Source: Sphingomonas parva (ex Maeng et al. 2020) (GTDB lineage: Bacteria; Pseudomonadota; Alphaproteobacteria; Sphingomonadales; Sphingomonadaceae). Taken from it: a stretch of DNA of 64,000 nt. Position 1 is the stretch's first letter, and each line of letters starts with the position of its first letter. Both the position numbers and the translations under genes were made by a program. The notes below the pieces were generated by a model, which worked only from the letters and a program-made list of their open reading frames with translations, ran no database searches and was not told the DNA's origin. Positions 1 through 64,000 of the stretch are shown here, piece by piece. Location of the stretch: the NCBI RefSeq assembly GCF_004564275.1, contig NZ_SPDV01000019.1, positions 1 to 64,000 on the forward strand, read 5' to 3'.

Positions 1-1
1 C

Positions 2-355
2 CACGAACGACCGCATGAGGCGCTCGGCCAGACGCCTCCGGCGCAGCACTACACGCCGTCCTCGCGTCAGCTGCCGGAGCAGCTTGCCGAGCCAGACTAT
101 CCGCGTGAGGCCATTGTGCGACGGGTACGCTCGAGCGGCGAAATACGATGGCCAGGCGGTCTGATCTACGTGTCCGAAGCCCTGATCGGCGAGGTGGTCG
201 CGATCGAAGAAACCGCCGATGGCGAGTTGCGCATGCGCTTTTTCGATACACCCCTGGCCGTGCTGGACCTCCGGCAGAAGCGTCTTCGAAGACTGGGTGT
301 GCCCGCGCGCGGGCACACCCAGTCTCCAAATCTGTCACCCATCTATCCGGTCTAA
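2..355 (+). CDS. IS481-family transposase, C-terminal fragment
   Basis: Open frame running in from the window edge and ending at TAA 353-355 (117 residues visible). It begins with HERPHEALGQTPPAQHY, the typical end of the rve integrase catalytic core with its last acidic region, followed by the small C-terminal domain with EIRWPGGLIYVSEALIGE as seen in IS481-like transposases. The catalytic DDE residues are upstream of the window, so activity cannot be judged. A 34-bp perfect palindrome lies inside the last codons (291-324). The frame is intact as far as it is visible. Confidence 0.75.
   Translation, partial: HERPHEALGQTPPAQHYTPSSRQLPEQLAEPDYPREAIVRRVRSSGEIRWPGGLIYVSEALIGEVVAIEETADGELRMRFFDTPLAVLDLRQKRLRRLGVPARGHTQSPNLSPIYPV
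291..324. repeat. 34-bp perfect palindrome in the transposase 3' end
   Basis: Bases 291-307 are exactly the reverse complement of 308-324 (core GCCCGCGCGCGGGC), with no unpaired loop. It is translated as part of the transposase C-terminus. It could fold as a terminator-like hairpin on either strand (no T-tract follows) or be a protein or crossover site of the element. Its role is unknown. Confidence 0.85.
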
Positions 356-385
356 AGTGTCACCCACCCATCCGCTGGACAGAGT

Positions 386-1078
386 TCAGTGCCCGAGGTC
401 GTCGCGGTAGCGGGCGTCGAGGTAGCGGCCGTGGGTCTCGACGCGCATGCGCTCGTCGCGGCTCGCCTCGTGGGTCAGCCGCGCCACTTCCTCCGCGATC
501 GTGCCGAGGCCCCGCTCGAAGCGCACTCGGGTCTCGACGTCGGTCTCGCGGGTCTGGGAGGGCAGGTTGCACCACGCCTGGACGAGGTTGGGAAGGTGCT
601 CGCCGAGCAATTTGCGCGCATCCCAGGCGAGCGACGAGCCCGGGTCGATGCGGCCGAGATGCGGCGGCAGATCGCCGAGGTTGACGAGGATCGCGTCGAT
701 CGCTGCGGCGGCGGTCTGCGGCAGATGCATGCGCTGGTCGAGCAGCCACTCCTCGGCCTGGCCGGGCAGCGCCGCCAGCTCCTCGCGGGAGAAAGAGGAC
801 GTCCGCCGCTTCGGCAGCAGGCCGGACGCGGCGAGCCCTGCGACCGCCGCGGCGCCCGCTGCCAGCGCCGCGGAGGTGACCGGCGCAAAGGCGATGCCGA
901 CGCCGAATGCCCCGACTGCGAACACGCCGGCGACCGCGCCCGCCTTCTTTGCGTTCTGCATCGCCTGGCGCTGCCGGCGCTCCTGCCGCCGCTTCTCGGC
1001 GTCGCGCACGGCCTTCGTCTTGATGTGGCGGCGGACGAACTCCTCGGCCGCCCTGAACGCGTCGCCGAGGCCGATCAT
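386..1078 (-). CDS. Membrane protein, XpaC-like, third gene of a TelA operon
   Basis: 230 residues. A charged N-terminal helix rich in Arg/Gln (about 20-42) is followed by two hydrophobic alanine/glycine segments (about 46-90) that should span the membrane, then a soluble helical C-terminal region. The last 80 residues resemble the end of the upstream neighbour (shared pattern DARKLLGEHLPNL versus DARRLMGKHLPDL, and ETHGRYLDARYRD versus ETQGRFIESRYKD), so the two are paralogues. Its ATG overlaps the neighbour's stop in an ATGA. XpaC-family proteins with this topology commonly sit beside TelA, hence the name; that link is inference from context, and the biochemical function is unknown. Confidence 0.6.
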   Translation of the reverse strand: MIGLGDAFRAAEEFVRRHIKTKAVRDAEKRRQERRQRQAMQNAKKAGAVAGVFAVGAFGVGIAFAPVTSAALAAGAAAVAGLAASGLLPKRRTSSFSREELAALPGQAEEWLLDQRMHLPQTAAAAIDAILVNLGDLPPHLGRIDPGSSLAWDARKLLGEHLPNLVQAWCNLPSQTRETDVETRVRFERGLGTIAEEVARLTHEASRDERMRVETHGRYLDARYRDDLGH

Positions 1079-1815
1079 TGGCCGTCGAGGCCGCCACTGT
1101 CCTTGTAGCGGCTTTCGATGAAGCGACCCTGGGTCTCGAACTTCTGCCGCTCGCTCTCGGCGAGCTTGGCGGCGATGTCGTCGAGGCTGCCGCGGGCGGC
1201 GTCGAGGCTGGAGACGAGGCGCTCGTCAACGGTCAGGCCCTCGCCGTCGCGCTCGCTGCGATAAGCGGCGGGGACGCGCTCGTAGCGCTCGAGCAGGTCG
1301 GGAAGGTGCTTGCCCATCAGCCGGCGCGCATCCTGCGCCAGCGGATCGAGCGGATCAAGCTCGCCGAGCCGCGATTCGAGTAGGGGCAGGGTGGCGCTGA
1401 TCTCGTCCACCCGGCGCGCGGCGGGGGCCGGCAGCGCGGCGCGCTCGCGAACCAGCAGGCTGTCGAGCTGGCGGACGACGGTGCGGGTCGGCAGGTCCTC
1501 GCTATAGGCGACGCGTTTCGGCTCGGCCGGCCAGAAGGAGAAGAGCAAGAGGATCACGAGGGTGAGGAAGGCGACGACGAACAGGCCGTTGATGCCGATC
1601 GGCCCGACGATCAGCCCGAAGGCGATCGTCGCGACGATCAGGGCCGTGATCGCGGCGCCCATGCCGGCGAGGCGCTTGCCGACCGAGCGCGCGGTCCGCG
1701 CATAGCCGCGGCGCCGGGCGGCGGCCGCCGCCTGCGAGGCGTTGCCGTCGTAGCGCGCGACCACCTCGTCGAAGCGGGCGATCGCCTGGTCTACACCGCG
1801 GGGGTGGCGGGGCAT
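1075..1815 (-). CDS. Membrane protein, XpaC-like, second gene of a TelA operon
   Basis: 246 residues. An N-terminal soluble helix (1-45) precedes two strong transmembrane segments (about 50-92, including GLFVVAFLTLVILLLFSFW), and a long helical cytoplasmic region follows. Its C-terminus is similar to that of the next gene. It starts 13 bp after the telA stop and overlaps the following gene by 4 bp, so all three genes are co-transcribed. The family assignment to XpaC (PF10112-like) is tentative: topology and TelA neighbourhood support it, but no diagnostic motif was verified. Confidence 0.6.
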   Translation of the reverse strand: MPRHPRGVDQAIARFDEVVARYDGNASQAAAAARRRGYARTARSVGKRLAGMGAAITALIVATIAFGLIVGPIGINGLFVVAFLTLVILLLFSFWPAEPKRVAYSEDLPTRTVVRQLDSLLVRERAALPAPAARRVDEISATLPLLESRLGELDPLDPLAQDARRLMGKHLPDLLERYERVPAAYRSERDGEGLTVDERLVSSLDAARGSLDDIAAKLAESERQKFETQGRFIESRYKDSGGLDGQ

Positions 1816-1828
1816 CTAGTGTCCGTCC

Positions 1829-3025
1829 TCACCGCTCGATCGGTGCGAGCAGCGACTGGGTGGCGCTGCCGCCGGCGAGGCGGTTCTGCTCGACGCCCTC
1901 GGCCCGGGCGATGTAGCCGCGGCTCTTCTCGACCTCGCTGGTCAGCGTGTTCACCGTCTGCTTCATGCTCGACAGCGCCTCGACCTTGAATTGATCGATC
2001 GAGTCCATCGTGTCGTAGATGTTCTGGAAGGCGCGCTGCAGCGTCTCGAGCGGGATCGTCGACGAGGCGGCCTGCTGGTGGATCGTCGCCGTCTGACTCT
2101 TCAGCAGATTGCCGGTGGTGTCGATGATGTTGGCGGTCGTCGTGTTGAGCGCGGTGATCTGATCGAGCACGAGCCGCTGGTTGGTCAGCGCCTGGGCGAC
2201 GGTCACCGCGGTGCGCAGCGCCGAGACCGTGGTGGTCGAGGCGCGGTCGACGCCCTTGATCAGCTCGACATTGTTCTTCTTGACGAGATCGAGCGCGAGA
2301 TAGCCCTGCACCGTCACCGCCATCTGGGTGAGCAGATCGGTGGTGCGCTGGCGGGTGTAGAACAGCGCGCTCTCGCGGATCGCCTTGGCCTTCGCCGGCT
2401 CGGTCGCGTCGAGATCGTTCGCTTTCTCCTCGAGCTTGGCGTCGAGCAGCTTCGAGATGTGGATCATCTGCTCGAGCTGGCCCATCGTCTTCCACAGCGA
2501 CGCGCGCTCGGTGTCGATCGCGGCATTGTCCATCAGCAGCTCGTCCTTGCCCGAGCCGAGCCGGGCGAGGATGGTCGAGATGTGGCTCTGCGCCGATTTG
2601 TAGCCGTCGAAATAATTGCGCAACTTGGTGCCGAACGGGATGATCCCGAACAATTTCTTGGGCGCGAGGAGATTGCCCTGTTTGCCCGGATCGAGATCCT
2701 CGACGGTGCGGCGCAGCTCGGTGAGATCGGCGCCGATGCCGGTATCGGAATCGATCGCCTTGACCGGCCGGTCGAGGAAGCGGTTCGAGGCGCCCGCCGC
2801 CTCGGCGATCTGCTTGCGGCCCATGTTGGTGAGCTCGTCGACCTTGCGGCCGAACTCGGGGCTGTTCGCGTCAACGGCGACAAGCTCGGCGACGAACTTG
2901 TCGGCAACGGTCTCGAGCTTCGACTTCACGCCTTCCTCGATCGGCACCAGGCCGGCGGCCTGCTCCGGCTCGACCGTGGCGAGCGCCTCGGGCGCCTCCA
3001 GCTTGAGCTTGGTGTCGGTGGCCAT
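1829..3025 (-). CDS. TelA-family (toxic anion resistance) protein
   Basis: 398 residues, soluble and almost wholly helical, matching the KlaA/TelA family in length (about 370-400) and pattern. Recognisable pieces are the N-terminal ELTNMGRKQI region, the central LAPKKLFGIIPFGTKLRNYFD segment split by a short linker, YTRQRTTDLLTQMAVTVQGYLALDLVKKNN in the middle and STIPLETLQRAFQNIYDTMD near the end. Members are linked to tellurite and other envelope stress, mostly by genetics; the mechanism is unclear. The ATG has a good GGGAGG site. First gene of an operon with two XpaC-like membrane proteins, which suggests a peripheral partner on the membrane. Confidence 0.82.
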   Translation of the reverse strand: MATDTKLKLEAPEALATVEPEQAAGLVPIEEGVKSKLETVADKFVAELVAVDANSPEFGRKVDELTNMGRKQIAEAAGASNRFLDRPVKAIDSDTGIGADLTELRRTVEDLDPGKQGNLLAPKKLFGIIPFGTKLRNYFDGYKSAQSHISTILARLGSGKDELLMDNAAIDTERASLWKTMGQLEQMIHISKLLDAKLEEKANDLDATEPAKAKAIRESALFYTRQRTTDLLTQMAVTVQGYLALDLVKKNNVELIKGVDRASTTTVSALRTAVTVAQALTNQRLVLDQITALNTTTANIIDTTGNLLKSQTATIHQQAASSTIPLETLQRAFQNIYDTMDSIDQFKVEALSSMKQTVNTLTSEVEKSRGYIARAEGVEQNRLAGGSATQSLLAPIER

Positions 3026-3150
3026 CCATTCCCTCCCTTGGGTGCTTGTCGCTAGATGGGGCAGGCGGGCCGCTTAGCGCAAGGGGCTAGTGTGTTGTAT
3101 GTCTAAGTCAGTGGCCGGCGCGGCGGCTCGGCAGTGCTCTGAACACCCGG

Positions 3151-4869
3151 TCAGGGGCGGCGGAGCTCGACGACGTTGCCGCCCGGCGGGGCTTCGGCCA
3201 GCGCCTCGCTGATCAGCGCCGCGACCTCGGCGATCCGATACGGTTTCTTGAGCAGCCGCTCGTCGGAGAGACTGGCACCGAAGGTCTGGAAATCGGCATA
3301 GCCGGTGGCGAAGACGACCGGCAGGTCCGGCCGAAGCTCGCGGACGCGGCGGGCGAGCTCGACGCCGTTGATCCCGGGCATCGCCACGTCGGTGAGCAGA
3401 AGGGCGAAGCCGTCCGCCTCGAGCGCCTTCAGCGCGGCGTCGCCGCCGTTCGCCGCCTCCACCTCATAGCCGAGCTCCTCGATCATCGCGGCGGCGACGA
3501 GGCGCACATCGTCGTCGTCGTCGACGACGAGGATGCGGGTGCGCGGACGCGGGCGCACCTCGAGATAGGCGGGCTGCGCCGTCTCACGAGCCTGTTCGGT
3601 GCGCGGCAAATAGATGGTCACGGTGGTCCCTTCGCCCTCGCAGGTCTCGATGCGCGCGGTGCCGCCGGACTGGCGGGCGAAGCCGTAGAGCTGCGCGAGG
3701 CCGAGGCCGGTACCCTTGCCCTGCTCCTTGGTGGTGAAGAAGGGTTCGAAGGCGCGCGCGAGCACGGCGGGCGACATGCCGGTGCCGGTGTCGGAGACGG
3801 AGAGGGCGACATATTCGCCCGGGGCGAGCTCGCCGGCCAGAGCGGGGGGCACGCTCTCCTGATTGGCGGTCGCGATGGTGAGGCGGCCGCCGGCGGGCAT
3901 CGCGTCGCGCGCGTTGATCGCGAGGTTGAGGATCATCACCTCGAGCTGGGTCGGATCGGCGAGCGCCTGCCAGAGATTGGGCTCGAGCCGGGTCTCGACG
4001 CGCACGTGGCGGCCGATCGTGCGGGCGAGCAGATCGCCCATGCCGGAGATGATGTCGTTGGGCTGCAGCGGGGTCGGGGACAGGCGCTGGCGGCGGGAGA
4101 AAGCGAGGAGCTGGGCGGTCAGCCGGGCGCCGCGCTCGGCGGCCTGGAGCGCGTTGCCGGCGAGGCGGCGCAATTTCTCGTCGTCGGTGCGGCGCAGCAG
4201 CAGGTCGAGCGAGCCGACCACGGCGGTGAGCAGATTGTTGAAATCGTGGGCAATGCCGCCGGTCAGCTGGCCGACCGCCTCCATCTTCTGGGCCTGGACC
4301 AGCCGCGCCTCGGCCCGCTCGCGCTCCGCGATCTCGGCGGTCAGCCGGTCGTTGGCGGCGGCGAGGTCGCGGGTGCGGTCGGCGACCTTGGCCTCGAGCG
4401 TGTCGGCGAGCTCGCGCAGTTGCGCCCGGGCGGTCTCGAGATCGGCGAGATGCTGCGCAGCGAGCCGCTGACGGCGGCGGCCGCGCCGTGCCGCGCGCGC
4501 CGCGCTGATCAGCGAGGCGGGGTGGAGCGGCCGCTCGAGGATGGTGACGTTGACCAGCTCCTCGAGCGACCGCGAGCCCTGGCGCGTCTCGCCGCGCCGG
4601 CTGAGCAGCACGAACGGGAAATCGGACCAGGGCGGCTGCCGGTCGAGCGCCTCGCGCAGCTGGGCGCTGTCGATGCGCGACAGCGCGTCGTCGGTGACGA
4701 TCGCGCCGGCGGTGTCGCCGGCGATCAGCGCGGCGAGCAGCGCCTCGCCGTCATGATCGGCGCGCCAGGAAAGGCCGGCGCTGGCGAGCAGCTCGCCGAT
4801 CACCTGAGCGTCGCGCCCCGACGGCGCGATCACCAGGAAGGCGTCGTCCTCAGGCCGGCCGGTCACCAC
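3151..4869 (-). CDS. Hybrid histidine kinase with degenerate N-terminal receiver
   Basis: 572 residues with no transmembrane segment, so cytoplasmic. Residues 1-130 look like a receiver fold without a convincing phospho-acceptor; a coiled coil follows (about 138-195). The HisKA box contains GGIAHDFNNLL with the phosphorylated His (about 208-220). The HATPase domain has NARDAMPAGG, DTGTGM and KGTGLGLA. A C-terminal receiver (about 448-565) carries the acidic pocket VVDDDDDV, phospho-Asp in LLTDVAMPG and conserved Lys in LLKKPY. GTG start at 4869 inside the upstream KaiC gene (20-bp overlap), implying translational coupling. The likely input is the KaiC-like ATPase; no separate output regulator is adjacent. 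Confidence 0.88.
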   Translation of the reverse strand: MVTGRPEDDAFLVIAPSGRDAQVIGELLASAGLSWRADHDGEALLAALIAGDTAGAIVTDDALSRIDSAQLREALDRQPPWSDFPFVLLSRRGETRQGSRSLEELVNVTILERPLHPASLISAARAARRGRRRQRLAAQHLADLETARAQLRELADTLEAKVADRTRDLAAANDRLTAEIAERERAEARLVQAQKMEAVGQLTGGIAHDFNNLLTAVVGSLDLLLRRTDDEKLRRLAGNALQAAERGARLTAQLLAFSRRQRLSPTPLQPNDIISGMGDLLARTIGRHVRVETRLEPNLWQALADPTQLEVMILNLAINARDAMPAGGRLTIATANQESVPPALAGELAPGEYVALSVSDTGTGMSPAVLARAFEPFFTTKEQGKGTGLGLAQLYGFARQSGGTARIETCEGEGTTVTIYLPRTEQARETAQPAYLEVRPRPRTRILVVDDDDDVRLVAAAMIEELGYEVEAANGGDAALKALEADGFALLLTDVAMPGINGVELARRVRELRPDLPVVFATGYADFQTFGASLSDERLLKKPYRIAEVAALISEALAEAPPGGNVVELRRP

Positions 4870-6367
4870 GGTTCACCAGGAGGTCGTCATTATTCCCTTC
4901 GAGCACCGGCACGCCGGTGAGCACGCCGCGGAAGCCTTCCAGCCTGCTGCCGACGCGGATACCGCCGCCGTCGATCATCAGCTCGCGGATGGTCGACTCG
5001 TGCGGGCCGGTCCGTTTCTTCAGCATCGAGAGCGCGCGCCGGATCTCGCCGCGCGCCTCGAAGAAGCGCAGGAGGATGACGGCGTCGGAGAGGTAGGTGA
5101 GATCGACCGGCGACTGCATCGAGCCGATCATCCCGCTCTGGGCGAGGATCAGGAAGGTGAGCACGCCCTGCTGGTTCAGATAGGTGACGATCTCGTGCAT
5201 CTGGAGCAGCATGAACTGCTCGTGCGGCATCGCGTGCTGGTAGCCGGAGAGCGAATCTAGCACGACGATGCAGACGCCGTCCTCGACCTGCTGGCGGAGC
5301 AGGCCGGTGAGCTCGCCCGGGGAGAGCTCGGCAGGATCGACCTGGCGGAAGGTGAAGCAGCCATTCTCGACGAACGGCGCGAGATCCATGCCGAGGCCAC
5401 GGGCGCGGCGCATGAACACGGCCTCGGTCTCGTCGAAGCTGACGAAGAAGGCGCGGTCGCCGCGCACCAGCCCGGCGTGCACATATTGGAGGACGAGGGT
5501 CGACTTGCCGGCGCCGGACGGGCCGACGACGAGGTTGGTCGTGCCGTGATCGAGACCGCCGCCGACCAGAGCGTCGAGCTCGCGGATGCCGCTCGCCGCC
5601 TGGGCATGGGCATTTCCCGCATCGGGGTGGGAGGCGGCGACCAGGCGCGGGAAGATCTCGATGCCGCCGGTGCGGATGCGGATGTCGTGATAGCCGCCCT
5701 GGAAGGCGCGGCCGCGCATCTTCCAGACGCGCAGCCGCCGGCGCTCGGCGCCGTAGGGTACGGCGATCTGATCGAGGCGGATGACGCCGTGCGCGAGGCT
5801 GTGAAGGCTGAGATCGTCCTCGTTCTGGGTGAGATCGTCGAGGAACAGCACGGTGCAATTATGCTGCGCGAAGTAATGCTTCAGCGCCAGCACCTGGCGG
5901 CGGAAGCGCAGCGGCCCCTGCGCCAGGAGGCGGATCTCCGAAAGGCTGTCGAACACGATCCGCGCCGGCGCCACGCGCTCGACCTCTTCCATCACCATTC
6001 CGACCGTCTCGCCGAGCTCGAGATCGGAGGCGTAGACGATCGATTGCTCGCGCTCGGAGTCGAGGCTGAGCTCGGGCGGGATCAGCTCGAAGATCTCTAT
6101 GCCGTCGAGGCTCCAGCCGTGCGCGGCCGCGCCGTGCAGGATCTCGTTCCGGCTCTCGGACAGGGTGATGTAGAGGCAGCGCTCGTCCTTGCGCTTGCCC
6201 TCGAGCAGGAATTGCAGGCCGAGCGTCGTCTTGCCCGAGCCGGGCTCGCCCTCGACCAGATGGACGCGATTGGCCGCAAAGCCGCCGGCGAGGATGTCAT
6301 CCAGTGGCCGGAGTCCCGACGACACGGGGCCGCCTTCGTCGAGCAGTTCCTTCTCCGCGGCCATCAT
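4850..6367 (-). CDS. KaiC-like double-domain RecA/RAD55-type ATPase
   Basis: 505 residues made of two tandem KaiC domains. Walker A motifs are GEPGSGKT (about 40-47) and GPSGAGKS (about 283-290); Walker B-like strands are ARIVFDSLSE and CIVVLDSLSG. The end of domain two, GPHESTIRELMIDGGGI, matches KaiC-type ATPases. By my alignment the cyanobacterial Ser431/Thr432 phosphosite positions read Thr-Tyr (DLTYLSD), so clock-type autophosphorylation is not assured. No kaiA or kaiB is visible. The gene is translationally coupled to a hybrid histidine kinase, so it probably acts as an ATP-dependent signalling scaffold. The signal is unknown. Confidence 0.88.
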   Translation of the reverse strand: MMAAEKELLDEGGPVSSGLRPLDDILAGGFAANRVHLVEGEPGSGKTTLGLQFLLEGKRKDERCLYITLSESRNEILHGAAAHGWSLDGIEIFELIPPELSLDSEREQSIVYASDLELGETVGMVMEEVERVAPARIVFDSLSEIRLLAQGPLRFRRQVLALKHYFAQHNCTVLFLDDLTQNEDDLSLHSLAHGVIRLDQIAVPYGAERRRLRVWKMRGRAFQGGYHDIRIRTGGIEIFPRLVAASHPDAGNAHAQAASGIRELDALVGGGLDHGTTNLVVGPSGAGKSTLVLQYVHAGLVRGDRAFFVSFDETEAVFMRRARGLGMDLAPFVENGCFTFRQVDPAELSPGELTGLLRQQVEDGVCIVVLDSLSGYQHAMPHEQFMLLQMHEIVTYLNQQGVLTFLILAQSGMIGSMQSPVDLTYLSDAVILLRFFEARGEIRRALSMLKKRTGPHESTIRELMIDGGGIRVGSRLEGFRGVLTGVPVLEGNNDDLLVNRGDRPA

Positions 6368-6503
6368 GATCCTTCCGAGGTCGAGCGGCCGCTTCCCCGG
6401 CGGGCCCGGTGTCCGGCGGCGCTAGCAGATGTTCCCTGGACGAAACAGAGCACAAAGACCGGCTTGCCGGGACAGGCGGGCGGCTCCCCGCGCGCCGGCC
6501 GTG

Positions 6504-6692
6504 TCATACCCGGAGCTGCTTCAGCGTCGCCTCGTCGACCTTGCCGGTCAGGCCAGGCACCTCGTCGAGCTCGCGCAGCTCGGTGAAGCCGCCGCGCTCC
6601 TCGCGGTAGCGCACGATCTCGTGCCCGTGGCCCTTCAGGCCCTCCAGCGCGTCGAACTCGTCCTGGCTCGCCTGGTTGATGTCGATTGCCAT
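6504..6692 (-). CDS. Small helix-hairpin-helix (ComEA-like) protein
   Basis: 62 residues starting MAIDINQASQDEFDALEGL, with two consecutive helix-hairpin-helix turns (EGLKGHG and DEVPGLTG). This arrangement binds DNA backbone non-specifically in ComEA and related domains. No signal peptide, so it is cytoplasmic, unlike secreted ComEA. It begins 9 bp after the ligD stop on the same strand and is probably co-transcribed with it. A role in end joining is an inference from position only. Confidence 0.72.
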   Translation of the reverse strand: MAIDINQASQDEFDALEGLKGHGHEIVRYREERGGFTELRELDEVPGLTGKVDEATLKQLRV

Positions 6693-6701
6693 CGTCGCTC
6701 C

Positions 6702-9296
6702 TCACAGATCCGGCAGCACTTGCGACGTCTCGCCCCAGCCCTCCAGGGCGCGGCTCGAGACGCGTTCGAGCAGGAGAGCGGAATCGCGCACGGTGAAGCG
6801 GGCGCCGCTCTCCATCTCGTCGAGCTCGTCCCAGCTGATTGGCGCAGAGACCGGCGCGCCTTCGCGGGCGCGGCTCGAATAGGGCATGATCGCGGTCGCG
6901 CCGCGCTGGTTGCGCAGATAGTCGAGGAACATCCGGCCCTTGCGCTTGGCCTTGGCGAGATTGGCGGTGAAGCGCTCCGGCTCCGCCGTGGCGAGGGCGA
7001 CGCAGAAGCGCTGGGCGAAATCCTTGACCTCCGGCCACTCGGCCTCGGGGGTGAGCGGCACGACGACGTGGAGCCCCTTGCCGCCGGTCAGCAGCGGGAA
7101 GCTGACCAGCCCCATGTCGGCCAGATAGCGGTGGAGATCGCGCGCCGCGCGCCTGGTTTCGGCGAAATCGAGCCCCTCGTCCGGATCGATGTCGAAGATC
7201 AGCCGGTCCGGCTTCTCGACGTCGGCGACCGACGAGCCCCAGCCGTGGAACTCGATCGTGCCCATCTGAACGCAGGCGATCAGCCCGGCGACATCCTCGA
7301 CATAGACGTAATCCTCGATCTCGCCCTTTTTCTCCTCGATCTCGATCTGGTGGACCTGCGGCCCGAAGCTGCCGGTATTGTGCTTCTGGAAGAAGCATTT
7401 CTTGCCGCGCCCCTGGGGGCAGCGCACCAGGCTCAGCGGCCGGTTCGCGGACCAGACCGCCATCAGCGGGCCGACGACTCGATAATAATCGACCAGTTCC
7501 TGCTTGGTGACGCCGGAATCGGGAAAGATGACCCGCTCGGGATTGGTGATCCTGATGCCGTCGTCGCGCGGCGCCGGCAGGGGCTGGGGCAGCTCGCGCA
7601 CCACCTCCTCGGCCGCCTTGTCGGCGCGCAGGCCGAGGAAGCTCGGGTGGCGGACGACGCCTTCCGAGGTGAATTCGGTGAAGGCGACCTCGGCGACCAT
7701 CTCCGGCCGCACCCAGTGCGCGCCGCGGGCGTCGGGCCGCGGCACCGCGGTGGGTGGCGTCTTCACCTCGATCCGCCGCATCCGCTTCAGCAGGTCCTGG
7801 ATCGTCGCCATCGAGAAGCCGGTGCCCACCTTGCCGACGTAGCGCAGCGACCCGCCCTCGTTGACGGCGAGCAGCAGGGAGCGGAAACCGCGCGCCTTCG
7901 CCTCGCTGGGAGTCCAGCCGATGATGACGAACTCCTGGCGCTGGATGCACTTCACCTTCAGCCAGCATCTGGTGCGGGTCGAGCGATAGGGCGCCTCGGC
8001 GCGCTTGGAGATGATCCCCTCCTGGGCCGCCTCGCACATCGCCTGGAAAAGCTCCTCGCCATGGCCGACGATATGCTCGGCGTAGAGGAGGGTGGGGGGC
8101 TTGCCCTCGCCGACGAGCGCGGCGAGCCGCGCCTTGCGCTCGATGTTCGGCAGCCTGGTCAGATCCTCGCCGTCGATCTCGAGTGCGTCGAACAGGAACA
8201 GGGTGAGGCCGCGGCCGCCCTCGCCGATCGCCTGCTGCAGCGCCGAGAAATTGCTCGAGCCCTTGTCGTCGAGGCTGACGATCTCGCCGTCGAGCAGCGC
8301 CGAGCCGACCTCCAGCGACGCCGCGGTCTCGACGATCTCGGGGAATTTGTCCGACCAGTCGAGGCCGGAGCGCGTGTAGACTTTCGCTCTGCCGCCGCCG
8401 ATCGCCAGCAGGCAGCGATAGCCGTCGTACTTCATCTCGTGGATCCAGCCGGACCCGGGCGGCACGTGATCGGCGAGCGTCGCCTTCTGCGGCTCGCGGA
8501 AGGCGGGTAATCCTCCCCGAGCTTTGCTCGGGGAGGGGGACCGCGCCGCGGAGCGGCGTGGTGGAGGGGCTGGCACGGAGTCATTGCCAGCCCCTCCACC
8601 GCTCGCCTTCGGCGATCGGTCCCCCTCCCCGAGGCGAGCTCGGGGAGGATCTTTCTTGCTCGGCTTCAGCCCGTCCACCCAGCTCTTCAGCTCCTTGCGC
8701 GTCCGGCCCGCGGCGATCTCGCCCATCGTGCGGCCGGTCTTGATGCTGGTGAGATATTGCTCGACGAGGCCCATCGAGCCGCCGGCATGCTCGTCGGTGA
8801 CCTTCTTCAGGATCCAGTTCTCGGCGCGGTCGCGGGGGCGGCCCTTCAGGCGGAACATGACCCACTCGCCCTTCATCCGCTCGCCGTCGAGGGTGAAGTG
8901 GAGATGGCCTTCCTCCAGCGTCTTGCGCGGGTCCTTGCCGGGATGGGGGAGCCAGATGCCGCGGTCCCACAGCATCACCGTGCCGCCGCCATATTCGCCC
9001 TTGGGGATGGTGCCCTCGAAGGTCGCGTAGGAGAGGGGGTGATCCTCGGTGCGCACCGCCAGCCTCTTGTCGGCGGGGTTGAGGCTCGGACCGTTCGGCA
9101 CCGCCCAGCTCTTCAGCACGCCGTCGAGCTCGAGCCGGAAATCCCAGTGGAGTCGGGTGGCGTCGTGCTTCTGGACCATGAAGCCGTGCCCCTCGCCCCA
9201 GGAGAGAGAGTCGAAACTGCCCTTCGGCTCCGCCGTCTTCGAGAAATCCCGCTTGCGATTATAGGTCTCGAGCGGGTCGGCGGGTTTGACAGCCAC
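6702..9296 (-). CDS. ligD: ATP-dependent DNA ligase D (LigD), PE-LIG-POL
   Basis: 864 residues, the usual size for a three-module LigD. Residues about 15-175 form the 3'-phosphoesterase domain (KHDATRLHWDFRLE and GTIPKGEYGGG). The ligase domain begins near 265 with the adenylated Lys in EMKYDGYR (about 289). The C-terminal polymerase/primase domain (about 560-855) has the metal-binding Asp pair in IFDIDPDEG (about 700). With Ku it repairs double-strand breaks by non-homologous end joining. GTG start, with a GGGAGG site that lies in a small palindrome at 9302-9322. Odd: residues about 216-261, between PE and LIG, are a Pro/Arg/Gly/Ser-rich stretch encoded by an in-frame palindromic repeat (8511-8649). 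Confidence 0.95.
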   Translation of the reverse strand: MAVKPADPLETYNRKRDFSKTAEPKGSFDSLSWGEGHGFMVQKHDATRLHWDFRLELDGVLKSWAVPNGPSLNPADKRLAVRTEDHPLSYATFEGTIPKGEYGGGTVMLWDRGIWLPHPGKDPRKTLEEGHLHFTLDGERMKGEWVMFRLKGRPRDRAENWILKKVTDEHAGGSMGLVEQYLTSIKTGRTMGEIAAGRTRKELKSWVDGLKPSKKDPPRARLGEGDRSPKASGGGAGNDSVPAPPPRRSAARSPSPSKARGGLPAFREPQKATLADHVPPGSGWIHEMKYDGYRCLLAIGGGRAKVYTRSGLDWSDKFPEIVETAASLEVGSALLDGEIVSLDDKGSSNFSALQQAIGEGGRGLTLFLFDALEIDGEDLTRLPNIERKARLAALVGEGKPPTLLYAEHIVGHGEELFQAMCEAAQEGIISKRAEAPYRSTRTRCWLKVKCIQRQEFVIIGWTPSEAKARGFRSLLLAVNEGGSLRYVGKVGTGFSMATIQDLLKRMRRIEVKTPPTAVPRPDARGAHWVRPEMVAEVAFTEFTSEGVVRHPSFLGLRADKAAEEVVRELPQPLPAPRDDGIRITNPERVIFPDSGVTKQELVDYYRVVGPLMAVWSANRPLSLVRCPQGRGKKCFFQKHNTGSFGPQVHQIEIEEKKGEIEDYVYVEDVAGLIACVQMGTIEFHGWGSSVADVEKPDRLIFDIDPDEGLDFAETRRAARDLHRYLADMGLVSFPLLTGGKGLHVVVPLTPEAEWPEVKDFAQRFCVALATAEPERFTANLAKAKRKGRMFLDYLRNQRGATAIMPYSSRAREGAPVSAPISWDELDEMESGARFTVRDSALLLERVSSRALEGWGETSQVLPDL
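8511..8649. repeat. Three-armed palindromic repeat, copy 1 (inside ligD)
   Basis: About 139 bp bounded by outer arms TCCTCCCCGAGCT and AGCTCGGGGAGGA. It contains a left hairpin (CCTCCCCGAGC, TTT loop, GCTCGGGGAGG), a central hairpin whose 16-bp arms are exact complements (8560-8575 with 8585-8600), a right hairpin ending at 8649, and conserved joins GGGGGACCGC and CGGTCCCCCTCCCC. The whole would fold as a cloverleaf. The same architecture recurs at 51547-51683. The copy keeps the ligD frame open and lies in an inter-domain linker. No transposase is encoded, so movement would need a factor in trans. Confidence 0.88.
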
Positions 9297-9301
9297 CTAG
9301 A

Positions 9302-9322
9302 TCCTCCCTTTCGAGGGGAGGA
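9302..9322. repeat. Short palindrome upstream of ligD
   Basis: TCCTCCCT, TTCG loop, then AGGGGAGGA (one bulged G). On the minus strand its outer arm provides the GGGAGG ribosome binding site 6 bases before the ligD GTG. In sequence it resembles the outer arm of the larger three-armed repeats, so it may be a remnant or solo arm. A hairpin here could also modulate ligD translation. Confidence 0.6.
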
Positions 9323-9379
9323 GAGGGATGCTCGGTTCGCCGGAGGTTTGTCGAGACTGCCCAATCACATGCCCAGATC

Positions 9380-10294
9380 TCACGCGCGCGTCCTCGTCGG
9401 CGGCGCCTTGTCGGCGGTTTTCTTCGCCGGCGCCTTCTTCGCAGGCGCCTTGGCGGCGGGCTTCTTCGCCGACGCGGCCTTCTTGCTGCCGTCCGTGTCC
9501 GCGCCGCTGCCGCCCGGCTTCTCGATCGAGCGCTTCAAGGCGGCCATCAGGTCGATGACGTTGGTGCCGCGCGCCGGGGCGGCGTCTTCTTCGGCGTGGA
9601 TGGTCTTGCCCTTGCGCTTGCGCTCGATCAGCTCCTGCAGCGCCTCGATGTAGCGGTCGTGATATTTGGACGGCTCGAACTCGTCGGTCTTGCGCTCGAT
9701 CAGGGTCTCGGCAAGGTCGAGCAATTCCTCGTCCGGCTTGGCGTCGGAGATGTCGCGGAAATAGTCGCGTGCCTTGTTGACCTCGTCGGCGTAGCGCAGG
9801 GTCTCGAGCACCAGGCCCCGGCCACAGGGCTTGACGCTGACCAGATATTCGCGGCCCCTGAGCGCCAGCTGGCCGACGCCGACCTTGCGCGTCCGGCGCA
9901 GCGCCTCGCGCAGCACGATGAACGCCTCCTCGGCGAGATCGTCAGCCGGCACGACGAAATAGGGCTTTTCGTAATAAAGGACGTCGATCTCGTCATAATC
10001 GACGAACTGGGTGAGCTCGAGCGTCTTCTTCGATTCGAGCTTCACCGCCTCAAGCTCCTCGTCGTTGAGCAGCACGTAGGAGCCCTTCTCGTACTGATAG
10101 CCCTTGACGATCTCCTCGGGATCGACCGGCCCGACGCCGGGCACGACCTTCTCGTACTTGATCCGCTTGCCGGTCGGCTCGTGGATCTGGTTGAACGCGA
10201 TCGACGCGCCGCTCTTCGTCGCGCTGAAGATCTCGACCGGGATCGAGACCAGGGCCAGCCTGATCTGCCCCTTCCAATAGGCGCGTGCCGCCAT
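9380..10294 (-). CDS. ku: Ku homologue, DNA end-binding protein of NHEJ
   Basis: 304 residues. [25 protein letters not shown] at the start and [35 protein letters not shown] further on are the conserved Ku core (about 1-255). A basic tail rich in KKA/AKK repeats (about 265-304), typical of bacterial Ku and thought to aid DNA binding, follows [14 protein letters not shown]. It binds broken ends and recruits LigD, encoded 83 bp downstream on the same strand. The divergent neighbour is msrB. The in-frame ATG at 10294 gives the canonical N-terminus. Confidence 0.95.
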
Positions 10295-10442
10295 CTTTTG
10301 TCACTCCGGATCGATTCGTATCCGATTCAATCGACGGAAGGGGCGCGGGTTCCTTGGGGCGCGCGAGCGGCGGAGCCCGACGACGGTGGGATGTGGCACT
10401 CCCGCCCGGCCGACCCCATATCGGGCGGGAAGGGAGACGCGC

Positions 10443-10892
<450 letters not shown>

Positions 10893-10901
10893 GCGAGGGC
10901 A

Positions 10902-10920
10902 CCGGCGGGGTTGCCGCCGG
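10902..10920. terminator. Hairpin between convergent msrB and SRPBCC genes
   Basis: CCGGCGG, five-base loop, CCGCCGG, lying 10 bp after the msrB stop and 24 bp before the stop of the converging gene. No T-tract follows on either strand, so it is at best a Rho-assisted or weak bidirectional terminator. Confidence 0.35.
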
Positions 10921-10943
10921 CGACGCCGCGCCCCTCACTGGCT

Positions 10944-11462
10944 CTAGCGGTCGTTCTCCGCGGCCAGCGTACCGACCAGGGCCTCGAGCTGCTCGAGCTG
11001 CTCGCCCCAGCCGCTGGTGCTGCCCGAGGCGACGGCCTCGTCGAGCGCCTCCTTGGACGGATAGAGCTCAGAGACGACGACGAGGGTCGCGCCGCCGCGC
11101 TCCTCGAAGCTGACGGTGGTGACCGCGCCGGCCTCGTCGCCTTCCTCGTTGGTCCAGACGATGCGGCTGGGCGGCGTGACCTCGAGGTAGCGGCCGAAGA
11201 AGGCCATCGGCTGCTCCATCGATGGATGGCGCATGACCAGGCGGTAGCTGCCGCCGGTGCGGACGTCGGCCTCGAACGAGACGAGGGTAAGGCCGAACGA
11301 CTGGGGCACCCACCAAAGCTGGAACAATTCGGGCCGGCTCCACGCCTCGAACACGATCCGGGCGCGGCCGTTGACGGTCCGCGTCACCACCAGCTCACGG
11401 TCGGAGCGCCGTTCCACATTGGTCGCATTGCTCGCGGCGACCGGCCTAGCTGCCTCGTTCAT
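10944..11462 (-). CDS. SRPBCC (AHSA1-type) domain protein
   Basis: 172 residues with the AHSA1/START-like fold: RTVNGRARIVFEAWSRPELFQLWW near the N-terminus and the C-terminal helix GWGEQLEQLEALV. It is predicted to bind a small hydrophobic ligand or a chaperone client; the substrate is unknown. It overlaps the ArsR regulator upstream by 17 bp, forming the ArsR-SRPBCC two-gene unit that recurs in many proteobacteria, which implies control by that regulator. Confidence 0.85.
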   Translation of the reverse strand: MNEAARPVAASNATNVERRSDRELVVTRTVNGRARIVFEAWSRPELFQLWWVPQSFGLTLVSFEADVRTGGSYRLVMRHPSMEQPMAFFGRYLEVTPPSRIVWTNEEGDEAGAVTTVSFEERGGATLVVVSELYPSKEALDEAVASGSTSGWGEQLEQLEALVGTLAAENDR

Positions 11463-11805
11463 TGTCCGTCTCCCTTCTGATCATGTCTTCGACGACGGTG
11501 TCGAGGGCGGCGAAGCGCGCGTCCCAGACCTGCCGATAGCGTTCGATCCAGGCCGCCTCTTCGGCGAGGCCGCGGGCGCCGAGCCGGCATCTGCGCACCC
11601 GGCCGACCTTCTCGGTCGCGACCAGCCCCGCCCGTTCGAGCACGGCGACGTGCTTCTTCATGCCGGTGAGGGTCATGCGGAAGGTGTCGGCGAGATCCGA
11701 GATCGAGGCGTCGGCGCGGCGCAGCTGCTCGAGCACGCCGCGCCGCGTCGCGTCCGACAAAGCGGCGAACGAGGCATCGAGGCGGGCGTCGACAAACTGA
11801 ACCAT
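11446..11805 (-). CDS. ArsR-family winged-helix repressor
   Basis: 119 residues. FAALSDATRRGVLEQL, ISDLADTFRMTLTGMKKHVAVLERAGLV and the wing GRVRRCRLG are typical of ArsR regulators paired with SRPBCC proteins. No cysteine metal site of the ArsR/SmtB kind is visible, so the inducer is probably not a thiophilic metal. The start codon lies inside a perfect 20-bp palindrome (11796-11815), indicating autoregulation. Co-translated with the downstream SRPBCC gene. Confidence 0.88.
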   Translation of the reverse strand: MVQFVDARLDASFAALSDATRRGVLEQLRRADASISDLADTFRMTLTGMKKHVAVLERAGLVATEKVGRVRRCRLGARGLAEEAAWIERYRQVWDARFAALDTVVEDMIRRETDNERGS

Positions 11806-11815
11806 ATGGTTCAGT
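11796..11815. promoter_or_regulatory. ArsR operator overlapping the arsR start codon
   Basis: Perfect 20-bp palindrome, left half ACTGAACCAT and right half ATGGTTCAGT. The arsR ATG (11805-11803) sits at its centre, and codons 1-3 are part of it. An AACCATATGGTT core in front of ArsR-SRPBCC genes is a recurrent arrangement in my knowledge of the family. A bound dimer would cover the initiation region, and the lack of a Shine-Dalgarno sequence suggests the transcript may be leaderless or nearly so. Confidence 0.7.
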
Positions 11816-11937
11816 GTTTACGTGGAAGGGAACCGCGATGCAAGGCCGGATCGGCGAGATCGCCGGTCCGGGCCGCGAAGAGGGCGAGCGATTGCCGGTC
11901 GGACGGCGGAGATAAGTATTGTGTCCCCGATTTGGGA

Positions 11938-12276
11938 TCAGCTCGCCGGGTCGTACATGAAGGCGCGGAGTTCCTGCGGGCAGCGGCAGGCGGTTGCGAG
12001 CTTCCGCGCCCAGTGGAGGGCGGCTTCGCGGGTCGGCAACTCGAGCACGGCAAAGCCGCCGGTCAGTTGGACGCCGGGATAGGTTTCGGCGGAGGCCGCA
12101 CCGTCGGCGGAGACGAGGATCGGTTCGACGCTCTCGTCGATGCCGCCGGCGAAGACGTAGACGCCGGCCGCCTTGGCCTCCTCGATCACCGCACGCGCCG
12201 CGTCGCCGACCGCCGGGAGCTCGTCGGCGCCGACCTGCATCGCGTCCGCGGGGAAGGAGATCAGATATTTGGTCAT
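11938..12276 (-). CDS. YCII-related domain protein
   Basis: 112 residues from ATG 12276 (MTKYLISFPADAMQV). The small alpha/beta fold with FAGGIDESVEPILVSADG, a central GGFAVLELPTREAALHWARKLA and a terminal acidic or aromatic patch matches DGPF/YCII-type proteins, often encoded next to ECF sigma factors or regulators. No ECF sigma factor is nearby here. Function unknown; the structural relatives are dimeric ferredoxin-like proteins. The 132-bp stretch between this stop and the arsR start holds nothing else I can name. Confidence 0.7.
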   Translation of the reverse strand: MTKYLISFPADAMQVGADELPAVGDAARAVIEEAKAAGVYVFAGGIDESVEPILVSADGAASAETYPGVQLTGGFAVLELPTREAALHWARKLATACRCPQELRAFMYDPAS

Positions 12277-12338
12277 GGCGCGATGATGCCGAGCGCGTCG
12301 GGGCGAGGCAAGCGCCCTGGCCCCCCTCCCGCTGCTGC

Positions 12339-12809
12339 TCAGACGGGGATCTCGGTCGTGTACTTGACCTGGCGCAGCGCGAAGTTGCTGGCGGCGTGGG
12401 CGACGCTCGGATGGGCGAGGACGCCGCGCATGATGAAGCGGTCGTAGTCGGCGACGTCGCGCACGGCGATGCGCAGCAGATAGTCCCATTCACCCGACAT
12501 CGCGTAGCATTCGACGATCTCCTCGCGCGACTGGATGAAGTCCTCGAACTCGGCGCGCGATTCCACCGTCTGCCGAGTCATCCGCACCTGGCAGAGCACG
12601 TTGACCGCGCGGCCGAGCGCCTGCGGGCTGGCGAGCCGGACGGCGCGGCCGAGCACCTCGTCCTTCTCGAGCTGACGGACGCGGCGCCAGACCGAGGCGG
12701 CCGAGGCGCCGACCCGTTCGGCGAGCGCGGCGTGGCTGAGGCCGGCGTCGCGCTGCAGCTCGCGGACGATTCGGCGGTCGATCGCATCGAGTTGATCGCT
12801 TTCTTTCAT
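12339..12809 (-). CDS. Lrp/AsnC-family transcriptional regulator
   Basis: 156 residues. N-terminal helix-turn-helix (LDAIDRRIVRELQRDAGLSHAALAERVG, about 8-35) and C-terminal RAM/ligand domain with ECYAMSGEWDYLLRIAVRDVADYDRFI. These regulators sense amino acids and control their transport and catabolism. It is divergent from an aromatic aminotransferase/2-oxoacid dehydrogenase operon, its likely target. No Shine-Dalgarno sequence precedes the ATG; instead an inverted repeat begins immediately upstream. Confidence 0.9.
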   Translation of the reverse strand: MKESDQLDAIDRRIVRELQRDAGLSHAALAERVGASAASVWRRVRQLEKDEVLGRAVRLASPQALGRAVNVLCQVRMTRQTVESRAEFEDFIQSREEIVECYAMSGEWDYLLRIAVRDVADYDRFIMRGVLAHPSVAHAASNFALRQVKYTTEIPV

Positions 12810-12833
12810 GTTCGTTGATGTAGCGGAACGAAC
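12810..12833. promoter_or_regulatory. Inverted repeat directly upstream of the Lrp-type gene
   Basis: GTTCGTT, ten-base spacer, AACGAAC: exact 7-bp arms. It touches the regulator's start codon and lies about 115 bp before the aminotransferase start, so it is placed to autoregulate the regulator and perhaps control the divergent operon. Sphingomonad Lrp consensus sites are not known to me, so the assignment is by position and symmetry. Confidence 0.45.
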
Positions 12834-12947
12834 GTTTCAATTCCACTGCCGAGACCGCGAGATCAGATAAGCATTTTCATGCCCTGCGGGATAAGCGTAG
12901 GAGCATGCCGAGCCGCCCGCGGGGGGCGGTCCAGGCAGGAGGTTCAA

Positions 12948-14156
12948 TTGGCGGACGCAGCGACTTCGAACGGCAGGCCCGGTCTGTTCGACAGGCTCGA
13001 GGAGCAGAAATCGGACAGCCTCCTGCAGCTGATCGCGCTGTGCAACGCCGATCCCCGCGCAGAGAAGATCGACGTCGGCGTCGGCGTCTATCGCGACGCG
13101 GCCGGCGGCACGCCGATCCTGCGCGCGGTCAAGGAGGCCGAGAAGATCCTGCTCGAGACGCAGGACACCAAATCCTATCTCGGCTCACAGGGCGACGCGC
13201 GCTTCGTCGAGCTGATCAAGCCGATCGTGTTCGGCGAGGCCGCCGCGGCCGACGACCGCATCGTCGGCGTGCAGACCCCCGGCGGCTGCGGCGCGCTGCG
13301 GCTCGGCGCCGAGCTGATCGTCAAGGCGAACCGCGCCGCCCGCATCTTCGTCGGCCAGCCGACCTGGCCCAACCATGCGCCGCTGATCGAATGCGCCGGC
13401 GTCGAGATGGTCGCCCATCCTTATTACGACCGCGACACGCAGACGATCACGTTCGACGCGATGATGGACGCGCTCGAAGGCGCCAATGCCGGCGATCTGA
13501 TCCTCCTCCACGGCTCGTGCCACAATCCGACCGGCGCCGATCTGGCGCCCGACCAGTGGCGCACGATCGCCGAGCTGGTCGCCCGCCGCGGCCTCGTGCC
13601 GTTCGTCGACCTCGCCTATCAGGGCCTCGGCAACGGCCTCGAGCAGGACGCCGAAGGCACCCGCCTGGTCGTCGAGGCGGCCGAACAGGCGCTGGTGGCG
13701 CAGAGCTGTGACAAGAACTTCGGAATCTATCGCGAACGGACCGGCTGCCTGTTCGTCAAGGCGTCCGACGCGCGTGGCGCCGGCGTGGTGATGGGCAATC
13801 TGCTCGGCCTCGCCCGCACCATGTGGTCGATGCCGCCGGATCACGGTGCGGCGGCGGTGCGCATCGTCCTCGACGATGCCGACCTGCGCCGCGACTGGCG
13901 CGCCGAGCTCGACGAGATGTGCGCCCGGATTCGCGCGATCCGCGCCCGCCTCGCCGCGGCCGACCCGCGCCTTGCCTATATCGACCGGCAGAACGGCATG
14001 TTCTCGATGCTGCCGCTGTCGAAGGAGCAGGTCCTCGCGCTGCGCGACGACCACGGTATCTACATGGCGGATTCCGCCCGCATCAACATCGTCGGCCTCT
14101 CGGACGAGAGCGTCGACCGGTTCGCGCGCGCGGTGGTGGAGAAAATGGATGGCTGA
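12948..14156 (+). CDS. Aromatic/aspartate aminotransferase, class I PLP enzyme
   Basis: 402 residues using TTG 12948, preceded at 5 bases by AGGAGG; the upstream ATG at 12879 would add unconserved sequence. Transfers amino groups from aromatic amino acids or aspartate to 2-oxoglutarate. Conserved features: KIDVGVGVYRD, the substrate-side TPGGCGALR, PTWPNH, the NPTG motif in SCHNPTGAD, FVDLAYQGLG, and the PLP-binding Lys in SCDKNFGIYRERTG. It overlaps the E1 gene by 8 bp and shares a divergent promoter region with the Lrp regulator, fitting an amino-acid catabolic operon. Confidence 0.9.
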   Translation: MADAATSNGRPGLFDRLEEQKSDSLLQLIALCNADPRAEKIDVGVGVYRDAAGGTPILRAVKEAEKILLETQDTKSYLGSQGDARFVELIKPIVFGEAAAADDRIVGVQTPGGCGALRLGAELIVKANRAARIFVGQPTWPNHAPLIECAGVEMVAHPYYDRDTQTITFDAMMDALEGANAGDLILLHGSCHNPTGADLAPDQWRTIAELVARRGLVPFVDLAYQGLGNGLEQDAEGTRLVVEAAEQALVAQSCDKNFGIYRERTGCLFVKASDARGAGVVMGNLLGLARTMWSMPPDHGAAAVRIVLDDADLRRDWRAELDEMCARIRAIRARLAAADPRLAYIDRQNGMFSMLPLSKEQVLALRDDHGIYMADSARINIVGLSDESVDRFARAVVEKMDG

Positions 14157-16233
14157 CGGGACCCTGGTCGAGACGGAGGCCCGCGCGGATGCGCCCGATC
14201 CCGCCTTCGACTGGGACCACATCGCCTATCTGGTCCACGTCAGCCGGGCGATGGACCGGCTGGAGGAGGAAAGGCTCGTTCCCGAGCGCAAGGTCCTCTA
14301 CCAATTCTCCGCCCGGGGCCACGATCTCGCCCAGATCCTGCTCGGCTCGCGCCTGACCCACGCCAAGGACGCGACCTGCGGCTATTACCGCTCGAGGCCG
14401 CTGCTGCTGGCGCTCGGCGTGCCGCTCGAGGACGCGCTCGCCTCCGGCATGGGCCGGGAGGGCGGCTATTCGGACGGCCGCGACATCGGCGTTGTGTTCA
14501 ATTATCCGAACCCGGGCGGGCCGCCGGCGCTGCCGATGTCGGGCGGGGTCGGCGCGCAATATACGCCGACCGCCGGCTGGGCGCAGGCGATCGATTATTA
14601 TCGCGAAGTGCTCGGTAGCCGGGCGCACGATGGCGCGATGGCGCTGGTGCTGGGCGGCGACGCCTCGGTCGCGACCGGCGGCTTCTGGTCGGCGCTGACC
14701 ATCGCCACCACCCAGACGCTGCCGATGCTGTTCTACGTCGAGGACAATCAATACGGCATCTCGGTCCCGGCCGCCTACCAGACGCCGGGCGCCGACATCT
14801 CGAAGAACCTGGCGAGCTTCGGCGGCCTCGAGATCTTCTCCGGCGACGGCACCGATCCGGCCGAGGCGGCGCGGCTCGTCCTCGCCGCCACCGCGCACGT
14901 GCGCAGCGGGGCGGGGCCGGCGCTGCTCCACCTGCGGGTGCCGCGGCTCCAGGGCCACAGCTTCCAGGACACGCAGGCGTACAAGAGCGACGAGACGGTG
15001 CGCGGCGAATGGGCCCGCGACCCGCTGCCCAAGCTCAAGGACTTCCTGGTCGGCTCGGTCCTCAGCGAGGCGCAATGGGACGGCATCGCCGAAGCCGCCG
15101 AAGCCGCTGTCGAGGCGGCGCGGGCGGCCGCCGAGGCGCGCGGCGTGGCCGATCCGGCGACCGTGATGGAAAACGTCTTCTACGAAGGCGAGATGCAGCG
15201 TGTCGGCGGCCAGTGGACCCACGGTTATCGCGCGCCGAAATGCCATGACGAGCCGAAGCCGGACGGCCAGCGGATCAACATGGTGACCGCGATCCGGCGC
15301 ACGCTCGACCATGAGCTCGAGATCAACCCGCGCGTCCTGCTGTTCGGCGAGGACATCGGCCCCAAGGGGGGCGTCCATGCCGTGACGCTCGGTCTGCAGG
15401 AGAAATATGGCGCGAGCCGTGTGTTCGACACCAGCCTCAACGAGGAAGGGATCATCGGCCGCGCGGTCGGGATGGCGCTCGCCGGGCTGATGCCGGTGCC
15501 GGAGATCCAGTTCCGCAAATATGCCGAGCCGGCGACCGAGCAGATCAACGATTGCGGGACGATGCGCTGGCGCACCGCCAACCGCTTCGCCGCGCCGATG
15601 GTGCTGCGCATTCCCGGCGGCTTCTTCAAGTGCGGCGATCCCTGGCACAGCCAGACCAACGAGGTGCAGTTCGTCCACAATCCCGGCTGGCTGGTCGCGG
15701 TGCCGTCGAACGCCGAGGATGCCGTCGGCCTGCTCCGCGCGGGCCTCCGCGGCAACGATCCGGTGATCTTCTTCGAGCATCGCGCGATGCTCGACGATTC
15801 CTGGGCGCGCCGGCCCTATCCGGGCGACGGCTACGTCCTGCCGTTCGGGCGAGCGAAGAAGACCAGGCAGGGCGACGACATCACGATCGTCACCTGGGGC
15901 GCGATGGTGCCCCGCTGCGAGGAGGCCGCGAAGGACGTCTCGGCCGACGTCATCGACCTCAGGACCCTGGTGCCCTGGGATCGCGAGATGGTGCTGGATT
16001 CGGTGCGCCGCACCCGCCGCTGCCTGATCGTCCACGAGGATCTGAAGACCGGCGGCTTCGGCGCCGAGATCGCCGCGGTGGTGGCCGACGAGGCCTTCCT
16101 CGACCTCGACGCGCCAGTCGCGCGGGTGACGATGCCGGACATACCGAGCCCGCACAATCCGGTGCTGCTCAACTGGGCGGTGCCGAGCGTGGAGCGGATT
16201 CGCGCCAAGATCGACGAGCTGGTGGGCTTTTGA
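14149..16233 (+). CDS. Branched-chain 2-oxoacid dehydrogenase E1, fused alpha-beta
   Basis: 694 residues from ATG 14149 overlapping the preceding stop. The N-terminal half is the E1-alpha thiamine-diphosphate domain (SRAMDRLEEERLV; TPP motif from GGDASVATGG to VEDNQYG). The C-terminal half (from about 380) is E1-beta (INMVTAIRRTLDHELE, LFGEDIGPKGGVH, FDTSLNEEGIIGRAVGMALAG, LRTLVPWDRE). Separate in many bacteria, the two are joined here by a helical linker. It decarboxylates branched or aromatic 2-oxoacids produced by the upstream aminotransferase and passes the acyl group to E2. E3 is not in the window. Confidence 0.9.
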   Translation: MADGTLVETEARADAPDPAFDWDHIAYLVHVSRAMDRLEEERLVPERKVLYQFSARGHDLAQILLGSRLTHAKDATCGYYRSRPLLLALGVPLEDALASGMGREGGYSDGRDIGVVFNYPNPGGPPALPMSGGVGAQYTPTAGWAQAIDYYREVLGSRAHDGAMALVLGGDASVATGGFWSALTIATTQTLPMLFYVEDNQYGISVPAAYQTPGADISKNLASFGGLEIFSGDGTDPAEAARLVLAATAHVRSGAGPALLHLRVPRLQGHSFQDTQAYKSDETVRGEWARDPLPKLKDFLVGSVLSEAQWDGIAEAAEAAVEAARAAAEARGVADPATVMENVFYEGEMQRVGGQWTHGYRAPKCHDEPKPDGQRINMVTAIRRTLDHELEINPRVLLFGEDIGPKGGVHAVTLGLQEKYGASRVFDTSLNEEGIIGRAVGMALAGLMPVPEIQFRKYAEPATEQINDCGTMRWRTANRFAAPMVLRIPGGFFKCGDPWHSQTNEVQFVHNPGWLVAVPSNAEDAVGLLRAGLRGNDPVIFFEHRAMLDDSWARRPYPGDGYVLPFGRAKKTRQGDDITIVTWGAMVPRCEEAAKDVSADVIDLRTLVPWDREMVLDSVRRTRRCLIVHEDLKTGGFGAEIAAVVADEAFLDLDAPVARVTMPDIPSPHNPVLLNWAVPSVERIRAKIDELVGF

Positions 16234-17444
16234 TGTTCGACGTCATCGTCCCGATGGAGCAGGAGGGCACCAAGGCGGTCGTCCGGGCCTGGCTGAAGAA
16301 GGTCGGCGACCGCGTCGAGGTCAACGATCCTCTGGTCGAGCTCGAGACCGACAAGGTCGCCATGGAGGTTCCGGCGCCCGCGGCCGGCGTGCTGCGCGAG
16401 ATCCTCCTCGACAGCGACGCCGAGGCGGTGCCGGGCGCGATCCTCGGCCGCATCGCCCCCGTCGCCGAGGTGATCGGTCACGAGCCTCCGCCCGTGACGC
16501 GCGAGACGGCGCCGGCGGCAGCGGCGGCCGCGGAGCCCCGGCCCGACCTTCGCGATCCCGAGCTCCGGCTCTCGCCGGCGGTGAAGCGGGCCTGCCTGCA
16601 GCACAATATCGATCCCAAGACGATTGCGGGCAGCGGTCGTGACGGGCGGGTGACACGCGCCGACGTCGACCGCGCGGTCGAGCAGGCGCGGCGCGCACCG
16701 GCAAAGGCGCCCGCAGGCGCCGCTGCGCCGTCCGACGGCGCGATCCGCTCGCACGACGTGCCGCATGACCGCATGCGGCTGAAGATCGCCGAGAACATGC
16801 TGAGCTCGGTCACCCAGGCGCCGCACGTCACCGCCGTGTTCGAGGCCGATTTCAGCGCGATCATCGCCCATCGCGAACGGCACAAGGCCTCCTTCGCGGC
16901 GCGCGGCGTCAGGCTCACCTACAGCGCCTATTTCGTCGCTGCGGCGGCCGAGGCGATGAAGGTCGCCCCGGCGATCAACAGCCGCTGGCATTCCGACCGG
17001 CTCGAGATCTTCGACGACGTCAACATCGGCGTCGGCACTGCGCTCGGCGAGAAGGGGCTGATCGTCCCGGTTCTGCGGCGGGTCCAGGCGCTGTCGCTGG
17101 AGGGGGTCGCCGCCGGACTCGAGGCGCTGGTCGAGAAGGCGCGCAGCGAGAGCCTCACCGCGCGCGACGTCTCGGGCGGCACCTTCACCATCTCCAACCA
17201 CGGCGTCTCCGGCTCGCTGTTCGCCAGTCCGATCATCATCGCCCAGCCGCAATCGGCGATCCTCGGCATCGGCAAGCTCGAGAAGAGGGTGGTGGTGCGC
17301 GAGATCGGCGGCCAGGACGCGATTCTGATCCGGCCGATGGCTTATGTCTCGCTGACCATCGACCATCGCGTCGTCGACGGTCACCAGACCAATGCCTGGC
17401 TGACCCGCTTCGTCGAGGTGCTGGAGAGCTGGCCCGCCGATTGA
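16233..17444 (+). CDS. Dihydrolipoamide acyltransferase E2 of the branched-chain complex
   Basis: 403 residues, ATG sharing one base with the E1 stop (TGATG). One lipoyl domain (about 1-78, lipoylated Lys in ETDKVAMEVP), an Ala/Pro linker, a peripheral subunit-binding domain (about 110-147, SPAVKRACLQHNIDPKTIAGSG), a second Ala/Pro linker and the catalytic domain ending with the acyltransferase motif DHRVVDGHQ. Builds the complex core and transfers the acyl group to CoA. A single lipoyl domain is standard for the branched-chain type. Confidence 0.93.
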   Translation: MFDVIVPMEQEGTKAVVRAWLKKVGDRVEVNDPLVELETDKVAMEVPAPAAGVLREILLDSDAEAVPGAILGRIAPVAEVIGHEPPPVTRETAPAAAAAAEPRPDLRDPELRLSPAVKRACLQHNIDPKTIAGSGRDGRVTRADVDRAVEQARRAPAKAPAGAAAPSDGAIRSHDVPHDRMRLKIAENMLSSVTQAPHVTAVFEADFSAIIAHRERHKASFAARGVRLTYSAYFVAAAAEAMKVAPAINSRWHSDRLEIFDDVNIGVGTALGEKGLIVPVLRRVQALSLEGVAAGLEALVEKARSESLTARDVSGGTFTISNHGVSGSLFASPIIIAQPQSAILGIGKLEKRVVVREIGGQDAILIRPMAYVSLTIDHRVVDGHQTNAWLTRFVEVLESWPAD

Positions 17445-17501
17445 GCGGAACTTCGGCGCGGCGCGGACGATTGGCCGCGGCGACAGCCCGGAGAAGCGCT
17501 G

Positions 17502-18317
17502 ATGGCCGAGGACGATACTCCACTCAGCGAGACCGAGGAACGCGACGTCGAGGAGCGCAGCGCGCCCAAGGCCAAGATCGTCCACGCGGCCGTGGTGCGC
17601 CAGGGCAAGGACGAGCTCGAGCGGCCGCTCTCCTCCCTGTTCTGGTCGGGCGTGGCCGCCGGGGTCGCGATCATGGCGTCGCTGTCGACCGAGGCGGGCC
17701 TCCACCATCGCCTGCCCGATGCGCCCTGGCGCGAGGCAGTCTCGGGGCTCGGCTACAGCCTCGGCTTCCTGATCGTCATCCTCGGCCGCATGCAATTGTT
17801 CACGGAGCAGACCATGGTGGCGGTGCTGCCGCTCGCCCAGTCGCCGAGCTTCGCCCGGCTCGGACGGGTGGCGCGCCTGTGGAGCGCGGTGTTCGGCGGC
17901 AATCTGGTCGGCGTTGCCCTGATCACGGCGGCAGCCGTGTTCGGCCACCTCCAGTCGGAGGAGATGACGGGCGCGATGATCGAGGTCTCGGCCAAGCTCC
18001 AGGAGAAGACGCCCGCCGCGACCTTCCTCCAGGCCATTCCCGCCGGCTTCCTGATCGCCTCGGTCGCGTGGATCCGCTCGGCCGCGAACGAGAACGGCTT
18101 CTGGATCGTGCTCGCGCTCACCTATGCGATCGCGATCGGCGGCTTCACCCATGTAATCGCCGGCGCGGCCGAGGCTTTCTTCCTGCTGTGGAGCGGCCAC
18201 GGCTCGCCCGCCTGGGTACTCGCCGGCTTCCTGCTGCCGGCGCTCGCCGGCAACATCGTCGGCGGCACGGGTCTGTTCGCGATGCTCGCCCATGCCCAGG
18301 TCAAGGAGGAGCTGTAG
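17502..18317 (+). CDS. Formate/nitrite transporter (FNT) family membrane protein
   Basis: 271 residues. After a 48-residue charged N-terminus come about six hydrophobic helices, including SSLFWSGVAAGVAIMASLS, LGYSLGFLIVILGRMQLFTEQT and a final LAGFLLPALAGNIVGGTGLFA whose GN-GG signature is typical of FNT channels. The extended N-terminus and the FTEQT segment resemble the YfdC-like branch rather than FocA itself, so the ion carried is uncertain. It starts 57 bp after the E2 stop and could be co-transcribed. Confidence 0.82.
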   Translation: MAEDDTPLSETEERDVEERSAPKAKIVHAAVVRQGKDELERPLSSLFWSGVAAGVAIMASLSTEAGLHHRLPDAPWREAVSGLGYSLGFLIVILGRMQLFTEQTMVAVLPLAQSPSFARLGRVARLWSAVFGGNLVGVALITAAAVFGHLQSEEMTGAMIEVSAKLQEKTPAATFLQAIPAGFLIASVAWIRSAANENGFWIVLALTYAIAIGGFTHVIAGAAEAFFLLWSGHGSPAWVLAGFLLPALAGNIVGGTGLFAMLAHAQVKEEL

Positions 18318-18386
18318 CGCTCTCTGGACAGGGTTAACGGCTTGTTAGCCTCGTCCGGCTAGGTCGCCGTCGGGGGAGAGGGACCG

Positions 18387-19367
18387 ATGGAGCGAAGGCT
18401 TGTCGGCGCGATCGACGGCGACGACGTCGCGTTCGCGCTCATCAAGGATGCGGGCACCGGCACGGACGGGCCGCGGATCGAGGAGGTGCGGCGATCGCCG
18501 ACCACCGCCTTTCCGACCTTCACCGACGCGCTCCAGGACTATATCCGCGCCCACGGGCTCTCGACGGAGAGCATCCGCTTCGGCCTCGCCGTTGCCGGGG
18601 TCTCGCGCGGCGACGTGATTACCCTGCCGAATTGCCGCTGGTTCGTCTCGGTGAGCGGCCTTCGCGCCTTCCTGCGCAGCGACCCGCTCATCCTCAACGA
18701 TTTCGCGGCCACGGCCTGGGCGCTCCCGAACGTCGGTTCGAGCCAGCTGGTCCGGATCGGCTCGCGGCCAGTGGCGCCGCCACGGGAGCGGGGGACCTAT
18801 CTGATCGTCGGCACCGGCAGCGGCCTCGGCATGGCGATCCTGTCGATCGGACGCGACGGCAATGTGGTCGTGATCGAGAGCGAAGGCGGCCATGCCAGCT
18901 TCGCGCCGCAGAATGCCGACGAAGACGCGCTTCTGGCGACGCTTCGCCGCCGCTTCGGCCACGTCTCGTTCGAGCGGCTGCTGTCGCGGACCGGCCTCGA
19001 AAACCTCTACGACGCGCTCGCCGCCGAAGCCTCGCGCCCGGCCGCCGCACCGAGCCCGTCCAGCCGGATCATCGCGGCGGCGATCTCGGGCACCGACCCG
19101 CTGGCGGTGCGTGCCGGGCGCCTCTACGCCGGCATCCTCGGCGCGTTCGTCGGCAACCAGGTGCTCACCGCCGGCGCTTGGGACGGCGTGTTCCTTGTCG
19201 AGCCTATGCTCGGCGAGATGGTGCAGATCCTGGCGTCGGGACCGTTCCGCAGCCAGCTCGCCGGCAAGGGCCGCATGGCGCGCCAGCTGGAGGCGGTGCC
19301 GACGGCGTGGCTGGACAGCCGCTCGGCGAACCTGGCCGGAGCCGCGGCGGCGCTCGCCGCGTCCTGA
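18387..19367 (+). CDS. Glucokinase-like protein (Glk family) with altered phosphate loop
   Basis: 326 residues, full length for bacterial glucokinase. NDFAATAWALP contains the sugar-contacting Asn-Asp, VGTGSGLGMAIL the second phosphate motif and ESEGGHASFAPQNADE the conserved Glu-Gly-Gly-His segment. The N-terminal phosphate-1 motif, normally D-x-G-G-T, reads AIDGDDVAFAL here, so ATP binding may be weakened. It may be a divergent glucokinase or a kinase-dead regulator. GGGGGAGAGGG lies upstream of the ATG. A glutaminyl cyclase gene converges 15 bp downstream. Confidence 0.75.
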   Translation: MERRLVGAIDGDDVAFALIKDAGTGTDGPRIEEVRRSPTTAFPTFTDALQDYIRAHGLSTESIRFGLAVAGVSRGDVITLPNCRWFVSVSGLRAFLRSDPLILNDFAATAWALPNVGSSQLVRIGSRPVAPPRERGTYLIVGTGSGLGMAILSIGRDGNVVVIESEGGHASFAPQNADEDALLATLRRRFGHVSFERLLSRTGLENLYDALAAEASRPAAAPSPSSRIIAAAISGTDPLAVRAGRLYAGILGAFVGNQVLTAGAWDGVFLVEPMLGEMVQILASGPFRSQLAGKGRMARQLEAVPTAWLDSRSANLAGAAAALAAS

Positions 19368-19382
19368 TCCTGATCGCGTGGT

Positions 19383-20156
19383 TCAGCGCTGCCGGGACGG
19401 CTGCAGCAGGTCGATCTCGAACAATTTGCTCCAGTTCTTGCCGGTGACGAACAGGCGGTCGCGGGCCTCGTCATAGGCGATGCCGTTGAGCACGGCGTCG
19501 TCGCTCCCCGGCGCCGCCTCGCGGACCAGCGGCGCAAGATCGATCCAGCCCTTCACCCGGCCGCTCTTCGGATCGATCCGGGCGATACGGGTGGTCATCC
19601 AGACGTTGGCGAAGATCTCCCCCTTCACCCATTCGAGCTCGTTGAGGCTCGCCACCGGCTGGCCGTTGTCGGTCACGTCGATCCGCTTCCGCTCCGCCAT
19701 GGTCAGCGGATCGAGCACGCGGATCTGCGCGGTGCCGTCGCTCATGTAGACGTGGCTCTTGTCCCGGGTGAGGCCCCAGCCTTCCCCCGGATAATGGAAG
19801 GCGGCGGTCTGCTGGAAATCGCCACGCTTCCAGCGGAAGCCGATCTCGTGCTGCCAGGTGAGGCTGATGATCTCGTCGCCCCAATCGACGATGCCTTCGC
19901 CGAAATAGCGGCTGGGCAGCGAGACCGAGCGCAGCACCTTGCCGTCCTCGAGCCGCACCTCGCGGATCGTCGAGCGACGGTTGAGGCCGGTGCTCTCGTA
20001 GAGCTTGCCGTCGAGCCAGATCAGCCCCTGGGTGAAGGCGCCCGGATCGTGCGGGTAGGTCGCGACGACCTTGTAGCCATAGACCGGAGTCTCCCGCGCG
20101 AAGGCGGAGCAGCCGGTGGCGACCAGCAGGAAGAGGAGGAGGGCCGCGCGGATCAC
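19383..20156 (-). CDS. Glutaminyl-peptide cyclotransferase-like lipoprotein
   Basis: 257 residues beginning with a lipoprotein signal (LLLFLLVATGC, predicted lipidated Cys16). The rest is the five-bladed propeller of plant/bacterial glutamine cyclotransferases: HDPGAFTQGLIWLDGKLYESTGL, LNELEWVKGEIFANVW and VLNGIAYDEARDRLFVTGKNW. These enzymes turn N-terminal Gln into pyroglutamate and here would act in the periplasm. The GTG start overlaps the paaZ stop (GTGA), so it appears to be the last gene of the paaG-paaZ operon, an unexpected partner. Confidence 0.88.
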   Translation of the reverse strand: MIRAALLLFLLVATGCSAFARETPVYGYKVVATYPHDPGAFTQGLIWLDGKLYESTGLNRRSTIREVRLEDGKVLRSVSLPSRYFGEGIVDWGDEIISLTWQHEIGFRWKRGDFQQTAAFHYPGEGWGLTRDKSHVYMSDGTAQIRVLDPLTMAERKRIDVTDNGQPVASLNELEWVKGEIFANVWMTTRIARIDPKSGRVKGWIDLAPLVREAAPGSDDAVLNGIAYDEARDRLFVTGKNWSKLFEIDLLQPSRQR

Positions 20157-22171
20157 GGCCGGTTCATCGTCAGGAGGTCGTAGGACGCGACCACCTCGTC
20201 CTTCTGGTTGAACACGAACACCGCCCAGCGCACCTCGCCCATCTCCTCGTTGCGGACCGACCTGGTCTTGACGGTCAGCTCTACCCGCATCGCGTCCCCC
20301 GGATAAAGCGGCGTCAGGAAGCGCAGGCCTTCGAGGCCGTAATTGGCCAGCACGGGTCCCGGCGCGGGATCGACGAACAGGCCCGCCGCGAAGCTCAGGA
20401 TCAGATAGCCGTGGGCGACGCGTCCGTCGAAGATCGGGTTCGCTCTCGCCGCTTCCTCATCCATATGGGCGTAGAAATTGTCGCCGGTGAATTCCGCGAA
20501 ATGCTCGATGTCCTCGAGCGTCACGATCCGGCTCGCCGTCTTCAGCGTATAGCCGATCTCGAGCTCGGAAATCCGCTTGCGGAACGGGTGGATCTCGCCC
20601 TCGGCCTTGGCGGCGCCGGGCAGCCATTGCCGCACCACCCGCGACAGCATCTCCGGCGCGCCCTGCAGCGCGGTGCGCTGCATGTAGTGGGTGACGCCGC
20701 GCACGCCGCCCATCTCCTCGCCGCCGCCGGCGCGGCCGGGACCGCCGTGAACGAGGACGGGGAGGGGCGAGCCGTGGCCCGTCGATTCCTTCGCGCTGGT
20801 CCGATCGAGGATCATCATCCGCCCGTGATAGGCGCCGGCGCCGAGCACGAACTCCTCGGCCACCGCGCTGTCATAGGTGAACAGCGACAGAGCGAGGCTG
20901 CCCATGCCGCGATTGGCGAGCGCCACCGCGTCGGCGAGGTCGCGATAGGGCATGATCGTCGAGACCGGACCGAACGCCTCCACGTCATGGACCGCGGGGC
21001 TGCCCCAGGGATCATCGGTGCGCAGCAGGATCGGGCTGATGAAGGCGCCGTTGCCGGCGACCGGCGAGGCGTCAGGGTCGCCGGCGACGATTCGCGCCGA
21101 GCGGGTCAGCTCCGTCACTGCCGCGCGGACGCTGGCGAGCTGCGCCCGGCTGGCGAGCGCGCCCATCGTCACGCCTTCCTCGCGTGGATCGCCGATCCGG
21201 ACCTTGGCGAGACGCTGGCGCAGAGCCTCCTCGAGCGCGTCGATATGCGCGGCCGGCGCCATCGCGCGGCGGATCGCGGTGCATTTCTGCCCCGCCTTGA
21301 CCGTCATCTCGCGTGCGACCTCCTTGACGAAGAGATCGAACTCCGGCGTGCCGGGCGCCGCGTCGGGGCCGAGCACCGAGGCGTTGAGGCTGTCGCGCTC
21401 GGCGATGAAGCGGACGCTCTCGCGGGCGATGACCGGATGGCTCTGGAGCTTCATCGCGGTCTGGGCGGACCCGGTGAACGACACCACGTCCTGCAGCGTC
21501 AGATGCTCGAACAGATCGCCGACGCCGCCCATGATCAGCTGCAGCGCGCCGGGCGGCAGGATGCCGGACTCGATCATGATCCGGAAGGCGTGCTCGGCGA
21601 CATAGCCGGTCGACGAGGCCGGCTTGACGATCGCCGGCACGCCGGCGAGCAGGGTCGGCCCGAGCTTCTCGAGCATGCCCCAGACCGGGAAGTTGAAGGC
21701 GTTGATGTGCAGGGCGACGCCCTGCAGCGGGGTGAAGACGTGCTGGCCGACGAAGCTGCCATGCCTGGACAGCATCTCGACATTGCCGTCGACCAGGATG
21801 CGGCTGTTGGGCAGCTCGCGGCGGCCCTTCGACGAGAAGGAGAAGAGCGTCCCGGCGCCGCCCTCGATGTCGATCCAGCCGTCGGTGCGGGTCGCGCCGG
21901 TCTGCCAGGAGAGCTCGTACAATTCCTCCTTGCGCGCCATGATCGCGAGACCGAGCGCCTTCAGCATGTGCGCGCGCTCGTGGAAGGTCATGCGGCGCAG
22001 CGCCGGCCCGCCGACACGGCGGGCGTGATCGAGCATCGCGGCGAAATCGAGCCCGGCGCTGCCGGTGACGGCGATCGTCTCCCCGGTCACGGCGCTCTGC
22101 ACCTCGGCGAGCGAGGTCGAGGCCGCGTACCATTCGTCCCGCGCGTAATTGAGCAGCGTCTGCGTCTTCAA
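20153..22171 (-). CDS. paaZ: PaaZ: oxepin-CoA hydrolase / semialdehyde dehydrogenase
   Basis: 672 residues from TTG 22171. The N-terminal aldehyde dehydrogenase (about 1-510) has QHVFTPLQGVALHINAFNFPVWG and the catalytic Cys in GQKCTAIRRAM; it oxidises the ring-opened semialdehyde. The C-terminal MaoC-like hot-dog domain (about 530-672) carries FAEFTGDNFYAHMDEEAAR and RVAHGYLILSFAAGLFV and hydrolyses oxepin-CoA. The TTG was preferred over ATG 22228 because the extra 19 residues would be encoded by a repeat arm and GGAG lies 9 bases before TTG. The repeat 22181-22276 separates it from paaG. Confidence 0.93.
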   Translation of the reverse strand: MKTQTLLNYARDEWYAASTSLAEVQSAVTGETIAVTGSAGLDFAAMLDHARRVGGPALRRMTFHERAHMLKALGLAIMARKEELYELSWQTGATRTDGWIDIEGGAGTLFSFSSKGRRELPNSRILVDGNVEMLSRHGSFVGQHVFTPLQGVALHINAFNFPVWGMLEKLGPTLLAGVPAIVKPASSTGYVAEHAFRIMIESGILPPGALQLIMGGVGDLFEHLTLQDVVSFTGSAQTAMKLQSHPVIARESVRFIAERDSLNASVLGPDAAPGTPEFDLFVKEVAREMTVKAGQKCTAIRRAMAPAAHIDALEEALRQRLAKVRIGDPREEGVTMGALASRAQLASVRAAVTELTRSARIVAGDPDASPVAGNGAFISPILLRTDDPWGSPAVHDVEAFGPVSTIMPYRDLADAVALANRGMGSLALSLFTYDSAVAEEFVLGAGAYHGRMMILDRTSAKESTGHGSPLPVLVHGGPGRAGGGEEMGGVRGVTHYMQRTALQGAPEMLSRVVRQWLPGAAKAEGEIHPFRKRISELEIGYTLKTASRIVTLEDIEHFAEFTGDNFYAHMDEEAARANPIFDGRVAHGYLILSFAAGLFVDPAPGPVLANYGLEGLRFLTPLYPGDAMRVELTVKTRSVRNEEMGEVRWAVFVFNQKDEVVASYDLLTMNRP

Positions 22172-22180
22172 AGTCCCAAA

Positions 22181-22276
22181 CTCCGTTCGGGCTGAGCCTG
22201 TCGAAGCCCTCTCATCATCTTTTCCCACCTTCCACGGAGGAAGGAGCGGCCTTCGACAGGCTCAGGCCGAACGGAG
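22181..22276. repeat. Sphingomonad-type inverted repeat between paaG and paaZ
   Basis: Arms of 26 bp (22181-22206 and 22251-22276) match at 25 positions and contain TTCGACAGGCTCAG; the loop is 44 bp. This sequence type is scattered through sphingomonad genomes. On the minus strand the far arm carries the GGAG that acts as the paaZ ribosome binding site, and the repeat fills nearly the whole paaG-paaZ gap. It could also form a stable mRNA hairpin that sets the relative dosage of the two proteins. Confidence 0.88.
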
Positions 22277-22283
22277 CTGGATC

Positions 22284-23066
22284 TCATCTGCCGGTGAACC
22301 GCGGCGTCCGTTTCTCCATGAACGCCGCGACGCCTTCGCGATAATCGTCGCTGTAGCCGAGTGCGCGCATTGCGTCGCGCTGGAGATCGAGCTCCTCGTC
22401 GAGGCTGTGGCCCCAACTGTCGCGGATCATCCGCTTGATGGCGGCGAGGCCGCGGGTCGGCGCGGCGGCGAAGCGCCGGGCCAGAGCGTCGACCTCGGCG
22501 TCGAGCGACTCGTCGTCCACCGCCTTCCAGATCAGCCCCCATTCGGCGGCGCGCTCGGCCGGCAGCGGCTCGGCGGTGAGGGCGAGGCCGAGGGCGCGCG
22601 CCTGGCCGACGAGGCGCGGCAGCACCCAGGTGCCGCCGCTGTCCGGGATCAGGCCGATGTTGGCGAACGACTGGATGAACTTCGCCGACCGCGCCGCGAT
22701 GACGATGTCGCAGGCCAGGGCGACGTTCGCGCCGGCGCCCGCCGCGACCCCGTTCACCCGCGCGATGACCGGCAAGGGAAGGGTGGTCAGCCGGCGGATC
22801 AGCGGATTGTACCGTTGCTCGACCGATTCGCCGAGATCGACGGCCTCGCCCGGCGCCACGGCGCGGTCGGCGAGATCCTGGCCGGCGCAGAAGCCGCGGC
22901 CGGCGCCGGTCAGGACGAGGACACGGGCGCCGTCGAGGCGACCGAGCGCATCGGCGACCTCCTCGTGCATCGCCACGGTGAAGCTGTTGAGGCGATCGGG
23001 CCGGTTGAGGGTCAGGCGGGCAATGCCGCCCTGATTGTCGAAGAGGATGGTGGCGTAGCGGGGCAT
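22284..23066 (-). CDS. paaG: PaaG: ring-1,2-epoxyphenylacetyl-CoA isomerase (crotonase family)
   Basis: 260 residues, close to PaaG length (262). Crotonase features: LTGAGRGFCAGQDLAD (oxyanion-hole segment; GQD is characteristic of PaaG), GVAAGAGANVALACDIVIAA, and FANIGLIPDSGGTWVLPRLVG with the catalytic acidic residue. Converts epoxyphenylacetyl-CoA to the oxepin form, the substrate of PaaZ. First gene of a minus-strand operon paaG-paaZ-cyclase; divergent from the thiolase gene. Confidence 0.9.
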   Translation of the reverse strand: MPRYATILFDNQGGIARLTLNRPDRLNSFTVAMHEEVADALGRLDGARVLVLTGAGRGFCAGQDLADRAVAPGEAVDLGESVEQRYNPLIRRLTTLPLPVIARVNGVAAGAGANVALACDIVIAARSAKFIQSFANIGLIPDSGGTWVLPRLVGQARALGLALTAEPLPAERAAEWGLIWKAVDDESLDAEVDALARRFAAAPTRGLAAIKRMIRDSWGHSLDEELDLQRDAMRALGYSDDYREGVAAFMEKRTPRFTGR

Positions 23067-23076
23067 GTGCTGCTCT

Positions 23077-23113
23077 TAACAGCCCCTCTCCTCTTGCGGG
23101 AGAGGGGCTGTTA
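23077..23113. repeat. Perfect 15-bp-stem hairpin in the paaG/paaJ divergent region
   Basis: TAACAGCCCCTCTCC (23077-23091), 7-base loop, GGAGAGGGGCTGTTA (23099-23113). It occupies 37 of the 84 bp between two divergent starts, so it sits in the leader or promoter of both genes. Its CCCCTCTCC/GGAGAGGGG arms belong to a type of short palindrome seen widely in proteobacterial genomes. Alternatively it is a regulatory hairpin or operator. Confidence 0.75.
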
Positions 23114-23150
23114 TGGGCGCGCGAGAACCAATGTCGCCCGGAGCTCTTGC

Positions 23151-24353
<1,203 letters not shown>

Positions 24354-24397
24354 GCGGGCGTTGCGCGCCTGAACGCGGACTGGCATCAACGCGCGCG

Positions 24398-25411
24398 ATG
24401 ACGACACTCCTGGACATGGCAGGCGACGGTCTCGAGTTCGACACCGCGTCGCTGCCGATCGAGGAACGCTTCTCCGCCTGGGCCTCGGCGATGCCGTTCT
24501 ATGCGGTGTCGACGCCGGAGCCGTGCGCCTTCGAGGCGCGGATCCGCGCCTGGCTCCTGCCACCGGTGATCGTCGTGGATGCGATGATGAGCGAGGTCTC
24601 CGTCGCCCGGACCGACGAGCACATCCGCACCGACGGCCGCGACGACCTGGTCCTGCAGCTGCTCGACGGCTCCTCCCTCGTCGCCGAGTTCGAGGGGGAA
24701 GAGACGGTTGCGCGCTCCGGCGAGATCGTCCTTCACGATCGCGCCCGGGCTTTTTCCGGCGTGCTCTCGGCCGGTCGAAACGTCACCGTCTCGATGCCGC
24801 GCGCCTTCCTGGAGGAGCGGCTGCCCGGGGTCGCCGTGCACGGGCTGGTGCTGCGCGACGGACTTGCCCTGCCGCTCGCCGCCTTTCTCGCCTCGCTGAC
24901 TCAGGTTCTTGCCGCCGACCAAGGCGAGAGCGGCGAACTCGCGCGCCTGCTGCGCGACCTAGTCGCGGCGGCGGTGCGCCGGTCCGCTCCGGCGAGCCGG
25001 CAGGCGAGCGATGCGACGCTCAAGATCCGGGCGCATCGCTACATCCGCCAGAACCTCTCGGCGCCGCTCGACGTGCGCAGCCTCTGCGAGGCGCTGGGCG
25101 TCTCCCGCTCCCGCCTGTACCGCGCGTTCGAGCGCGACGGCGGCGTCGGCCGCTATGTCACCGTCGAGCGGCTCAAGCGGGTCCACCGCTTGCTCTCGGA
25201 TCCGGCCGAACGCAGCTCGATCGCGCAACTGGCGGCGGCGCACGGCTTCCCCGACAGCGCCCATTTCAGCCGGCTTTTCCGCCGCACCTTCGGCTACGGA
25301 CCGCAGGCGCTGCGGCGGCGCGCCGGGGAAGATGCCGGGACGAAGACACCCACGGTAGAGTGCGATCCCGCGCCGGCGCGCTTCAACCGCTGGGAAGATA
25401 CCCGCGCCTGA
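24398..25411 (+). CDS. AraC-family regulator in the paa cluster
   Basis: 337 residues from ATG 24398. The N-terminal region (about 10-200; FDTASLPIEERFSAWASAMPFY at its start) is of the AraC-binding-like type seen in FeaR-like regulators. Two helix-turn-helix motifs lie in the C-terminal 100 residues (LDVRSLCEALGVSRSRLYRAF, then IAQLAAAHGFPDSAHFSRLFRRTFG). FeaR controls phenylethylamine oxidation to phenylacetate, so a role in aromatic amine or phenylacetate sensing is plausible but is inference. PaaX and PaaR are not in the window. It begins 44 bp after the thiolase stop. Confidence 0.85.
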   Translation: MTTLLDMAGDGLEFDTASLPIEERFSAWASAMPFYAVSTPEPCAFEARIRAWLLPPVIVVDAMMSEVSVARTDEHIRTDGRDDLVLQLLDGSSLVAEFEGEETVARSGEIVLHDRARAFSGVLSAGRNVTVSMPRAFLEERLPGVAVHGLVLRDGLALPLAAFLASLTQVLAADQGESGELARLLRDLVAAAVRRSAPASRQASDATLKIRAHRYIRQNLSAPLDVRSLCEALGVSRSRLYRAFERDGGVGRYVTVERLKRVHRLLSDPAERSSIAQLAAAHGFPDSAHFSRLFRRTFGYGPQALRRRAGEDAGTKTPTVECDPAPARFNRWEDTRA

Positions 25412-25879
25412 CCTGTCCGTCCGGTTCGGAATGGCCGGAGAGTTCTGCCCCCCGGGAAGGCAGCGAAATCAAGCCTCTGCGGCTCCGCGCGGGACGCAAA
25501 GCCAAGCAATTGGGACGCAGCGTCAATGGCTGCCCGGCCCGTTTCGGATATGATCGCGCCGTCCGCTCAGGGGGGACCGTGGGACGCCCGGCGCAGCGTT
25601 CGAAAGGGGCGCGCTGCGTCGGCGTTTCAATCGTCGGCGAAACATCACGGCTCGGACAGGGACTTGGCGGCGCTTCAGACGCTTGCTTGCTGGTGCCCGC
25701 GGATCGTGGCGGAATGCCGTCTGCACGATCACGCCCGAGAGTGCCGACATTTTCGTCGCGGTGGGCGACGCCTTCGTCGCAGCGGCCAGCGCTCCGTCTC
25801 AGGTCGCGCGGGCTTCGACGAAGCCGGAATGATCTTGGTTAACGTTCTGGTTAATCGCTTCCTGGGGACTGGGGAGACG
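25412..25879. other. Long intergenic stretch between araC-type gene and beta-propeller gene
   Basis: 468 bp without a convincing gene. The first part holds the GEMM-like motif (25455-25545). From about 25630 a plus-strand frame stays open to TGA 25830-25832 and ends in a protein-like stretch (SADIFVAVGDAFVAAA) but lacks a usable start for a normal-sized protein; its stop overlaps an ATG at 25829 in frame with the next gene. It could be a decayed gene end or chance. GTTAACGTTCTGGTTAA near 25838 is A+T-richer than its surroundings and may hold the promoter of the next gene. Confidence 0.4.
25455..25545 (+). ncRNA. Candidate GEMM-like (c-di-GMP-I type) riboswitch element
   Basis: GGGACGCAAAGCC (25491-25503) equals the most conserved stretch of GEMM/c-di-GMP-I riboswitches. 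Before it lies a G+C-rich hairpin (TGCGGCTCCGCG), and 3' of it comes GGCTGCCCGG, similar to the conserved GEMM 3' strand. GGCAGC (25459-25464) is complementary to GCTGCC (25529-25534), giving a closing helix. Against it: the canonical GGCAAACC strand and a GNRA loop on the first hairpin are not present. The next gene starts about 340 bp downstream. Treat as a lead. Confidence 0.3.
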
Positions 25880-26761
25880 ATGATGATGGTATCGCAAGCG
25901 CGCGCCGCCAGCGTCGCCGGCGCGGGGACGCCGGCGGTTTATGCGCGGCGCCGTGACGACAAGGGGAGCGAGCTTGTCATGTACGATCGCAACCTGCGCG
26001 CGGGACGCGTCGTCTGGTCCGCTGCAGATGAAGGCGAGGCCGAAGCGACGATCGAGGACATCGCGGTCAGCGCCGACGGCAGAGTGATCGCGTTCGTCGT
26101 CGCCGCCGGCGAAAGCGGCGAAGGGGGGCTCACGATCAACCCTTATGCCGATCTCCATCTCTACGATGAGGTCTCCGGACGCTGCGCGCGCTTCGGCGCG
26201 GCGGGCGAGCTCGACCCGATCCTGAGCACGGTTCCGATGATCCGCGAGGTCGCGCTCTCGGCCGACGGCGAGCGAATCGCCTTCGTCGCCGAGAAGGCGA
26301 GGGGCTTTCCCGGCCAAGCGGACGTGTTCGTCTACGATCTTCGGGCGGGGCTGCTTTCGCAGGTCAATCCGGCGCCGCTGAGCCCGTGCCGCAATGTCGC
26401 GATCAGCGGCGACGGCGGCGCCGTCTTCTTCACCGATGCCGCGACCGGGCGGCTGCACGTCCACGATCTGGCGAGCGCCACGACACGCGCGCTGCCGATC
26501 ACGGTCCCGCAGGGCTCGGCGGCGCATTATTCCGTTTCCGAGGACGGACGGTTCATCTCTTTCACCTCCGCCGCATTCGGCGAGCAGGGCGAGATTCGCC
26601 TGTTCGACCGGCGGAGCGGCGCGATCGAGGACGAGGCGGGCAGGGCGCCTCGTCCGCTCCCGCGGCGTCCGCTGGCGGCGCCGTCGTGGAGCAGCGCCGC
26701 CCGGGCGACGATCGTCTCGAGCCGCGCCGCCCCAACGGAACAGGCGCACGCCTTCGTCTGA
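25880..26761 (+). CDS. Hypothetical beta-propeller (TolB/PD40-like) protein
   Basis: 293 residues from ATG 25880, one of three consecutive ATGs after GGGGAG; an alternative is ATG 25829. Repeated units of the kind VSADGRVIAFVVAA, LSADGERIAFVAE, ISGDGGAVFFTDA and VSEDGRFISFTSA, each followed by a strand and an acidic LYD/VYD/LFD turn, indicate at least four PD40/WD40-like blades. No signal peptide is obvious. The C-terminal 50 residues are low-complexity Arg/Ala/Pro. It lies between the AraC gene and paaA but has no known role in phenylacetate metabolism. Function unknown. Confidence 0.65.
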   Translation: MMMVSQARAASVAGAGTPAVYARRRDDKGSELVMYDRNLRAGRVVWSAADEGEAEATIEDIAVSADGRVIAFVVAAGESGEGGLTINPYADLHLYDEVSGRCARFGAAGELDPILSTVPMIREVALSADGERIAFVAEKARGFPGQADVFVYDLRAGLLSQVNPAPLSPCRNVAISGDGGAVFFTDAATGRLHVHDLASATTRALPITVPQGSAAHYSVSEDGRFISFTSAAFGEQGEIRLFDRRSGAIEDEAGRAPRPLPRRPLAAPSWSSAARATIVSSRAAPTEQAHAFV

Positions 26762-26838
26762 TCGGGTTCCTCGCTCCCTCTCGTGCGTTGTTTGCCGAGA
26801 GCCGTGCCCGCTGCTAGTGCGGGCGGCAGGAGAGTGAG

Positions 26839-27822
26839 ATGTATACGACCGAGCTTCAAAAGACGAAGGCCGTGGCGGGCACCGAGGATCCGGATAAGCT
26901 TGCTGCCTTCGAGGCGCGCGTGGCCGCGGACGAGTTCATCGAGCCCAAGGACTGGATGCCGGAAGCCTATCGCCGGACCCTGACCCGGCAGATCTCGCAG
27001 CATGCCCATAGCGAGATCGTCGGCATGCTCCCGGAAGGCAATTGGATCACCCGCGCGCCGTCGCTGCGCCGCAAGGCGATCCTCCTCGCCAAGGTGCAGG
27101 ACGAGGCGGGGCACGGTCTCTACCTCTATTCGGCGGCCGAGACGCTCGGCACCAGCCGCGAGGAGATGATCGAGGCGCTGCACTCCGGCAAGGCGAAATA
27201 CTCGACGATCTTCAACTACCCGACGCTGACCTGGGCGGACATCGGGGCGATCGGCTGGCTGGTCGACGGCGCCGCGATCATGAACCAGGTGCCGCTCCAG
27301 CGGACCTCCTACGGCCCCTATGCGCGGGCGATGGTGCGGGTCTGCAAGGAGGAGAGCTTCCACCAGCGCCAGGGCTACGAGATCATGATGCATCTCGCCG
27401 CCGGCACGCCCGAGCAGAAAAGGATGGCGCAGGACGCGCTCAACCGCTGGTGGTGGCCGTCGCTGATGATGTTCGGCCCGCCCGATGCGGACAGCCCGAA
27501 CACGGCGCAGTCTATGCGCTGGCGGATCAAGCGCGAGACCAATGACGAGCTGCGCCAGAAGTTCGTCGACATCACCGTGCCCCAGGCCGAGGCGCTCGGC
27601 CTCTCGGTCCCGGATCCGGTGCTCGCCTGGAACGAGGAGAAGGGCGGTCACGATTTCGGCGAGATCGACTGGGAGGAATTCTACGCGGTCGTCCGCGGCG
27701 AGGGCCCGGTCGCCAAGGAGCGGATGAAGGCGCGCCGCGACGCCTGGGAGGAGGGCGCCTGGGTGCGCGAGGCCGCCGCGGCTTATGCCGAGAAGCATGC
27801 CCGCAAGGCGGAGGCGGCCTGA
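26839..27822 (+). CDS. paaA: PaaA: phenylacetyl-CoA 1,2-epoxidase catalytic subunit
   Basis: 327 residues. Ferritin-like diiron oxygenase with ligands in [29 protein letters not shown] and [14 protein letters not shown]. With PaaC it forms the catalytic core that epoxidises the ring of phenylacetyl-CoA, taking electrons from PaaE. GGCAGGAGAG precedes the ATG. First gene of paaABCDE; its stop shares a base with the paaB start. A hairpin GCCCGC/GCGGGC lies in the short leader (26806-26824). Confidence 0.96.
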
Positions 27823-28106
27823 TGTCGAAGGACTGGCCGCTCTGGGAGGTGTTCGTGCGCTCGCGCGGCGGGCTTTCGCACCGTCACGTCGGCTCGGTAC
27901 ATGCCCCCGATGCGGAGATCGCGCTCCGTCACGCGCGGGACACCTATACGCGGCGGATGGAAGGCGTCAGCCTGTGGGTCGTGCCGTCGGCGCAGATCGT
28001 CGCCTCCGATCCGGCGGACGATGCGGCGATGTTCGATCCGGCGGCCGACAAGGTCTATCGCCATCCGACCTTCTATTCGATTCCGGACGACGTGAAGCAC
28101 ATCTGA
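27822..28106 (+). CDS. paaB: PaaB subunit of phenylacetyl-CoA epoxidase
   Basis: 94 residues, standard length. WPLWEVFVRSRGGLSHRHVGSVHAPDAEIALRHARDTYTRR and VVPSAQIVASDP are the PaaB signature; the protein bridges PaaAC heterodimers. TGATG overlaps at both ends (27822 and 28106) show strict coupling with paaA and paaC. Confidence 0.96.
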   Translation: MSKDWPLWEVFVRSRGGLSHRHVGSVHAPDAEIALRHARDTYTRRMEGVSLWVVPSAQIVASDPADDAAMFDPAADKVYRHPTFYSIPDDVKHI

Positions 28107-28936
28107 TGGCTTCGCTCCCGCCCATCGACCTTCCGCGCGGCGCGACCGGCGCCGGCGCCTTCGACGCTCTTGCCGAGGGCGGCGAGAACAACGTCCTTTT
28201 CGGTTTCCTGCTGCGGCTCGGCGACGACAGCCTGATCCTGGGCCAGCGTCTGTCCGAATGGACCGGCCACGCGCCTTCGGTCGAGGTCGACCTCAGCCTC
28301 GCCAACATCGCGCTCGACCTGGTCGGACAGGCGACCCATTTCCTCAACCATGCCGGGGAAGTGGAAGGGAAGGGCCGCGACGGCGACGCGCTGGCGTTCC
28401 GCCGTGACGTCCTCGATTTCCGCAACTGCTGGCTGGTCGAGCAGCCGAACGGCGATTTCGCGCAGACGATGGCCCGGCAGCTCCTCTTCTCCGGCTGGCA
28501 GAAACTGCTGTTCCAGGCGCTGCTGGGATCGCGTGACGCGACCGTCGCCGCCGTGGCCGAGAAAGCGGTGAAGGAAGTCACCTATCACGAGGAGCTCGCC
28601 GCCGAATGGGTGATCCGCCTCGGCGACGGCACGGAGGAGAGCCGCCGGCGGATGCAGGACGGGCTCGAGTGGATGTGGCGCTTCGTGCCGGAGCTGTTCG
28701 ACATGGATCCGCTCGCCGCCTTCGTCGCCGAGCACGGCCTCGGCGCCGATCTCGCGGCGCTGCGCCCGGCCTGGGACCGGCGCGTGCGCAGCGTGATCGA
28801 GCAAGCGACGCTGCGCGTCCCGGCCGACCAGCGCCCGATCCTCGGCGGGCGGCGCGGCCATCATAGCGAGCATCTCGGCCACCTGCTCTGCACCATGCAG
28901 TTCCTCCCCCGCACCTACCCGGACGCGACATGGTAG
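28106..28936 (+). CDS. paaC: PaaC: structural ferritin-like subunit of the epoxidase
   Basis: 276 residues. Ferritin-like fold with LGDDSLILGQRLSEWTGHAP, SLANIALDLVGQATHFLNHAG and VKEVTYHEELAAEWVIRLGDGTEESRRR. It partners PaaA but lacks a full diiron site in characterised homologues. A conserved end, GRRGHHSEHLGHLLCTMQFLPRTYP, is intact. Its last codons overlap the paaD start by 7 bp. Confidence 0.95.
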   Translation: MASLPPIDLPRGATGAGAFDALAEGGENNVLFGFLLRLGDDSLILGQRLSEWTGHAPSVEVDLSLANIALDLVGQATHFLNHAGEVEGKGRDGDALAFRRDVLDFRNCWLVEQPNGDFAQTMARQLLFSGWQKLLFQALLGSRDATVAAVAEKAVKEVTYHEELAAEWVIRLGDGTEESRRRMQDGLEWMWRFVPELFDMDPLAAFVAEHGLGADLAALRPAWDRRVRSVIEQATLRVPADQRPILGGRRGHHSEHLGHLLCTMQFLPRTYPDATW

Positions 28937-29517
28937 CGGCAGGGAAGGCGCGGGTTGATTCGCCGCCGCTAACCCTCCCTTTTGATGGGGGAGGGAAGGG
29001 TGGGGGCGGCGTCAATGCAGGCCGGCGCGTCTCCGGAGACTCCACCCCTCCCCAACCCCTCCCCATCAAGGGGAGGGGCTTAGAGCCGATCTGGGCAGTG
29101 CTCGAGAGCGTACCCGATCCCGAGATCCCCGTGCTGTCGATCGTCGATCTCGGCATCGTCCGCGCGGTCGAGGCGGAGAGGGTGGTGCTGACGCCGACCT
29201 ACACCGGCTGTCCGGCGACCCAGGTCATCGAGCGCGACGTGCGGGCGGCGCTGGACGCGGCCGGCTATCGGCGCGTGCGGATCGAGACCGCGCTTTCCCC
29301 AGCCTGGACGACCGACTGGATCACGCCGGTAGGCCGCGCCAAGCTCCATGCCTATGGCATCGCGCCGCCGACCGCGCCGGGGCAAGGGACGCCGGAATGC
29401 CCGCGCTGCGGATCGGCCCACACCGACGAGATCAGCCGCTTCGGATCGACGCCGTGCAAGTCCCTGTGGCGCTGCCTCGACTGCGCCGAGCCGTTCGACC
29501 TGTTCAAATGCCACTGA
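28930..29517 (+). CDS. paaD: PaaD: Fe-S/maturation protein with repeat-encoded N-terminal insert
   Basis: 195 residues, about 30 longer than usual PaaD. From residue about 52 the canonical sequence runs: IWAVLESVPDPEIPVLSIVDLGIVR, the conserved TPTYTGCPATQVIE, and the zinc- or Fe-S-like end CPRCGSAHTDEISRFGSTPCK with a last CLDC. It is needed for maturation of the epoxidase in model systems. Residues about 15-50 are encoded by a palindromic repeat (28973-29079) that keeps the frame open. The ATG at 28930 overlaps paaC by 7 bp, and no later start fits, so the insert is probably translated. Confidence 0.9.
   Translation: MVAAGKARVDSPPLTLPFDGGGKGGGGVNAGRRVSGDSTPPQPLPIKGRGLEPIWAVLESVPDPEIPVLSIVDLGIVRAVEAERVVLTPTYTGCPATQVIERDVRAALDAAGYRRVRIETALSPAWTTDWITPVGRAKLHAYGIAPPTAPGQGTPECPRCGSAHTDEISRFGSTPCKSLWRCLDCAEPFDLFKCH
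28973..29079. repeat. Palindromic repeat inside the paaD 5' end
   Basis: Left hairpin CCCTCCC/GGGAGGG at 28973-28995 (loop TTTTGATGG), inner GGGTGGGGG answered by CCCCAACCC, and right hairpin CCCCTCCCC, ATCAA loop, GGGGAGGGG (29056-29078). It has the three-arm plan and CCTCCC/GGGAGG arms of the elements in ligD and at 51547 but a different core. Read in the paaD frame it gives a Pro/Gly-rich peptide containing STPPQPLPIKGRG, a peptide pattern I associate with such repeats in other genomes. Confidence 0.85.
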
Positions 29518-29518
29518 G

Positions 29519-30595
29519 ATGAGCGTCACCTTTCACAGCCTGGCCGTCGCCGAGCTCGTTTCCGAGACCGCCGACGCCAAATCGATCCGCTTCGACCTGC
29601 CGCCCGAGCTCGCGCCACTGTTCCGTTTTCGCCCGGGCCAGCATCTCACCCTCCGGGCCGAGATCGGCGGCGAGGACGTGCGCCGCAACTATTCGCTCTG
29701 CGTTGCGCCGGACGAGGGTCAGCTCAAGGTCACCGTCAAGCGGATCGCCGGCGGCCTGTTCTCGAACTGGCTGAACGACACCCTGAAGCCGGGCGACCGG
29801 CTGGACGTGATGGAACCGCACGGCTCGTTCACCTGGGAGTTCGAGCCGGAGGCGGCCAACCATTATGTCGGCTTCGCGGGCGGATCGGGGATCACGCCGG
29901 TGATCTCGCTGCTGAAGACGGCGCTGGCGGCCGAGCCGGCGAGCCGCTTCACCTTGTTCTACGGCAATCGCGACAGCCAGTCGGTGATCTTCCTCGAGGA
30001 GCTGGCGCGGCTCAAGAACCGCTACATGGGACGGCTGGAGATCCACCATTTCCTCGCGGAGGAATCGGAGGATATCGAGCTCTACAACGGCATGCTGGAT
30101 CGCGCGAAATGCGACGAGGTGCTCGCCCATCTCGTCGATCCGGAGGAGGTCACCGCCTTCTTCATCTGCGGGCCGGGACCGATGATGGATGCGGCCGAGG
30201 CGGCGCTGGTCGCCCACGGAGTCGCGGCCGAGAAGATCCACATAGAGCGGTTCACCGCCGACAGGCCGTCTGCCGCGCTCGAGGCGCAGATGCAGGCGCT
30301 GCAGAGCCAGGCGCAGGGGCTGACGATGAGCGTGACGCTCGACGGGCGGACGCGGCGCGTGCCGTTCAGCGCCGAAGCGGGCAACATCCTCGACAGCGCC
30401 CGCGCCGCCGGGCTGCCGGCGCCGTTCGCCTGCAAGGCCGGCGTCTGCGCGACCTGCCGGGCCCGGGTGGTCTCAGGAAGCGTCGAGATGGCCGCGCGCT
30501 ACGGCCTCACCGACGAGGAGATCGCCGCAGGTTATGTGCTGACCTGCCAGTCGGTGCCGAGCGGCGAGGGCCTCGAGCTCGACTACGACGCCTGA
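29519..30595 (+). CDS. paaE: PaaE: NAD(P)H-dependent reductase of the phenylacetyl-CoA epoxidase
   Basis: 358 residues from ATG 29519, one base after the paaD stop. FAD-binding barrel (FRPGQHLTLRAEIGGEDVRRNYSLC), NAD-binding domain (FAGGSGITPVISLLKTAL; FFICGPGPMMDAAEAAL) and a C-terminal plant-type [2Fe-2S] ferredoxin (CKAGVCATCRARV with the fourth Cys in LTCQS). Delivers electrons to PaaABC. Last gene of the operon. Confidence 0.96.
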   Translation: MSVTFHSLAVAELVSETADAKSIRFDLPPELAPLFRFRPGQHLTLRAEIGGEDVRRNYSLCVAPDEGQLKVTVKRIAGGLFSNWLNDTLKPGDRLDVMEPHGSFTWEFEPEAANHYVGFAGGSGITPVISLLKTALAAEPASRFTLFYGNRDSQSVIFLEELARLKNRYMGRLEIHHFLAEESEDIELYNGMLDRAKCDEVLAHLVDPEEVTAFFICGPGPMMDAAEAALVAHGVAAEKIHIERFTADRPSAALEAQMQALQSQAQGLTMSVTLDGRTRRVPFSAEAGNILDSARAAGLPAPFACKAGVCATCRARVVSGSVEMAARYGLTDEEIAAGYVLTCQSVPSGEGLELDYDA

Positions 30596-30644
30596 GGCGA
30601 GCCGCGCAGCCGCGTCGCCAAAGCGGGGTTGGTCACCAACAGCG

Positions 30645-30722
30645 TTCAGGCTGAGCCGGTCGACACTCACCCCTTCTCCTCCTCTGCAAGAGTACCAGAT
30701 GGGGGCCAGGCTCAGCCCGAAT
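30645..30722. repeat. Decayed copy of the TTCGACAGGCTCAG-type inverted repeat
   Basis: Left arm TTCAGGCTGAGCC and right arm GGCTCAGCCCGAA are near-complements separated by a loop of about 50 bp. The sequence matches the repeat at 22181-22276 with several substitutions. It lies between paaE and the converging beta-lactamase-like gene, where it may help terminate transcription. Apart from this the 150-bp gap holds nothing I recognise. Confidence 0.65.
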
Positions 30723-30745
30723 GGGCTGTGAATCGAGGGCGATTC

Positions 30746-31909
30746 TCAGTGCGTGCCGACGCTGCGGGCGTCGCGGCGGCCGGCGTAATCGCCATGGGCG
30801 CCGCTCTCGTGGAAGGCAATGGTGGCGCGGACCGTCTTCTGCATCGCGGCCATGCGCTCGCCGAGCGGCGCCGAAGTGCGGCGGATCAGCACGGCGATCG
30901 CATAGGCATGGCCGTCCGGCGCGGTGATCACGCCGATGTCGTTATAGCCCGCCTGGACGCCGCCGAGGATCTGGCCGGTGCCGGTCTTGTGGGCGAGCTG
31001 CCAGCCGGGCGCGAGGCCGCCCTTGAGGCGCTGCGGGCCGGTCTTGGTGTGCGACATGATCGACAGCAGGCGCTCGGTCGAGGCCGGGGAGAGCAATTCG
31101 CCGCGCTTCAGGCGCGCCAGCGCATCGACGACGCCGAGCGGGGTGGCGCCGTCCATCGGGCTGGCGATGTACTTCTCGAACGCCGCGCGACGCCTGGCGA
31201 GGGGGAGGGCGTCGCGGGCGGTGTAGAAGGCGCCGTTATAGGCGTAGGACTGCTTCCACTCGATGCCGGCGATCTCGCTCTGCAGCAGGCGCTCGCCCGG
31301 ACCGAAGCGGATGCCGCTGATGCCCTTCTCGCGCAGGAAGGCGCGGACCGCCTCGGGGCCGCCCGCGCGCCACAGCACCGCGTCGTTGCAGGTGTTGTCG
31401 CTCTGCTGCAGGGCGCGCGTCATCAGCGTTCCGATGTTGGTGGTATAGCCGCTCGCCCCGATCTGCCGCGCGATCGGCTGGTGGAACAGGGTCATGTCGG
31501 CCTTGGTGAGAGTCACCGGGCGGGTGAGGCTGAGCGCGCCCTGATCCACCTTGTCGAGCGCGGTGAGCGCGACCCAGAACTTGCTGACGCTCTGCTGGGG
31601 GAAATAGGTGTTGCCGTCATAGGCGGTGGCCCAGCCGGTCTGCACGTCGCGCACCGCAATGCCGATATCGCCGTTGAACGCCTGACCCAGGGCGCGGATC
31701 TGCGCCGCCAGCGCCCGCTGCGCCGGCGTCTCCGCGACCGTCGAGACGGCCTGGGCGAGTTGCTGGACCCGCGCCGTCTGCGGCTTGGCCGCCGGCGCGC
31801 TCTGCGCGGGCTGGTGGACGATGCCGGCCACGAGGCCGAGGACGGGCACGGACGCGAGCACCGCGTGCTTCATGTTGATGCGCGCGAGACGACGAGATTC
31901 CAAAGCCAC
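30746..31909 (-). CDS. Class A beta-lactamase-like serine hydrolase, exported
   Basis: 387 residues from GTG 31909, which has AGGAG seven bases upstream; ATG 31873 is a weaker alternative. A signal peptide (about 13-36, KHAVLASVPVLGLVAGIVHQ) precedes the penicillin-binding fold. Class A motifs are the nucleophile S-x-x-K in QQSVSKFWV, SDN in LQQSDNTCND and KTG in AHKTGTG. The omega loop (GPGERLLQSEIAGIEWKQSY) lacks the usual E-x-x-L-N, so the deacylating Glu is not evident. It could be a divergent beta-lactamase or a D,D-peptidase-like enzyme. Periplasmic. Confidence 0.82.
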   Translation of the reverse strand: MALESRRLARINMKHAVLASVPVLGLVAGIVHQPAQSAPAAKPQTARVQQLAQAVSTVAETPAQRALAAQIRALGQAFNGDIGIAVRDVQTGWATAYDGNTYFPQQSVSKFWVALTALDKVDQGALSLTRPVTLTKADMTLFHQPIARQIGASGYTTNIGTLMTRALQQSDNTCNDAVLWRAGGPEAVRAFLREKGISGIRFGPGERLLQSEIAGIEWKQSYAYNGAFYTARDALPLARRRAAFEKYIASPMDGATPLGVVDALARLKRGELLSPASTERLLSIMSHTKTGPQRLKGGLAPGWQLAHKTGTGQILGGVQAGYNDIGVITAPDGHAYAIAVLIRRTSAPLGERMAAMQKTVRATIAFHESGAHGDYAGRRDARSVGTH

Positions 31910-32033
31910 TAAACCGCTCCTAAGCCCTTATGCCCGAATGGATTCATCATACTAATCCGCGGCTTTCCGCTAGATTAAGGATGATCGGCGCGCGACGGGG
32001 CGTGCGGGCGTTGCGACGGACTCCCGGAACGGC

Positions 32034-34142
32034 TCAGAAGCTCATGCGTGCGGTCAGCCGGATATCCCGGCCGGCGAGCGGCGCCACGTCCTTGAGGAAG
32101 CTGGCGTGGCGGCGCGCATCGACGTCGAAGATGTTGTTGGCCGACACGCTCAGGCTGGTGTTCGGCAGCGTCGGCAGCGGCTTCCACGAGACCGAGGCAT
32201 TGACCAGGGTGAAGCCGTCCGTCGGCGTCTCCAGTTCGGCGAGGCGGCCCTGCGCGTCGGTCCACTCGACTTCCAGCCGGCCCTGCAGGCGGTCCGACTG
32301 CGCCTCGATCCCGCCCATCAGCCGGAGCGGCGGGATGCGCGGGGCTGGGCCGACTCTTTCGATTGTCGCGCGGACATAATCGGCGACGCCATCCAGGTTG
32401 ATCGCGAATTCGCCGAGCTGCGTGACGCGGAGCGAGCCTTCCAGCTCGATGCCCGAGTAACGGGCATCGCCCTGGGTAATCTGGAACACGGGCAGGCCGT
32501 CCTCGATCGTCCCGGTTCGCTGCTCGTAGATGTAGCCGTCAAACCAGCTGCGGAAGATCGAGGCGGACAGGCTGAAGCCGTCGCCCTCCGCGGTCATCGT
32601 TCCTTCGACTCCCCAGCTCTTCTCCTTCGATAGGCCCGGCTCGCCGATCTCGAAGCTCTGCGTGCCTGCGTGCGGCCCGTTGGCGAACAGCTCCTCGGCC
32701 GACGGCGCACGCTGGCTGTGCGAGCCGCTGACGCCGAGGCGGACGCCGCGAAGGATCTCGTAATTGGCGCCGACGGAGCCGGAGAAGGCGTCGAAGCTGC
32801 GGCGGAGGGCTGGCGTGCCGAGATCGGCATCCGCCTCCGCGCGCACGTTCTGGTGCTCGTAGCGGGCACCGACCTCCGCCCGGAGCGGACCGCGACGATA
32901 GTTCTGGACGCTGAAGAGGCCGTATTGGCTGGTGCGGTTCGCCGGCAGGAACTTCTCCTCGCCAATCACGTCGAGATCGCGCCGGAAGAGCTGGGCGCCG
33001 AAGCCGCCGCCCCAGGCGCCGCGCTGCGCCTGGACGAACTCGAGCCGGCCCTCGGCGCCCTCGGTGAGGAAAGTGGTGCCGATGTCGCCCGTCTCCTCGA
33101 GCTCGTTGTGGCGGTAATCGGAATAGCCGCCGCGCAGGCGGATGCGGTCGAGGAAGCCGCCGCCCATCGCGATCTCGGCGCGACCGTCGACCCGTGTCTG
33201 CTTAACGTCGATGCGCGGCGCCTCGGCTTCCTCGGCAGGATCGAGCGAGTAGCGGATCGGCACGCCGTAGAGGCTGTCGTAGCGATTGACCGAGAAGCCG
33301 ACGTTGGTCCGTCCCGAGATCCAGGCGGCGCCGAGCGCAACGTCCGACGTCTCGGCCGCGGTGTTCGGAAGGCGCCCGCGCATGTCGGCGAGAGCGCGGA
33401 TCGCGGGGTCGGTGCTTGCCTGCGCCTCGGCGCGAAGCTCGGGCGAGAGGACGTAGCCGCCGATCTCGAGGTCGTTGGTTTTGGTGTAATTGCCGTCCGC
33501 GTGGATGACGAAGCCGTCGCCGACCGGCACGTCGAGCGTTGCGTTGGTCGAGCGCTCGTCCGCCGCGGAGCCGTAGGTGAGGATCGCCTCGACATGCGCC
33601 GTCTCGTCGGGGACCCGGCGCGGGATGCGGGAATCGATGACGTTGACCACACCGCCGATCGCGGAGGAGCCGAACAGCAAGGCGGCGGGACCGCGCAGCA
33701 CCGCGATCCGCTCCGCCGTCAGCGGGTTCACCGCCACCGCGTGATCGACGCTGGTGTTCGAAGCGTCGAGGCTGCCGATGCCGTCGGTGAGGACGCGCAC
33801 GCGCTCGCCCTGGAAGCCGCGCAGCACCGGCCGCGAGGCATTCGGGCCGAAGGAGGTCGCGGAGACGCCCGGCTGGCGCGCGAGGGTCTCGCCGATCGAC
33901 GGCCGCAGCTCGCGGATGAGCTCGACGCCGCTCACGACCGAGGTGCCGGAGAGCACGTCTTCCTTGTTGCGGGCGAAGCCGGTGACGATGATCTCCTGAG
34001 TATGATCGGCATGCGCCTCGTCGGCGTCCGGCGCCGCGCTCTCCGGCGCCTGGACCGGCGCCGCAGCCTCCGTCTGCTGGGCAAGAGCCGGGCCGGCGAT
34101 CAGAAGAAGTGCGGTGCCGGCAAGCAGCTGGGACGTGTTCAA
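32034..34142 (-). CDS. TonB-dependent outer-membrane receptor, possibly ZnuD-like
   Basis: 702 residues from TTG 34142, chosen because AGGAAGG lies 9 bases upstream and the product then begins with a clean signal peptide (NTSQLLAGTALLLIAGPALAQ). ATG 34199 would add 19 residues. TonB box-like EIIVTGFARN is followed by the plug (SVVSGVELIRELRPSIGETLA; LRGFQGERVRVLTDGI; VLRGPAALLFGSSAIGGVVNVID) and a 22-strand-type barrel ending in Phe. The His/Asp-rich segment DADEAHADHTQ and overall length fit zinc or metal receptors of the ZnuD group; the substrate is inferred. Confidence 0.85.
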   Translation of the reverse strand: MNTSQLLAGTALLLIAGPALAQQTEAAAPVQAPESAAPDADEAHADHTQEIIVTGFARNKEDVLSGTSVVSGVELIRELRPSIGETLARQPGVSATSFGPNASRPVLRGFQGERVRVLTDGIGSLDASNTSVDHAVAVNPLTAERIAVLRGPAALLFGSSAIGGVVNVIDSRIPRRVPDETAHVEAILTYGSAADERSTNATLDVPVGDGFVIHADGNYTKTNDLEIGGYVLSPELRAEAQASTDPAIRALADMRGRLPNTAAETSDVALGAAWISGRTNVGFSVNRYDSLYGVPIRYSLDPAEEAEAPRIDVKQTRVDGRAEIAMGGGFLDRIRLRGGYSDYRHNELEETGDIGTTFLTEGAEGRLEFVQAQRGAWGGGFGAQLFRRDLDVIGEEKFLPANRTSQYGLFSVQNYRRGPLRAEVGARYEHQNVRAEADADLGTPALRRSFDAFSGSVGANYEILRGVRLGVSGSHSQRAPSAEELFANGPHAGTQSFEIGEPGLSKEKSWGVEGTMTAEGDGFSLSASIFRSWFDGYIYEQRTGTIEDGLPVFQITQGDARYSGIELEGSLRVTQLGEFAINLDGVADYVRATIERVGPAPRIPPLRLMGGIEAQSDRLQGRLEVEWTDAQGRLAELETPTDGFTLVNASVSWKPLPTLPNTSLSVSANNIFDVDARRHASFLKDVAPLAGRDIRLTARMSF

Positions 34143-34169
34143 GGCGAAGGACCTTCCTGTGAGCGACGA

Positions 34170-34186
34170 TGAGATAATGTTACTCA
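34170..34186. promoter_or_regulatory. Possible metal-regulator (Zur-like) site upstream of the TonB receptor
   Basis: TGAG, nine bases, CTCA flank an A+T-rich core GATAATGTTAC in an otherwise very G+C-rich region, 28 bp upstream of the TTG start. The core resembles half of the alphaproteobacterial Zur box (ATGTTATA...). Only a half-site match is visible, so this is weak. It matters only if the receptor starts at 34142; with ATG 34199 the site would be coding. Confidence 0.22.
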
Positions 34187-34257
34187 GGCTGGGCGCCATT
34201 GCGCCGCGAAGCTGTCTGTAAGGTGAACGAGACGGCTCGTGATCGTGCGGGAGCGGG

Positions 34258-34743
34258 TCAGAGATAGACGCGAAGCGCCAGCCATTGCTCCAGCTTGGCA
34301 TCGAAGGGCAGAGTGTAGGCAGGGCTGCTCGAGGGGAGCGCGACCAGCGCTGGCCCGGCTCCGGCCAGCTGCTTCATGCCCAGCGCCGCCGAGCGGCCGC
34401 CGTTGAAGGCGACGGCGCGCAGCTCCGCCAGGGTTGCGACGAACGGTGCGAGCGGGTTGACGCTGATGTCGCGAATGGCGCCGTCGAGGCTGCCGCGGCG
34501 TGTCGCCGAACCCACCGTGTCCCACAGGCCGATGCCCGCGCGCAGCAGGGCCTCGAGCCGGCGCCCATAATCCAGCGCCTCGATATCCTGTTCGATCACG
34601 CCGCCAATGAGCCGCCAGAACTGATTGCGGGGATTGGCATAATATCGTCGCCGTGCGAGCGACTCCTCGCCCGGCAGGCTGCCGAGGACGAGGATTCGGC
34701 AGCGGGCATCGGCGACGGGCGCGAACGAGCTCTTCCGATCCAT
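34258..34743 (-). CDS. Hypoxanthine-DNA glycosylase (UDG superfamily family 6)
   Basis: 161 residues. VLGSLPGEESLARRRYYANPRNQFWRLIGGVI is the hallmark of DNA-deoxyinosine glycosylases of UDG family 6, and the closing LPSSSPAYTLPFDAKL segment matches their C-terminal loop. It removes deaminated adenine from DNA. The stop is 116 bp before the TonB receptor start on the same strand. The zinc-type dehydrogenase is divergent. Confidence 0.88.
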   Translation of the reverse strand: MDRKSSFAPVADARCRILVLGSLPGEESLARRRYYANPRNQFWRLIGGVIEQDIEALDYGRRLEALLRAGIGLWDTVGSATRRGSLDGAIRDISVNPLAPFVATLAELRAVAFNGGRSAALGMKQLAGAGPALVALPSSSPAYTLPFDAKLEQWLALRVYL

Positions 34744-34857
34744 CTGTCTCCAGCGGCCGCCGCTGCATTTCGGGGCCGCAACCTTCTTCTTCTACATGCG
34801 TTGCGGGGTCTGCCCGGGTTCGAATGGGCGTTCCTTTCCTCTGGGGTGGAGATCAAT

Positions 34858-35823
34858 TTGGCAAGTCGGATGCGCGCCGCGGTCCTCGAAGGACCGGGGC
34901 GGATGAAGGTGGCCGAGGTGGACGTGCCCTTGCCGGGCGCCGGGCAGGTGCGGGTGCGGCTCGAGGGCTGCGGCGTGTGCGCGTCTAACCTCACGCCGTG
35001 GCAAGGACCGGAATGGATGCAGTTTCCGACCGAGCCGGGGGCGCTCGGCCACGAGGGTTGGGGCGTGATCGACGCGGTCGGCGAGGGGGTCGACGGCCTC
35101 GCGGTCGGCGACCGAGTCGCTGCCCTGTCGTTCAAGAGCTACGGCGAATATGACGTGGCCGAGGCCGACGCGGTGGTGAAGCTCCCCGAGGCGCTCGCCG
35201 GAAAGCCCTTCCCGGGCGAGCCTCTGGGCTGCGCGATGAACATCTTCCGCCGCAGCGACATCCGGGCCGGCCAGACGGTGGCGATCGTCGGCATCGGCTT
35301 CCTCGGCGCGATCCTCACCCGTCTCGCGACCGACGCGGGCGCCCGCGTGATCGCGGTATCCCGGCGCCCGTTCTCGCTCGACGTCGCCCGCCGCTTCGGC
35401 GCGGTCGAGACGATCGCGATGGACGATCATTGGCGGATCATCGAGCAGGTGAAGGCACTGACCGACGGCAAATTCTGCGACCGCGTCGTCGAGGCGGTCG
35501 GCAAGCAATGGCCGCTCGACCTTGCCGGCGAGCTCGTCCGCGAGGGCGGCAAGCTGATCGTCGCCGGCTATCACCAGGACGGGCCGCGCCAAATCAACAT
35601 GCAGATGTGGAACTGGAAGGGCATCGACGTGATCAATGCCCATGAGCGCGATCCCGAGGTGGCGATGCAGGGGATACGCGACGCGGTGGACGCAGTCGCG
35701 TCGGGACGCCTCGATCCGTCGCCCCTCTACACCCATGCCTATCCGCTCGAGCGGCTCGGCGAGGCGCTCGACGCGACCCGCGATCGGCCGGACGGCTTCC
35801 TCAAGGCGCTGGTGACGGTCTGA
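34858..35823 (+). CDS. Zinc-type medium-chain alcohol dehydrogenase-like protein
   Basis: 321 residues from TTG 34858, preceded at 6 bases by GGTGGAG; ATG 34870 is an alternative four codons in. GroES-like N-terminal domain (PGAGQVRVRLEGCGVCASN; GHEGWGVIDAVGEGVDGLAVGDRV) and a Rossmann NAD(P) domain (VAIVGIGFLGAILTRLA). GCGVCASN and GHEG give catalytic-zinc-type ligands, but the four-Cys structural zinc loop is missing. Substrate unknown. The stop shares one base with the next gene, a Gfo/Idh oxidoreductase, suggesting a two-step sugar or polyol pathway. Confidence 0.82.
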   Translation: MASRMRAAVLEGPGRMKVAEVDVPLPGAGQVRVRLEGCGVCASNLTPWQGPEWMQFPTEPGALGHEGWGVIDAVGEGVDGLAVGDRVAALSFKSYGEYDVAEADAVVKLPEALAGKPFPGEPLGCAMNIFRRSDIRAGQTVAIVGIGFLGAILTRLATDAGARVIAVSRRPFSLDVARRFGAVETIAMDDHWRIIEQVKALTDGKFCDRVVEAVGKQWPLDLAGELVREGGKLIVAGYHQDGPRQINMQMWNWKGIDVINAHERDPEVAMQGIRDAVDAVASGRLDPSPLYTHAYPLERLGEALDATRDRPDGFLKALVTV

Positions 35824-36830
35824 TGGCGGACTCCTCGCAGCGTCCCCGCGTCGGCTTTCTCGGCGTCGGCTGGATCGGCCGTCAGCGCATGGAGGCCATG
35901 CTTCGTACCGGCGCGATCGAGGCGGCGGCGATTGCCGATCCGTCTCCGGACATGGCCGCCGAGGCCCGGAAGCTCGCGCCGGGCGCTGCGCTGGTCGACG
36001 GTCTCGACGGGCTGCTCGCCCAAGGGGTCGACGGCATCGTGATTGCGACGCCGAGCGCGCTCCATGTCGAGCAGTCGATCCGCGCCCTCGAGGCCGGCGC
36101 TGCCGTCTTTTGCCAGAAGCCGCTGGGACGCGACGCGGCCGAGGCGGCCGCCGTCGTGGCGGCGGCCAGAGCCGCCGACCGCCTGCTCGCGGTCGATCTC
36201 TCCTACCGCTTCACCGAAGGCATGCGGCGGATCCGCGAACTGCTCGACGGCGGCGCGCTCGGCACCGTCTTTGCCGCCGATCTCGTCTTCCACAATGCCT
36301 ATGGCCCGGACAAGCCATGGTTCTACGATCCGGCGCTGTCCGGCGGCGGCTGCGTGATGGATCTCGGCGTCCACCTCGTCGATCTGGCGCTTTGGGCGCT
36401 GGATTTCCCGAAGGTGACTTCGGTGTCGTCCCAGCTGCTTTCCGGAGGGGCGCCGCTCGCCCCGGGCAGCGTGGAGGATTATGCCGTCGCCCAGATCGGC
36501 CTGGAGAGCGGCGCCTCGGTGCGGCTCGCCTGCTCCTGGCGGCTGCCGGCCGGCTGCGAGGCGGTGATCTCCGCCGCCTTCTACGGCACGGGCGGCGGCG
36601 CCGCGCTGCGCAACGTCGGCGGCTCCTTCTACGATTTCACCGCGGAACGCTTCCACGGCACGACCAGCGAAACCCTGGTCTCCCCGCCGGACGAATGGGG
36701 TGGACGCGCGGCCGCCGACTGGGCGACGCGGCTGGGGCAGGGGGCGCGCTTCGATCCGGCGGCGGAGCGCCTGGTGGAGGTCGCTGCCCTGCTCGACCGC
36801 ATCTATGGGCGCGGGACGGGTCCCGGCTGA
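35823..36830 (+). CDS. Gfo/Idh/MocA-family oxidoreductase
   Basis: 335 residues. The N-terminal Rossmann fold has VGFLGVGWIGRQRM; the conserved catalytic Lys lies in AVFCQKPLGRD (EKP in most members, QKP here), followed by DLSYRFTEGMRRI and the substrate-side GGGCVMDLGVHLVDLALW. These enzymes oxidise or epimerise sugars and inositols using NAD(P). Co-transcribed with the alcohol dehydrogenase upstream. The exact substrate cannot be read from the sequence. Confidence 0.85.
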   Translation: MADSSQRPRVGFLGVGWIGRQRMEAMLRTGAIEAAAIADPSPDMAAEARKLAPGAALVDGLDGLLAQGVDGIVIATPSALHVEQSIRALEAGAAVFCQKPLGRDAAEAAAVVAAARAADRLLAVDLSYRFTEGMRRIRELLDGGALGTVFAADLVFHNAYGPDKPWFYDPALSGGGCVMDLGVHLVDLALWALDFPKVTSVSSQLLSGGAPLAPGSVEDYAVAQIGLESGASVRLACSWRLPAGCEAVISAAFYGTGGGAALRNVGGSFYDFTAERFHGTTSETLVSPPDEWGGRAAADWATRLGQGARFDPAAERLVEVAALLDRIYGRGTGPG

Positions 36831-36869
36831 CGCCGGGCGGCGGCCTTGCCGGAAGACGCTGGATCGCAC

Positions 36870-36889
36870 ATATAAAGATATCTTTATAT
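36870..36889. promoter_or_regulatory. Perfect 20-bp palindrome upstream of ahcY (SahR-like operator)
   Basis: Left half ATATAAAGAT and right half ATCTTTATAT, about 85-103 bp before the ahcY GTG. It is conspicuously A+T rich. The AAGATATCTT core resembles the site of SahR, an ArsR-family repressor of the SAM cycle that responds to S-adenosylhomocysteine, as I recall it from comparative genomics. No sahR gene is in the window. It probably overlaps the ahcY promoter. Confidence 0.55.
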
Positions 36890-36930
36890 TTGCATCGGCG
36901 GAGCGTTGCCTGTAGAGCGCGCACCATTCG

Positions 36931-36954
36931 GCCGCCCGCCTCTGGCGGCTTTTT
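36931..36954 (+). terminator. Terminator-like hairpin in the ahcY leader
   Basis: GCCGCC (36931-36936), 7-base loop, GGCGGC (36944-36949), then TTTTT followed by CTTTT. It ends only 7 bases before the AGGAG ribosome binding site and lies downstream of the palindrome at 36870. If the promoter is at that palindrome, the hairpin is inside the 5' leader and could act as an attenuator; otherwise it ends readthrough from the Gfo/Idh gene. Confidence 0.55.
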
Positions 36955-36972
36955 CTTTTCAGGAGACCGTCC

Positions 36973-38385
36973 GTGGCGACCCAGCCCCAGACCAGCTTTG
37001 ACGACTATGTGATCCGCGACATCTCGCTTGCCGATTTTGGCCGCAAGGAGATCGAAATCGCCGAGACCGAGATGCCGGGCCTGATGGCGCTCCGCTCCGA
37101 ATATGGCGCGTCGCAGCCGCTCAAGGGCGCGCGGATCACCGGTTCGCTGCACATGACGATCCAGACCGCCGTGCTGATCGAGACGCTGACCGCGCTCGGC
37201 GCCGACGTCCGCTGGGCCTCGTGCAACATCTTCTCGACCCAGGACCACGCCGCCGCCGCGATCGCCGCCTCGGGCGTGCCGGTGTTCGCCGTCAAGGGCG
37301 AGACGCTCGAGGAATATTGGGACTATGTCGTCCGCATCTTCGACTGGGGCCAGGACCAGACCTGCAACATGATCCTGGACGACGGTGGCGACGCGACCAT
37401 GTTCGCCCTCTGGGGCGCGCGCGTCGAGGCGGGGGAAGAGCTGTTCGCCCCGACCAACGAGGAAGAAGAGATCTTCGTGGCGACGCTGAAGCGCTTCCTC
37501 GCCGAGCGTCCGGGCTATCTCACCAAGACGGTCGAGACGATCAAGGGCGTCTCGGAAGAGACCACCACCGGCGTCCACCGCCTCTACGAGCTCGCCAAGA
37601 AGGGCAAGCTCCCGTTCCCGGCGATCAACGTCAACGACTCGGTCACCAAGTCGAAGTTCGACAATCTCTACGGCTGCAAGGAGTCGCTGGTCGACGCGAT
37701 CCGCCGCGCCACCGACGTGATGTTGGCCGGCAAGGTGGCCTGCGTCGCCGGCTTCGGTGACGTCGGCAAGGGCTCGGCGGCGTCGCTGCGCAACGGCGGG
37801 GCGCGCGTGCTCGTCACCGAGATCGATCCGATCTGCGCGCTGCAGGCGGCAATGGAAGGCTATGAGGTCGTGACGATGGAAGAGGCGGCGAAGCGCGCCG
37901 ACATCTTCGTCACCGCCACCGGCAATGCCGACGTCATCACGCTCGATCACATGCGCGAGATGAAGAACATGGCGATCGTCTGCAACATCGGCCACTTCGA
38001 CAGCGAGATCCAGATCGCGTCGCTCAACAACTACAAGTGGACGGAGATCAAGCCGCAGGTCGACGAGGTCGAGTTCGCGGACGGCAAGAAGATCATCGTC
38101 CTGGCGAAGGGCCGCCTGGTCAACCTGGGCTGCGCCACCGGGCATCCGAGCTTCGTCATGTCCTCGTCCTTCACCAACCAGGTGCTCGCCCAGATCGAGC
38201 TCTGGACGAAGGCCGACGCCTACAAGAACGACGTCTACGTGCTTCCCAAGCACCTCGACGAGAAGGTCGCCGCGCTTCACCTCGAGAAGCTGGGCGTCAA
38301 GCTGTCGAAGCTGACCGACAAGCAGGCCGCCTACATCGGCGTTCCGGTGGAAGGTCCGTTCAAGCCGGAGCATTACCGCTACTAA
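36973..38385 (+). CDS. ahcY: Adenosylhomocysteinase (SAH hydrolase)
   Basis: 470 residues from GTG 36973 (AGGAG seven bases upstream). It hydrolyses S-adenosylhomocysteine to adenosine and homocysteine, clearing the product inhibitor of methyltransferases. Signature segments: [31 protein letters not shown], the NAD domain [27 protein letters not shown] and a C-terminal KPEHYRY that closes the NAD site of the partner subunit. It has a bacterial-type length with the insert [16 protein letters not shown] strong terminator follows. Confidence 0.97.
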
Positions 38386-38408
38386 GCGCGGGCTTCGTGT
38401 AAAAAGTC

Positions 38409-38444
38409 AGGCCGGTGCCGTCGCGGACGGCACCGGCCTTTTTT
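38409..38444 (+). terminator. Intrinsic terminator after ahcY
   Basis: A 14-bp stem AGGCCGGTGCCGTC / GACGGCACCGGCCT with a GCG loop, followed by a run of T. It begins 23 bp after the ahcY stop. The A-run before the stem (AAAAAGTC) could give some bidirectional function. Confidence 0.9.
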
Positions 38445-38577
38445 CGTTACGCTAACGAAGATTGTTGCACGAAGGATACATCGAGCAAGTTCCGGCAAGT
38501 GCTTGGGCAGGTTCGGGCTTTCCTGTGCCCGATTATTGGCTCATGATTCACCTGCACCAGAACAGGCGAGGTTAGCC

Positions 38578-41500
38578 ATGCGCTTCAGCTTCATGTCTCC
38601 GTCGGTTGCGTCTCTTTTCGCCATTGCCGTCGCAGCCGCTGCGACACCCGCTCTTGCCCAGACGGAGGAGCAGCAGGTCGATGCTGCCCAAACGCAGGAA
38701 GCGTGCAGCGACCTGACCGGCGCCGATCGCGACGCCTGCCTCACCGCCCAGAACATTCCGCCCGCACCCGGTGATGCGCAGGAGGAAGGATCGATCGTGG
38801 TCACCGGATCACGCATCCCGCGGGCCAATTTCGACACGCCGGTGCCGGCGGTCGTCCTCGGCGGCGAGCAGATCGAGATCCGGGGCTACACCAATCTCGG
38901 CGAGGCGCTCGACGAGCTGCCTGCCTTCGGCGTTCCCGGCAACAACGCGGTCGGTGGCCAGTCCGGTGCGTTCGGCGCCGGCCAGACCTTCGTCAACTTC
39001 TTCGGCCTTGGCGACCAGCGCACCCTGACGGTGGTGAACGGCCGGCGCTTCGTCAGCTCGAACACCGCCTCGATCTTCGGCGTGACCGGCGCCGGTTCGC
39101 AGGTCGACTTCAACGTCATTCCGTCGATCATCGCGGACCGCATCGAGACGATCGCGGTCGGCGGCGCGCCGATCTACGGCGCCGACGCGATCGCGGGCAC
39201 CGTCAACATCATCACCAAGCGTACGTTCGAGGGCATCCAGCTCGACGCGCAGACCGCGATCACCGACGAAGGCGACGTGCCCGAATATCGGGTCCGCGGC
39301 ATTGCCGGGATGACGTTCGGCGGCGAGCGCGGCAGCATCGTCATTGCCGGCGAATGGAATAGGCGCGGCGGCCTCGTCGGTACGGATCGTCCGAACAACC
39401 GGCTGAACAGCTTCTTCACCACGCCGCTCGATCCGGATTCGCCGTTCGGCAACATCTTCATCGAGGATCGCCGGATCCCCGCCCTGTCGGAGTTCGGCAT
39501 TCCGCTGGTCACCGACTTCATCGCACTCTCACCGGGCCAAGTCGCCGACTTCGGCGGATTCCAGCCCGGTGTCGTGGATGCTTCCGGACAGGCGCTGGCA
39601 TTCAACGCCCAGGGCGAGCTGATTCCCATCCAGTTCGGCGAGCAGACCGGCAATTTGATCAACTTCAACGGCGGCAACGGTTTCGTCCTGCCGTTCAATC
39701 TGCTTACCCCAACCCGGCGCTATCTGGCGACGGCGCTCGCGCAATATGAGGTCGCCGACCGGATCCGCCTGTTCGGCGAAGCCTGGTACGCCAACAGCAA
39801 GGGGCGGCAGCTGCGCGACCAGCCGGTCTACAACACGGCGCTGTTCGACGTCGCCGGCGGGACCGACGGCAATTACATCATCAGCATCAATAACCCGTTC
39901 CTCAGTTCGCAGGCGCGTTCGATCATCCAGCAGAACCTGGCGACCAGCCCGTTTGCCGACGACGACGACACCTTCCTGCTGACCCGCGCCAACACCGATC
40001 TCATTTCCGGCGCCGGATCCTCGACGGTCGAGGTCTATCGATTCGTCGGCGGCCTGGACGGTACGTTCAACGCGCTCGGCCGCGAGATGACGTTCGAGGT
40101 GGTGGGCAATTACGGCAAGTCGGTCAGCCAGGGACGCGAGCGCGCGCTCGTCCAGCAGAATCTGGAGAACGCCTTGAACGCGGTCCGCGACGCCAGCGGC
40201 AACGTCGTCTGCGCGCCGCACACCAACGCGCCGATCGCCACCATCAACTCGACCTGCGCGCCGCTCAACCCGTTCGGCCAGCAGATCAGCCAGGCGGCGA
40301 AGGATTATGTCACCACCATCGCCGACCCCCGGGCCGAGAACGACCAGTGGGTGGCGACGGCCTCGCTCTCGGGCACGTTGTTCGACGTGTGGGGCGGCGG
40401 CGTCGGCTTCGCGCTCGGCTACGAGCATCGCCGCGAAAGCGCCGACTTCGATCCGGGCGTATTTTACTTCGGCCAGCCGGATCCGAACGATCCGACCGCC
40501 GACAGGACCCAGTTCGGCCGCTCGATCCCGATCGACCCGGTGGCGGGCAACTTCAACACCGACGAGCTGTTTGGCGAGCTCACCATTCCGCTGATCGGCG
40601 AGGAGCAGAACATCCCGCTGATCCATTCGCTCGAGCTGAATGCGGCCGGCCGCTACATCTGGCACTCGCTGGCCGGCGGCGATCCGACCTACACGGTAGG
40701 CGCGACCTGGCAGCCGATCCGCGACATCACTTTCCGCGGCAATTTCACCCGCTCGGTGCGCGCGCCGGCGATCACGGAATTGTTCAACCCGACCAGCCAG
40801 ATCTTCGACACGGCGAACGACCCGTGCGATTCTCGCTTCCTCGATGCGGGTCCCAACCCGGCGACCCGCCAGGCCAATTGTGCCGCCGCCGGGCTGCCGG
40901 CAGACTTCCAGTCCAACGTCGTCGACTTCACCTCGCGCGGCTCGCTTTCCGGCAACACCAACCTGCGCAACGAGCGGGCGAACGCCTGGACCGTCGGCGC
41001 GGTGCTGCGGCCGCGCTTCCTTCCGAACCTCACGCTGGCGGTCGACTGGGTAGACATCGAGCTCAAGGATGCGATCGAGAGCCTCGACATGGAGACAACG
41101 CTCGAGGCGTGCTACGACGATCCGAACTTCCCCGGCCCGATCTGCGACCAGATCGATCGCGATGCCGGCGGGCAGGTGACCTTTGTCAGGACCGGCTATG
41201 CCAATGCCGCGTCCCGCAAGTTCGAAGGGCTGGTCGCCGAGCTCGCCTGGCGGCTTAACACCCCGGTCCTCGGCGGCGGAAGCACGGTGAACCTCGGCGT
41301 CAACTACATTTACAACAACGAGCTCGAGTTCCGGGTCGGCCAGGGCGACCTGACCACGCTGCGCAACAGCATCGGCTATTCCAAGCACCAGTTCACCGCC
41401 AATGCGACCTACAAGAACGAGGGCCTCACCTGGCAGTGGCAGGCGCAGTATATTGGACCGACGCTGAACGACCCGGACGCCGAGGAGAATACGTACGAGT

Positions 41501-41700
41501 TCCCGCGGGTCGACGACTTCCTGTTCTTCAATACGTCGCTTCGCTACGAGGTGAACGACCGCTTCTCCGTGCGCTTGGTGGTCGACAATGTGTTCGACAC
41601 GAAGAACCCGTTCCCGACTCCGGCACTCGGCGGCACCGTGACCTACTTCCCGGGCATCCTCGGGCGGAACTTCAAGTTCGGAGCTTCGGTGAAGTTCTGA
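38578..41700 (+). CDS. Large TonB-dependent receptor
   Basis: 1040 residues from ATG 38578. A signal peptide (SVASLFAIAVAAAATPALAQ), an N-terminal Cys-containing stretch (ACSDLTGADRDACL), the TonB box region GSIVVTGSRIPR, a plug domain (GYTNLGEALDELPAFG; GDQRTLTVVNGRRFVSS; IAVGGAPIYGADAIAGTVNIIT) and a long barrel whose last strands read NVFDTKNPFPTP and FKFGASVKF. It belongs to the oversized sphingomonad/Caulobacter group used for carbohydrates, peptides or other large nutrients; the ligand is unknown. It stands alone between two terminator hairpins, with no SusD-like or enzyme partner. Confidence 0.9.
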   Translation: MRFSFMSPSVASLFAIAVAAAATPALAQTEEQQVDAAQTQEACSDLTGADRDACLTAQNIPPAPGDAQEEGSIVVTGSRIPRANFDTPVPAVVLGGEQIEIRGYTNLGEALDELPAFGVPGNNAVGGQSGAFGAGQTFVNFFGLGDQRTLTVVNGRRFVSSNTASIFGVTGAGSQVDFNVIPSIIADRIETIAVGGAPIYGADAIAGTVNIITKRTFEGIQLDAQTAITDEGDVPEYRVRGIAGMTFGGERGSIVIAGEWNRRGGLVGTDRPNNRLNSFFTTPLDPDSPFGNIFIEDRRIPALSEFGIPLVTDFIALSPGQVADFGGFQPGVVDASGQALAFNAQGELIPIQFGEQTGNLINFNGGNGFVLPFNLLTPTRRYLATALAQYEVADRIRLFGEAWYANSKGRQLRDQPVYNTALFDVAGGTDGNYIISINNPFLSSQARSIIQQNLATSPFADDDDTFLLTRANTDLISGAGSSTVEVYRFVGGLDGTFNALGREMTFEVVGNYGKSVSQGRERALVQQNLENALNAVRDASGNVVCAPHTNAPIATINSTCAPLNPFGQQISQAAKDYVTTIADPRAENDQWVATASLSGTLFDVWGGGVGFALGYEHRRESADFDPGVFYFGQPDPNDPTADRTQFGRSIPIDPVAGNFNTDELFGELTIPLIGEEQNIPLIHSLELNAAGRYIWHSLAGGDPTYTVGATWQPIRDITFRGNFTRSVRAPAITELFNPTSQIFDTANDPCDSRFLDAGPNPATRQANCAAAGLPADFQSNVVDFTSRGSLSGNTNLRNERANAWTVGAVLRPRFLPNLTLAVDWVDIELKDAIESLDMETTLEACYDDPNFPGPICDQIDRDAGGQVTFVRTGYANAASRKFEGLVAELAWRLNTPVLGGGSTVNLGVNYIYNNELEFRVGQGDLTTLRNSIGYSKHQFTANATYKNEGLTWQWQAQYIGPTLNDPDAEENTYEFPRVDDFLFFNTSLRYEVNDRFSVRLVVDNVFDTKNPFPTPALGGTVTYFPGILGRNFKFGASVKF

Positions 41701-41707
41701 TCCGCGC

Positions 41708-41736
41708 TGCCGCCGCCCCGGCAGGGGGCGGCGGCA
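41708..41736. terminator. 12-bp-stem hairpin after the TonB receptor
   Basis: TGCCGCCGCCCC, 5-base loop, GGGGCGGCGGCA: a perfect stem starting 7 bp after the stop. No T-run follows directly (GGCTGCCCGCTTTC), so termination efficiency is uncertain, but position and stability support a terminator or 3' stabiliser. Confidence 0.6.
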
Positions 41737-41850
41737 GGCTGCCCGCTTTCAACTGATCGGGTGCCCGGGAAGGGCAGGGTGTCCATTGATGCCCTCGGCG
41801 GCTTTCCCATATATGATGGGACAAGGCCGCACGGGCCCAGTGGAGTGCCA

Positions 41851-44259
<2,409 letters not shown>

Positions 44260-44360
44260 ACCGCCGTGGCGCGTCGGCGCATCGGAGCCGACGGGGGGCG
44301 AAATCGGGCCGACCGGCCCGCCCCCAAGGCCTGCGGCATCGGCGATCCTGTGCCAAGGAG

Positions 44361-44395
44361 GCGCGGTTTTCTCCGGAAAACCGCGCTTTCCTTTT
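44361..44395 (+). terminator. Intrinsic terminator between lon and HU gene
   Basis: GCGCGGTTTT, CTCCGG loop, AAAACCGCGC (44361-44386) followed by TTTCCTTTT. Lies about 100 bp after the lon stop and 76 bp before the HU gene, separating their transcripts at least partly. Confidence 0.8.
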
Positions 44396-44471
44396 GACTC
44401 GCGCTGCGCTCCTGACTTTACATGCCTCCACGCGGGTCAACCGCGAGTCCAGTAACAGGGGTTCGGGAGAG

Positions 44472-44747
44472 ATGAACAAGCAGGAGCTAATCGGCCAGGT
44501 TGCCGAGACGACCGGGCTTAGCCGGGGGGATGCGAGCCGCGCGGTCGAGGGGGTCTTCGATGCGATCACCAACGCGCTGAAGCGGGGCGACGAAGTTCGT
44601 CTCGTCGGCTTCGGTACTTTCTCCTGCTCCCGCCGCAAGGCGTCGACCGGCCGCAATCCGCGGACCGGCGAGCCGATGCAGATTGCCGAAAGCACCCAGC
44701 CGAAGTTCAAGGCCGGCAAGGGCCTCAAGGATTCTGTCGGCCGCTGA
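44472..44747 (+). CDS. DNA-binding protein HU
   Basis: 91 residues, typical HU length. MNKQELIGQVAETTGLSRGDASRAVEGVFDAI, VGFGTFSCSRRKASTGRNPRTGE (the beta-arm with the intercalating Pro in RNPRTGEP) and FKAGKGLKDSV. It bends DNA and compacts the nucleoid. GGGAGAG precedes ATG 44472. The lon gene is upstream on the same strand. Confidence 0.96.
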   Translation: MNKQELIGQVAETTGLSRGDASRAVEGVFDAITNALKRGDEVRLVGFGTFSCSRRKASTGRNPRTGEPMQIAESTQPKFKAGKGLKDSVGR

Positions 44748-44754
44748 CCTTCTG

Positions 44755-44809
44755 GGGAGGGTCGCGGGGGCGCCCCGAGCGGACCGCCCCGAGGGGCGTC
44801 GGCCCTCCC
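44755..44809. terminator. Complex hairpin after the HU gene
   Basis: Outer arms GGGAGGG (44755-44761) and CCCTCCC (44803-44809) enclose GCCCC/GGGGC palindromes. It starts 8 bp after the HU stop, a terminator position, but no T-run follows. The arms resemble those of the dispersed palindromic repeats, so it may be a small relative of them. The remaining 130 bp to the tRNA show nothing recognisable except the presumed tRNA promoter. Confidence 0.45.
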
Positions 44810-44942
44810 AACGCCATCGCCGGTGCGCCGTTTTCCCCGCTGGACAGAGGATGGGAGCGGCATTAAGGACGCCGGCAAGCGGCGCGATCCAGCGCCGCTC
44901 TTCACGTCCGCCACAGCCACGAGGCCGCAGCGGATACGGCGT

Positions 44943-45017
44943 GGGCGCGTAGCTCAGTGGTAGAGCACACCCTTCACACGGGTGGGGTCGTAGGTTCAAT
45001 CCCTACCGCGCCCACCA
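44943..45017 (+). tRNA. tRNA-Val (CAC)
   Basis: Acceptor GGGCGCG pairs with CGCGCCC; anticodon stem CACCC/GGGTG with loop TTCACAC (anticodon CAC); T-arm GTAGGTTCAATCCCTAC; encoded CCA at 45015-45017. Reads GUG valine codons, abundant in this G+C-rich genome. Confidence 0.95.
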
Positions 45018-45033
45018 CGCCGGCTCTCCAGCG

Positions 45034-45337
45034 ATGACCTGCTACACGATCGACGGCGACGCGGTTCGCATCGCGGTTCGGCTGACGCCGCGCGCCCCGC
45101 AGGGACGAGGTCGCGGGCCTGGTCGACGTCGGCGAGGGCAAGACCGCGCTGGCGATCCGGCTGGCCGCGCCGCCGGTGGAGGGCGCCGCCAACGCCGCCC
45201 TGATCGCGTTTCTCACCCGAAGCCTGAACGTGCCGCGCTCGGCGGCCCGTATCGTGTCCGGCGAGAAGTCGCGGCTGAAGCTGGTTAGCGTGAGCGGCGT
45301 CACGCCCGCGGCGGTTCAGCGGCTGGTTTCGAGCTGA
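45034..45337 (+). pseudogene. DUF167 (YggU-like) gene broken by a single-base frameshift
   Basis: The first 21 codons (MTCYTIDGDAVRIAVRLTPRA) are in one frame. From about 45105 the conserved continuation DEVAGLVDVGEGKTALAIRL, PPVEGAANAALIAFLTRSLN and RIVSGEKSRLKLV runs in another frame to TGA 45335. Removing one C from the CCCC run at 45095-45098 restores a normal protein of about 100 residues. This could be a true inactivating mutation or a sequencing error in a homopolymer. It starts 16 bp after the tRNA-Val. Confidence 0.8.
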
Positions 45338-45359
45338 GGCCGTCCGGTTGTCCAGGACG

Positions 45360-45551
45360 TCAGTGCCTGTCGGCAGTGGCAGCGCCGAGGGTCTTGGCCG
45401 CGCGCGCGACCTCTTCGTCACTCGGCGGCTCCGGCAGTTCCTCGCCCGGCCCCCGGGCGTCGTCGGGAATGCCCGGCGCCGTGCCGGCGATGTTCTCGTT
45501 CACCGCACGCTCGTTGGGTCCGTTGGTGATCTTCGTCCTGTCGTCCGCCAT
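45360..45551 (-). CDS. Small acidic hypothetical protein
   Basis: 63 residues from ATG 45551, with AAGGAG six bases upstream. Sequence is polar and Pro/Glu/Asp-rich (GTAPGIPDDARGPGEELPEPPSDEEVARAAK), likely disordered. No domain recognised. It is divergent from the operon that begins at 45653, sharing the inverted-repeat operator region. A codon-like composition and clear ribosome binding site support it as real. Confidence 0.55.
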   Translation of the reverse strand: MADDRTKITNGPNERAVNENIAGTAPGIPDDARGPGEELPEPPSDEEVARAAKTLGAATADRH

Positions 45552-45608
45552 GGTCGTCTCCTTGGTAAAGGAGCGAGCGAGGCGGTTTCGGGTTCCCCTG
45601 CTTGGCGC

Positions 45609-45630
45609 CATTTAGCGAAACTGCTAAATG
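45609..45630. promoter_or_regulatory. Inverted repeat operator between divergent genes
   Basis: CATTTAGC, 6-base spacer, GCTAAATG: exact 8-bp arms. It lies 22 bp before the ATG of the plus operon encoding an ArsR-type regulator and 57 bp before the divergent small gene. TTTAGC/GCTAAA arms are of the kind bound by several ArsR/SmtB-family repressors. The regulator at 45987 is the obvious candidate to bind it. Confidence 0.6.
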
Positions 45631-45652
45631 GGCCGCTGCGAAGGAGGCGAAG

Positions 45653-46006
45653 ATGCACTGGAACGAGCACAGCGTGATCTGCACCTATCGAGTCCGCGCC
45701 GACCGGCGTCAGGATTTCATCGCCCTGCTGGAGCGGCATTGGCCGACGCTGCACGCCGCGGGCCTGGTCAGCGAGACACCGGCCGTCCATTTCGAGGCCG
45801 TTCCTTCGGAGGACCCCCACGACGAGAAGGGGCCGACCTTCGTCGAGATCTTCAGCTGGGCCAATGCCGAGGCGCCGCACATGGCGCATCGCATGCCCGA
45901 GGTGATGGCGATCTGGGAGCCGATGGGCGGCATGGTCGAGGCGCGCGACGGGCGGCCGCCGATGGAGTTCCCGCGCTTCCGGCCACTTGCCCTTGGCGGC
46001 GCCTGA
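45653..46006 (+). CDS. Conserved hypothetical, possible dimeric alpha/beta-barrel protein
   Basis: 117 residues from ATG 45653 (AAGGAGG upstream). HSVICTYRVRADRRQDFIALLERHWPTLHAAGLV followed by TFVEIFSWANAEAPHMAH resembles antibiotic-biosynthesis-monooxygenase-like ferredoxin folds. That family link is by pattern only. First gene of a three-gene operon with an ArsR regulator (20-bp overlap) and an MmcQ/YjbR protein. Confidence 0.65.
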   Translation: MHWNEHSVICTYRVRADRRQDFIALLERHWPTLHAAGLVSETPAVHFEAVPSEDPHDEKGPTFVEIFSWANAEAPHMAHRMPEVMAIWEPMGGMVEARDGRPPMEFPRFRPLALGGA

Positions 46007-46316
46007 CGGCGGCGATCCGCGGGCGCGCATCGACGCGGAGGACCGGATCTTCGCGGCCCTCGCCCACCCGTCGCGGCGCCAGATCCTGCTGACCTTGCGC
46101 TTCCGGGGTGGGAGAATGACCGCGGGCGAGATCGCGGACCGGTTCGGCTGTACCTGGCCGACGACGAGCCGGCACCTCGGCCTGCTTCGCCAGGCGGGGC
46201 TGGTGTCGGTCGAGAGGCGGGGGCGGGAACGTGCTTATGTGCTGGAGCGGGCACGGCTGGACGCCTGTGTCGGCCGCTGGCTCGCCTGGTTCGCAGACGA
46301 AGGAGAGGAAGAATGA
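45987..46316 (+). CDS. ArsR-family winged-helix regulator
   Basis: 109 residues from TTG 45987 (TTG 45993 also possible). IFAALAHPSRRQILLTLRF, MTAGEIADRFGCTWPTTSRHLGLLRQAGLVSVERRGRERAYVL is a standard ArsR DNA-binding domain with wing. No metal-binding Cys pair is seen. It overlaps both neighbours (20 bp upstream; ATGA downstream), so it regulates its own operon, probably through 45609-45630. Confidence 0.85.
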   Translation: MPLAAPDGGDPRARIDAEDRIFAALAHPSRRQILLTLRFRGGRMTAGEIADRFGCTWPTTSRHLGLLRQAGLVSVERRGRERAYVLERARLDACVGRWLAWFADEGEEE

Positions 46317-46668
46317 CAGGCGACGAGCTACTTGCGCAGATCCGCGCCTGGGGCCTCACTTTCCCCGGGGCCCATTCGAAATCGCCCTGGCCGGGCCATG
46401 ACGATCTTGCCGTCAAGGACAAGACCTTCGCCTATCTGGCCGCGGCCGGGGAGCCGTTCAGCGTCTCGGTCAAGCTTCCGTACACGCACCCGGTGGCGCT
46501 CGACCTGCCTTATGCCAGGCCGACCCGCTATGGCCTCGGCAAGAGCGGGTGGGTGACCTTCACGCCGTCGGCGGAGGAGATGCCGAGCCTCGACCAGCTC
46601 AAGGACTGGGTCGACGAGAGCTATCGCGCCCAGGCCCCCAAGCGGCTGGTGAAGGAGCTCGACGCGCG

Positions 46669-46678
<10 letters not shown>
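46313..46678 (+). CDS. MmcQ/YjbR-family protein
   Basis: 121 residues. [39 protein letters not shown], a central [15 protein letters not shown] and a terminal [24 protein letters not shown] match the YjbR double-wing fold, which is implicated in DNA binding. The start overlaps the ArsR stop (ATGA). Its 3' end overlaps the converging LLM oxidoreductase gene by 10 bp. Confidence 0.85.
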
Positions 46679-47667
<989 letters not shown>

Positions 47668-47782
47668 TGCGGCGGAGATGGGAGGGGAGGGGGCGTGCCG
47701 CAACCGGCGCTCGCCACTTCGCCACCGTCACCCGCAAGGAAAGGCCGTTTCGCGCCAGGCAATCTTCGTCTAGGGCGCGGCC

Positions 47783-49168
47783 ATGCAACAGCGCGGCACG
47801 ATTGCACGCCCTCCGTGGCGCGAGGAGGTCCGCGCGACGGTCGCGCTCGCCTGGCCGTTGATCCTCACCAACATCGCCCAGGCGCTGATCAACGCCACCG
47901 ATGTCGTGCTGCTCGGCTGGGCGGGACCCCGCACGCTCGCGGCGGGGACGCTGGGCGTGAACATCTATTATGCGTTCCTGATCTTCGGCATGGGCCTGGT
48001 CACCGCCGCCGCGCCGATGATCTCGCGCGAGCTCGGCGCCCGCCGGCACAGCGTGCGCGACGTCCGCCGCACCGTCCGCCAGGCGATGTGGGCGGCCATC
48101 GCCATTGCTCTGCCGGTCTGGATCATACTGTGGAACAGCGGCGCCATCCTGGTCGCAATCGGCCAGGACCCGGTGCTGGCCGAAAATGCACAACGCTTCG
48201 TCCGCGCTCTGCAATGGGGCTTGCTGCCCTACCTCTTCTATCTGGTGCTGCGCTCGTTCGTCTCGGCGCTCGAGCGGCCGATCTGGTCCCTGATCGTCGG
48301 TCTCGCCGCCGTGCTGTTCAACGGACTCGCCAATTACGCCCTGATCTTCGGCAAGTTCGGCCTGCCCGCCTTCGGCCTGCTCGGCGCCGGCATCGGCAGC
48401 GCGGCCGCAAATTTCCTGATGTTCGCCGGCATGGCGCTGGTCGTCAGCGTCCATCCGAAGTTCCGCCGCTACCGGCTGTTCGGACGCTTCTGGCGCCCTG
48501 ACCGGGAACGCTTCGCCCAGGTCTGGCGGCTCGGACTGCCGATCGCGGTCACGCTCGGCCTCGAGATCACCGTGTTCAACGCCGCCGTCTTCCTGATGGG
48601 GCTGATCGGCGCCGAGGCGATCGCCGCCCATGCCATCGCCATCCAGATCGCGGCGCTCACCTTCATGGTGCCGATGGGCCTCGCGCAGGCGGTGACGGTG
48701 CGGGTCGGTCTCGCCTACGGCCGCCGCGACCGGGCCGGGATCGCGCTTGCCGGCTGGACCGCCTTCGGCCTCGGCGTCGGCTTCATGGCCTGCACCGCCC
48801 TGGTGATGCTCGCGATGCCGGAGCGGCTCGTCGGCTTCTTCCTCCACGAATCCGATCCGGCGAACGCGCGGGTGATCCCGCTAGCCGTCTCCTTCCTGTT
48901 CGTCGCCGCGATCTTCCAGATCGTCGACGGCGCCCAGGTCGTCGGCGCGGGGATGCTGCGCGGCCTCAACGACACCAAGGTGCCGATGATCTACGCCGCG
49001 CTCGGCTATTGGGTGATCGGAATCTCGGTGAGCCTGGCGCTGGCCTTCGGTCTGGGCTGGGGAGGCGTCGGCATCTGGACGGGGCTGGCGACGGGGCTCG
49101 CGTCAGTCGCCGTGCTGATGATCGGCCGCTGGAGCCGCCGCGAGCGGCTCGGGCTCGTCGACTGCTGA
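47783..49168 (+). CDS. MATE-family multidrug efflux transporter
   Basis: 461 residues with about twelve transmembrane helices in two symmetric halves. The first half begins LAWPLILTNIAQALINATDVVLLGWAGP, the second LGLPIAVTLGLEITVFNAAVFLMGLIGAEAIAAHAIAIQIAAL; VPMGLAQAVTVRVGLAYGRRD is the conserved central loop. It exports cationic drugs or metabolites in exchange for sodium ions or protons. Single gene, divergent from the LLM enzyme. Confidence 0.92.
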   Translation: MQQRGTIARPPWREEVRATVALAWPLILTNIAQALINATDVVLLGWAGPRTLAAGTLGVNIYYAFLIFGMGLVTAAAPMISRELGARRHSVRDVRRTVRQAMWAAIAIALPVWIILWNSGAILVAIGQDPVLAENAQRFVRALQWGLLPYLFYLVLRSFVSALERPIWSLIVGLAAVLFNGLANYALIFGKFGLPAFGLLGAGIGSAAANFLMFAGMALVVSVHPKFRRYRLFGRFWRPDRERFAQVWRLGLPIAVTLGLEITVFNAAVFLMGLIGAEAIAAHAIAIQIAALTFMVPMGLAQAVTVRVGLAYGRRDRAGIALAGWTAFGLGVGFMACTALVMLAMPERLVGFFLHESDPANARVIPLAVSFLFVAAIFQIVDGAQVVGAGMLRGLNDTKVPMIYAALGYWVIGISVSLALAFGLGWGGVGIWTGLATGLASVAVLMIGRWSRRERLGLVDC

Positions 49169-49183
49169 GGCCAGACGGCGCGC

Positions 49184-49807
49184 TCAGCCGTTGCCGGCGA
49201 CGCCGTCCGCCATGTCGACATGCGCGCGGTCCTCGGCGAGCAGGCGGCGCGAGCGGACGATGAGATCGACCCAATCGGCGAAGGCGGCGGCGAGGGACAT
49301 GACGAGCTGCTTCAGCGGCCCCTCCCTGAGGCATCCTTCGCCGTCGAAACTGTCGTCGGTGACGTGGCCGAGATAGGCTTCCGGCTGCTGCATGACCGGC
49401 ATGTTGAGGAAGACGCAGGCCTGGCGCAGCTGGTGGTTCGCGCCGAATCCGCCGATGCCGCCGGGAGACGCGCTGACGATCGCCGCCGGCTTCTTGTCCC
49501 AGACGCTCGCGCCGTAGGGGCGGGAGCCGACATCGATCGCGTTCTTGAGCACGCCGGGGACGCCGCGATTGTATTCCGGCGTACAGAACAGGATTCCGTC
49601 CGCGGCCGCGATCTGCTCGCGGAAGCGGACATATTCGGCGGGCGGGTTCGCATCGCTGTCCTGATCGTAGAGGGGGAGGCTGCCGATCTCGACGATCGAG
49701 CAATCCAGCCTGTCCGATGCGAAGGCGCAGATCGAACGGGCGACCTTGCGGTTGATGCTGTCCTTGCGCAGGCTGCCCACGACGATCGCGATCTTGTGCC
49801 TCGGCAT
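49184..49807 (-). CDS. NADPH-dependent FMN reductase (chromate-reductase-like)
   Basis: 207 residues from ATG 49807 with GGAGG 7 bases upstream. Flavodoxin-like fold: IAIVVGSLRKDSINRKVARSI (flavin phosphate loop), PLYDQDSD, and FCTPEYNRGVPGVLKNAIDVGSRP, which is the conserved T-P-E-Y-N loop. Reduces quinones, azo compounds or chromate. Residues 185-207 extend beyond the usual family end (LLAEDRAHVDMADGV). Converges on the MATE gene. Confidence 0.9.
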   Translation of the reverse strand: MPRHKIAIVVGSLRKDSINRKVARSICAFASDRLDCSIVEIGSLPLYDQDSDANPPAEYVRFREQIAAADGILFCTPEYNRGVPGVLKNAIDVGSRPYGASVWDKKPAAIVSASPGGIGGFGANHQLRQACVFLNMPVMQQPEAYLGHVTDDSFDGEGCLREGPLKQLVMSLAAAFADWVDLIVRSRRLLAEDRAHVDMADGVAGNG

Positions 49808-49977
49808 GGCGAACCTCCGAAATTGCGCTCGCAGTCCCAATGAGCCGTGCCGCGAAAGGTTTCGCGAGATGCGGCGCTGCATGCGTCGTCCTGAACGCCG
49901 GTGCTCGACACAGGAACGGGAGGGCTGGACAGGGGGCACCGGCAAGCTAGACAGACGCGACACAGAGAGGGACGGCC

Positions 49978-50283
49978 ATGGAATTTGTCGGTCAAGCATT
50001 CGAGGGCGAGGTCAGGCTGGACGGCAACAGCTATCGCGACTGCAGCTTCGAGAAGGTCCATTTCATCTATGGCGGCGGGGCTTTGTCGATGGACAATTGC
50101 CGGCTCAACGAGTTCACCTGGCAGTTCACCGGCGACCTCGCCAACGGCCTGCATGCTCTCTACCAGATGTTCGGCAAGGACGGCCTGCTGCAGATCATCA
50201 ATGGCTTCATCGATCCGCGGGCAGGCGTGGTGACGGAGCTGCAGCTGCCCTCGAAAGGCACCAGGGTCAGCGAGTTGGGCTGA
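49978..50283 (+). CDS. Conserved hypothetical protein
   Basis: 101 residues. EFVGQAFEGEVRLDGNSYRDCSFEKVHFIYGGGALSMDNCRLNEFTWQFTGDL suggests short parallel beta strands of the pentapeptide/right-handed helix kind (xxFxxxxFxxxxF spacing), followed by a helical part (ALYQMFGKDGLLQIINGFI). No catalytic motif. The ATG is preceded by GAGAGGGACGG. Function unknown; the gene stands alone before the tRNA-His. Confidence 0.65.
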   Translation: MEFVGQAFEGEVRLDGNSYRDCSFEKVHFIYGGGALSMDNCRLNEFTWQFTGDLANGLHALYQMFGKDGLLQIINGFIDPRAGVVTELQLPSKGTRVSELG

Positions 50284-50383
50284 GCGCCGGAGGGCGCCGC
50301 GCGCGCCTCCACGCTGCTCGCCGAAACTTCCTTGACGCTTCCGGGCCGCCGCCCTAATTGCGCCCCCGCACCTCGTGCGCAGT

Positions 50384-50461
50384 GGCGATCGTAGCTCAGC
50401 TGGTTAGAGCATCGGTTTGTGGTACCGAGGGTCGGGGGTTCAAGTCCCCTCGATCGCCCCA
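50384..50461 (+). tRNA. tRNA-His (GTG)
   Basis: Anticodon loop TTGTGGT in stem TCGGT/ACCGA. The acceptor has the extra 5' G (G-1) of tRNA-His: GGCGATCG pairs with CGATCGCC. T-arm GGGGGTTCAAGTCCCC; encoded CCA at 50459-50461. Confidence 0.95.
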
Positions 50462-50494
50462 CCTGCACCCTCCGAAAAATTACAGGACCAGTCG

Positions 50495-51541
50495 ATGCAA
50501 TTGCCGTGGGAGTATTCCGACTTCGACGATCATGAGATCGTTCATTTCGTCACGGACCGCGAGAGCGGCCTTCGCGCCGTCATCGCGGTGCATTCGACCC
50601 ATGTCGGTCCCGGCGCCGGCGGCGTGCGCTTCTGGCATTATGCCGAGCCCGCCGAGGCGGTGCGCGACGCGCTGCGCCTCTCCAGGGGCATGAGCTTCAA
50701 GAACGCGATGGCCGGCCTGCCGCTCGGCGGCGGCAAGGCGGTGATCCTCGCCGACGAGGCCCGCTCCAAGACTCCGGAGATGCTCGCCGCCTTCGGCCGC
50801 GCGGTGGAGCGCCTCGGCGGAGCCTATGTCACGGCCGAGGACGTCGGCATCACCGTCGCGGATCTCGACGCCGTCTCGAAGCACACCCGCTTCATCGCCG
50901 GCCTGCCGGTGGGCGAGGGCGAGGTCGGCGGCGATCCCGGTCCGCACACCAGCTATGGCGTGTTCCTGGGCATCAAGGCGGCGGTGCGCCGCGCGCTCGG
51001 CAAGGACAGCCTGAACGGGCTCCACCTCGCCATCCAGGGCGCCGGCAGCGTCGCCGGCGGCGTGGCGCGCCGCGCGGCTGCGGAAGGCGCGCGCATCACG
51101 CTGACTGACATCGACCGCGCCCGCGCCGACCGCCTGGCGGCCGAGGTCGGCGGCACCGTCGTGGCGCCGGAAGAGATCATGACGATCGCCGCCGACGTGC
51201 TCAGCCCGAACGCGCTCGGCGCGATCCTCACCGAAGAGTCGATCGCGGCGCTCAACGTGCCGGTGGTCGCGGGCGGCGCCAACAACCAGCTGGGGACGCC
51301 GGCCGACGGTCAGCGCATCCACCAGCGCGGCATCCTCTACGCCCCCGATTATGTGATCAATGCCGGCGGCATCATCAACGTCTCGTCCGAATACCTTCGC
51401 GACGCGGACGCGGCCGGGGTGAAGGCGCGGATCGAGCAGGTCCCGGTCCGGCTCGAGCAGATCTGGGCGGAGAGCGCCGCCACCGGCCGCAATCCGGCCG
51501 AGGTCGCCGACTCGATGGCGATGCGGCTGATCGGAAGATAA
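50495..51541 (+). CDS. Glu/Leu/Phe/Val-type amino acid dehydrogenase
   Basis: 348 residues from ATG 50495. The dimerisation/substrate domain contains GPGAGGVRFWHYA, SRGMSFKNAMAGLPLGGGKAVI (catalytic Lys) and TAEDVGITVADLDAVSKHTRFIAG; the NAD domain contains LHLAIQGAGSVAGGVARRAA. The size and GPGAGGVRF fit leucine/valine/phenylalanine dehydrogenases rather than glutamate dehydrogenase. It oxidatively deaminates branched-chain or aromatic amino acids, feeding 2-oxoacids such as those used by the E1-E2 complex at 14149-17444. A palindromic repeat follows 5 bp after the stop. Confidence 0.9.
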   Translation: MQLPWEYSDFDDHEIVHFVTDRESGLRAVIAVHSTHVGPGAGGVRFWHYAEPAEAVRDALRLSRGMSFKNAMAGLPLGGGKAVILADEARSKTPEMLAAFGRAVERLGGAYVTAEDVGITVADLDAVSKHTRFIAGLPVGEGEVGGDPGPHTSYGVFLGIKAAVRRALGKDSLNGLHLAIQGAGSVAGGVARRAAAEGARITLTDIDRARADRLAAEVGGTVVAPEEIMTIAADVLSPNALGAILTEESIAALNVPVVAGGANNQLGTPADGQRIHQRGILYAPDYVINAGGIINVSSEYLRDADAAGVKARIEQVPVRLEQIWAESAATGRNPAEVADSMAMRLIGR

Positions 51542-51546
51542 GCCAT

Positions 51547-51683
51547 TCCTCCCCGAGCTCTGCTCGGGGAGGGGGACCGCGACGCGGAGCCTCGCGGCGG
51601 AGGGGCGGGGAGAGGATTCAGGACTGCCCCTCCACCACCGCCTGGCGGCGGCGGTCCCCCTCCCCCAGCAAGCTGGGGGAGGA
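51547..51683. repeat. Three-armed palindromic repeat, copy 2
   Basis: About 137 bp. Starts TCCTCCCCGAGCTCTGCTC, with only two differences from the ligD copy over the first 45 or so bases, including the shared GGGGGACCGC join. The central arm is GGAGGGGC answered by GCCCCTCC. After GCGGTCCCCCTCCC comes a right hairpin with arms CCTCCCCCAGC / GCTGGGGGAGG. It fills the gap between two converging genes and ends exactly next to the transporter's TAA (51684-51686), so it may serve as a bidirectional terminator. Confidence 0.9.
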
Positions 51684-52595
51684 TTAGAGCGGCGCGTCGG
51701 CCTTGGGCCGGTCGCGGCCAAGCTTGTGCTCGCGATACAAAGTGTAGAGGCCGCTGGCGATGATCACGGCGGCGCCCGCCCAGGTGGTCGCCGGCGCGTG
51801 ATCGGCGAAGATCAGCCAGCCGAGCAGCACCGCCCAGAGCAACTGGAAATAATCGAACGGCACGACCACCGAGACCGGGGCGTAGCGCAGAGACGAGGTC
51901 AGAAAGAGCTGGCCGAGACCGCCGGCGGTCCCTAGCGCGAACAGGATCGCCCAGGTGGTCGCGTCGTGGGCGCGGCCGTAGACCGGCAGCAGCGTGCCGA
52001 GCGCGAGCACCGACAGGCAGGTGAACCAGAGGACGGTGGTCTGCGTCCCCTCGGTCCGGCCGATCTGGCGAATCGTGATCGTGACAATGCCGACCCCGAA
52101 TGCCGCGCCGGTGGCGAGGGCGAGGCCGAGCGCCGGCAACTGACTGCCCGCCGGGCGCATGACGATCAGCACGCCGGCGAACCCGATCGCGACCGCGCTC
52201 CAGCGGTGGATGCCGACCGGCTCCTTCAGCACCAGCGCCGACAGGGCGACGGCGAAGAGCGGCGCGGCGAAACCGATCGTCGTCGATTCCGCGAGGGGAA
52301 GGTAGGCGAGGGCGCTGAACCCCATCAGCATCGTCGAGAGGCCGATCACCGCGCGCCGGACATGGGCGAGGGGGCGGGCGGTGCGCCAGGCCGTCCAGTT
52401 GCGGCTCCAGGCGATCCACAGGATCAGCGGCGGCAGGCCGAAGGCGAAGCGGTAGAAGCCGAGCTCCGGCGTCGAGACGCCGTGGCGGTAACCGAGCTTG
52501 ATCGACGCCGCCATGAAAGAGAAGCAGGTCGCCGCGCAAAGCCGTAGGGCGATACCGACGACGCGGTTCTGCTCGGGACGCGCGGGGGAGGCCAT
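51684..52595 (-). CDS. DMT-superfamily (EamA) transporter
   Basis: 303 residues from ATG 52595, with about ten transmembrane helices as two EamA repeats (RLCAATCFSFMAASIKLGYRHGVS in the first; ATGAAFGVGIVTITIRQIGR and APVSVVVPFDYFQLLWAVLLGWLIFADHA in the second). ESTTIGFAAPLFAVALSALVLKEPVG is characteristic of RhaT/EamA exporters. Likely exports amino acids or other metabolites; the substrate is unknown. The stop codon abuts the palindromic repeat. A 148-bp stretch upstream (52596-52743) contains no gene. Confidence 0.88.
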   Translation of the reverse strand: MASPARPEQNRVVGIALRLCAATCFSFMAASIKLGYRHGVSTPELGFYRFAFGLPPLILWIAWSRNWTAWRTARPLAHVRRAVIGLSTMLMGFSALAYLPLAESTTIGFAAPLFAVALSALVLKEPVGIHRWSAVAIGFAGVLIVMRPAGSQLPALGLALATGAAFGVGIVTITIRQIGRTEGTQTTVLWFTCLSVLALGTLLPVYGRAHDATTWAILFALGTAGGLGQLFLTSSLRYAPVSVVVPFDYFQLLWAVLLGWLIFADHAPATTWAGAAVIIASGLYTLYREHKLGRDRPKADAPL

Positions 52596-52743
52596 CAAGG
52601 GCCGCCTTGCGCCGGAGCGGCGGGCGTGCGCAACCCCGGAGCGCGGCTCCGCCCGTTGCGGCGCGTGCTGAAGCGCTTGTGGATCGATCCGGGATGGTGA
52701 CGTCCACCGTTGCGGCCGGGCCGGGACTGAGCGATCCTGCGGA

Positions 52744-53106
52744 ATGGCACGCGGCTTGCTCTCCGGCCGGCTCTCCCTCCTCCTGCTGCTCGGCGCCTGC
52801 GCCGCGGTCACGCAGCCGCCCAAGGACGCGCCAGTCGCGGGGCCTTCCGCAGGAGAGGTGAGCGATGCGATGGGCGCGGCGATGCCGCGGACCCTCGAGC
52901 CCGGCGCGAGCTACCAGTGTGAGATCCCCCGGTATCTGGAATGCGCGCCAGTCGGCGACGCAGGGCGCTTCCGCTGCACCTACCAGGGCAATGGCGGCCA
53001 GCACCGCGAAGTCGTGCTCAAGCGCGCGACGCGAGAGCAACACGAAAGGCTCCCGATCGCGTGGCGCTGGATTCGGGGCCGCAAGAACTGCGGTATTCTC
53101 TATTAG
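52744..53106 (+). CDS. Hypothetical lipoprotein
   Basis: 120 residues. The N-terminus RLSLLLLLGACAAV is a lipoprotein signal with lipobox LLGAC (Cys19). The mature part has four more cysteines (YQCEIP, YLECAP, RFRCTYQG, KNCGILY) that could form two disulfides. No named domain. Faces ccmC 127 bp downstream; the gap contains the palindrome GGCGGCGATCGCCGCC (53151-53166) and probably the ccm promoter. Confidence 0.6.
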   Translation: MARGLLSGRLSLLLLLGACAAVTQPPKDAPVAGPSAGEVSDAMGAAMPRTLEPGASYQCEIPRYLECAPVGDAGRFRCTYQGNGGQHREVVLKRATREQHERLPIAWRWIRGRKNCGILY

Positions 53107-53233
53107 TCGCGCCGGCCGCGAAACCCCTTACCATCGATTGCCCTCGAGCCGGCGGCGATCGCCGCCGCCTGGACGTGGAGAAGCTTGCGAGGCGCTTCCC
53201 CGCCGCGCTGCGAGGCTCTAGAGGGTGTGCAAA

Positions 53234-53947
53234 ATGCACATCTTCGCGAATCCCGCCCGTTTCCTGAAAATCGCACGCCCGCTGACGCCGTGGCTTGGCT
53301 GGAGCGGCGGCCTGCTGATCGTCGCGGCGCTCGCCGTCGGGCTGTTCGCCTCGCCCGCCGACTATCTCCAGGGGGAGAGCGTGCGCATCCTCTACGTCCA
53401 TGTGCCGGCCGCCTGGCTCGGGATGGGCGGCTGGACGGGCCTGGCGATCGCGAGCTTCATGCAATTGGTCTGGCGCCATCCGCTGGCCGCGGTGGCCGCC
53501 CGCGCGATCGCCGTGCCGGGCGCGGCGTTCACCGCGATCTGTCTGATTACCGGCGCTTTGTGGGGCAAGCCGACCTGGGGCACCTATTGGCAGTGGGACG
53601 CGCGGCTCACCTCGATGCTGATCCTGCTGTTCCTCTACATCGCCTTCATCGCGCTCGACGACGCCGAGCGGGAGCGGGGCGGGGAGGGGCGGATCACCGC
53701 CATCTTCGGCCTGGTCGGGGCGGTGAACATCCCGATCATCCATTATTCGGTCGAATATTGGAACACGCTCCACCAGGGGCAGAGCATCTCCTTCCTGCGC
53801 GGGAGCTCCAGCATCGACGCTTCGATGCTCTGGCCACTGCTCGCCTCGGCGCTCGGCTTCACCCTGTTGTTCGGCGCGGTGGTGCTGATGCGGATGCGCG
53901 CCGCGCTCGCGCGGCAGAAGGTCGAAGCCCGGCTGAGGAGAATGTGA
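53234..53947 (+). CDS. ccmC: CcmC, haem handling protein for cytochrome c maturation
   Basis: 237 residues from ATG 53234 (AGAGGG upstream; GTG 53225 also in frame). Six transmembrane helices and the tryptophan-rich haem site WGTYWQWDARLTS between them, with flanking histidines in ILYVHVPAAW and IPIIHYSVEYWNTLHQ. It loads haem onto CcmE in the periplasm. First gene of ccmCDEFGH; ccmA and ccmB are not adjacent. Confidence 0.95.
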   Translation: MHIFANPARFLKIARPLTPWLGWSGGLLIVAALAVGLFASPADYLQGESVRILYVHVPAAWLGMGGWTGLAIASFMQLVWRHPLAAVAARAIAVPGAAFTAICLITGALWGKPTWGTYWQWDARLTSMLILLFLYIAFIALDDAERERGGEGRITAIFGLVGAVNIPIIHYSVEYWNTLHQGQSISFLRGSSSIDASMLWPLLASALGFTLLFGAVVLMRMRAALARQKVEARLRRM

Positions 53948-53948
53948 G

Positions 53949-54080
53949 ATGAGCCACTGGGGCTTCATCCTGGCCGCTTATGCCGTGACCGGCGCCGGCA
54001 CGATCGGGCTGGTTGCGGCGAGCTGGACGGCGATGCGCCGCGCCGAGCGCCAGGCCGACGCATTGAGAGGCGAGCGGTGA
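53949..54080 (+). CDS. ccmD: CcmD, small haem-export subunit
   Basis: 43 residues, one membrane helix (HWGFILAAYAVTGAGTIGLVAAS) followed by a basic cytoplasmic tail RRAERQADALRGER. Start one base after the ccmC stop; the stop overlaps the ccmE GTG (GTGA). Length and position are typical of CcmD, which releases holo-CcmE from the CcmABC complex. Confidence 0.9.
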   Translation: MSHWGFILAAYAVTGAGTIGLVAASWTAMRRAERQADALRGER

Positions 54081-54517
54081 AGGCGAAGAACCAGCGTCTG
54101 GTCCTGCTCGTCCTCGCCGTCGCCGCCGTGCTCGGCGCCGTCCTCCTGGCCATGTCTGCGCTGAAGGAGCAGGCCGCTTATTTCTACGCACCGGCCGACG
54201 TCGCCCGCCAGGGCCCGCCGCAGGACCGTAACGTCCGCATCGGCGGCATGGTGCGCAAGGGTTCGGTGCGTCGCGCGCCGGACGGCGTGACGATCGATTT
54301 CCTGGTCGGCGACGACAGCCCGCACCTTATCCCCGTGCGCTTCAAGGGCATCGTGCCCGATCTTTTTCGCGAGGAGAGCGGGGTCGTCGCCGAAGGTCGG
54401 TTCCAAGCGGGCGGGCTGTTCGTCGCGGACGAGATCCTCGCCAAGCATGACGAGAATTACATGCCGCCGCAGCTCGACGTGAAGACGGGCGAGCACAAGA
54501 GCGAGAGCCTGAAGTGA
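54077..54517 (+). CDS. ccmE: CcmE, periplasmic haem chaperone
   Basis: 146 residues, GTG start overlapping ccmD. One N-terminal anchor (RLVLLVLAVAAVLGAVLLAM), then the OB-fold barrel with VRIGGMVRKGSV and GIVPDLFREESGVVAEG. The covalent haem ligand is the His of AKHDENYMPP. Carries haem from CcmC to CcmF. Confidence 0.96.
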   Translation: MKAKNQRLVLLVLAVAAVLGAVLLAMSALKEQAAYFYAPADVARQGPPQDRNVRIGGMVRKGSVRRAPDGVTIDFLVGDDSPHLIPVRFKGIVPDLFREESGVVAEGRFQAGGLFVADEILAKHDENYMPPQLDVKTGEHKSESLK

Positions 54518-56433
54518 TCGCCGAGACCGCGCTCGCCGCGCTGTGGCTCGCGGCGGCGCTTTCGCTGCTGCAGCTTTTGTTCGGCATCGCCGCGTTGCGC
54601 CCGGGCGGGAGCGACGTGGCGCCGGCGATGCGCCCCGTCGCGGTCGCGCAGGCGGCGCTCGTCGGCCTTGCCTTCCTGCTCCTCATCCAGCTCTTCCTGC
54701 GCACCGACCTTTCGGTCGCGCTCGTCGCCGCGAACAGCCATTCGGCAAAGCCCTGGCTGTACAAATTCGCCGGCGCCTGGGGGAATCACGAAGGCTCGAT
54801 GCTCTTGTGGGTGACGGTGCTCGCCGGCGCGGGCGCCGCCGTCGCCCTGTTCGAGCGGCGGCTGCCCGAGCGGACGCTGATTGCGACCCTCGCCGCCCAG
54901 GCGGCGATCGGGCTCGGCTTCTACGCCTTCCTGCTGTTCGCATCGAATCCGTTCGACCGCCTGTTCCCGGCGCCGGCCGAGGGCAACGGCCTGAACCCGC
55001 TGCTGCAGGACCCGGGCCTCGCCTTCCATCCGCCGACGCTCTATTTCGGCTATGTCGGCATCTCGATCGCTTTCTCCTTCGCGGTGGGCGCATTGGTCAC
55101 GCGCGATGTCGGCCCGGCGTTCGCCCGGGCGATGCGGCCCTGGGTGCTCGGTGCCTGGATCTTCCTGACTCTCGGAATCACCGCCGGCTCCTATTGGGCC
55201 TATTACGAACTCGGCTGGGGCGGATGGTGGTTCTGGGATCCGGTCGAGAATGCCTCGCTGATGCCCTGGCTCGCGGCGACCGCGCTGCTCCACTCGGTGA
55301 CCGTGCTCGCCACCCGCGACGGTCTGCGCGCCTGGACGGTGATGCTCGCCGTCGTCGCCTTCTCGATGTCGATGATCGGCACCTTCCTGGTGCGCTCGGG
55401 CATCCTCACCTCGGTGCACAGCTTCGCGGTCGATCCGCAGCGCGGCGCCTTCATCCTCGTCCTGCTGGTGCTCTACATCGGCGGCGCGCTGGCCCTGTTC
55501 GGCCTCCGCGTCGGGACGGTGCGCGAGGGATCGACGTTCGAGCCGGTGAGCCGCGAGGGGGCGCTGGTCGTCAACAATCTGCTGCTCTCCGCGATCCTCG
55601 GCATCGTCATGGTCGGCACGCTCTATCCGCTGCTGATCGAGGCGCTGTCGGGCGAGAAGCTCTCGGTCGGTCCGCCCTATTTCAACAGCGTCTCGGGGCC
55701 TTTGGCCTTGTTGCTGGTCGCCGTCATGGCGGCGGGGCCGCTGCTGCGCTGGCGCCGCGACCGGATCGGCGCCATGGCCCGGCGCCTCGCCGTTCCGCTG
55801 GGGCTGACCGCGCTCACGCTGGCCGCCCTGCTCGTCCTCTTTCCCGCGATCGGCCTCCTGCCGCTGCTCGGCCTGGTGCTCGCCTTCGGGGTCGGTGCGG
55901 CCAGCCTGGCGCCGCTGTGGAAGCGCAACCTGCGCCGGACGCCGCTGTTCGTCTGGGGCATGGTGATCTCCCACCTCGGTATCGCGGTGAGCCTCGCCGG
56001 AATGGCGTCGGAGGCCGCGTTCACCCGGGAGACGCTGGTCGCGGCCCCGATCGGCGAGACCGTGTCCGTCGGCCCCTATCGGGTTCGCTTCGACGGCGTG
56101 GAGCCGCTCGCCGGGCCAAACTGGTCGGCGATCCAGGCGCGCTTCACCGCCCGCCGTGGCGACGGCAGCCCGTTCGTGCTGCGCCCCCAGGCCCGCACCT
56201 TCCACTCGCCGCCGACCGAGACCAGCGAGGCGGCGATCGCCACGCGCCTCGACGGCCAGCTCTATACGGTGATCGGCAAGCAGGATGAGAAGGGGCGCTG
56301 GCAGCTGCGCTTGTGGTGGAAGCCCTTCGTCACCCTGATCTGGCTCGGCGGCGGCCTCGTCGCGCTCGGCGGCCTGCTCGCCCTGCTCGGCCGCGTCCGG
56401 CGCCGGCGTGCCGCCCGGGAGGACGAGGCATGA
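54514..56433 (+). CDS. ccmF: CcmF, haem lyase subunit
   Basis: 639 residues with about 14 membrane helices. Haem-handling WWD motif WGGWWFWDPVENASLMPWL, NSHSAKPWLYKFAGAWGNHEGS near the start and PTLYFGYVG. It ligates haem to apocytochrome c with CcmH. GTG start overlapping ccmE by 4 bp; its stop overlaps the ccmG ATG by 4 bp. Confidence 0.96.
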   Translation: MIAETALAALWLAAALSLLQLLFGIAALRPGGSDVAPAMRPVAVAQAALVGLAFLLLIQLFLRTDLSVALVAANSHSAKPWLYKFAGAWGNHEGSMLLWVTVLAGAGAAVALFERRLPERTLIATLAAQAAIGLGFYAFLLFASNPFDRLFPAPAEGNGLNPLLQDPGLAFHPPTLYFGYVGISIAFSFAVGALVTRDVGPAFARAMRPWVLGAWIFLTLGITAGSYWAYYELGWGGWWFWDPVENASLMPWLAATALLHSVTVLATRDGLRAWTVMLAVVAFSMSMIGTFLVRSGILTSVHSFAVDPQRGAFILVLLVLYIGGALALFGLRVGTVREGSTFEPVSREGALVVNNLLLSAILGIVMVGTLYPLLIEALSGEKLSVGPPYFNSVSGPLALLLVAVMAAGPLLRWRRDRIGAMARRLAVPLGLTALTLAALLVLFPAIGLLPLLGLVLAFGVGAASLAPLWKRNLRRTPLFVWGMVISHLGIAVSLAGMASEAAFTRETLVAAPIGETVSVGPYRVRFDGVEPLAGPNWSAIQARFTARRGDGSPFVLRPQARTFHSPPTETSEAAIATRLDGQLYTVIGKQDEKGRWQLRLWWKPFVTLIWLGGGLVALGGLLALLGRVRRRRAAREDEA

Positions 56434-56957
56434 GGAAGGTCCTGCTGTTCCTCCCCCTGGCGCTGTTCGCAGCGGTGGTGCTGGCGTTCGCCTTCCGGCT
56501 CTACGCGCCGGGCGACGCCATCATCCGCTCGCGCATGGTCGGCAAGCCGATGCCCGATTTCGCGCTGAAGCCGATCGTGCCGAACCATCCCGGCCTCGCC
56601 GCGGCCGATCTGCGCCGGGGCGCGCCGCGACTGGTCAACGTGTTCGGCAGCTGGTGCATCCCCTGCCGGGTCGAGGCGCCGCAGCTCGAAGCGCTGAAGG
56701 CGCGGGGGCTGCCGATCGACGCGATCGCGATCCGCGATACGAGCGCCGACGTCGCAGGCTTCCTGCGCGATCATGGCGATCCGTTCCAGCGCATCGGCGA
56801 CGATCCGACCAGCCGCGTGCAGATCGCGATCGGCTCGTCCGGCGTGCCCGAAACCTTCGTCGTCGACGGCAAGGGCATCATCCGCCACCAGCACATCGGC
56901 GAGATCCGGCCCGAGGATGTCGACGGGATCGTCGCCGCCTGGGAGGCTGCGCGATGA
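56430..56957 (+). CDS. ccmG: CcmG/DsbE thioredoxin-like protein
   Basis: 175 residues. Anchor helix LLFLPLALFAAVVLAFAF, then a periplasmic thioredoxin fold with active site FGSWCIPCRVEAP and cis-Pro segment SGVPETFVVDGKG. It keeps apocytochrome CXXCH cysteines reduced. ATG overlaps the ccmF stop by 4 bp. Confidence 0.94.
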   Translation: MRKVLLFLPLALFAAVVLAFAFRLYAPGDAIIRSRMVGKPMPDFALKPIVPNHPGLAAADLRRGAPRLVNVFGSWCIPCRVEAPQLEALKARGLPIDAIAIRDTSADVAGFLRDHGDPFQRIGDDPTSRVQIAIGSSGVPETFVVDGKGIIRHQHIGEIRPEDVDGIVAAWEAAR

Positions 56958-57370
56958 AATCGGCTCGGCTCCTCGCCGTCGCGCTCGCCGCTGCGACCGC
57001 GTCCTCGTCCCACGCCCAGTCCAACGCGCCGGCGGCGCCCTACGCTTATGCGCAGCTGCCCGACCCGCGCCAGGAAGCCGAGGCGAAGGCGCTGATGGAG
57101 ACCCTGCGCTGCCTCGTCTGCCAGGGCCAGTCTATCGCGGACAGCGACGCCGACATGGCCGGCGACATGCGTTCGCTGGTGCGCGAGCGGATCGCGGCCG
57201 GAGAAAGGCCGGAAGCGATCCGCGCCTGGCTGGTCGAGCGCTACGGAAGCTGGGTGAGCTACAAGCCGCCGGTCGAGCCGGTCACCTGGCCTCTGTGGGC
57301 GGCACCGGCGGTGCTGCTCGCGCTCGGTCTCTGGCTCGCACGCGGCCGGTTCCGGCGAAAGGCGCGCTGA
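56954..57370 (+). CDS. ccmH: CcmH/CycL thiol oxidoreductase
   Basis: 138 residues. Signal peptide LLAVALAAATASSSHA, three-helix domain with redox motif LRCLVCQGQSIADSDADMAGDMR, and a C-terminal membrane helix WPLWAAPAVLLALGLWLA. Short form, without a fused TPR region, which is encoded separately by the next gene. Overlaps ccmG by 4 bp. Confidence 0.95.
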   Translation: MKSARLLAVALAAATASSSHAQSNAPAAPYAYAQLPDPRQEAEAKALMETLRCLVCQGQSIADSDADMAGDMRSLVRERIAAGERPEAIRAWLVERYGSWVSYKPPVEPVTWPLWAAPAVLLALGLWLARGRFRRKAR

Positions 57371-58002
57371 TGGGCTGGTTCATCATCCTGATCATGGCGC
57401 TGATCGTGTTCACCGCGCTGTGGCATTTCGCGCGCCTGGAGAAGGGGCCGCTGCAGTTCGTCGTCGCCGCCCTGCTGCTCGCGCTCGCCGGCTATGCCTG
57501 GCAGGGGCGGCCCGATCTCGCCGGATCGCCGCGCAGCGCCGCGGAGCAGGCGCCGCCGCCCGACAGCCCGTTCATGACGCTCCGGCGGGAGATGTTCGGC
57601 CAGTTCGACTCCGCCGATCGCTGGCTGATCATGGCGGACAATTTCCGGCGCAGCGGCAACACGCGCGATGCCGCCGGCCTGATCCGCGCCGGGTTGCGCG
57701 GCTCACCGCGCAACGCGACTTTGTGGACCGGTTATGGCGACGTGCTCGTCGCGCATGCCGGCGGACTGCTCACGCCGGCCGCCGACCTGGCGTTTCGCCG
57801 CGCGATCGTGCTCGCGCCCAAGCATCCGGGGCCGCACCTGTTTCGTGGCATAGCGCTGGCGCAGAACCAGCGCTTCGCCGAGGCCGAGCAGGAATGGCGC
57901 AAGGCGCTCGCCCTGGCGCCGCCCACCGCCTCGTGGCGGGCGGAGCTGGAGCGGCAGCTTGCCCTCGTCGATCAGGCGCGCAAGGCCGGAGCGATCCGCT
58001 GA
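57370..58002 (+). CDS. CcmI-like TPR protein of cytochrome c biogenesis
   Basis: 210 residues. Two N-terminal membrane helices (WFIILIMALIVFTALWHFA; FVVAALLLALAGYAWQG) and a periplasmic TPR-like part (ADRWLIMADNFRRSGNTRDAAGLIRAGLRGSPRNATLW; FRRAIVLAPKHPGPHLFRGIALAQNQRFAEAEQEWRKAL). In CcmI/CycH this TPR domain holds the apocytochrome C-terminus. It is shorter than many CcmI proteins. TGATG overlap with ccmH marks it as the last gene of the operon. Confidence 0.85.
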   Translation: MGWFIILIMALIVFTALWHFARLEKGPLQFVVAALLLALAGYAWQGRPDLAGSPRSAAEQAPPPDSPFMTLRREMFGQFDSADRWLIMADNFRRSGNTRDAAGLIRAGLRGSPRNATLWTGYGDVLVAHAGGLLTPAADLAFRRAIVLAPKHPGPHLFRGIALAQNQRFAEAEQEWRKALALAPPTASWRAELERQLALVDQARKAGAIR

Positions 58003-58063
58003 CCGGGCAAGGGCGTCGCCGCAGGGGCGGGGAACCGAAGTGAGGCAGGGGAGTCGCGAAGGG

Positions 58064-59188
58064 ATGTCCAATTTCAGCGAACAGTCGGAGATCCTCCGGC
58101 ACGAAGCCTCCCGCCACCGGCCGCGGCGGGACACGTTCGAGAAACGCGTGTTCCGGGCGACGGCGGTGGTCATCGCCACCGTCGCCGCGGCCTATGTGCT
58201 GTGGATGCTGGTCGATCTGCTGCTCTTGCTGTTCGCCTGCACGCTGGTTTCCCTGATCCTGCTGACCATCACCAACGCCCTGCGACGCCGGACGCGGCTG
58301 CCGTTCGGCATCGCCCTTGGCCTCACCGTGCTGGGGCTGCTCGGCTTGATCGGCGGCGCCTTCGCTTTCTTCGGGACGACCCTGCAGGGAGAGTTCGCCG
58401 AGTTGGCGACCCGCCTGCCAGCGGCCTGGGCCAATCTGCAGGCCCGGCTGGAGACTTCCCGCATGGGCGTGGCGATCCTCGAGCGCGCCCAGGGGCTGGC
58501 GCCGAGCGGCCAGGCCGTAGTCAATGCGGCGACCACCGCGCTGGCCGCGGTCGGCGGAGGCCTCTCCGGCTTCGCCATCGTCCTGATCGGCGGCATCTAT
58601 CTCGCCGCCCAGCCGACGCTCTACGCGACGGGCCTGCTGCGGCTGATCCCGACGCGGGCGCAGACTCCCGCCGCCGAGACGCTCGATGCAATCTCTGAGT
58701 CGCTTCGTAACTGGTTGAAGGGGCAGGCGCTTGGCATGGTCTTCGTCGGCGTCGCGACCGGCCTGGGCTTGTGGCTGGTCGGTGTCCCGGCAGCCTGGGC
58801 GATCGGCCTTGTCGCCGGGCTCGCCGAATTCGTGCCCTATCTCGGCGTTCTGCTCGCCGGCGTGCCGGCAGTGGTGCTCGGCTTCGGGCAAGGGACCGAC
58901 ACCGGCCTCTGGACGATCGGCGTGCTGATCGCCGTGCAGCAGGTCCAGGGCAACCTCGTCATGCCGCTCCTCCAGAACCGGATGGTCGACCTGCCGCCGG
59001 CGGTCACGATCTTCGGGATCATCGCCGCCGGCATCCTGTTCGGCGTGGCCGGGGTGCTGCTCGCGACGCCGCTGACCATCGTCGTCCTGGTGTTGATCCG
59101 CCGGCTCTATCTGGAGGAGGACAAGGAGGAGGTGCTGGAGAGCGCCGATGCACCGCCCCTTCCGCCGCCGCCCATCACGGCGGAGTGA
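58064..59188 (+). CDS. AI-2E family (TqsA/PerM-like) membrane protein
   Basis: 374 residues from ATG 58064 (CGAAGGG upstream). About eight membrane helices with VIATVAAAYVLWMLVDLLLLLFACTLVSLIL at the start, the periplasmic segment ETSRMGVAILERAQGLAP, and the conserved C-terminal LVAGLAEFVPYLGVLLAGVPAVVLGF plus QGNLVMPLLQNRMVDLPPAVTIFG. Despite the name, most members have no proven autoinducer role and may be ion/proton antiporters or permeases. Follows the ccm operon by 61 bp. Confidence 0.9.
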   Translation: MSNFSEQSEILRHEASRHRPRRDTFEKRVFRATAVVIATVAAAYVLWMLVDLLLLLFACTLVSLILLTITNALRRRTRLPFGIALGLTVLGLLGLIGGAFAFFGTTLQGEFAELATRLPAAWANLQARLETSRMGVAILERAQGLAPSGQAVVNAATTALAAVGGGLSGFAIVLIGGIYLAAQPTLYATGLLRLIPTRAQTPAAETLDAISESLRNWLKGQALGMVFVGVATGLGLWLVGVPAAWAIGLVAGLAEFVPYLGVLLAGVPAVVLGFGQGTDTGLWTIGVLIAVQQVQGNLVMPLLQNRMVDLPPAVTIFGIIAAGILFGVAGVLLATPLTIVVLVLIRRLYLEEDKEEVLESADAPPLPPPPITAE

Positions 59189-59254
59189 AAGCACCAGCCT
59201 GACGCGGCGCCTCGCTGGTCCGTGGCCGGTACGAAGGGCTCGGCGCCGCCGGCG

Positions 59255-59467
59255 TCAGTGATCGATGCCGCGTCCGGTTTCGTGCTGCAGCTCGTCGATC
59301 TTCTTCGAGGCTTCCGCCTTGCTGAGCTCGGGATCGAACGTCTCTCCCGCCTCCTGGCTGAGCGTCTTGAGATAGGAGGCCTGGGGCCCGGTCATGCTCT
59401 CGTCGCCGGTCACCCACTCGTCCGGATCCTTTTCCGGCGTGGGCGGGGTCTGCTTGCTGTCGGTCAT
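59255..59467 (-). CDS. DUF3072 domain protein
   Basis: 70 residues. DPDEWVTGDESMTGPQASYLKTLSQEAGETFDPELSKAEASKKIDELQ matches DUF3072, a short helical domain of unknown function common in actinobacteria and alphaproteobacteria. MTGPQASYLKTL is the diagnostic block. It lies between the AI-2E gene and ald with 71 bp to the ald stop. Confidence 0.85.
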   Translation of the reverse strand: MTDSKQTPPTPEKDPDEWVTGDESMTGPQASYLKTLSQEAGETFDPELSKAEASKKIDELQHETGRGIDH

Positions 59468-59538
59468 GGTTCGCGTCCGTCAAAGGGGAGTTTCCCGATC
59501 AACGGACGCGTTCCACATATGTTCCGTTCCCTTGTCGC

Positions 59539-60639
59539 TCAGACCGGCACGAACGGCAGGTCGAGCGCCTCGGCGACGGCCTGATGGCGGATCCGGCCGC
59601 CCGAGACGTTGAGGCCGTTGGCGAGGTGCGGGTCGGCCTTCATCGCCGCCTCGGCGCCCGCGTTGGCGAGGCGGATCACGAACGGCAGGGTGGCATTGTT
59701 CAGCGCGAAGGCGGAGGTGCGGGCGACCGCACCCGGCATGTTGGCGACGCAATAATGGATCACGCCGTCGATCTCGAACACCGGATCCTCGTGCGTCGTC
59801 GGGCGGGATGTCTCGAAGCAGCCGCCCTGATCGATCGCGATATCGACCAGCACCGAGCCTCGCTTCATCGTCTTCAGCATGTCCCTCGTGACCAGCTTCG
59901 GCGCCGCCGCGCCGGGCACGAGGACGGCGCCGATCACCAGTTCGGCCTGGGTGACCGCCTTGGCGATCGCCGCCTTGGAGGCATAGGCCGTCTTGATCTG
60001 GCTGCCGAAGAACATGTCGAGCTCGGCGAGACGCGCGTTGGAGATGTCGTAGATGGTGACGTCGGCGCGCATGCCCACCGCCATCTGGGCCGCGTTGACG
60101 CCGGAGACGCCGCCACCCAAGATCGCGACCCGTGCCGGCGCGACGCCGGGAACGCCGCCGAGCAGCACGCCGCGGCCGCCCTGCTCCTTCTCGAGATAAT
60201 GGGCGCCGACCTGGATCGACATCCGGCCGGCCACTTCCGACATCGGCTTGAGCAGCGGCAGCGAGCGGTCATGCGACGTGACCGTCTCGTAGGCGATGCA
60301 GGTCGCGCCGGACTTCATCAGGCCTTCGGCCTGGGGCTTGTCGGCGGCGAGATGGAGGTAGGTGAACAGGAGGTGCCGCGATTCGAGCAGGGCGATCTCC
60401 TGCGCCTGGGGCTCCTTGACCTTCACGATCATGTCGGATTGGGCGAAGACCTCGGCCGCCGTCGCGGCGATGCGCGCGCCGGCGTTGACATATTCCTGAT
60501 CGTCGAAGTCGATGCCGAGGCCGGCGCGGGTCTCGACCACGACCTCGTGGCCGGCGCTGACCAGCTCGGCGACCGAGGCGGGAGTAAGCCCGACTCTATA
60601 TTCGTTGTTCTTGATCTCTTTCGGGACCCCGACGCGCAT
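59539..60639 (-). CDS. ald: Alanine dehydrogenase
   Basis: 366 residues from ATG 60639. MRVGVPKEIKNNEYRVGLTPASVAEL, substrate residues in VKVKEPQAQEI and LFTYLHLAADK, IAYETVT, NAD fold VAILGGGVSGVNAAQMAVGM and VDIAIDQGGCFETSRPTTHEDPVF. Catalyses reversible NAD-dependent deamination of alanine to pyruvate and ammonia. Divergent from kup (156 bp between the starts). Confidence 0.96.
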   Translation of the reverse strand: MRVGVPKEIKNNEYRVGLTPASVAELVSAGHEVVVETRAGLGIDFDDQEYVNAGARIAATAAEVFAQSDMIVKVKEPQAQEIALLESRHLLFTYLHLAADKPQAEGLMKSGATCIAYETVTSHDRSLPLLKPMSEVAGRMSIQVGAHYLEKEQGGRGVLLGGVPGVAPARVAILGGGVSGVNAAQMAVGMRADVTIYDISNARLAELDMFFGSQIKTAYASKAAIAKAVTQAELVIGAVLVPGAAAPKLVTRDMLKTMKRGSVLVDIAIDQGGCFETSRPTTHEDPVFEIDGVIHYCVANMPGAVARTSAFALNNATLPFVIRLANAGAEAAMKADPHLANGLNVSGGRIRHQAVAEALDLPFVPV

Positions 60640-60795
60640 GGGAAGACTCTCCGTTTTTGATTGTGGCGCGCCTATAGAGGGTGCGGATCGTTTTGTCGCC
60701 GTTGCGGATTGAGCGGAGCGGTGGTAATGGCCGCCGACCCTGGCGATGCCCGGGCGTGACAGAGGATATCCGGACGTCCCGTCCCTTCTCGACCC

Positions 60796-62733
60796 ATGAA
60801 CGCAGCCGCCGCTCCTGAACTGCCCGCGGATCGTCCCGCCGGGCATCACCCGCAGTCGGGCCTTGCCCGGCTCGCCGCCGGCGCCGTCGGAGTCGTCTTC
60901 GGCGACATCGGCACCAGCCCGATCTACGCCTTCCGCGAGACCTTCGCCGGTCACCATCAGCTACCGCACGGTCCGGCCGAGATCGTCGGCGTGCTCAGCC
61001 TGATCTTCTGGTCGATGATGATCGTGGTGTCGCTGAAATACGTCAGCGTCATCATGCGCGCCGACAACAAGGGGGAGGGCGGCAGCCTCGCCCTGCTCGC
61101 GCTGATCAACCGCAAGTCCGCGCGCGGCGGACCCAAGAAATGGACCTCCGGCATCGTCCTGCTCGGCGTGTTCGCGACCGCGCTCTTCTACGGCGACAGC
61201 ATGATCACGCCGGCGATGTCGGTGCTCTCGGCGGTCGAGGGACTGACCACCGTCCAGTCGAGCTTCGCGCCCTACGTGCTGCCGATCGCGGTCGGCATCC
61301 TCGTCGGCCTGTTCGCCATCCAGTCGGTCGGCACGGCCCGGGTCGGCGCGTTCTTCGCGCCGATCATGCTGGTCTACTTCCTGACCATCGCGGTGCTGGG
61401 CATCTCCCATATCGTGCTGATGCCGTCGATCGTGCTCGAGACCCTCAATCCGCTGAACGCGCTCAACTTCTTCTTTCACGACGGCTGGAGCGCCTTTCTG
61501 GCGCTGGGATCCGTGGTTCTCGCGGTCACCGGCGCGGAGGCGCTCTACGCCGACATGGGGCATTTCGGGAGGCGACCGATCGGCCTTTCCTGGCTCGCCT
61601 TCGTGATGCCGGCGCTGATGCTCAACTACATGGGGCAGGGCGCGATGATCCTGTCGCTCGATCCGGTCACCGCGAACGAGACGATCAGGAATCCGTTCTT
61701 CCTGCTCGCGCCCGAGATGCTGCGGCTGCCGCTCGTCATCCTCGCCACCCTGGCGACGATCATCGCCAGCCAGGCGGTGATCTCCGGCGCCTTCTCGGTC
61801 ACCCAGCAGGCGATCCAGCTCGGCTTCATCCCGCGACTCCGCATCCAGCACACCAGCGAAGCCGCCGTCGGCCAGATCTACATCCCGGTGATCAACTGGG
61901 CGCTGCTGGTGATGGTGATCCTGCTCGTCCTGTTCTTCCAGACCTCGACCAACATCGCCGCGGCCTATGGCATCGCGGTGACCGGCGCGATGTTCATCGA
62001 CACGTGCCTGCTGTCGGTCGTCCTGTTCTCGCTGTGGAAGTGGCGGCCGTGGCTGGCCGTGCCGCTGCTCGCGCTCTTCTTTCTGGTCGATCTCGCCTAT
62101 TTCGGGGCGAACCTCACCAAGGTGCCGGACGGCGGCTGGTTCCCGCTGCTGATCGGGCTCGTCGCCTTCACCTTCCTCACCACCTGGGCGCGCGGCCGCA
62201 AGCTGATGCTGGCGCGGATGCGCGAGGCCTCGATGCCGGTCGAGATCTTCGTCAAGTCCGCGGCGAGCAGCGCCACAAGGGTTCCCGGGACCGCCGTGTT
62301 CATGACCACCGCGCCGGACGGCGTGCCGCATGCGCTGCTCCACAACCTCAAGCACAACAAGGTGCTGCACGAGCGGGTGATGCTGCTCACCGTCAAGATC
62401 GAGGACGTGCCCTATGTCGAGGAAGGCCGGCGTTTCGACCTCACCGATCTCGGCAGCGGCTTCTACCGACTCGTCCTGCGCTTCGGCTTCATGCAGGAAT
62501 CGGACGTGCCGGCGGCGCTGGCGAAGGTCGAGACCTGCGGCCCCGCGTTCAAGATGATGGACACGAGCTTCTTTCTCGCCCGCCAGACCCTGCTCGCCTC
62601 GTCGCGGCCGGGAATGTGGATCTGGCGCGAGCGGCTGTTCGCCTGGATGCTGCGCAACGCCGAAAGCGCGATGGAGTTCTTCAAGCTGCCGCCGAACCGG
62701 GTGGTCGAGCTCGGCAGCCAGGTGGAAATCTGA
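60796..62733 (+). CDS. kup: Low-affinity potassium uptake protein Kup/TrkD
   Basis: 645 residues with about 12 membrane helices and a C-terminal cytoplasmic domain (from about 480). [20 protein letters not shown] is the Kup signature; [15 protein letters not shown] and [19 protein letters not shown] are the other conserved loops. Symports K+ with protons. Its stop overlaps the presumed CTG start of the next gene. Confidence 0.96.
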
Positions 62734-63236
62734 GCACCGCGCCGCTGATCGTCACCGCCCTGTTCGGGGACGGCGACAATGGCTGGCTCCAGGAGCTTCG
62801 CCGCACCCATTATCCGGCCGAGCGCAACCAGGTGCCGGCGCACCTCACCCTGTTCCGCCAGTTGCCGCCGAGCGTCGCCGACGAACTCGACCATCGGCTT
62901 TCGCTTTACGCGGCGACGCCGCCGCCCCGCGCCACCATGACCGGAGTGATGGATCTCGGCGAGGGCACCGCGCTCCGCGTCGAGAGCGAGGAGCTGGAGG
63001 ACATACGCTACGATCTCGCGGAGGCGCTGCGTGGCCTGCTCACGCCTCAGGACATGGCCCCGTGGCGGCCCCACGTGACGATCCAGAACAAGGTGCAGTC
63101 ACGCGACGCGCGGCGCCTTCAGACAGCCCTGCGGGCGACCTTCACGCCCCGTCCGCTGGCGATCCGCGGCCTCGCCACCTGGCGGTACCTCGGCGGACCC
63201 TGGGAGAGAGTGAAGGCACACGTTTTCCGAGGCTGA
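62730..63236 (+). CDS. 2'-5' RNA ligase-like phosphoesterase, apparent CTG start
   Basis: 168 residues. Two HxT motifs, [11 protein letters not shown] and RPHVTIQNK, define the 2H phosphoesterase fold. No ATG, GTG or TTG exists in frame before the first HxT except a GTG directly next to it. CTG 62730 overlaps the kup stop (CTGA), follows AGGTGG and would give a natural N-terminus ([12 protein letters not shown] after the initiator Met). So either a rare CTG initiation coupled to kup or an undetected frame change. Substrate in vivo unknown. Confidence 0.78.
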
Positions 63237-63258
63237 GCGGCCGGTGGCGCCTCGCCCG

Positions 63259-63681
63259 TCAGTCGAGCTGACCGACGCCATCGCAGCTGTAGTCGAACGC
63301 GGTGAGGCCGGCCTCGAGGTGCGCGGCGAGCAGCGGCATGTCGAGCAGATCGTCGATCGCGCTTTCGGGATCGGTGTCGCTGGCCTCGGCGAAGGCATCG
63401 TCCCACTCGCTGACGTCGAACGTCCCGCGCCCGACCCAGGCGAGCGCCAGCGTCTCGGCGAGCTGATCGTCGGCGAGATCGTCGAGCGTCGCGCGAAGCT
63501 CCTCCTCGACGTCGTTCAGCTCGTCCTCGAGCGTGGAGAGGGCGCCGGCGCCGCTCTCGTCGTCGAAGTCATCGACATTGTCCGGATCCTCGTCCGGGTC
63601 CTGCGCCGGCACCTGGGCCTCGTTCTCCCGCGCCCGGATGATGATCCTGCACAGCGTTTCGAGAGGGGTCAGCAATTCCAT
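63259..63681 (-). CDS. DUF3775 domain protein, acidic
   Basis: 140 residues from ATG 63681 with GGAG 8 bases upstream. MELLTPLETLCRIIIRARENEAQVPAQDPD at the start and ETLALAWVGRGTFDVSEWDDAFAEA, SAIDDLLDMPLLAAHLEAGLTAF at the end match DUF3775. Very acidic in the middle (NVDDFDDESG). No catalytic motif; function unknown. It converges on the RNA ligase-like gene. The 247 bp from here to the tRNA contain no gene I can support. Confidence 0.82.
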   Translation of the reverse strand: MELLTPLETLCRIIIRARENEAQVPAQDPDEDPDNVDDFDDESGAGALSTLEDELNDVEEELRATLDDLADDQLAETLALAWVGRGTFDVSEWDDAFAEASDTDPESAIDDLLDMPLLAAHLEAGLTAFDYSCDGVGQLD

Positions 63682-63928
63682 CGGCACGTCTCCGTTTTGG
63701 CCCGCTAACGACAAGAGGGGCAGGGCGGTTCCCGCGCGGGCCGCGGATGGTGGGCACCCATCAGACGCGCGAGACCGCTGCGCGACGCGGACGGCCGGTG
63801 CTCGTCAGCGCAGCGGGCGCTCGCGGTGAGAAGCTCGCGCCGCCAGTCGCGCGTGCCCAGTTGACGGTGCCCGAGGCCCTCCGTATAGGCCCGCAACGCC
63901 CGCCGGAGACGGCGGCGCGGCGCCTTGG

Positions 63929-64000
63929 GGCGGAGTAGCTCAGCTGGTTAGAGCAGCGGAATCATAATCCGCGTGTCGGGGGTTCAAGTCCCTCCTCCGC
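63929..64000 (+). tRNA. tRNA-Met (CAT), truncated by the window end
   Basis: Acceptor GGCGGAG at the 5' end; the matching 3' strand CTCCGC stops at base 64000, so the final pair, discriminator and CCA are missing from the window. Anticodon stem GCGGA/TCCGC, loop ATCATAA (anticodon CAT). The standard acceptor pairing and overall match favour elongator tRNA-Met over initiator; tRNA-Ile2 (lysidine-modified CAT) cannot be excluded. Confidence 0.9.

Follow-up and report, generated by a model that had tools for sequence, protein, structure and literature searches.

The title of a paper from 2002 reportedly presented palindromes read in frame within proteins as a unique feature of Rickettsia. The available part of PMC2229807 describes the Rickettsia palindromic elements (RPEs) as repeats of ~105–146 bp with a stem-loop and terminal inverted repeats, located between genes and also in frame within conserved genes, with fusions in 19 Rickettsia reading frames. 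The same text describes the CIRs of Caulobacter and Brucella, two-armed palindromes of alphaproteobacteria (~110 bp), which hold GANTC and stop codons in all frames and, as far as this part of the source goes, are not found in genes. REPs scattered over further genes were reported later in the accessible portion of PMC3733652, which covers two kinds of REPs, GTAG and CGTC, also found inside genes, many of them replication or repair genes and some in sphingomonads. According to that portion, the GTAG REPs (RAYT REPtrons) are short palindromes, often in inverted pairs and sometimes inside genes; the CGTC REPs, listed there as having no transposase, predominate in alphaproteobacteria, mostly as pairs, and comprise a single 8–9 bp stem with A/T pairs almost always first, a loop of 4–5 nt and an unpaired CGTC tag.

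Here we describe a palindromic element read in frame within the ligD gene of Sphingomonas parva, identified in a stretch of 64,000 nucleotides (contig NZ_SPDV01000019.1, positions 1 to 64,000; hereafter the window) and listed with its parts in Table 1. We consider it quite probable that this element belongs, as one of many copies, to a dispersed and non-autonomous palindromic family of Sphingomonadaceae, termed R1, which is absorbed by some proteins as a linker. In the following, G000 denotes the own genome of the window, the remaining G numbers genomes of the genus, and L numbers individual loci.

Table 1. Coordinates of ligD, the palindromic element with its parts, and the sister element in the window
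Feature	Position	Strand	Basis and remarks
ligD, ATP-dependent DNA ligase D, 864 aa, GTG start	6702..9296	-	ORF list and Pfam; hosts the insert
Palindromic element, 139 bp, two inverted R1 half-units and spacer, in frame in ligD	8511..8649		
R1 half-unit, left, 79.4 bits	8511..8569	+	Covariance model; itself among the 23 sequences used to build it
R1 half-unit, right, 71.6 bits	8591..8649	-	Covariance model; also among the model's own sequences
Outer arm, pairing with 8636-8650, extended by 8527-8543 with 8617-8633	8510..8524		DNA fold
Side hairpin 1	8544..8558		DNA fold
Central 17-bp stem, 8559-8575 with 8585-8601, 9-nt loop	8559..8601		DNA fold
Side hairpin 2	8603..8615		DNA fold
Sister element, intergenic	51547..51683		Half-units 51547-51605 (+) and 51627-51683 (-)

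The element in ligD and its repeat family

The LigD protein, whose closest named relatives are from Sphingomonas, contains the Pfam domains LigD_N (aa 42–149) and DNA_ligase_A_M (aa 281–449) as well as DNA_ligase_A_C and LigD_Prim-Pol. The insert corresponds to residues ~216–262, behind LigD_N and ahead of DNA_ligase_A_M, and contributes ~46 residues with the reading frame intact. In the AlphaFold2 model (20 sequences) residues 197–259 have pLDDT values under 50 and lack any secondary structure, within a model that is poor throughout (mean pLDDT 66.6, the phosphoesterase domain being weak too); judged from this model, the segment is likely a disordered linker. At the DNA level, the nearest LigDs in the comparison are about 85% identical to that of the window. 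The own genome contains further LigD-like sequences at G000:C42 and G000:C97 (57% and 45% identical over the polymerase part).

The arms of the element (8510–8575 and 8585–8650) are 66 nt each, 82% complementary, and separated by 9 nt. Folding of the segment 8505–8655 as single-stranded DNA gives –76.7 kcal/mol (z –12.55), a stability equalled by 0 of 200 shuffled sequences, and the sister copy at 51547–51683 folds with a z of –5.91 into a shape less regular than that of the ligD copy. A sequence-only reading of the window had proposed an in-frame element of about 46 residues between the PE and ligase modules, which is borne out by the 864-aa ORF and its Pfam flanks. Its architecture (outer arms, a pair of side hairpins, a central stem) also stands, with 17 bp in the folded stem instead of 16, and its sister copy at 51547 is a genuine copy of the repeat, located in intergenic rather than coding DNA.

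The unit of R1 is a half-element, in which hairpin A, set in TCCTCCCC..GGGGAGG, is followed by GGGACC, hairpin B and GGTGGAGGGG. Among 23 half-units, 93.6% of the pair cells exhibit standard pairing, a figure biased in favour of the structure since the latter was drawn from the same sequences. The hairpins covary: 41 cells are changed on both sides, compared with 13.7 in shuffles (0 of 500 shuffles reach the observed value), and the signal is abolished when the pairing partner is shifted in these half-units. The covariance model built on them yielded at least 131 matches in the own genome, at least 120 of them non-overlapping, 13 of the 120 on one tandem contig; the DNA search with the 139 bp yielded 62 matches there, with both strands of the palindrome counted. 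The further copies expected by the sequence-only reading thus exist in at least 120 separate places. Counting the own genome each time, matches were found in at least 25 of 26 genomes of the genus (E 0.001; 1 to at least 150 per genome), in at least 20 of 39 genomes of the family (E 1e-6) and in at least 5 of 190 genomes of a class-wide sample.

Of 119 own half-units, 72 belong to ends-out inverted pairs (the 119 being the 131 matches minus 12 at E 9.9e-4), and neighbours within 200 bp comprise 36 ends-out, 3 opposite and 12 same-strand arrangements. Paired elements (n = 28) span 115–166 bp (median 126.5), a range bounded by the search pattern. A tandem array of at least 10.2 identical 169-bp units, each with R1 half-units, starts at the edge of own contig 103 (L276:1-1719) and occupies nearly half of its 3744 bp. 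The window also contains a weak match at 29045–29077 (23.7 bits, E 0.0012), and at L012:1300-1554 the right half of an R1 element appears, by eye, to be broken by another palindromic segment.

Five equally scoring half-units (L011–L015) were considered as ends of an insertion sequence and rejected, their flanks being unlike each other except in an internal duplication of contig 8. Comparison of the element with Rfam gave 46 matches up to E 10, none of them at gathering score; the top ones were models of plant microRNA hairpins, which we regard as artefacts of hairpin structure. The literature searched (open-access main texts) contained no description of R1, no match to its encoded peptide motifs and no combination of Sphingomonas with RAYT and REP; the sole match to the two 13-mers of the R1 scaffold was a paper on the pig glucocorticoid receptor. 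Papers on repetitive extragenic palindromic sequences and Sphingomonas were not relevant by title, and among those listed for LigD and palindromes most dealt with CRISPR.

All six frames are open in 45 of 56 half-units and in 8 of 28 whole elements, and the latter have 4.9 open frames on average versus 3.8 in first-order Markov resamples. Since the GC-rich half-units seldom contain stop codons, a suitably placed copy would be able to survive in a gene. We propose that each R1 unit comprises a pair of inverted half-units, in each of which two short hairpins vary compensatorily on a fixed G-rich scaffold, and that a single strand can thereby fold into a three-armed cloverleaf. A copy of fitting length that comes to lie in an exposed loop or an inter-domain linker would stay as a Pro/Arg/Gly/Ser-rich, probably disordered peptide, and copies elsewhere in genes would be purged by selection. 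Tolerance rather than benefit would explain the sites in which R1 is found.

Occupancy of the LigD linker among relatives

Of the 24 LigDs of the genus, the own one included, 12 have R1 (E 0.01) in their linker, with both halves in nine (G000, G001, G002, G004, G005, G007, G014, G016, G018) and one half in three (G009, G019, G023). The comparison of orthologues for presence and absence, called for by the sequence-only reading, thus revealed a linker that is not common to all. Among 76 named LigD loci, mostly from Sphingomonadaceae (the scan covered 76 of 80, leaving out L149–L152), both halves are present in L073, L075, L079 and L093 and a single weak half in L086. A CGTC-type palindrome (up to 3 mismatches) occupies the linker in G015, G021, G022 and G025 and in the further loci L077, L081, L089 and L111; at this threshold the pattern occurs in 8 of 91 linkers versus 2 of 3640 synonymous resamples, and at up to 6 mismatches in 143 of 3640 resamples. 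Linkers of G010 and G020 contain other, degenerate palindromes (by eye), and neither R1 nor the CGTC type was seen in those of G003, G008, G011, G012, G013 and G024. Different palindromes are found at this one protein site in sister species: R1 in G002 versus the CGTC type in G025, R1 in L079 versus the CGTC type in L089, and R1 in G016 versus another palindrome in G010.

On a LigD tree inferred with the linker removed (quick method, no bootstrap, 62 of 104 rows, some outer rows picked by hand), four linker states require no fewer than 18 changes, against a mean of 24.9 in shuffles, and 10 of the 18 fall inside the genus; these changes do not separate gain from loss. R1 versus not-R1 requires 12 changes, compared with a shuffled mean of 14.3, and 40 of 500 shuffles are as low. 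Such a nearly shuffled scatter fits many changes, but also noise in labelling. L076, L078 and L092 were scored as CGTC type at 5–6 mismatches on account of the palindromic character of their linkers (z –3.1 to –5.8), whereas L035, at 6 mismatches, was scored as empty (z +2.0).

How much of this pattern is old? The LigD linker could be inherited vertically from one ancestral insertion in the genus, later eroded, lost or overwritten, with the repeat no longer active at this site. We regard this as a serious possibility, though not the favoured one. All nine two-sided inserts of the genus are in one reading frame (by eye), and G000, G001 and G007 have the insert in common, with diverged spacers. 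For the downstream halves, the best match is the LigD of another species in 8 of 8 cases and not a genomic copy, compared to 1 of 7 for the upstream halves (the test covered 8 of the 12 R1-bearing LigDs of the genus, without G009, G016, G019 and G023, in an unbalanced comparison set of 126 half-units, to which G000 contributed 50). The genus pattern may therefore largely reflect one old insertion. Since the downstream half is coding, constraint could mimic descent, and from these matches it seems to be either inherited or constrained as protein. Against a single ancestral insertion stand the sister species with R1 versus the CGTC type, another palindrome or nothing at the LigD site, the Sphingomonas LigDs L075, L079 and L093, in which R1 is read in other frames, and the presence of R1 at other genes in other species. 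As a whole, these similarities suggest that the LigD insert within the genus seems to be partly inherited, and our claim does not extend to a new insertion for every species. At ligD, the relatives compared yielded no clean empty site that would show exact boundaries, and the exact insertion boundaries sought by the sequence-only reading could not be fixed from orthologues. The aligned span of the LigDs of G001 and G007 (L025, L042) is longer between the R1 halves, with 125 and 151 residues versus 115.

Putative mobility and further host proteins

Outside ligD, the copy at 51547 is missing from the orthologous site in G001, G007, G009 and G015, where the matched flanks lie 22–46 bp apart; the right flank is on another contig in G014 and was not found in G018. 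The mobile three-armed repeat inserting into coding DNA that the sequence-only reading had envisaged is upheld in that R1 is dispersed, covarying and in frame in several genes. The mobility part is favoured by the 51547 copy missing from four relatives and weakened by the ligD insert, which seems partly inherited, and we infer movement from these comparisons. At the ends of 28 paired elements no regular target duplication is found (identical flanks of 3 or 4 bp in 0 of 28, of 5 bp in 1 of 28). The elements are preceded by A-rich bases and followed by T and then C/T (27 of 28 at the second base), so the true ends may extend two bases further out. Complementarity of the bases just outside the ends (13 of 28 versus 10.3 expected) is not convincing.

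Movement would probably occur in trans, through an enzyme that is not linked to R1 and acts on its folded strand. A RAYT of the HUH/Y1 type would be our first guess for this enzyme, a guess held with limited confidence and not a result. The corresponding alternative, in which R1 is moved by a Y1 tyrosine transposase whose gene lies in another part of the genome, is likewise a tentative one of some weight. Y1 transposase matches were found in 11 of 26 genomes of the genus; the own genome has five Y1_Tnp matches, including two pairs on contigs 47 and 102 with identical spacing, and one of its Y1 proteins scores 76.5 bits against REP_Tyr_transpos, for which the cut-off is 80. The lack of a regular target duplication agrees with such an enzyme. 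R1 is more numerous in the 11 genomes with Y1 than in the 15 without it (Mann-Whitney p 0.006), a comparison that ignores kinship and uses lower-bound counts, and R1 number correlates with genome size too (rho 0.39, p 0.046). On the other side, R1 is absent from all 19 Y1 loci of the genus (0/19 within flanks of up to 1.5 kb where the contig allowed), so that the linkage of a RAYT-type gene to a copy, which the sequence-only reading had suggested looking for, did not materialize; the GTAG tag is not conserved in R1, and R1-rich genomes are found among those with no detected Y1 gene (G009, at least 150; G011, at least 83).

In the further host proteins, R1 lies in frame between CSD2 and RNB in the RNase R of G000, and a half-unit, the only R1 match listed for G025, is in frame in its GlyS beta. 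An ORF of G023 with Pfam matches to IMS (Y-family polymerase) and DUF6504, which we take to be ImuB-like, has two insert-like segments with a less clear GC3 pattern; this case fails the GC3 filter, and its assignment is based on the two Pfam matches in its frame. Across the LigD, RNase R, GlyS and ImuB-like sites R1 is read in all three frames. Long ORFs over R1 (at least 60 aa on both sides in 36 of 62 distinct copies) were discarded as evidence of coding, many of them being spurious; by the GC3 test no more than 3 of the 62 sampled copies look coding on both sides, which makes the intragenic ones a minority.

The most striking result is the presence of different palindromes at the same protein sites, with repeat types assigned by eye in RNase R and GlyS and type names coined here. 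Site 1 of RNase R (22 of 26 genomes compared, without G006, G016, G019 and G020) is short in 14 genomes, contains R1 in G000, G007 and G010, other palindromes in G003, G014 and G025, and is slightly enlarged by extra segments in G008 and G024. Site 2 contains R1 in G005, G009 and G014, and another palindrome in G015 and G025. In one loop of GlyS (compared without DNA of G006, G017, G019 and G024) R1 is found in G003, G014, G015 and G023, a second palindrome type in G004 and G011, and a third in G002, G009, G020, G021 and G025. This loop is short in G005, G010, G016, G018 and G022, longer in G008, and replaced by a different-looking region in G000, G001, G007 and G012; G013 gave no GlyS match in the comparison of genus genomes. 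Since the same spots hold other repeats or none in relatives, some proteins seem to absorb palindromic repeats as flexible linkers.

Two side observations concern these loops. At RNase R site 1 (L204, L205, L208) the inserts of G000 and G007 have a similar start of the spacer, and G001, the sister of G007 on the LigD tree, is yet short at this site, which may reflect loss or exchange. The third GlyS type (CCCTCTCCCC..GGGGAGAGGG; L234, L235, L244) has, by eye, a two-hairpin, inverted-pair layout like that of R1, and from this resemblance may be a distant relative of it.

Could unrelated palindromes be delivered to such places by a shared directed process, with the LigD linker, the two RNase R loops and the GlyS loop as landing pads? 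We consider this unlikely. If true, landing pads (e.g. transcribed or lagging-strand spots prone to hairpins) would turn the in-frame capture of repeats into a standing route by which proteins evolve in this lineage. Selection for the insert, by which an mRNA hairpin or a basic Pro-rich peptide would tune LigD (for example via ribosome pausing between domains or DNA binding), is quite improbable in our view. The host genes act in repair or in RNA metabolism and translation (LigD, ImuB-like, RNase R, GlyS), which recalls the gene survey in the available part of PMC3733652, and occupancy of the LigD linker has changed repeatedly; these genes were, however, drawn from a small sample of loci, and the unrelated repeats, three frames and empty states at the same sites are better explained by tolerance than by one function.

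When synonymous codons are resampled according to the usage of ligD itself, the palindrome of the window's LigD linker stands at z –4.04, a DNA palindrome beyond the demand of the protein. The linker was measurable in 90 of 104 LigD loci, and z is –3 or lower in 6 of 22 genus linkers and 9 of 68 others; the test is strong for the window's linker and not for most orthologues. That a low-complexity linker of a GC-rich gene merely looks palindromic can be practically dismissed: many relatives' LigD linkers are indeed basic and of low complexity, but z is –12.55 against shuffles and –4.04 against synonymous resampling, and the intergenic copy at 51547 has the same structure.

Comparison with described palindromic repeats

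The dispersed family R1 differs from each of the described systems in some respect. Unlike the CIRs, it contains GANTC in only 2 of 28 elements, is intragenic at times and has mostly open frames, and unlike MITEs it lacks a regular target-site duplication (see above for the counts at 3, 4 and 5 bp). With the GTAG REPs, as portrayed in the available part of their description, it shares short palindromes, frequent inverted pairs and occasional location in genes, but it has no conserved GTAG tag (9 of 28 elements contain GTAG or CTAC at any position) and no linked Y1 within the loci compared. The CGTC REPs resemble R1 in occurring as pairs and also inside genes, and a CGTC-type repeat takes up the LigD linker of sister species; in R1, each half-unit contains a pair of hairpins and starts with TCCTCCCC, and CGTC or GACG occurs anywhere in 12 of 28 elements, not at the ends (which are fixed by the search pattern as TCCTCCCC).

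The closest parallel is found in the RPEs. Like them, R1 is inserted in frame in genes of conserved proteins (LigD, RNase R and GlyS beta, with the ImuB-like case being weaker) and is a palindrome with terminal inverted repeats, with 115–166 bp in some cases above the 105–146 bp given in the available part of the RPE description. It differs from RPEs in its sphingomonad host, in a half-unit with two hairpins, and in sites within LigD, RNase R and GlyS that are common to other palindromes. The likeness to RPEs in concept, with a different sequence, that the sequence-only reading had proposed is upheld for the behaviour (in-frame insertion), and R1 is different-looking as judged by description. 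By this analogy of behaviour, drawn from published descriptions, we would say that R1 works like an RPE but is a different-looking family.

R1 is an abundant repeat family. Its sites in the LigD linker and in the loops of two further enzymes are empty, filled or differently filled by species within one genus, a comparative series for asking whether palindromic inserts are merely tolerated or alter the function of the enzyme.
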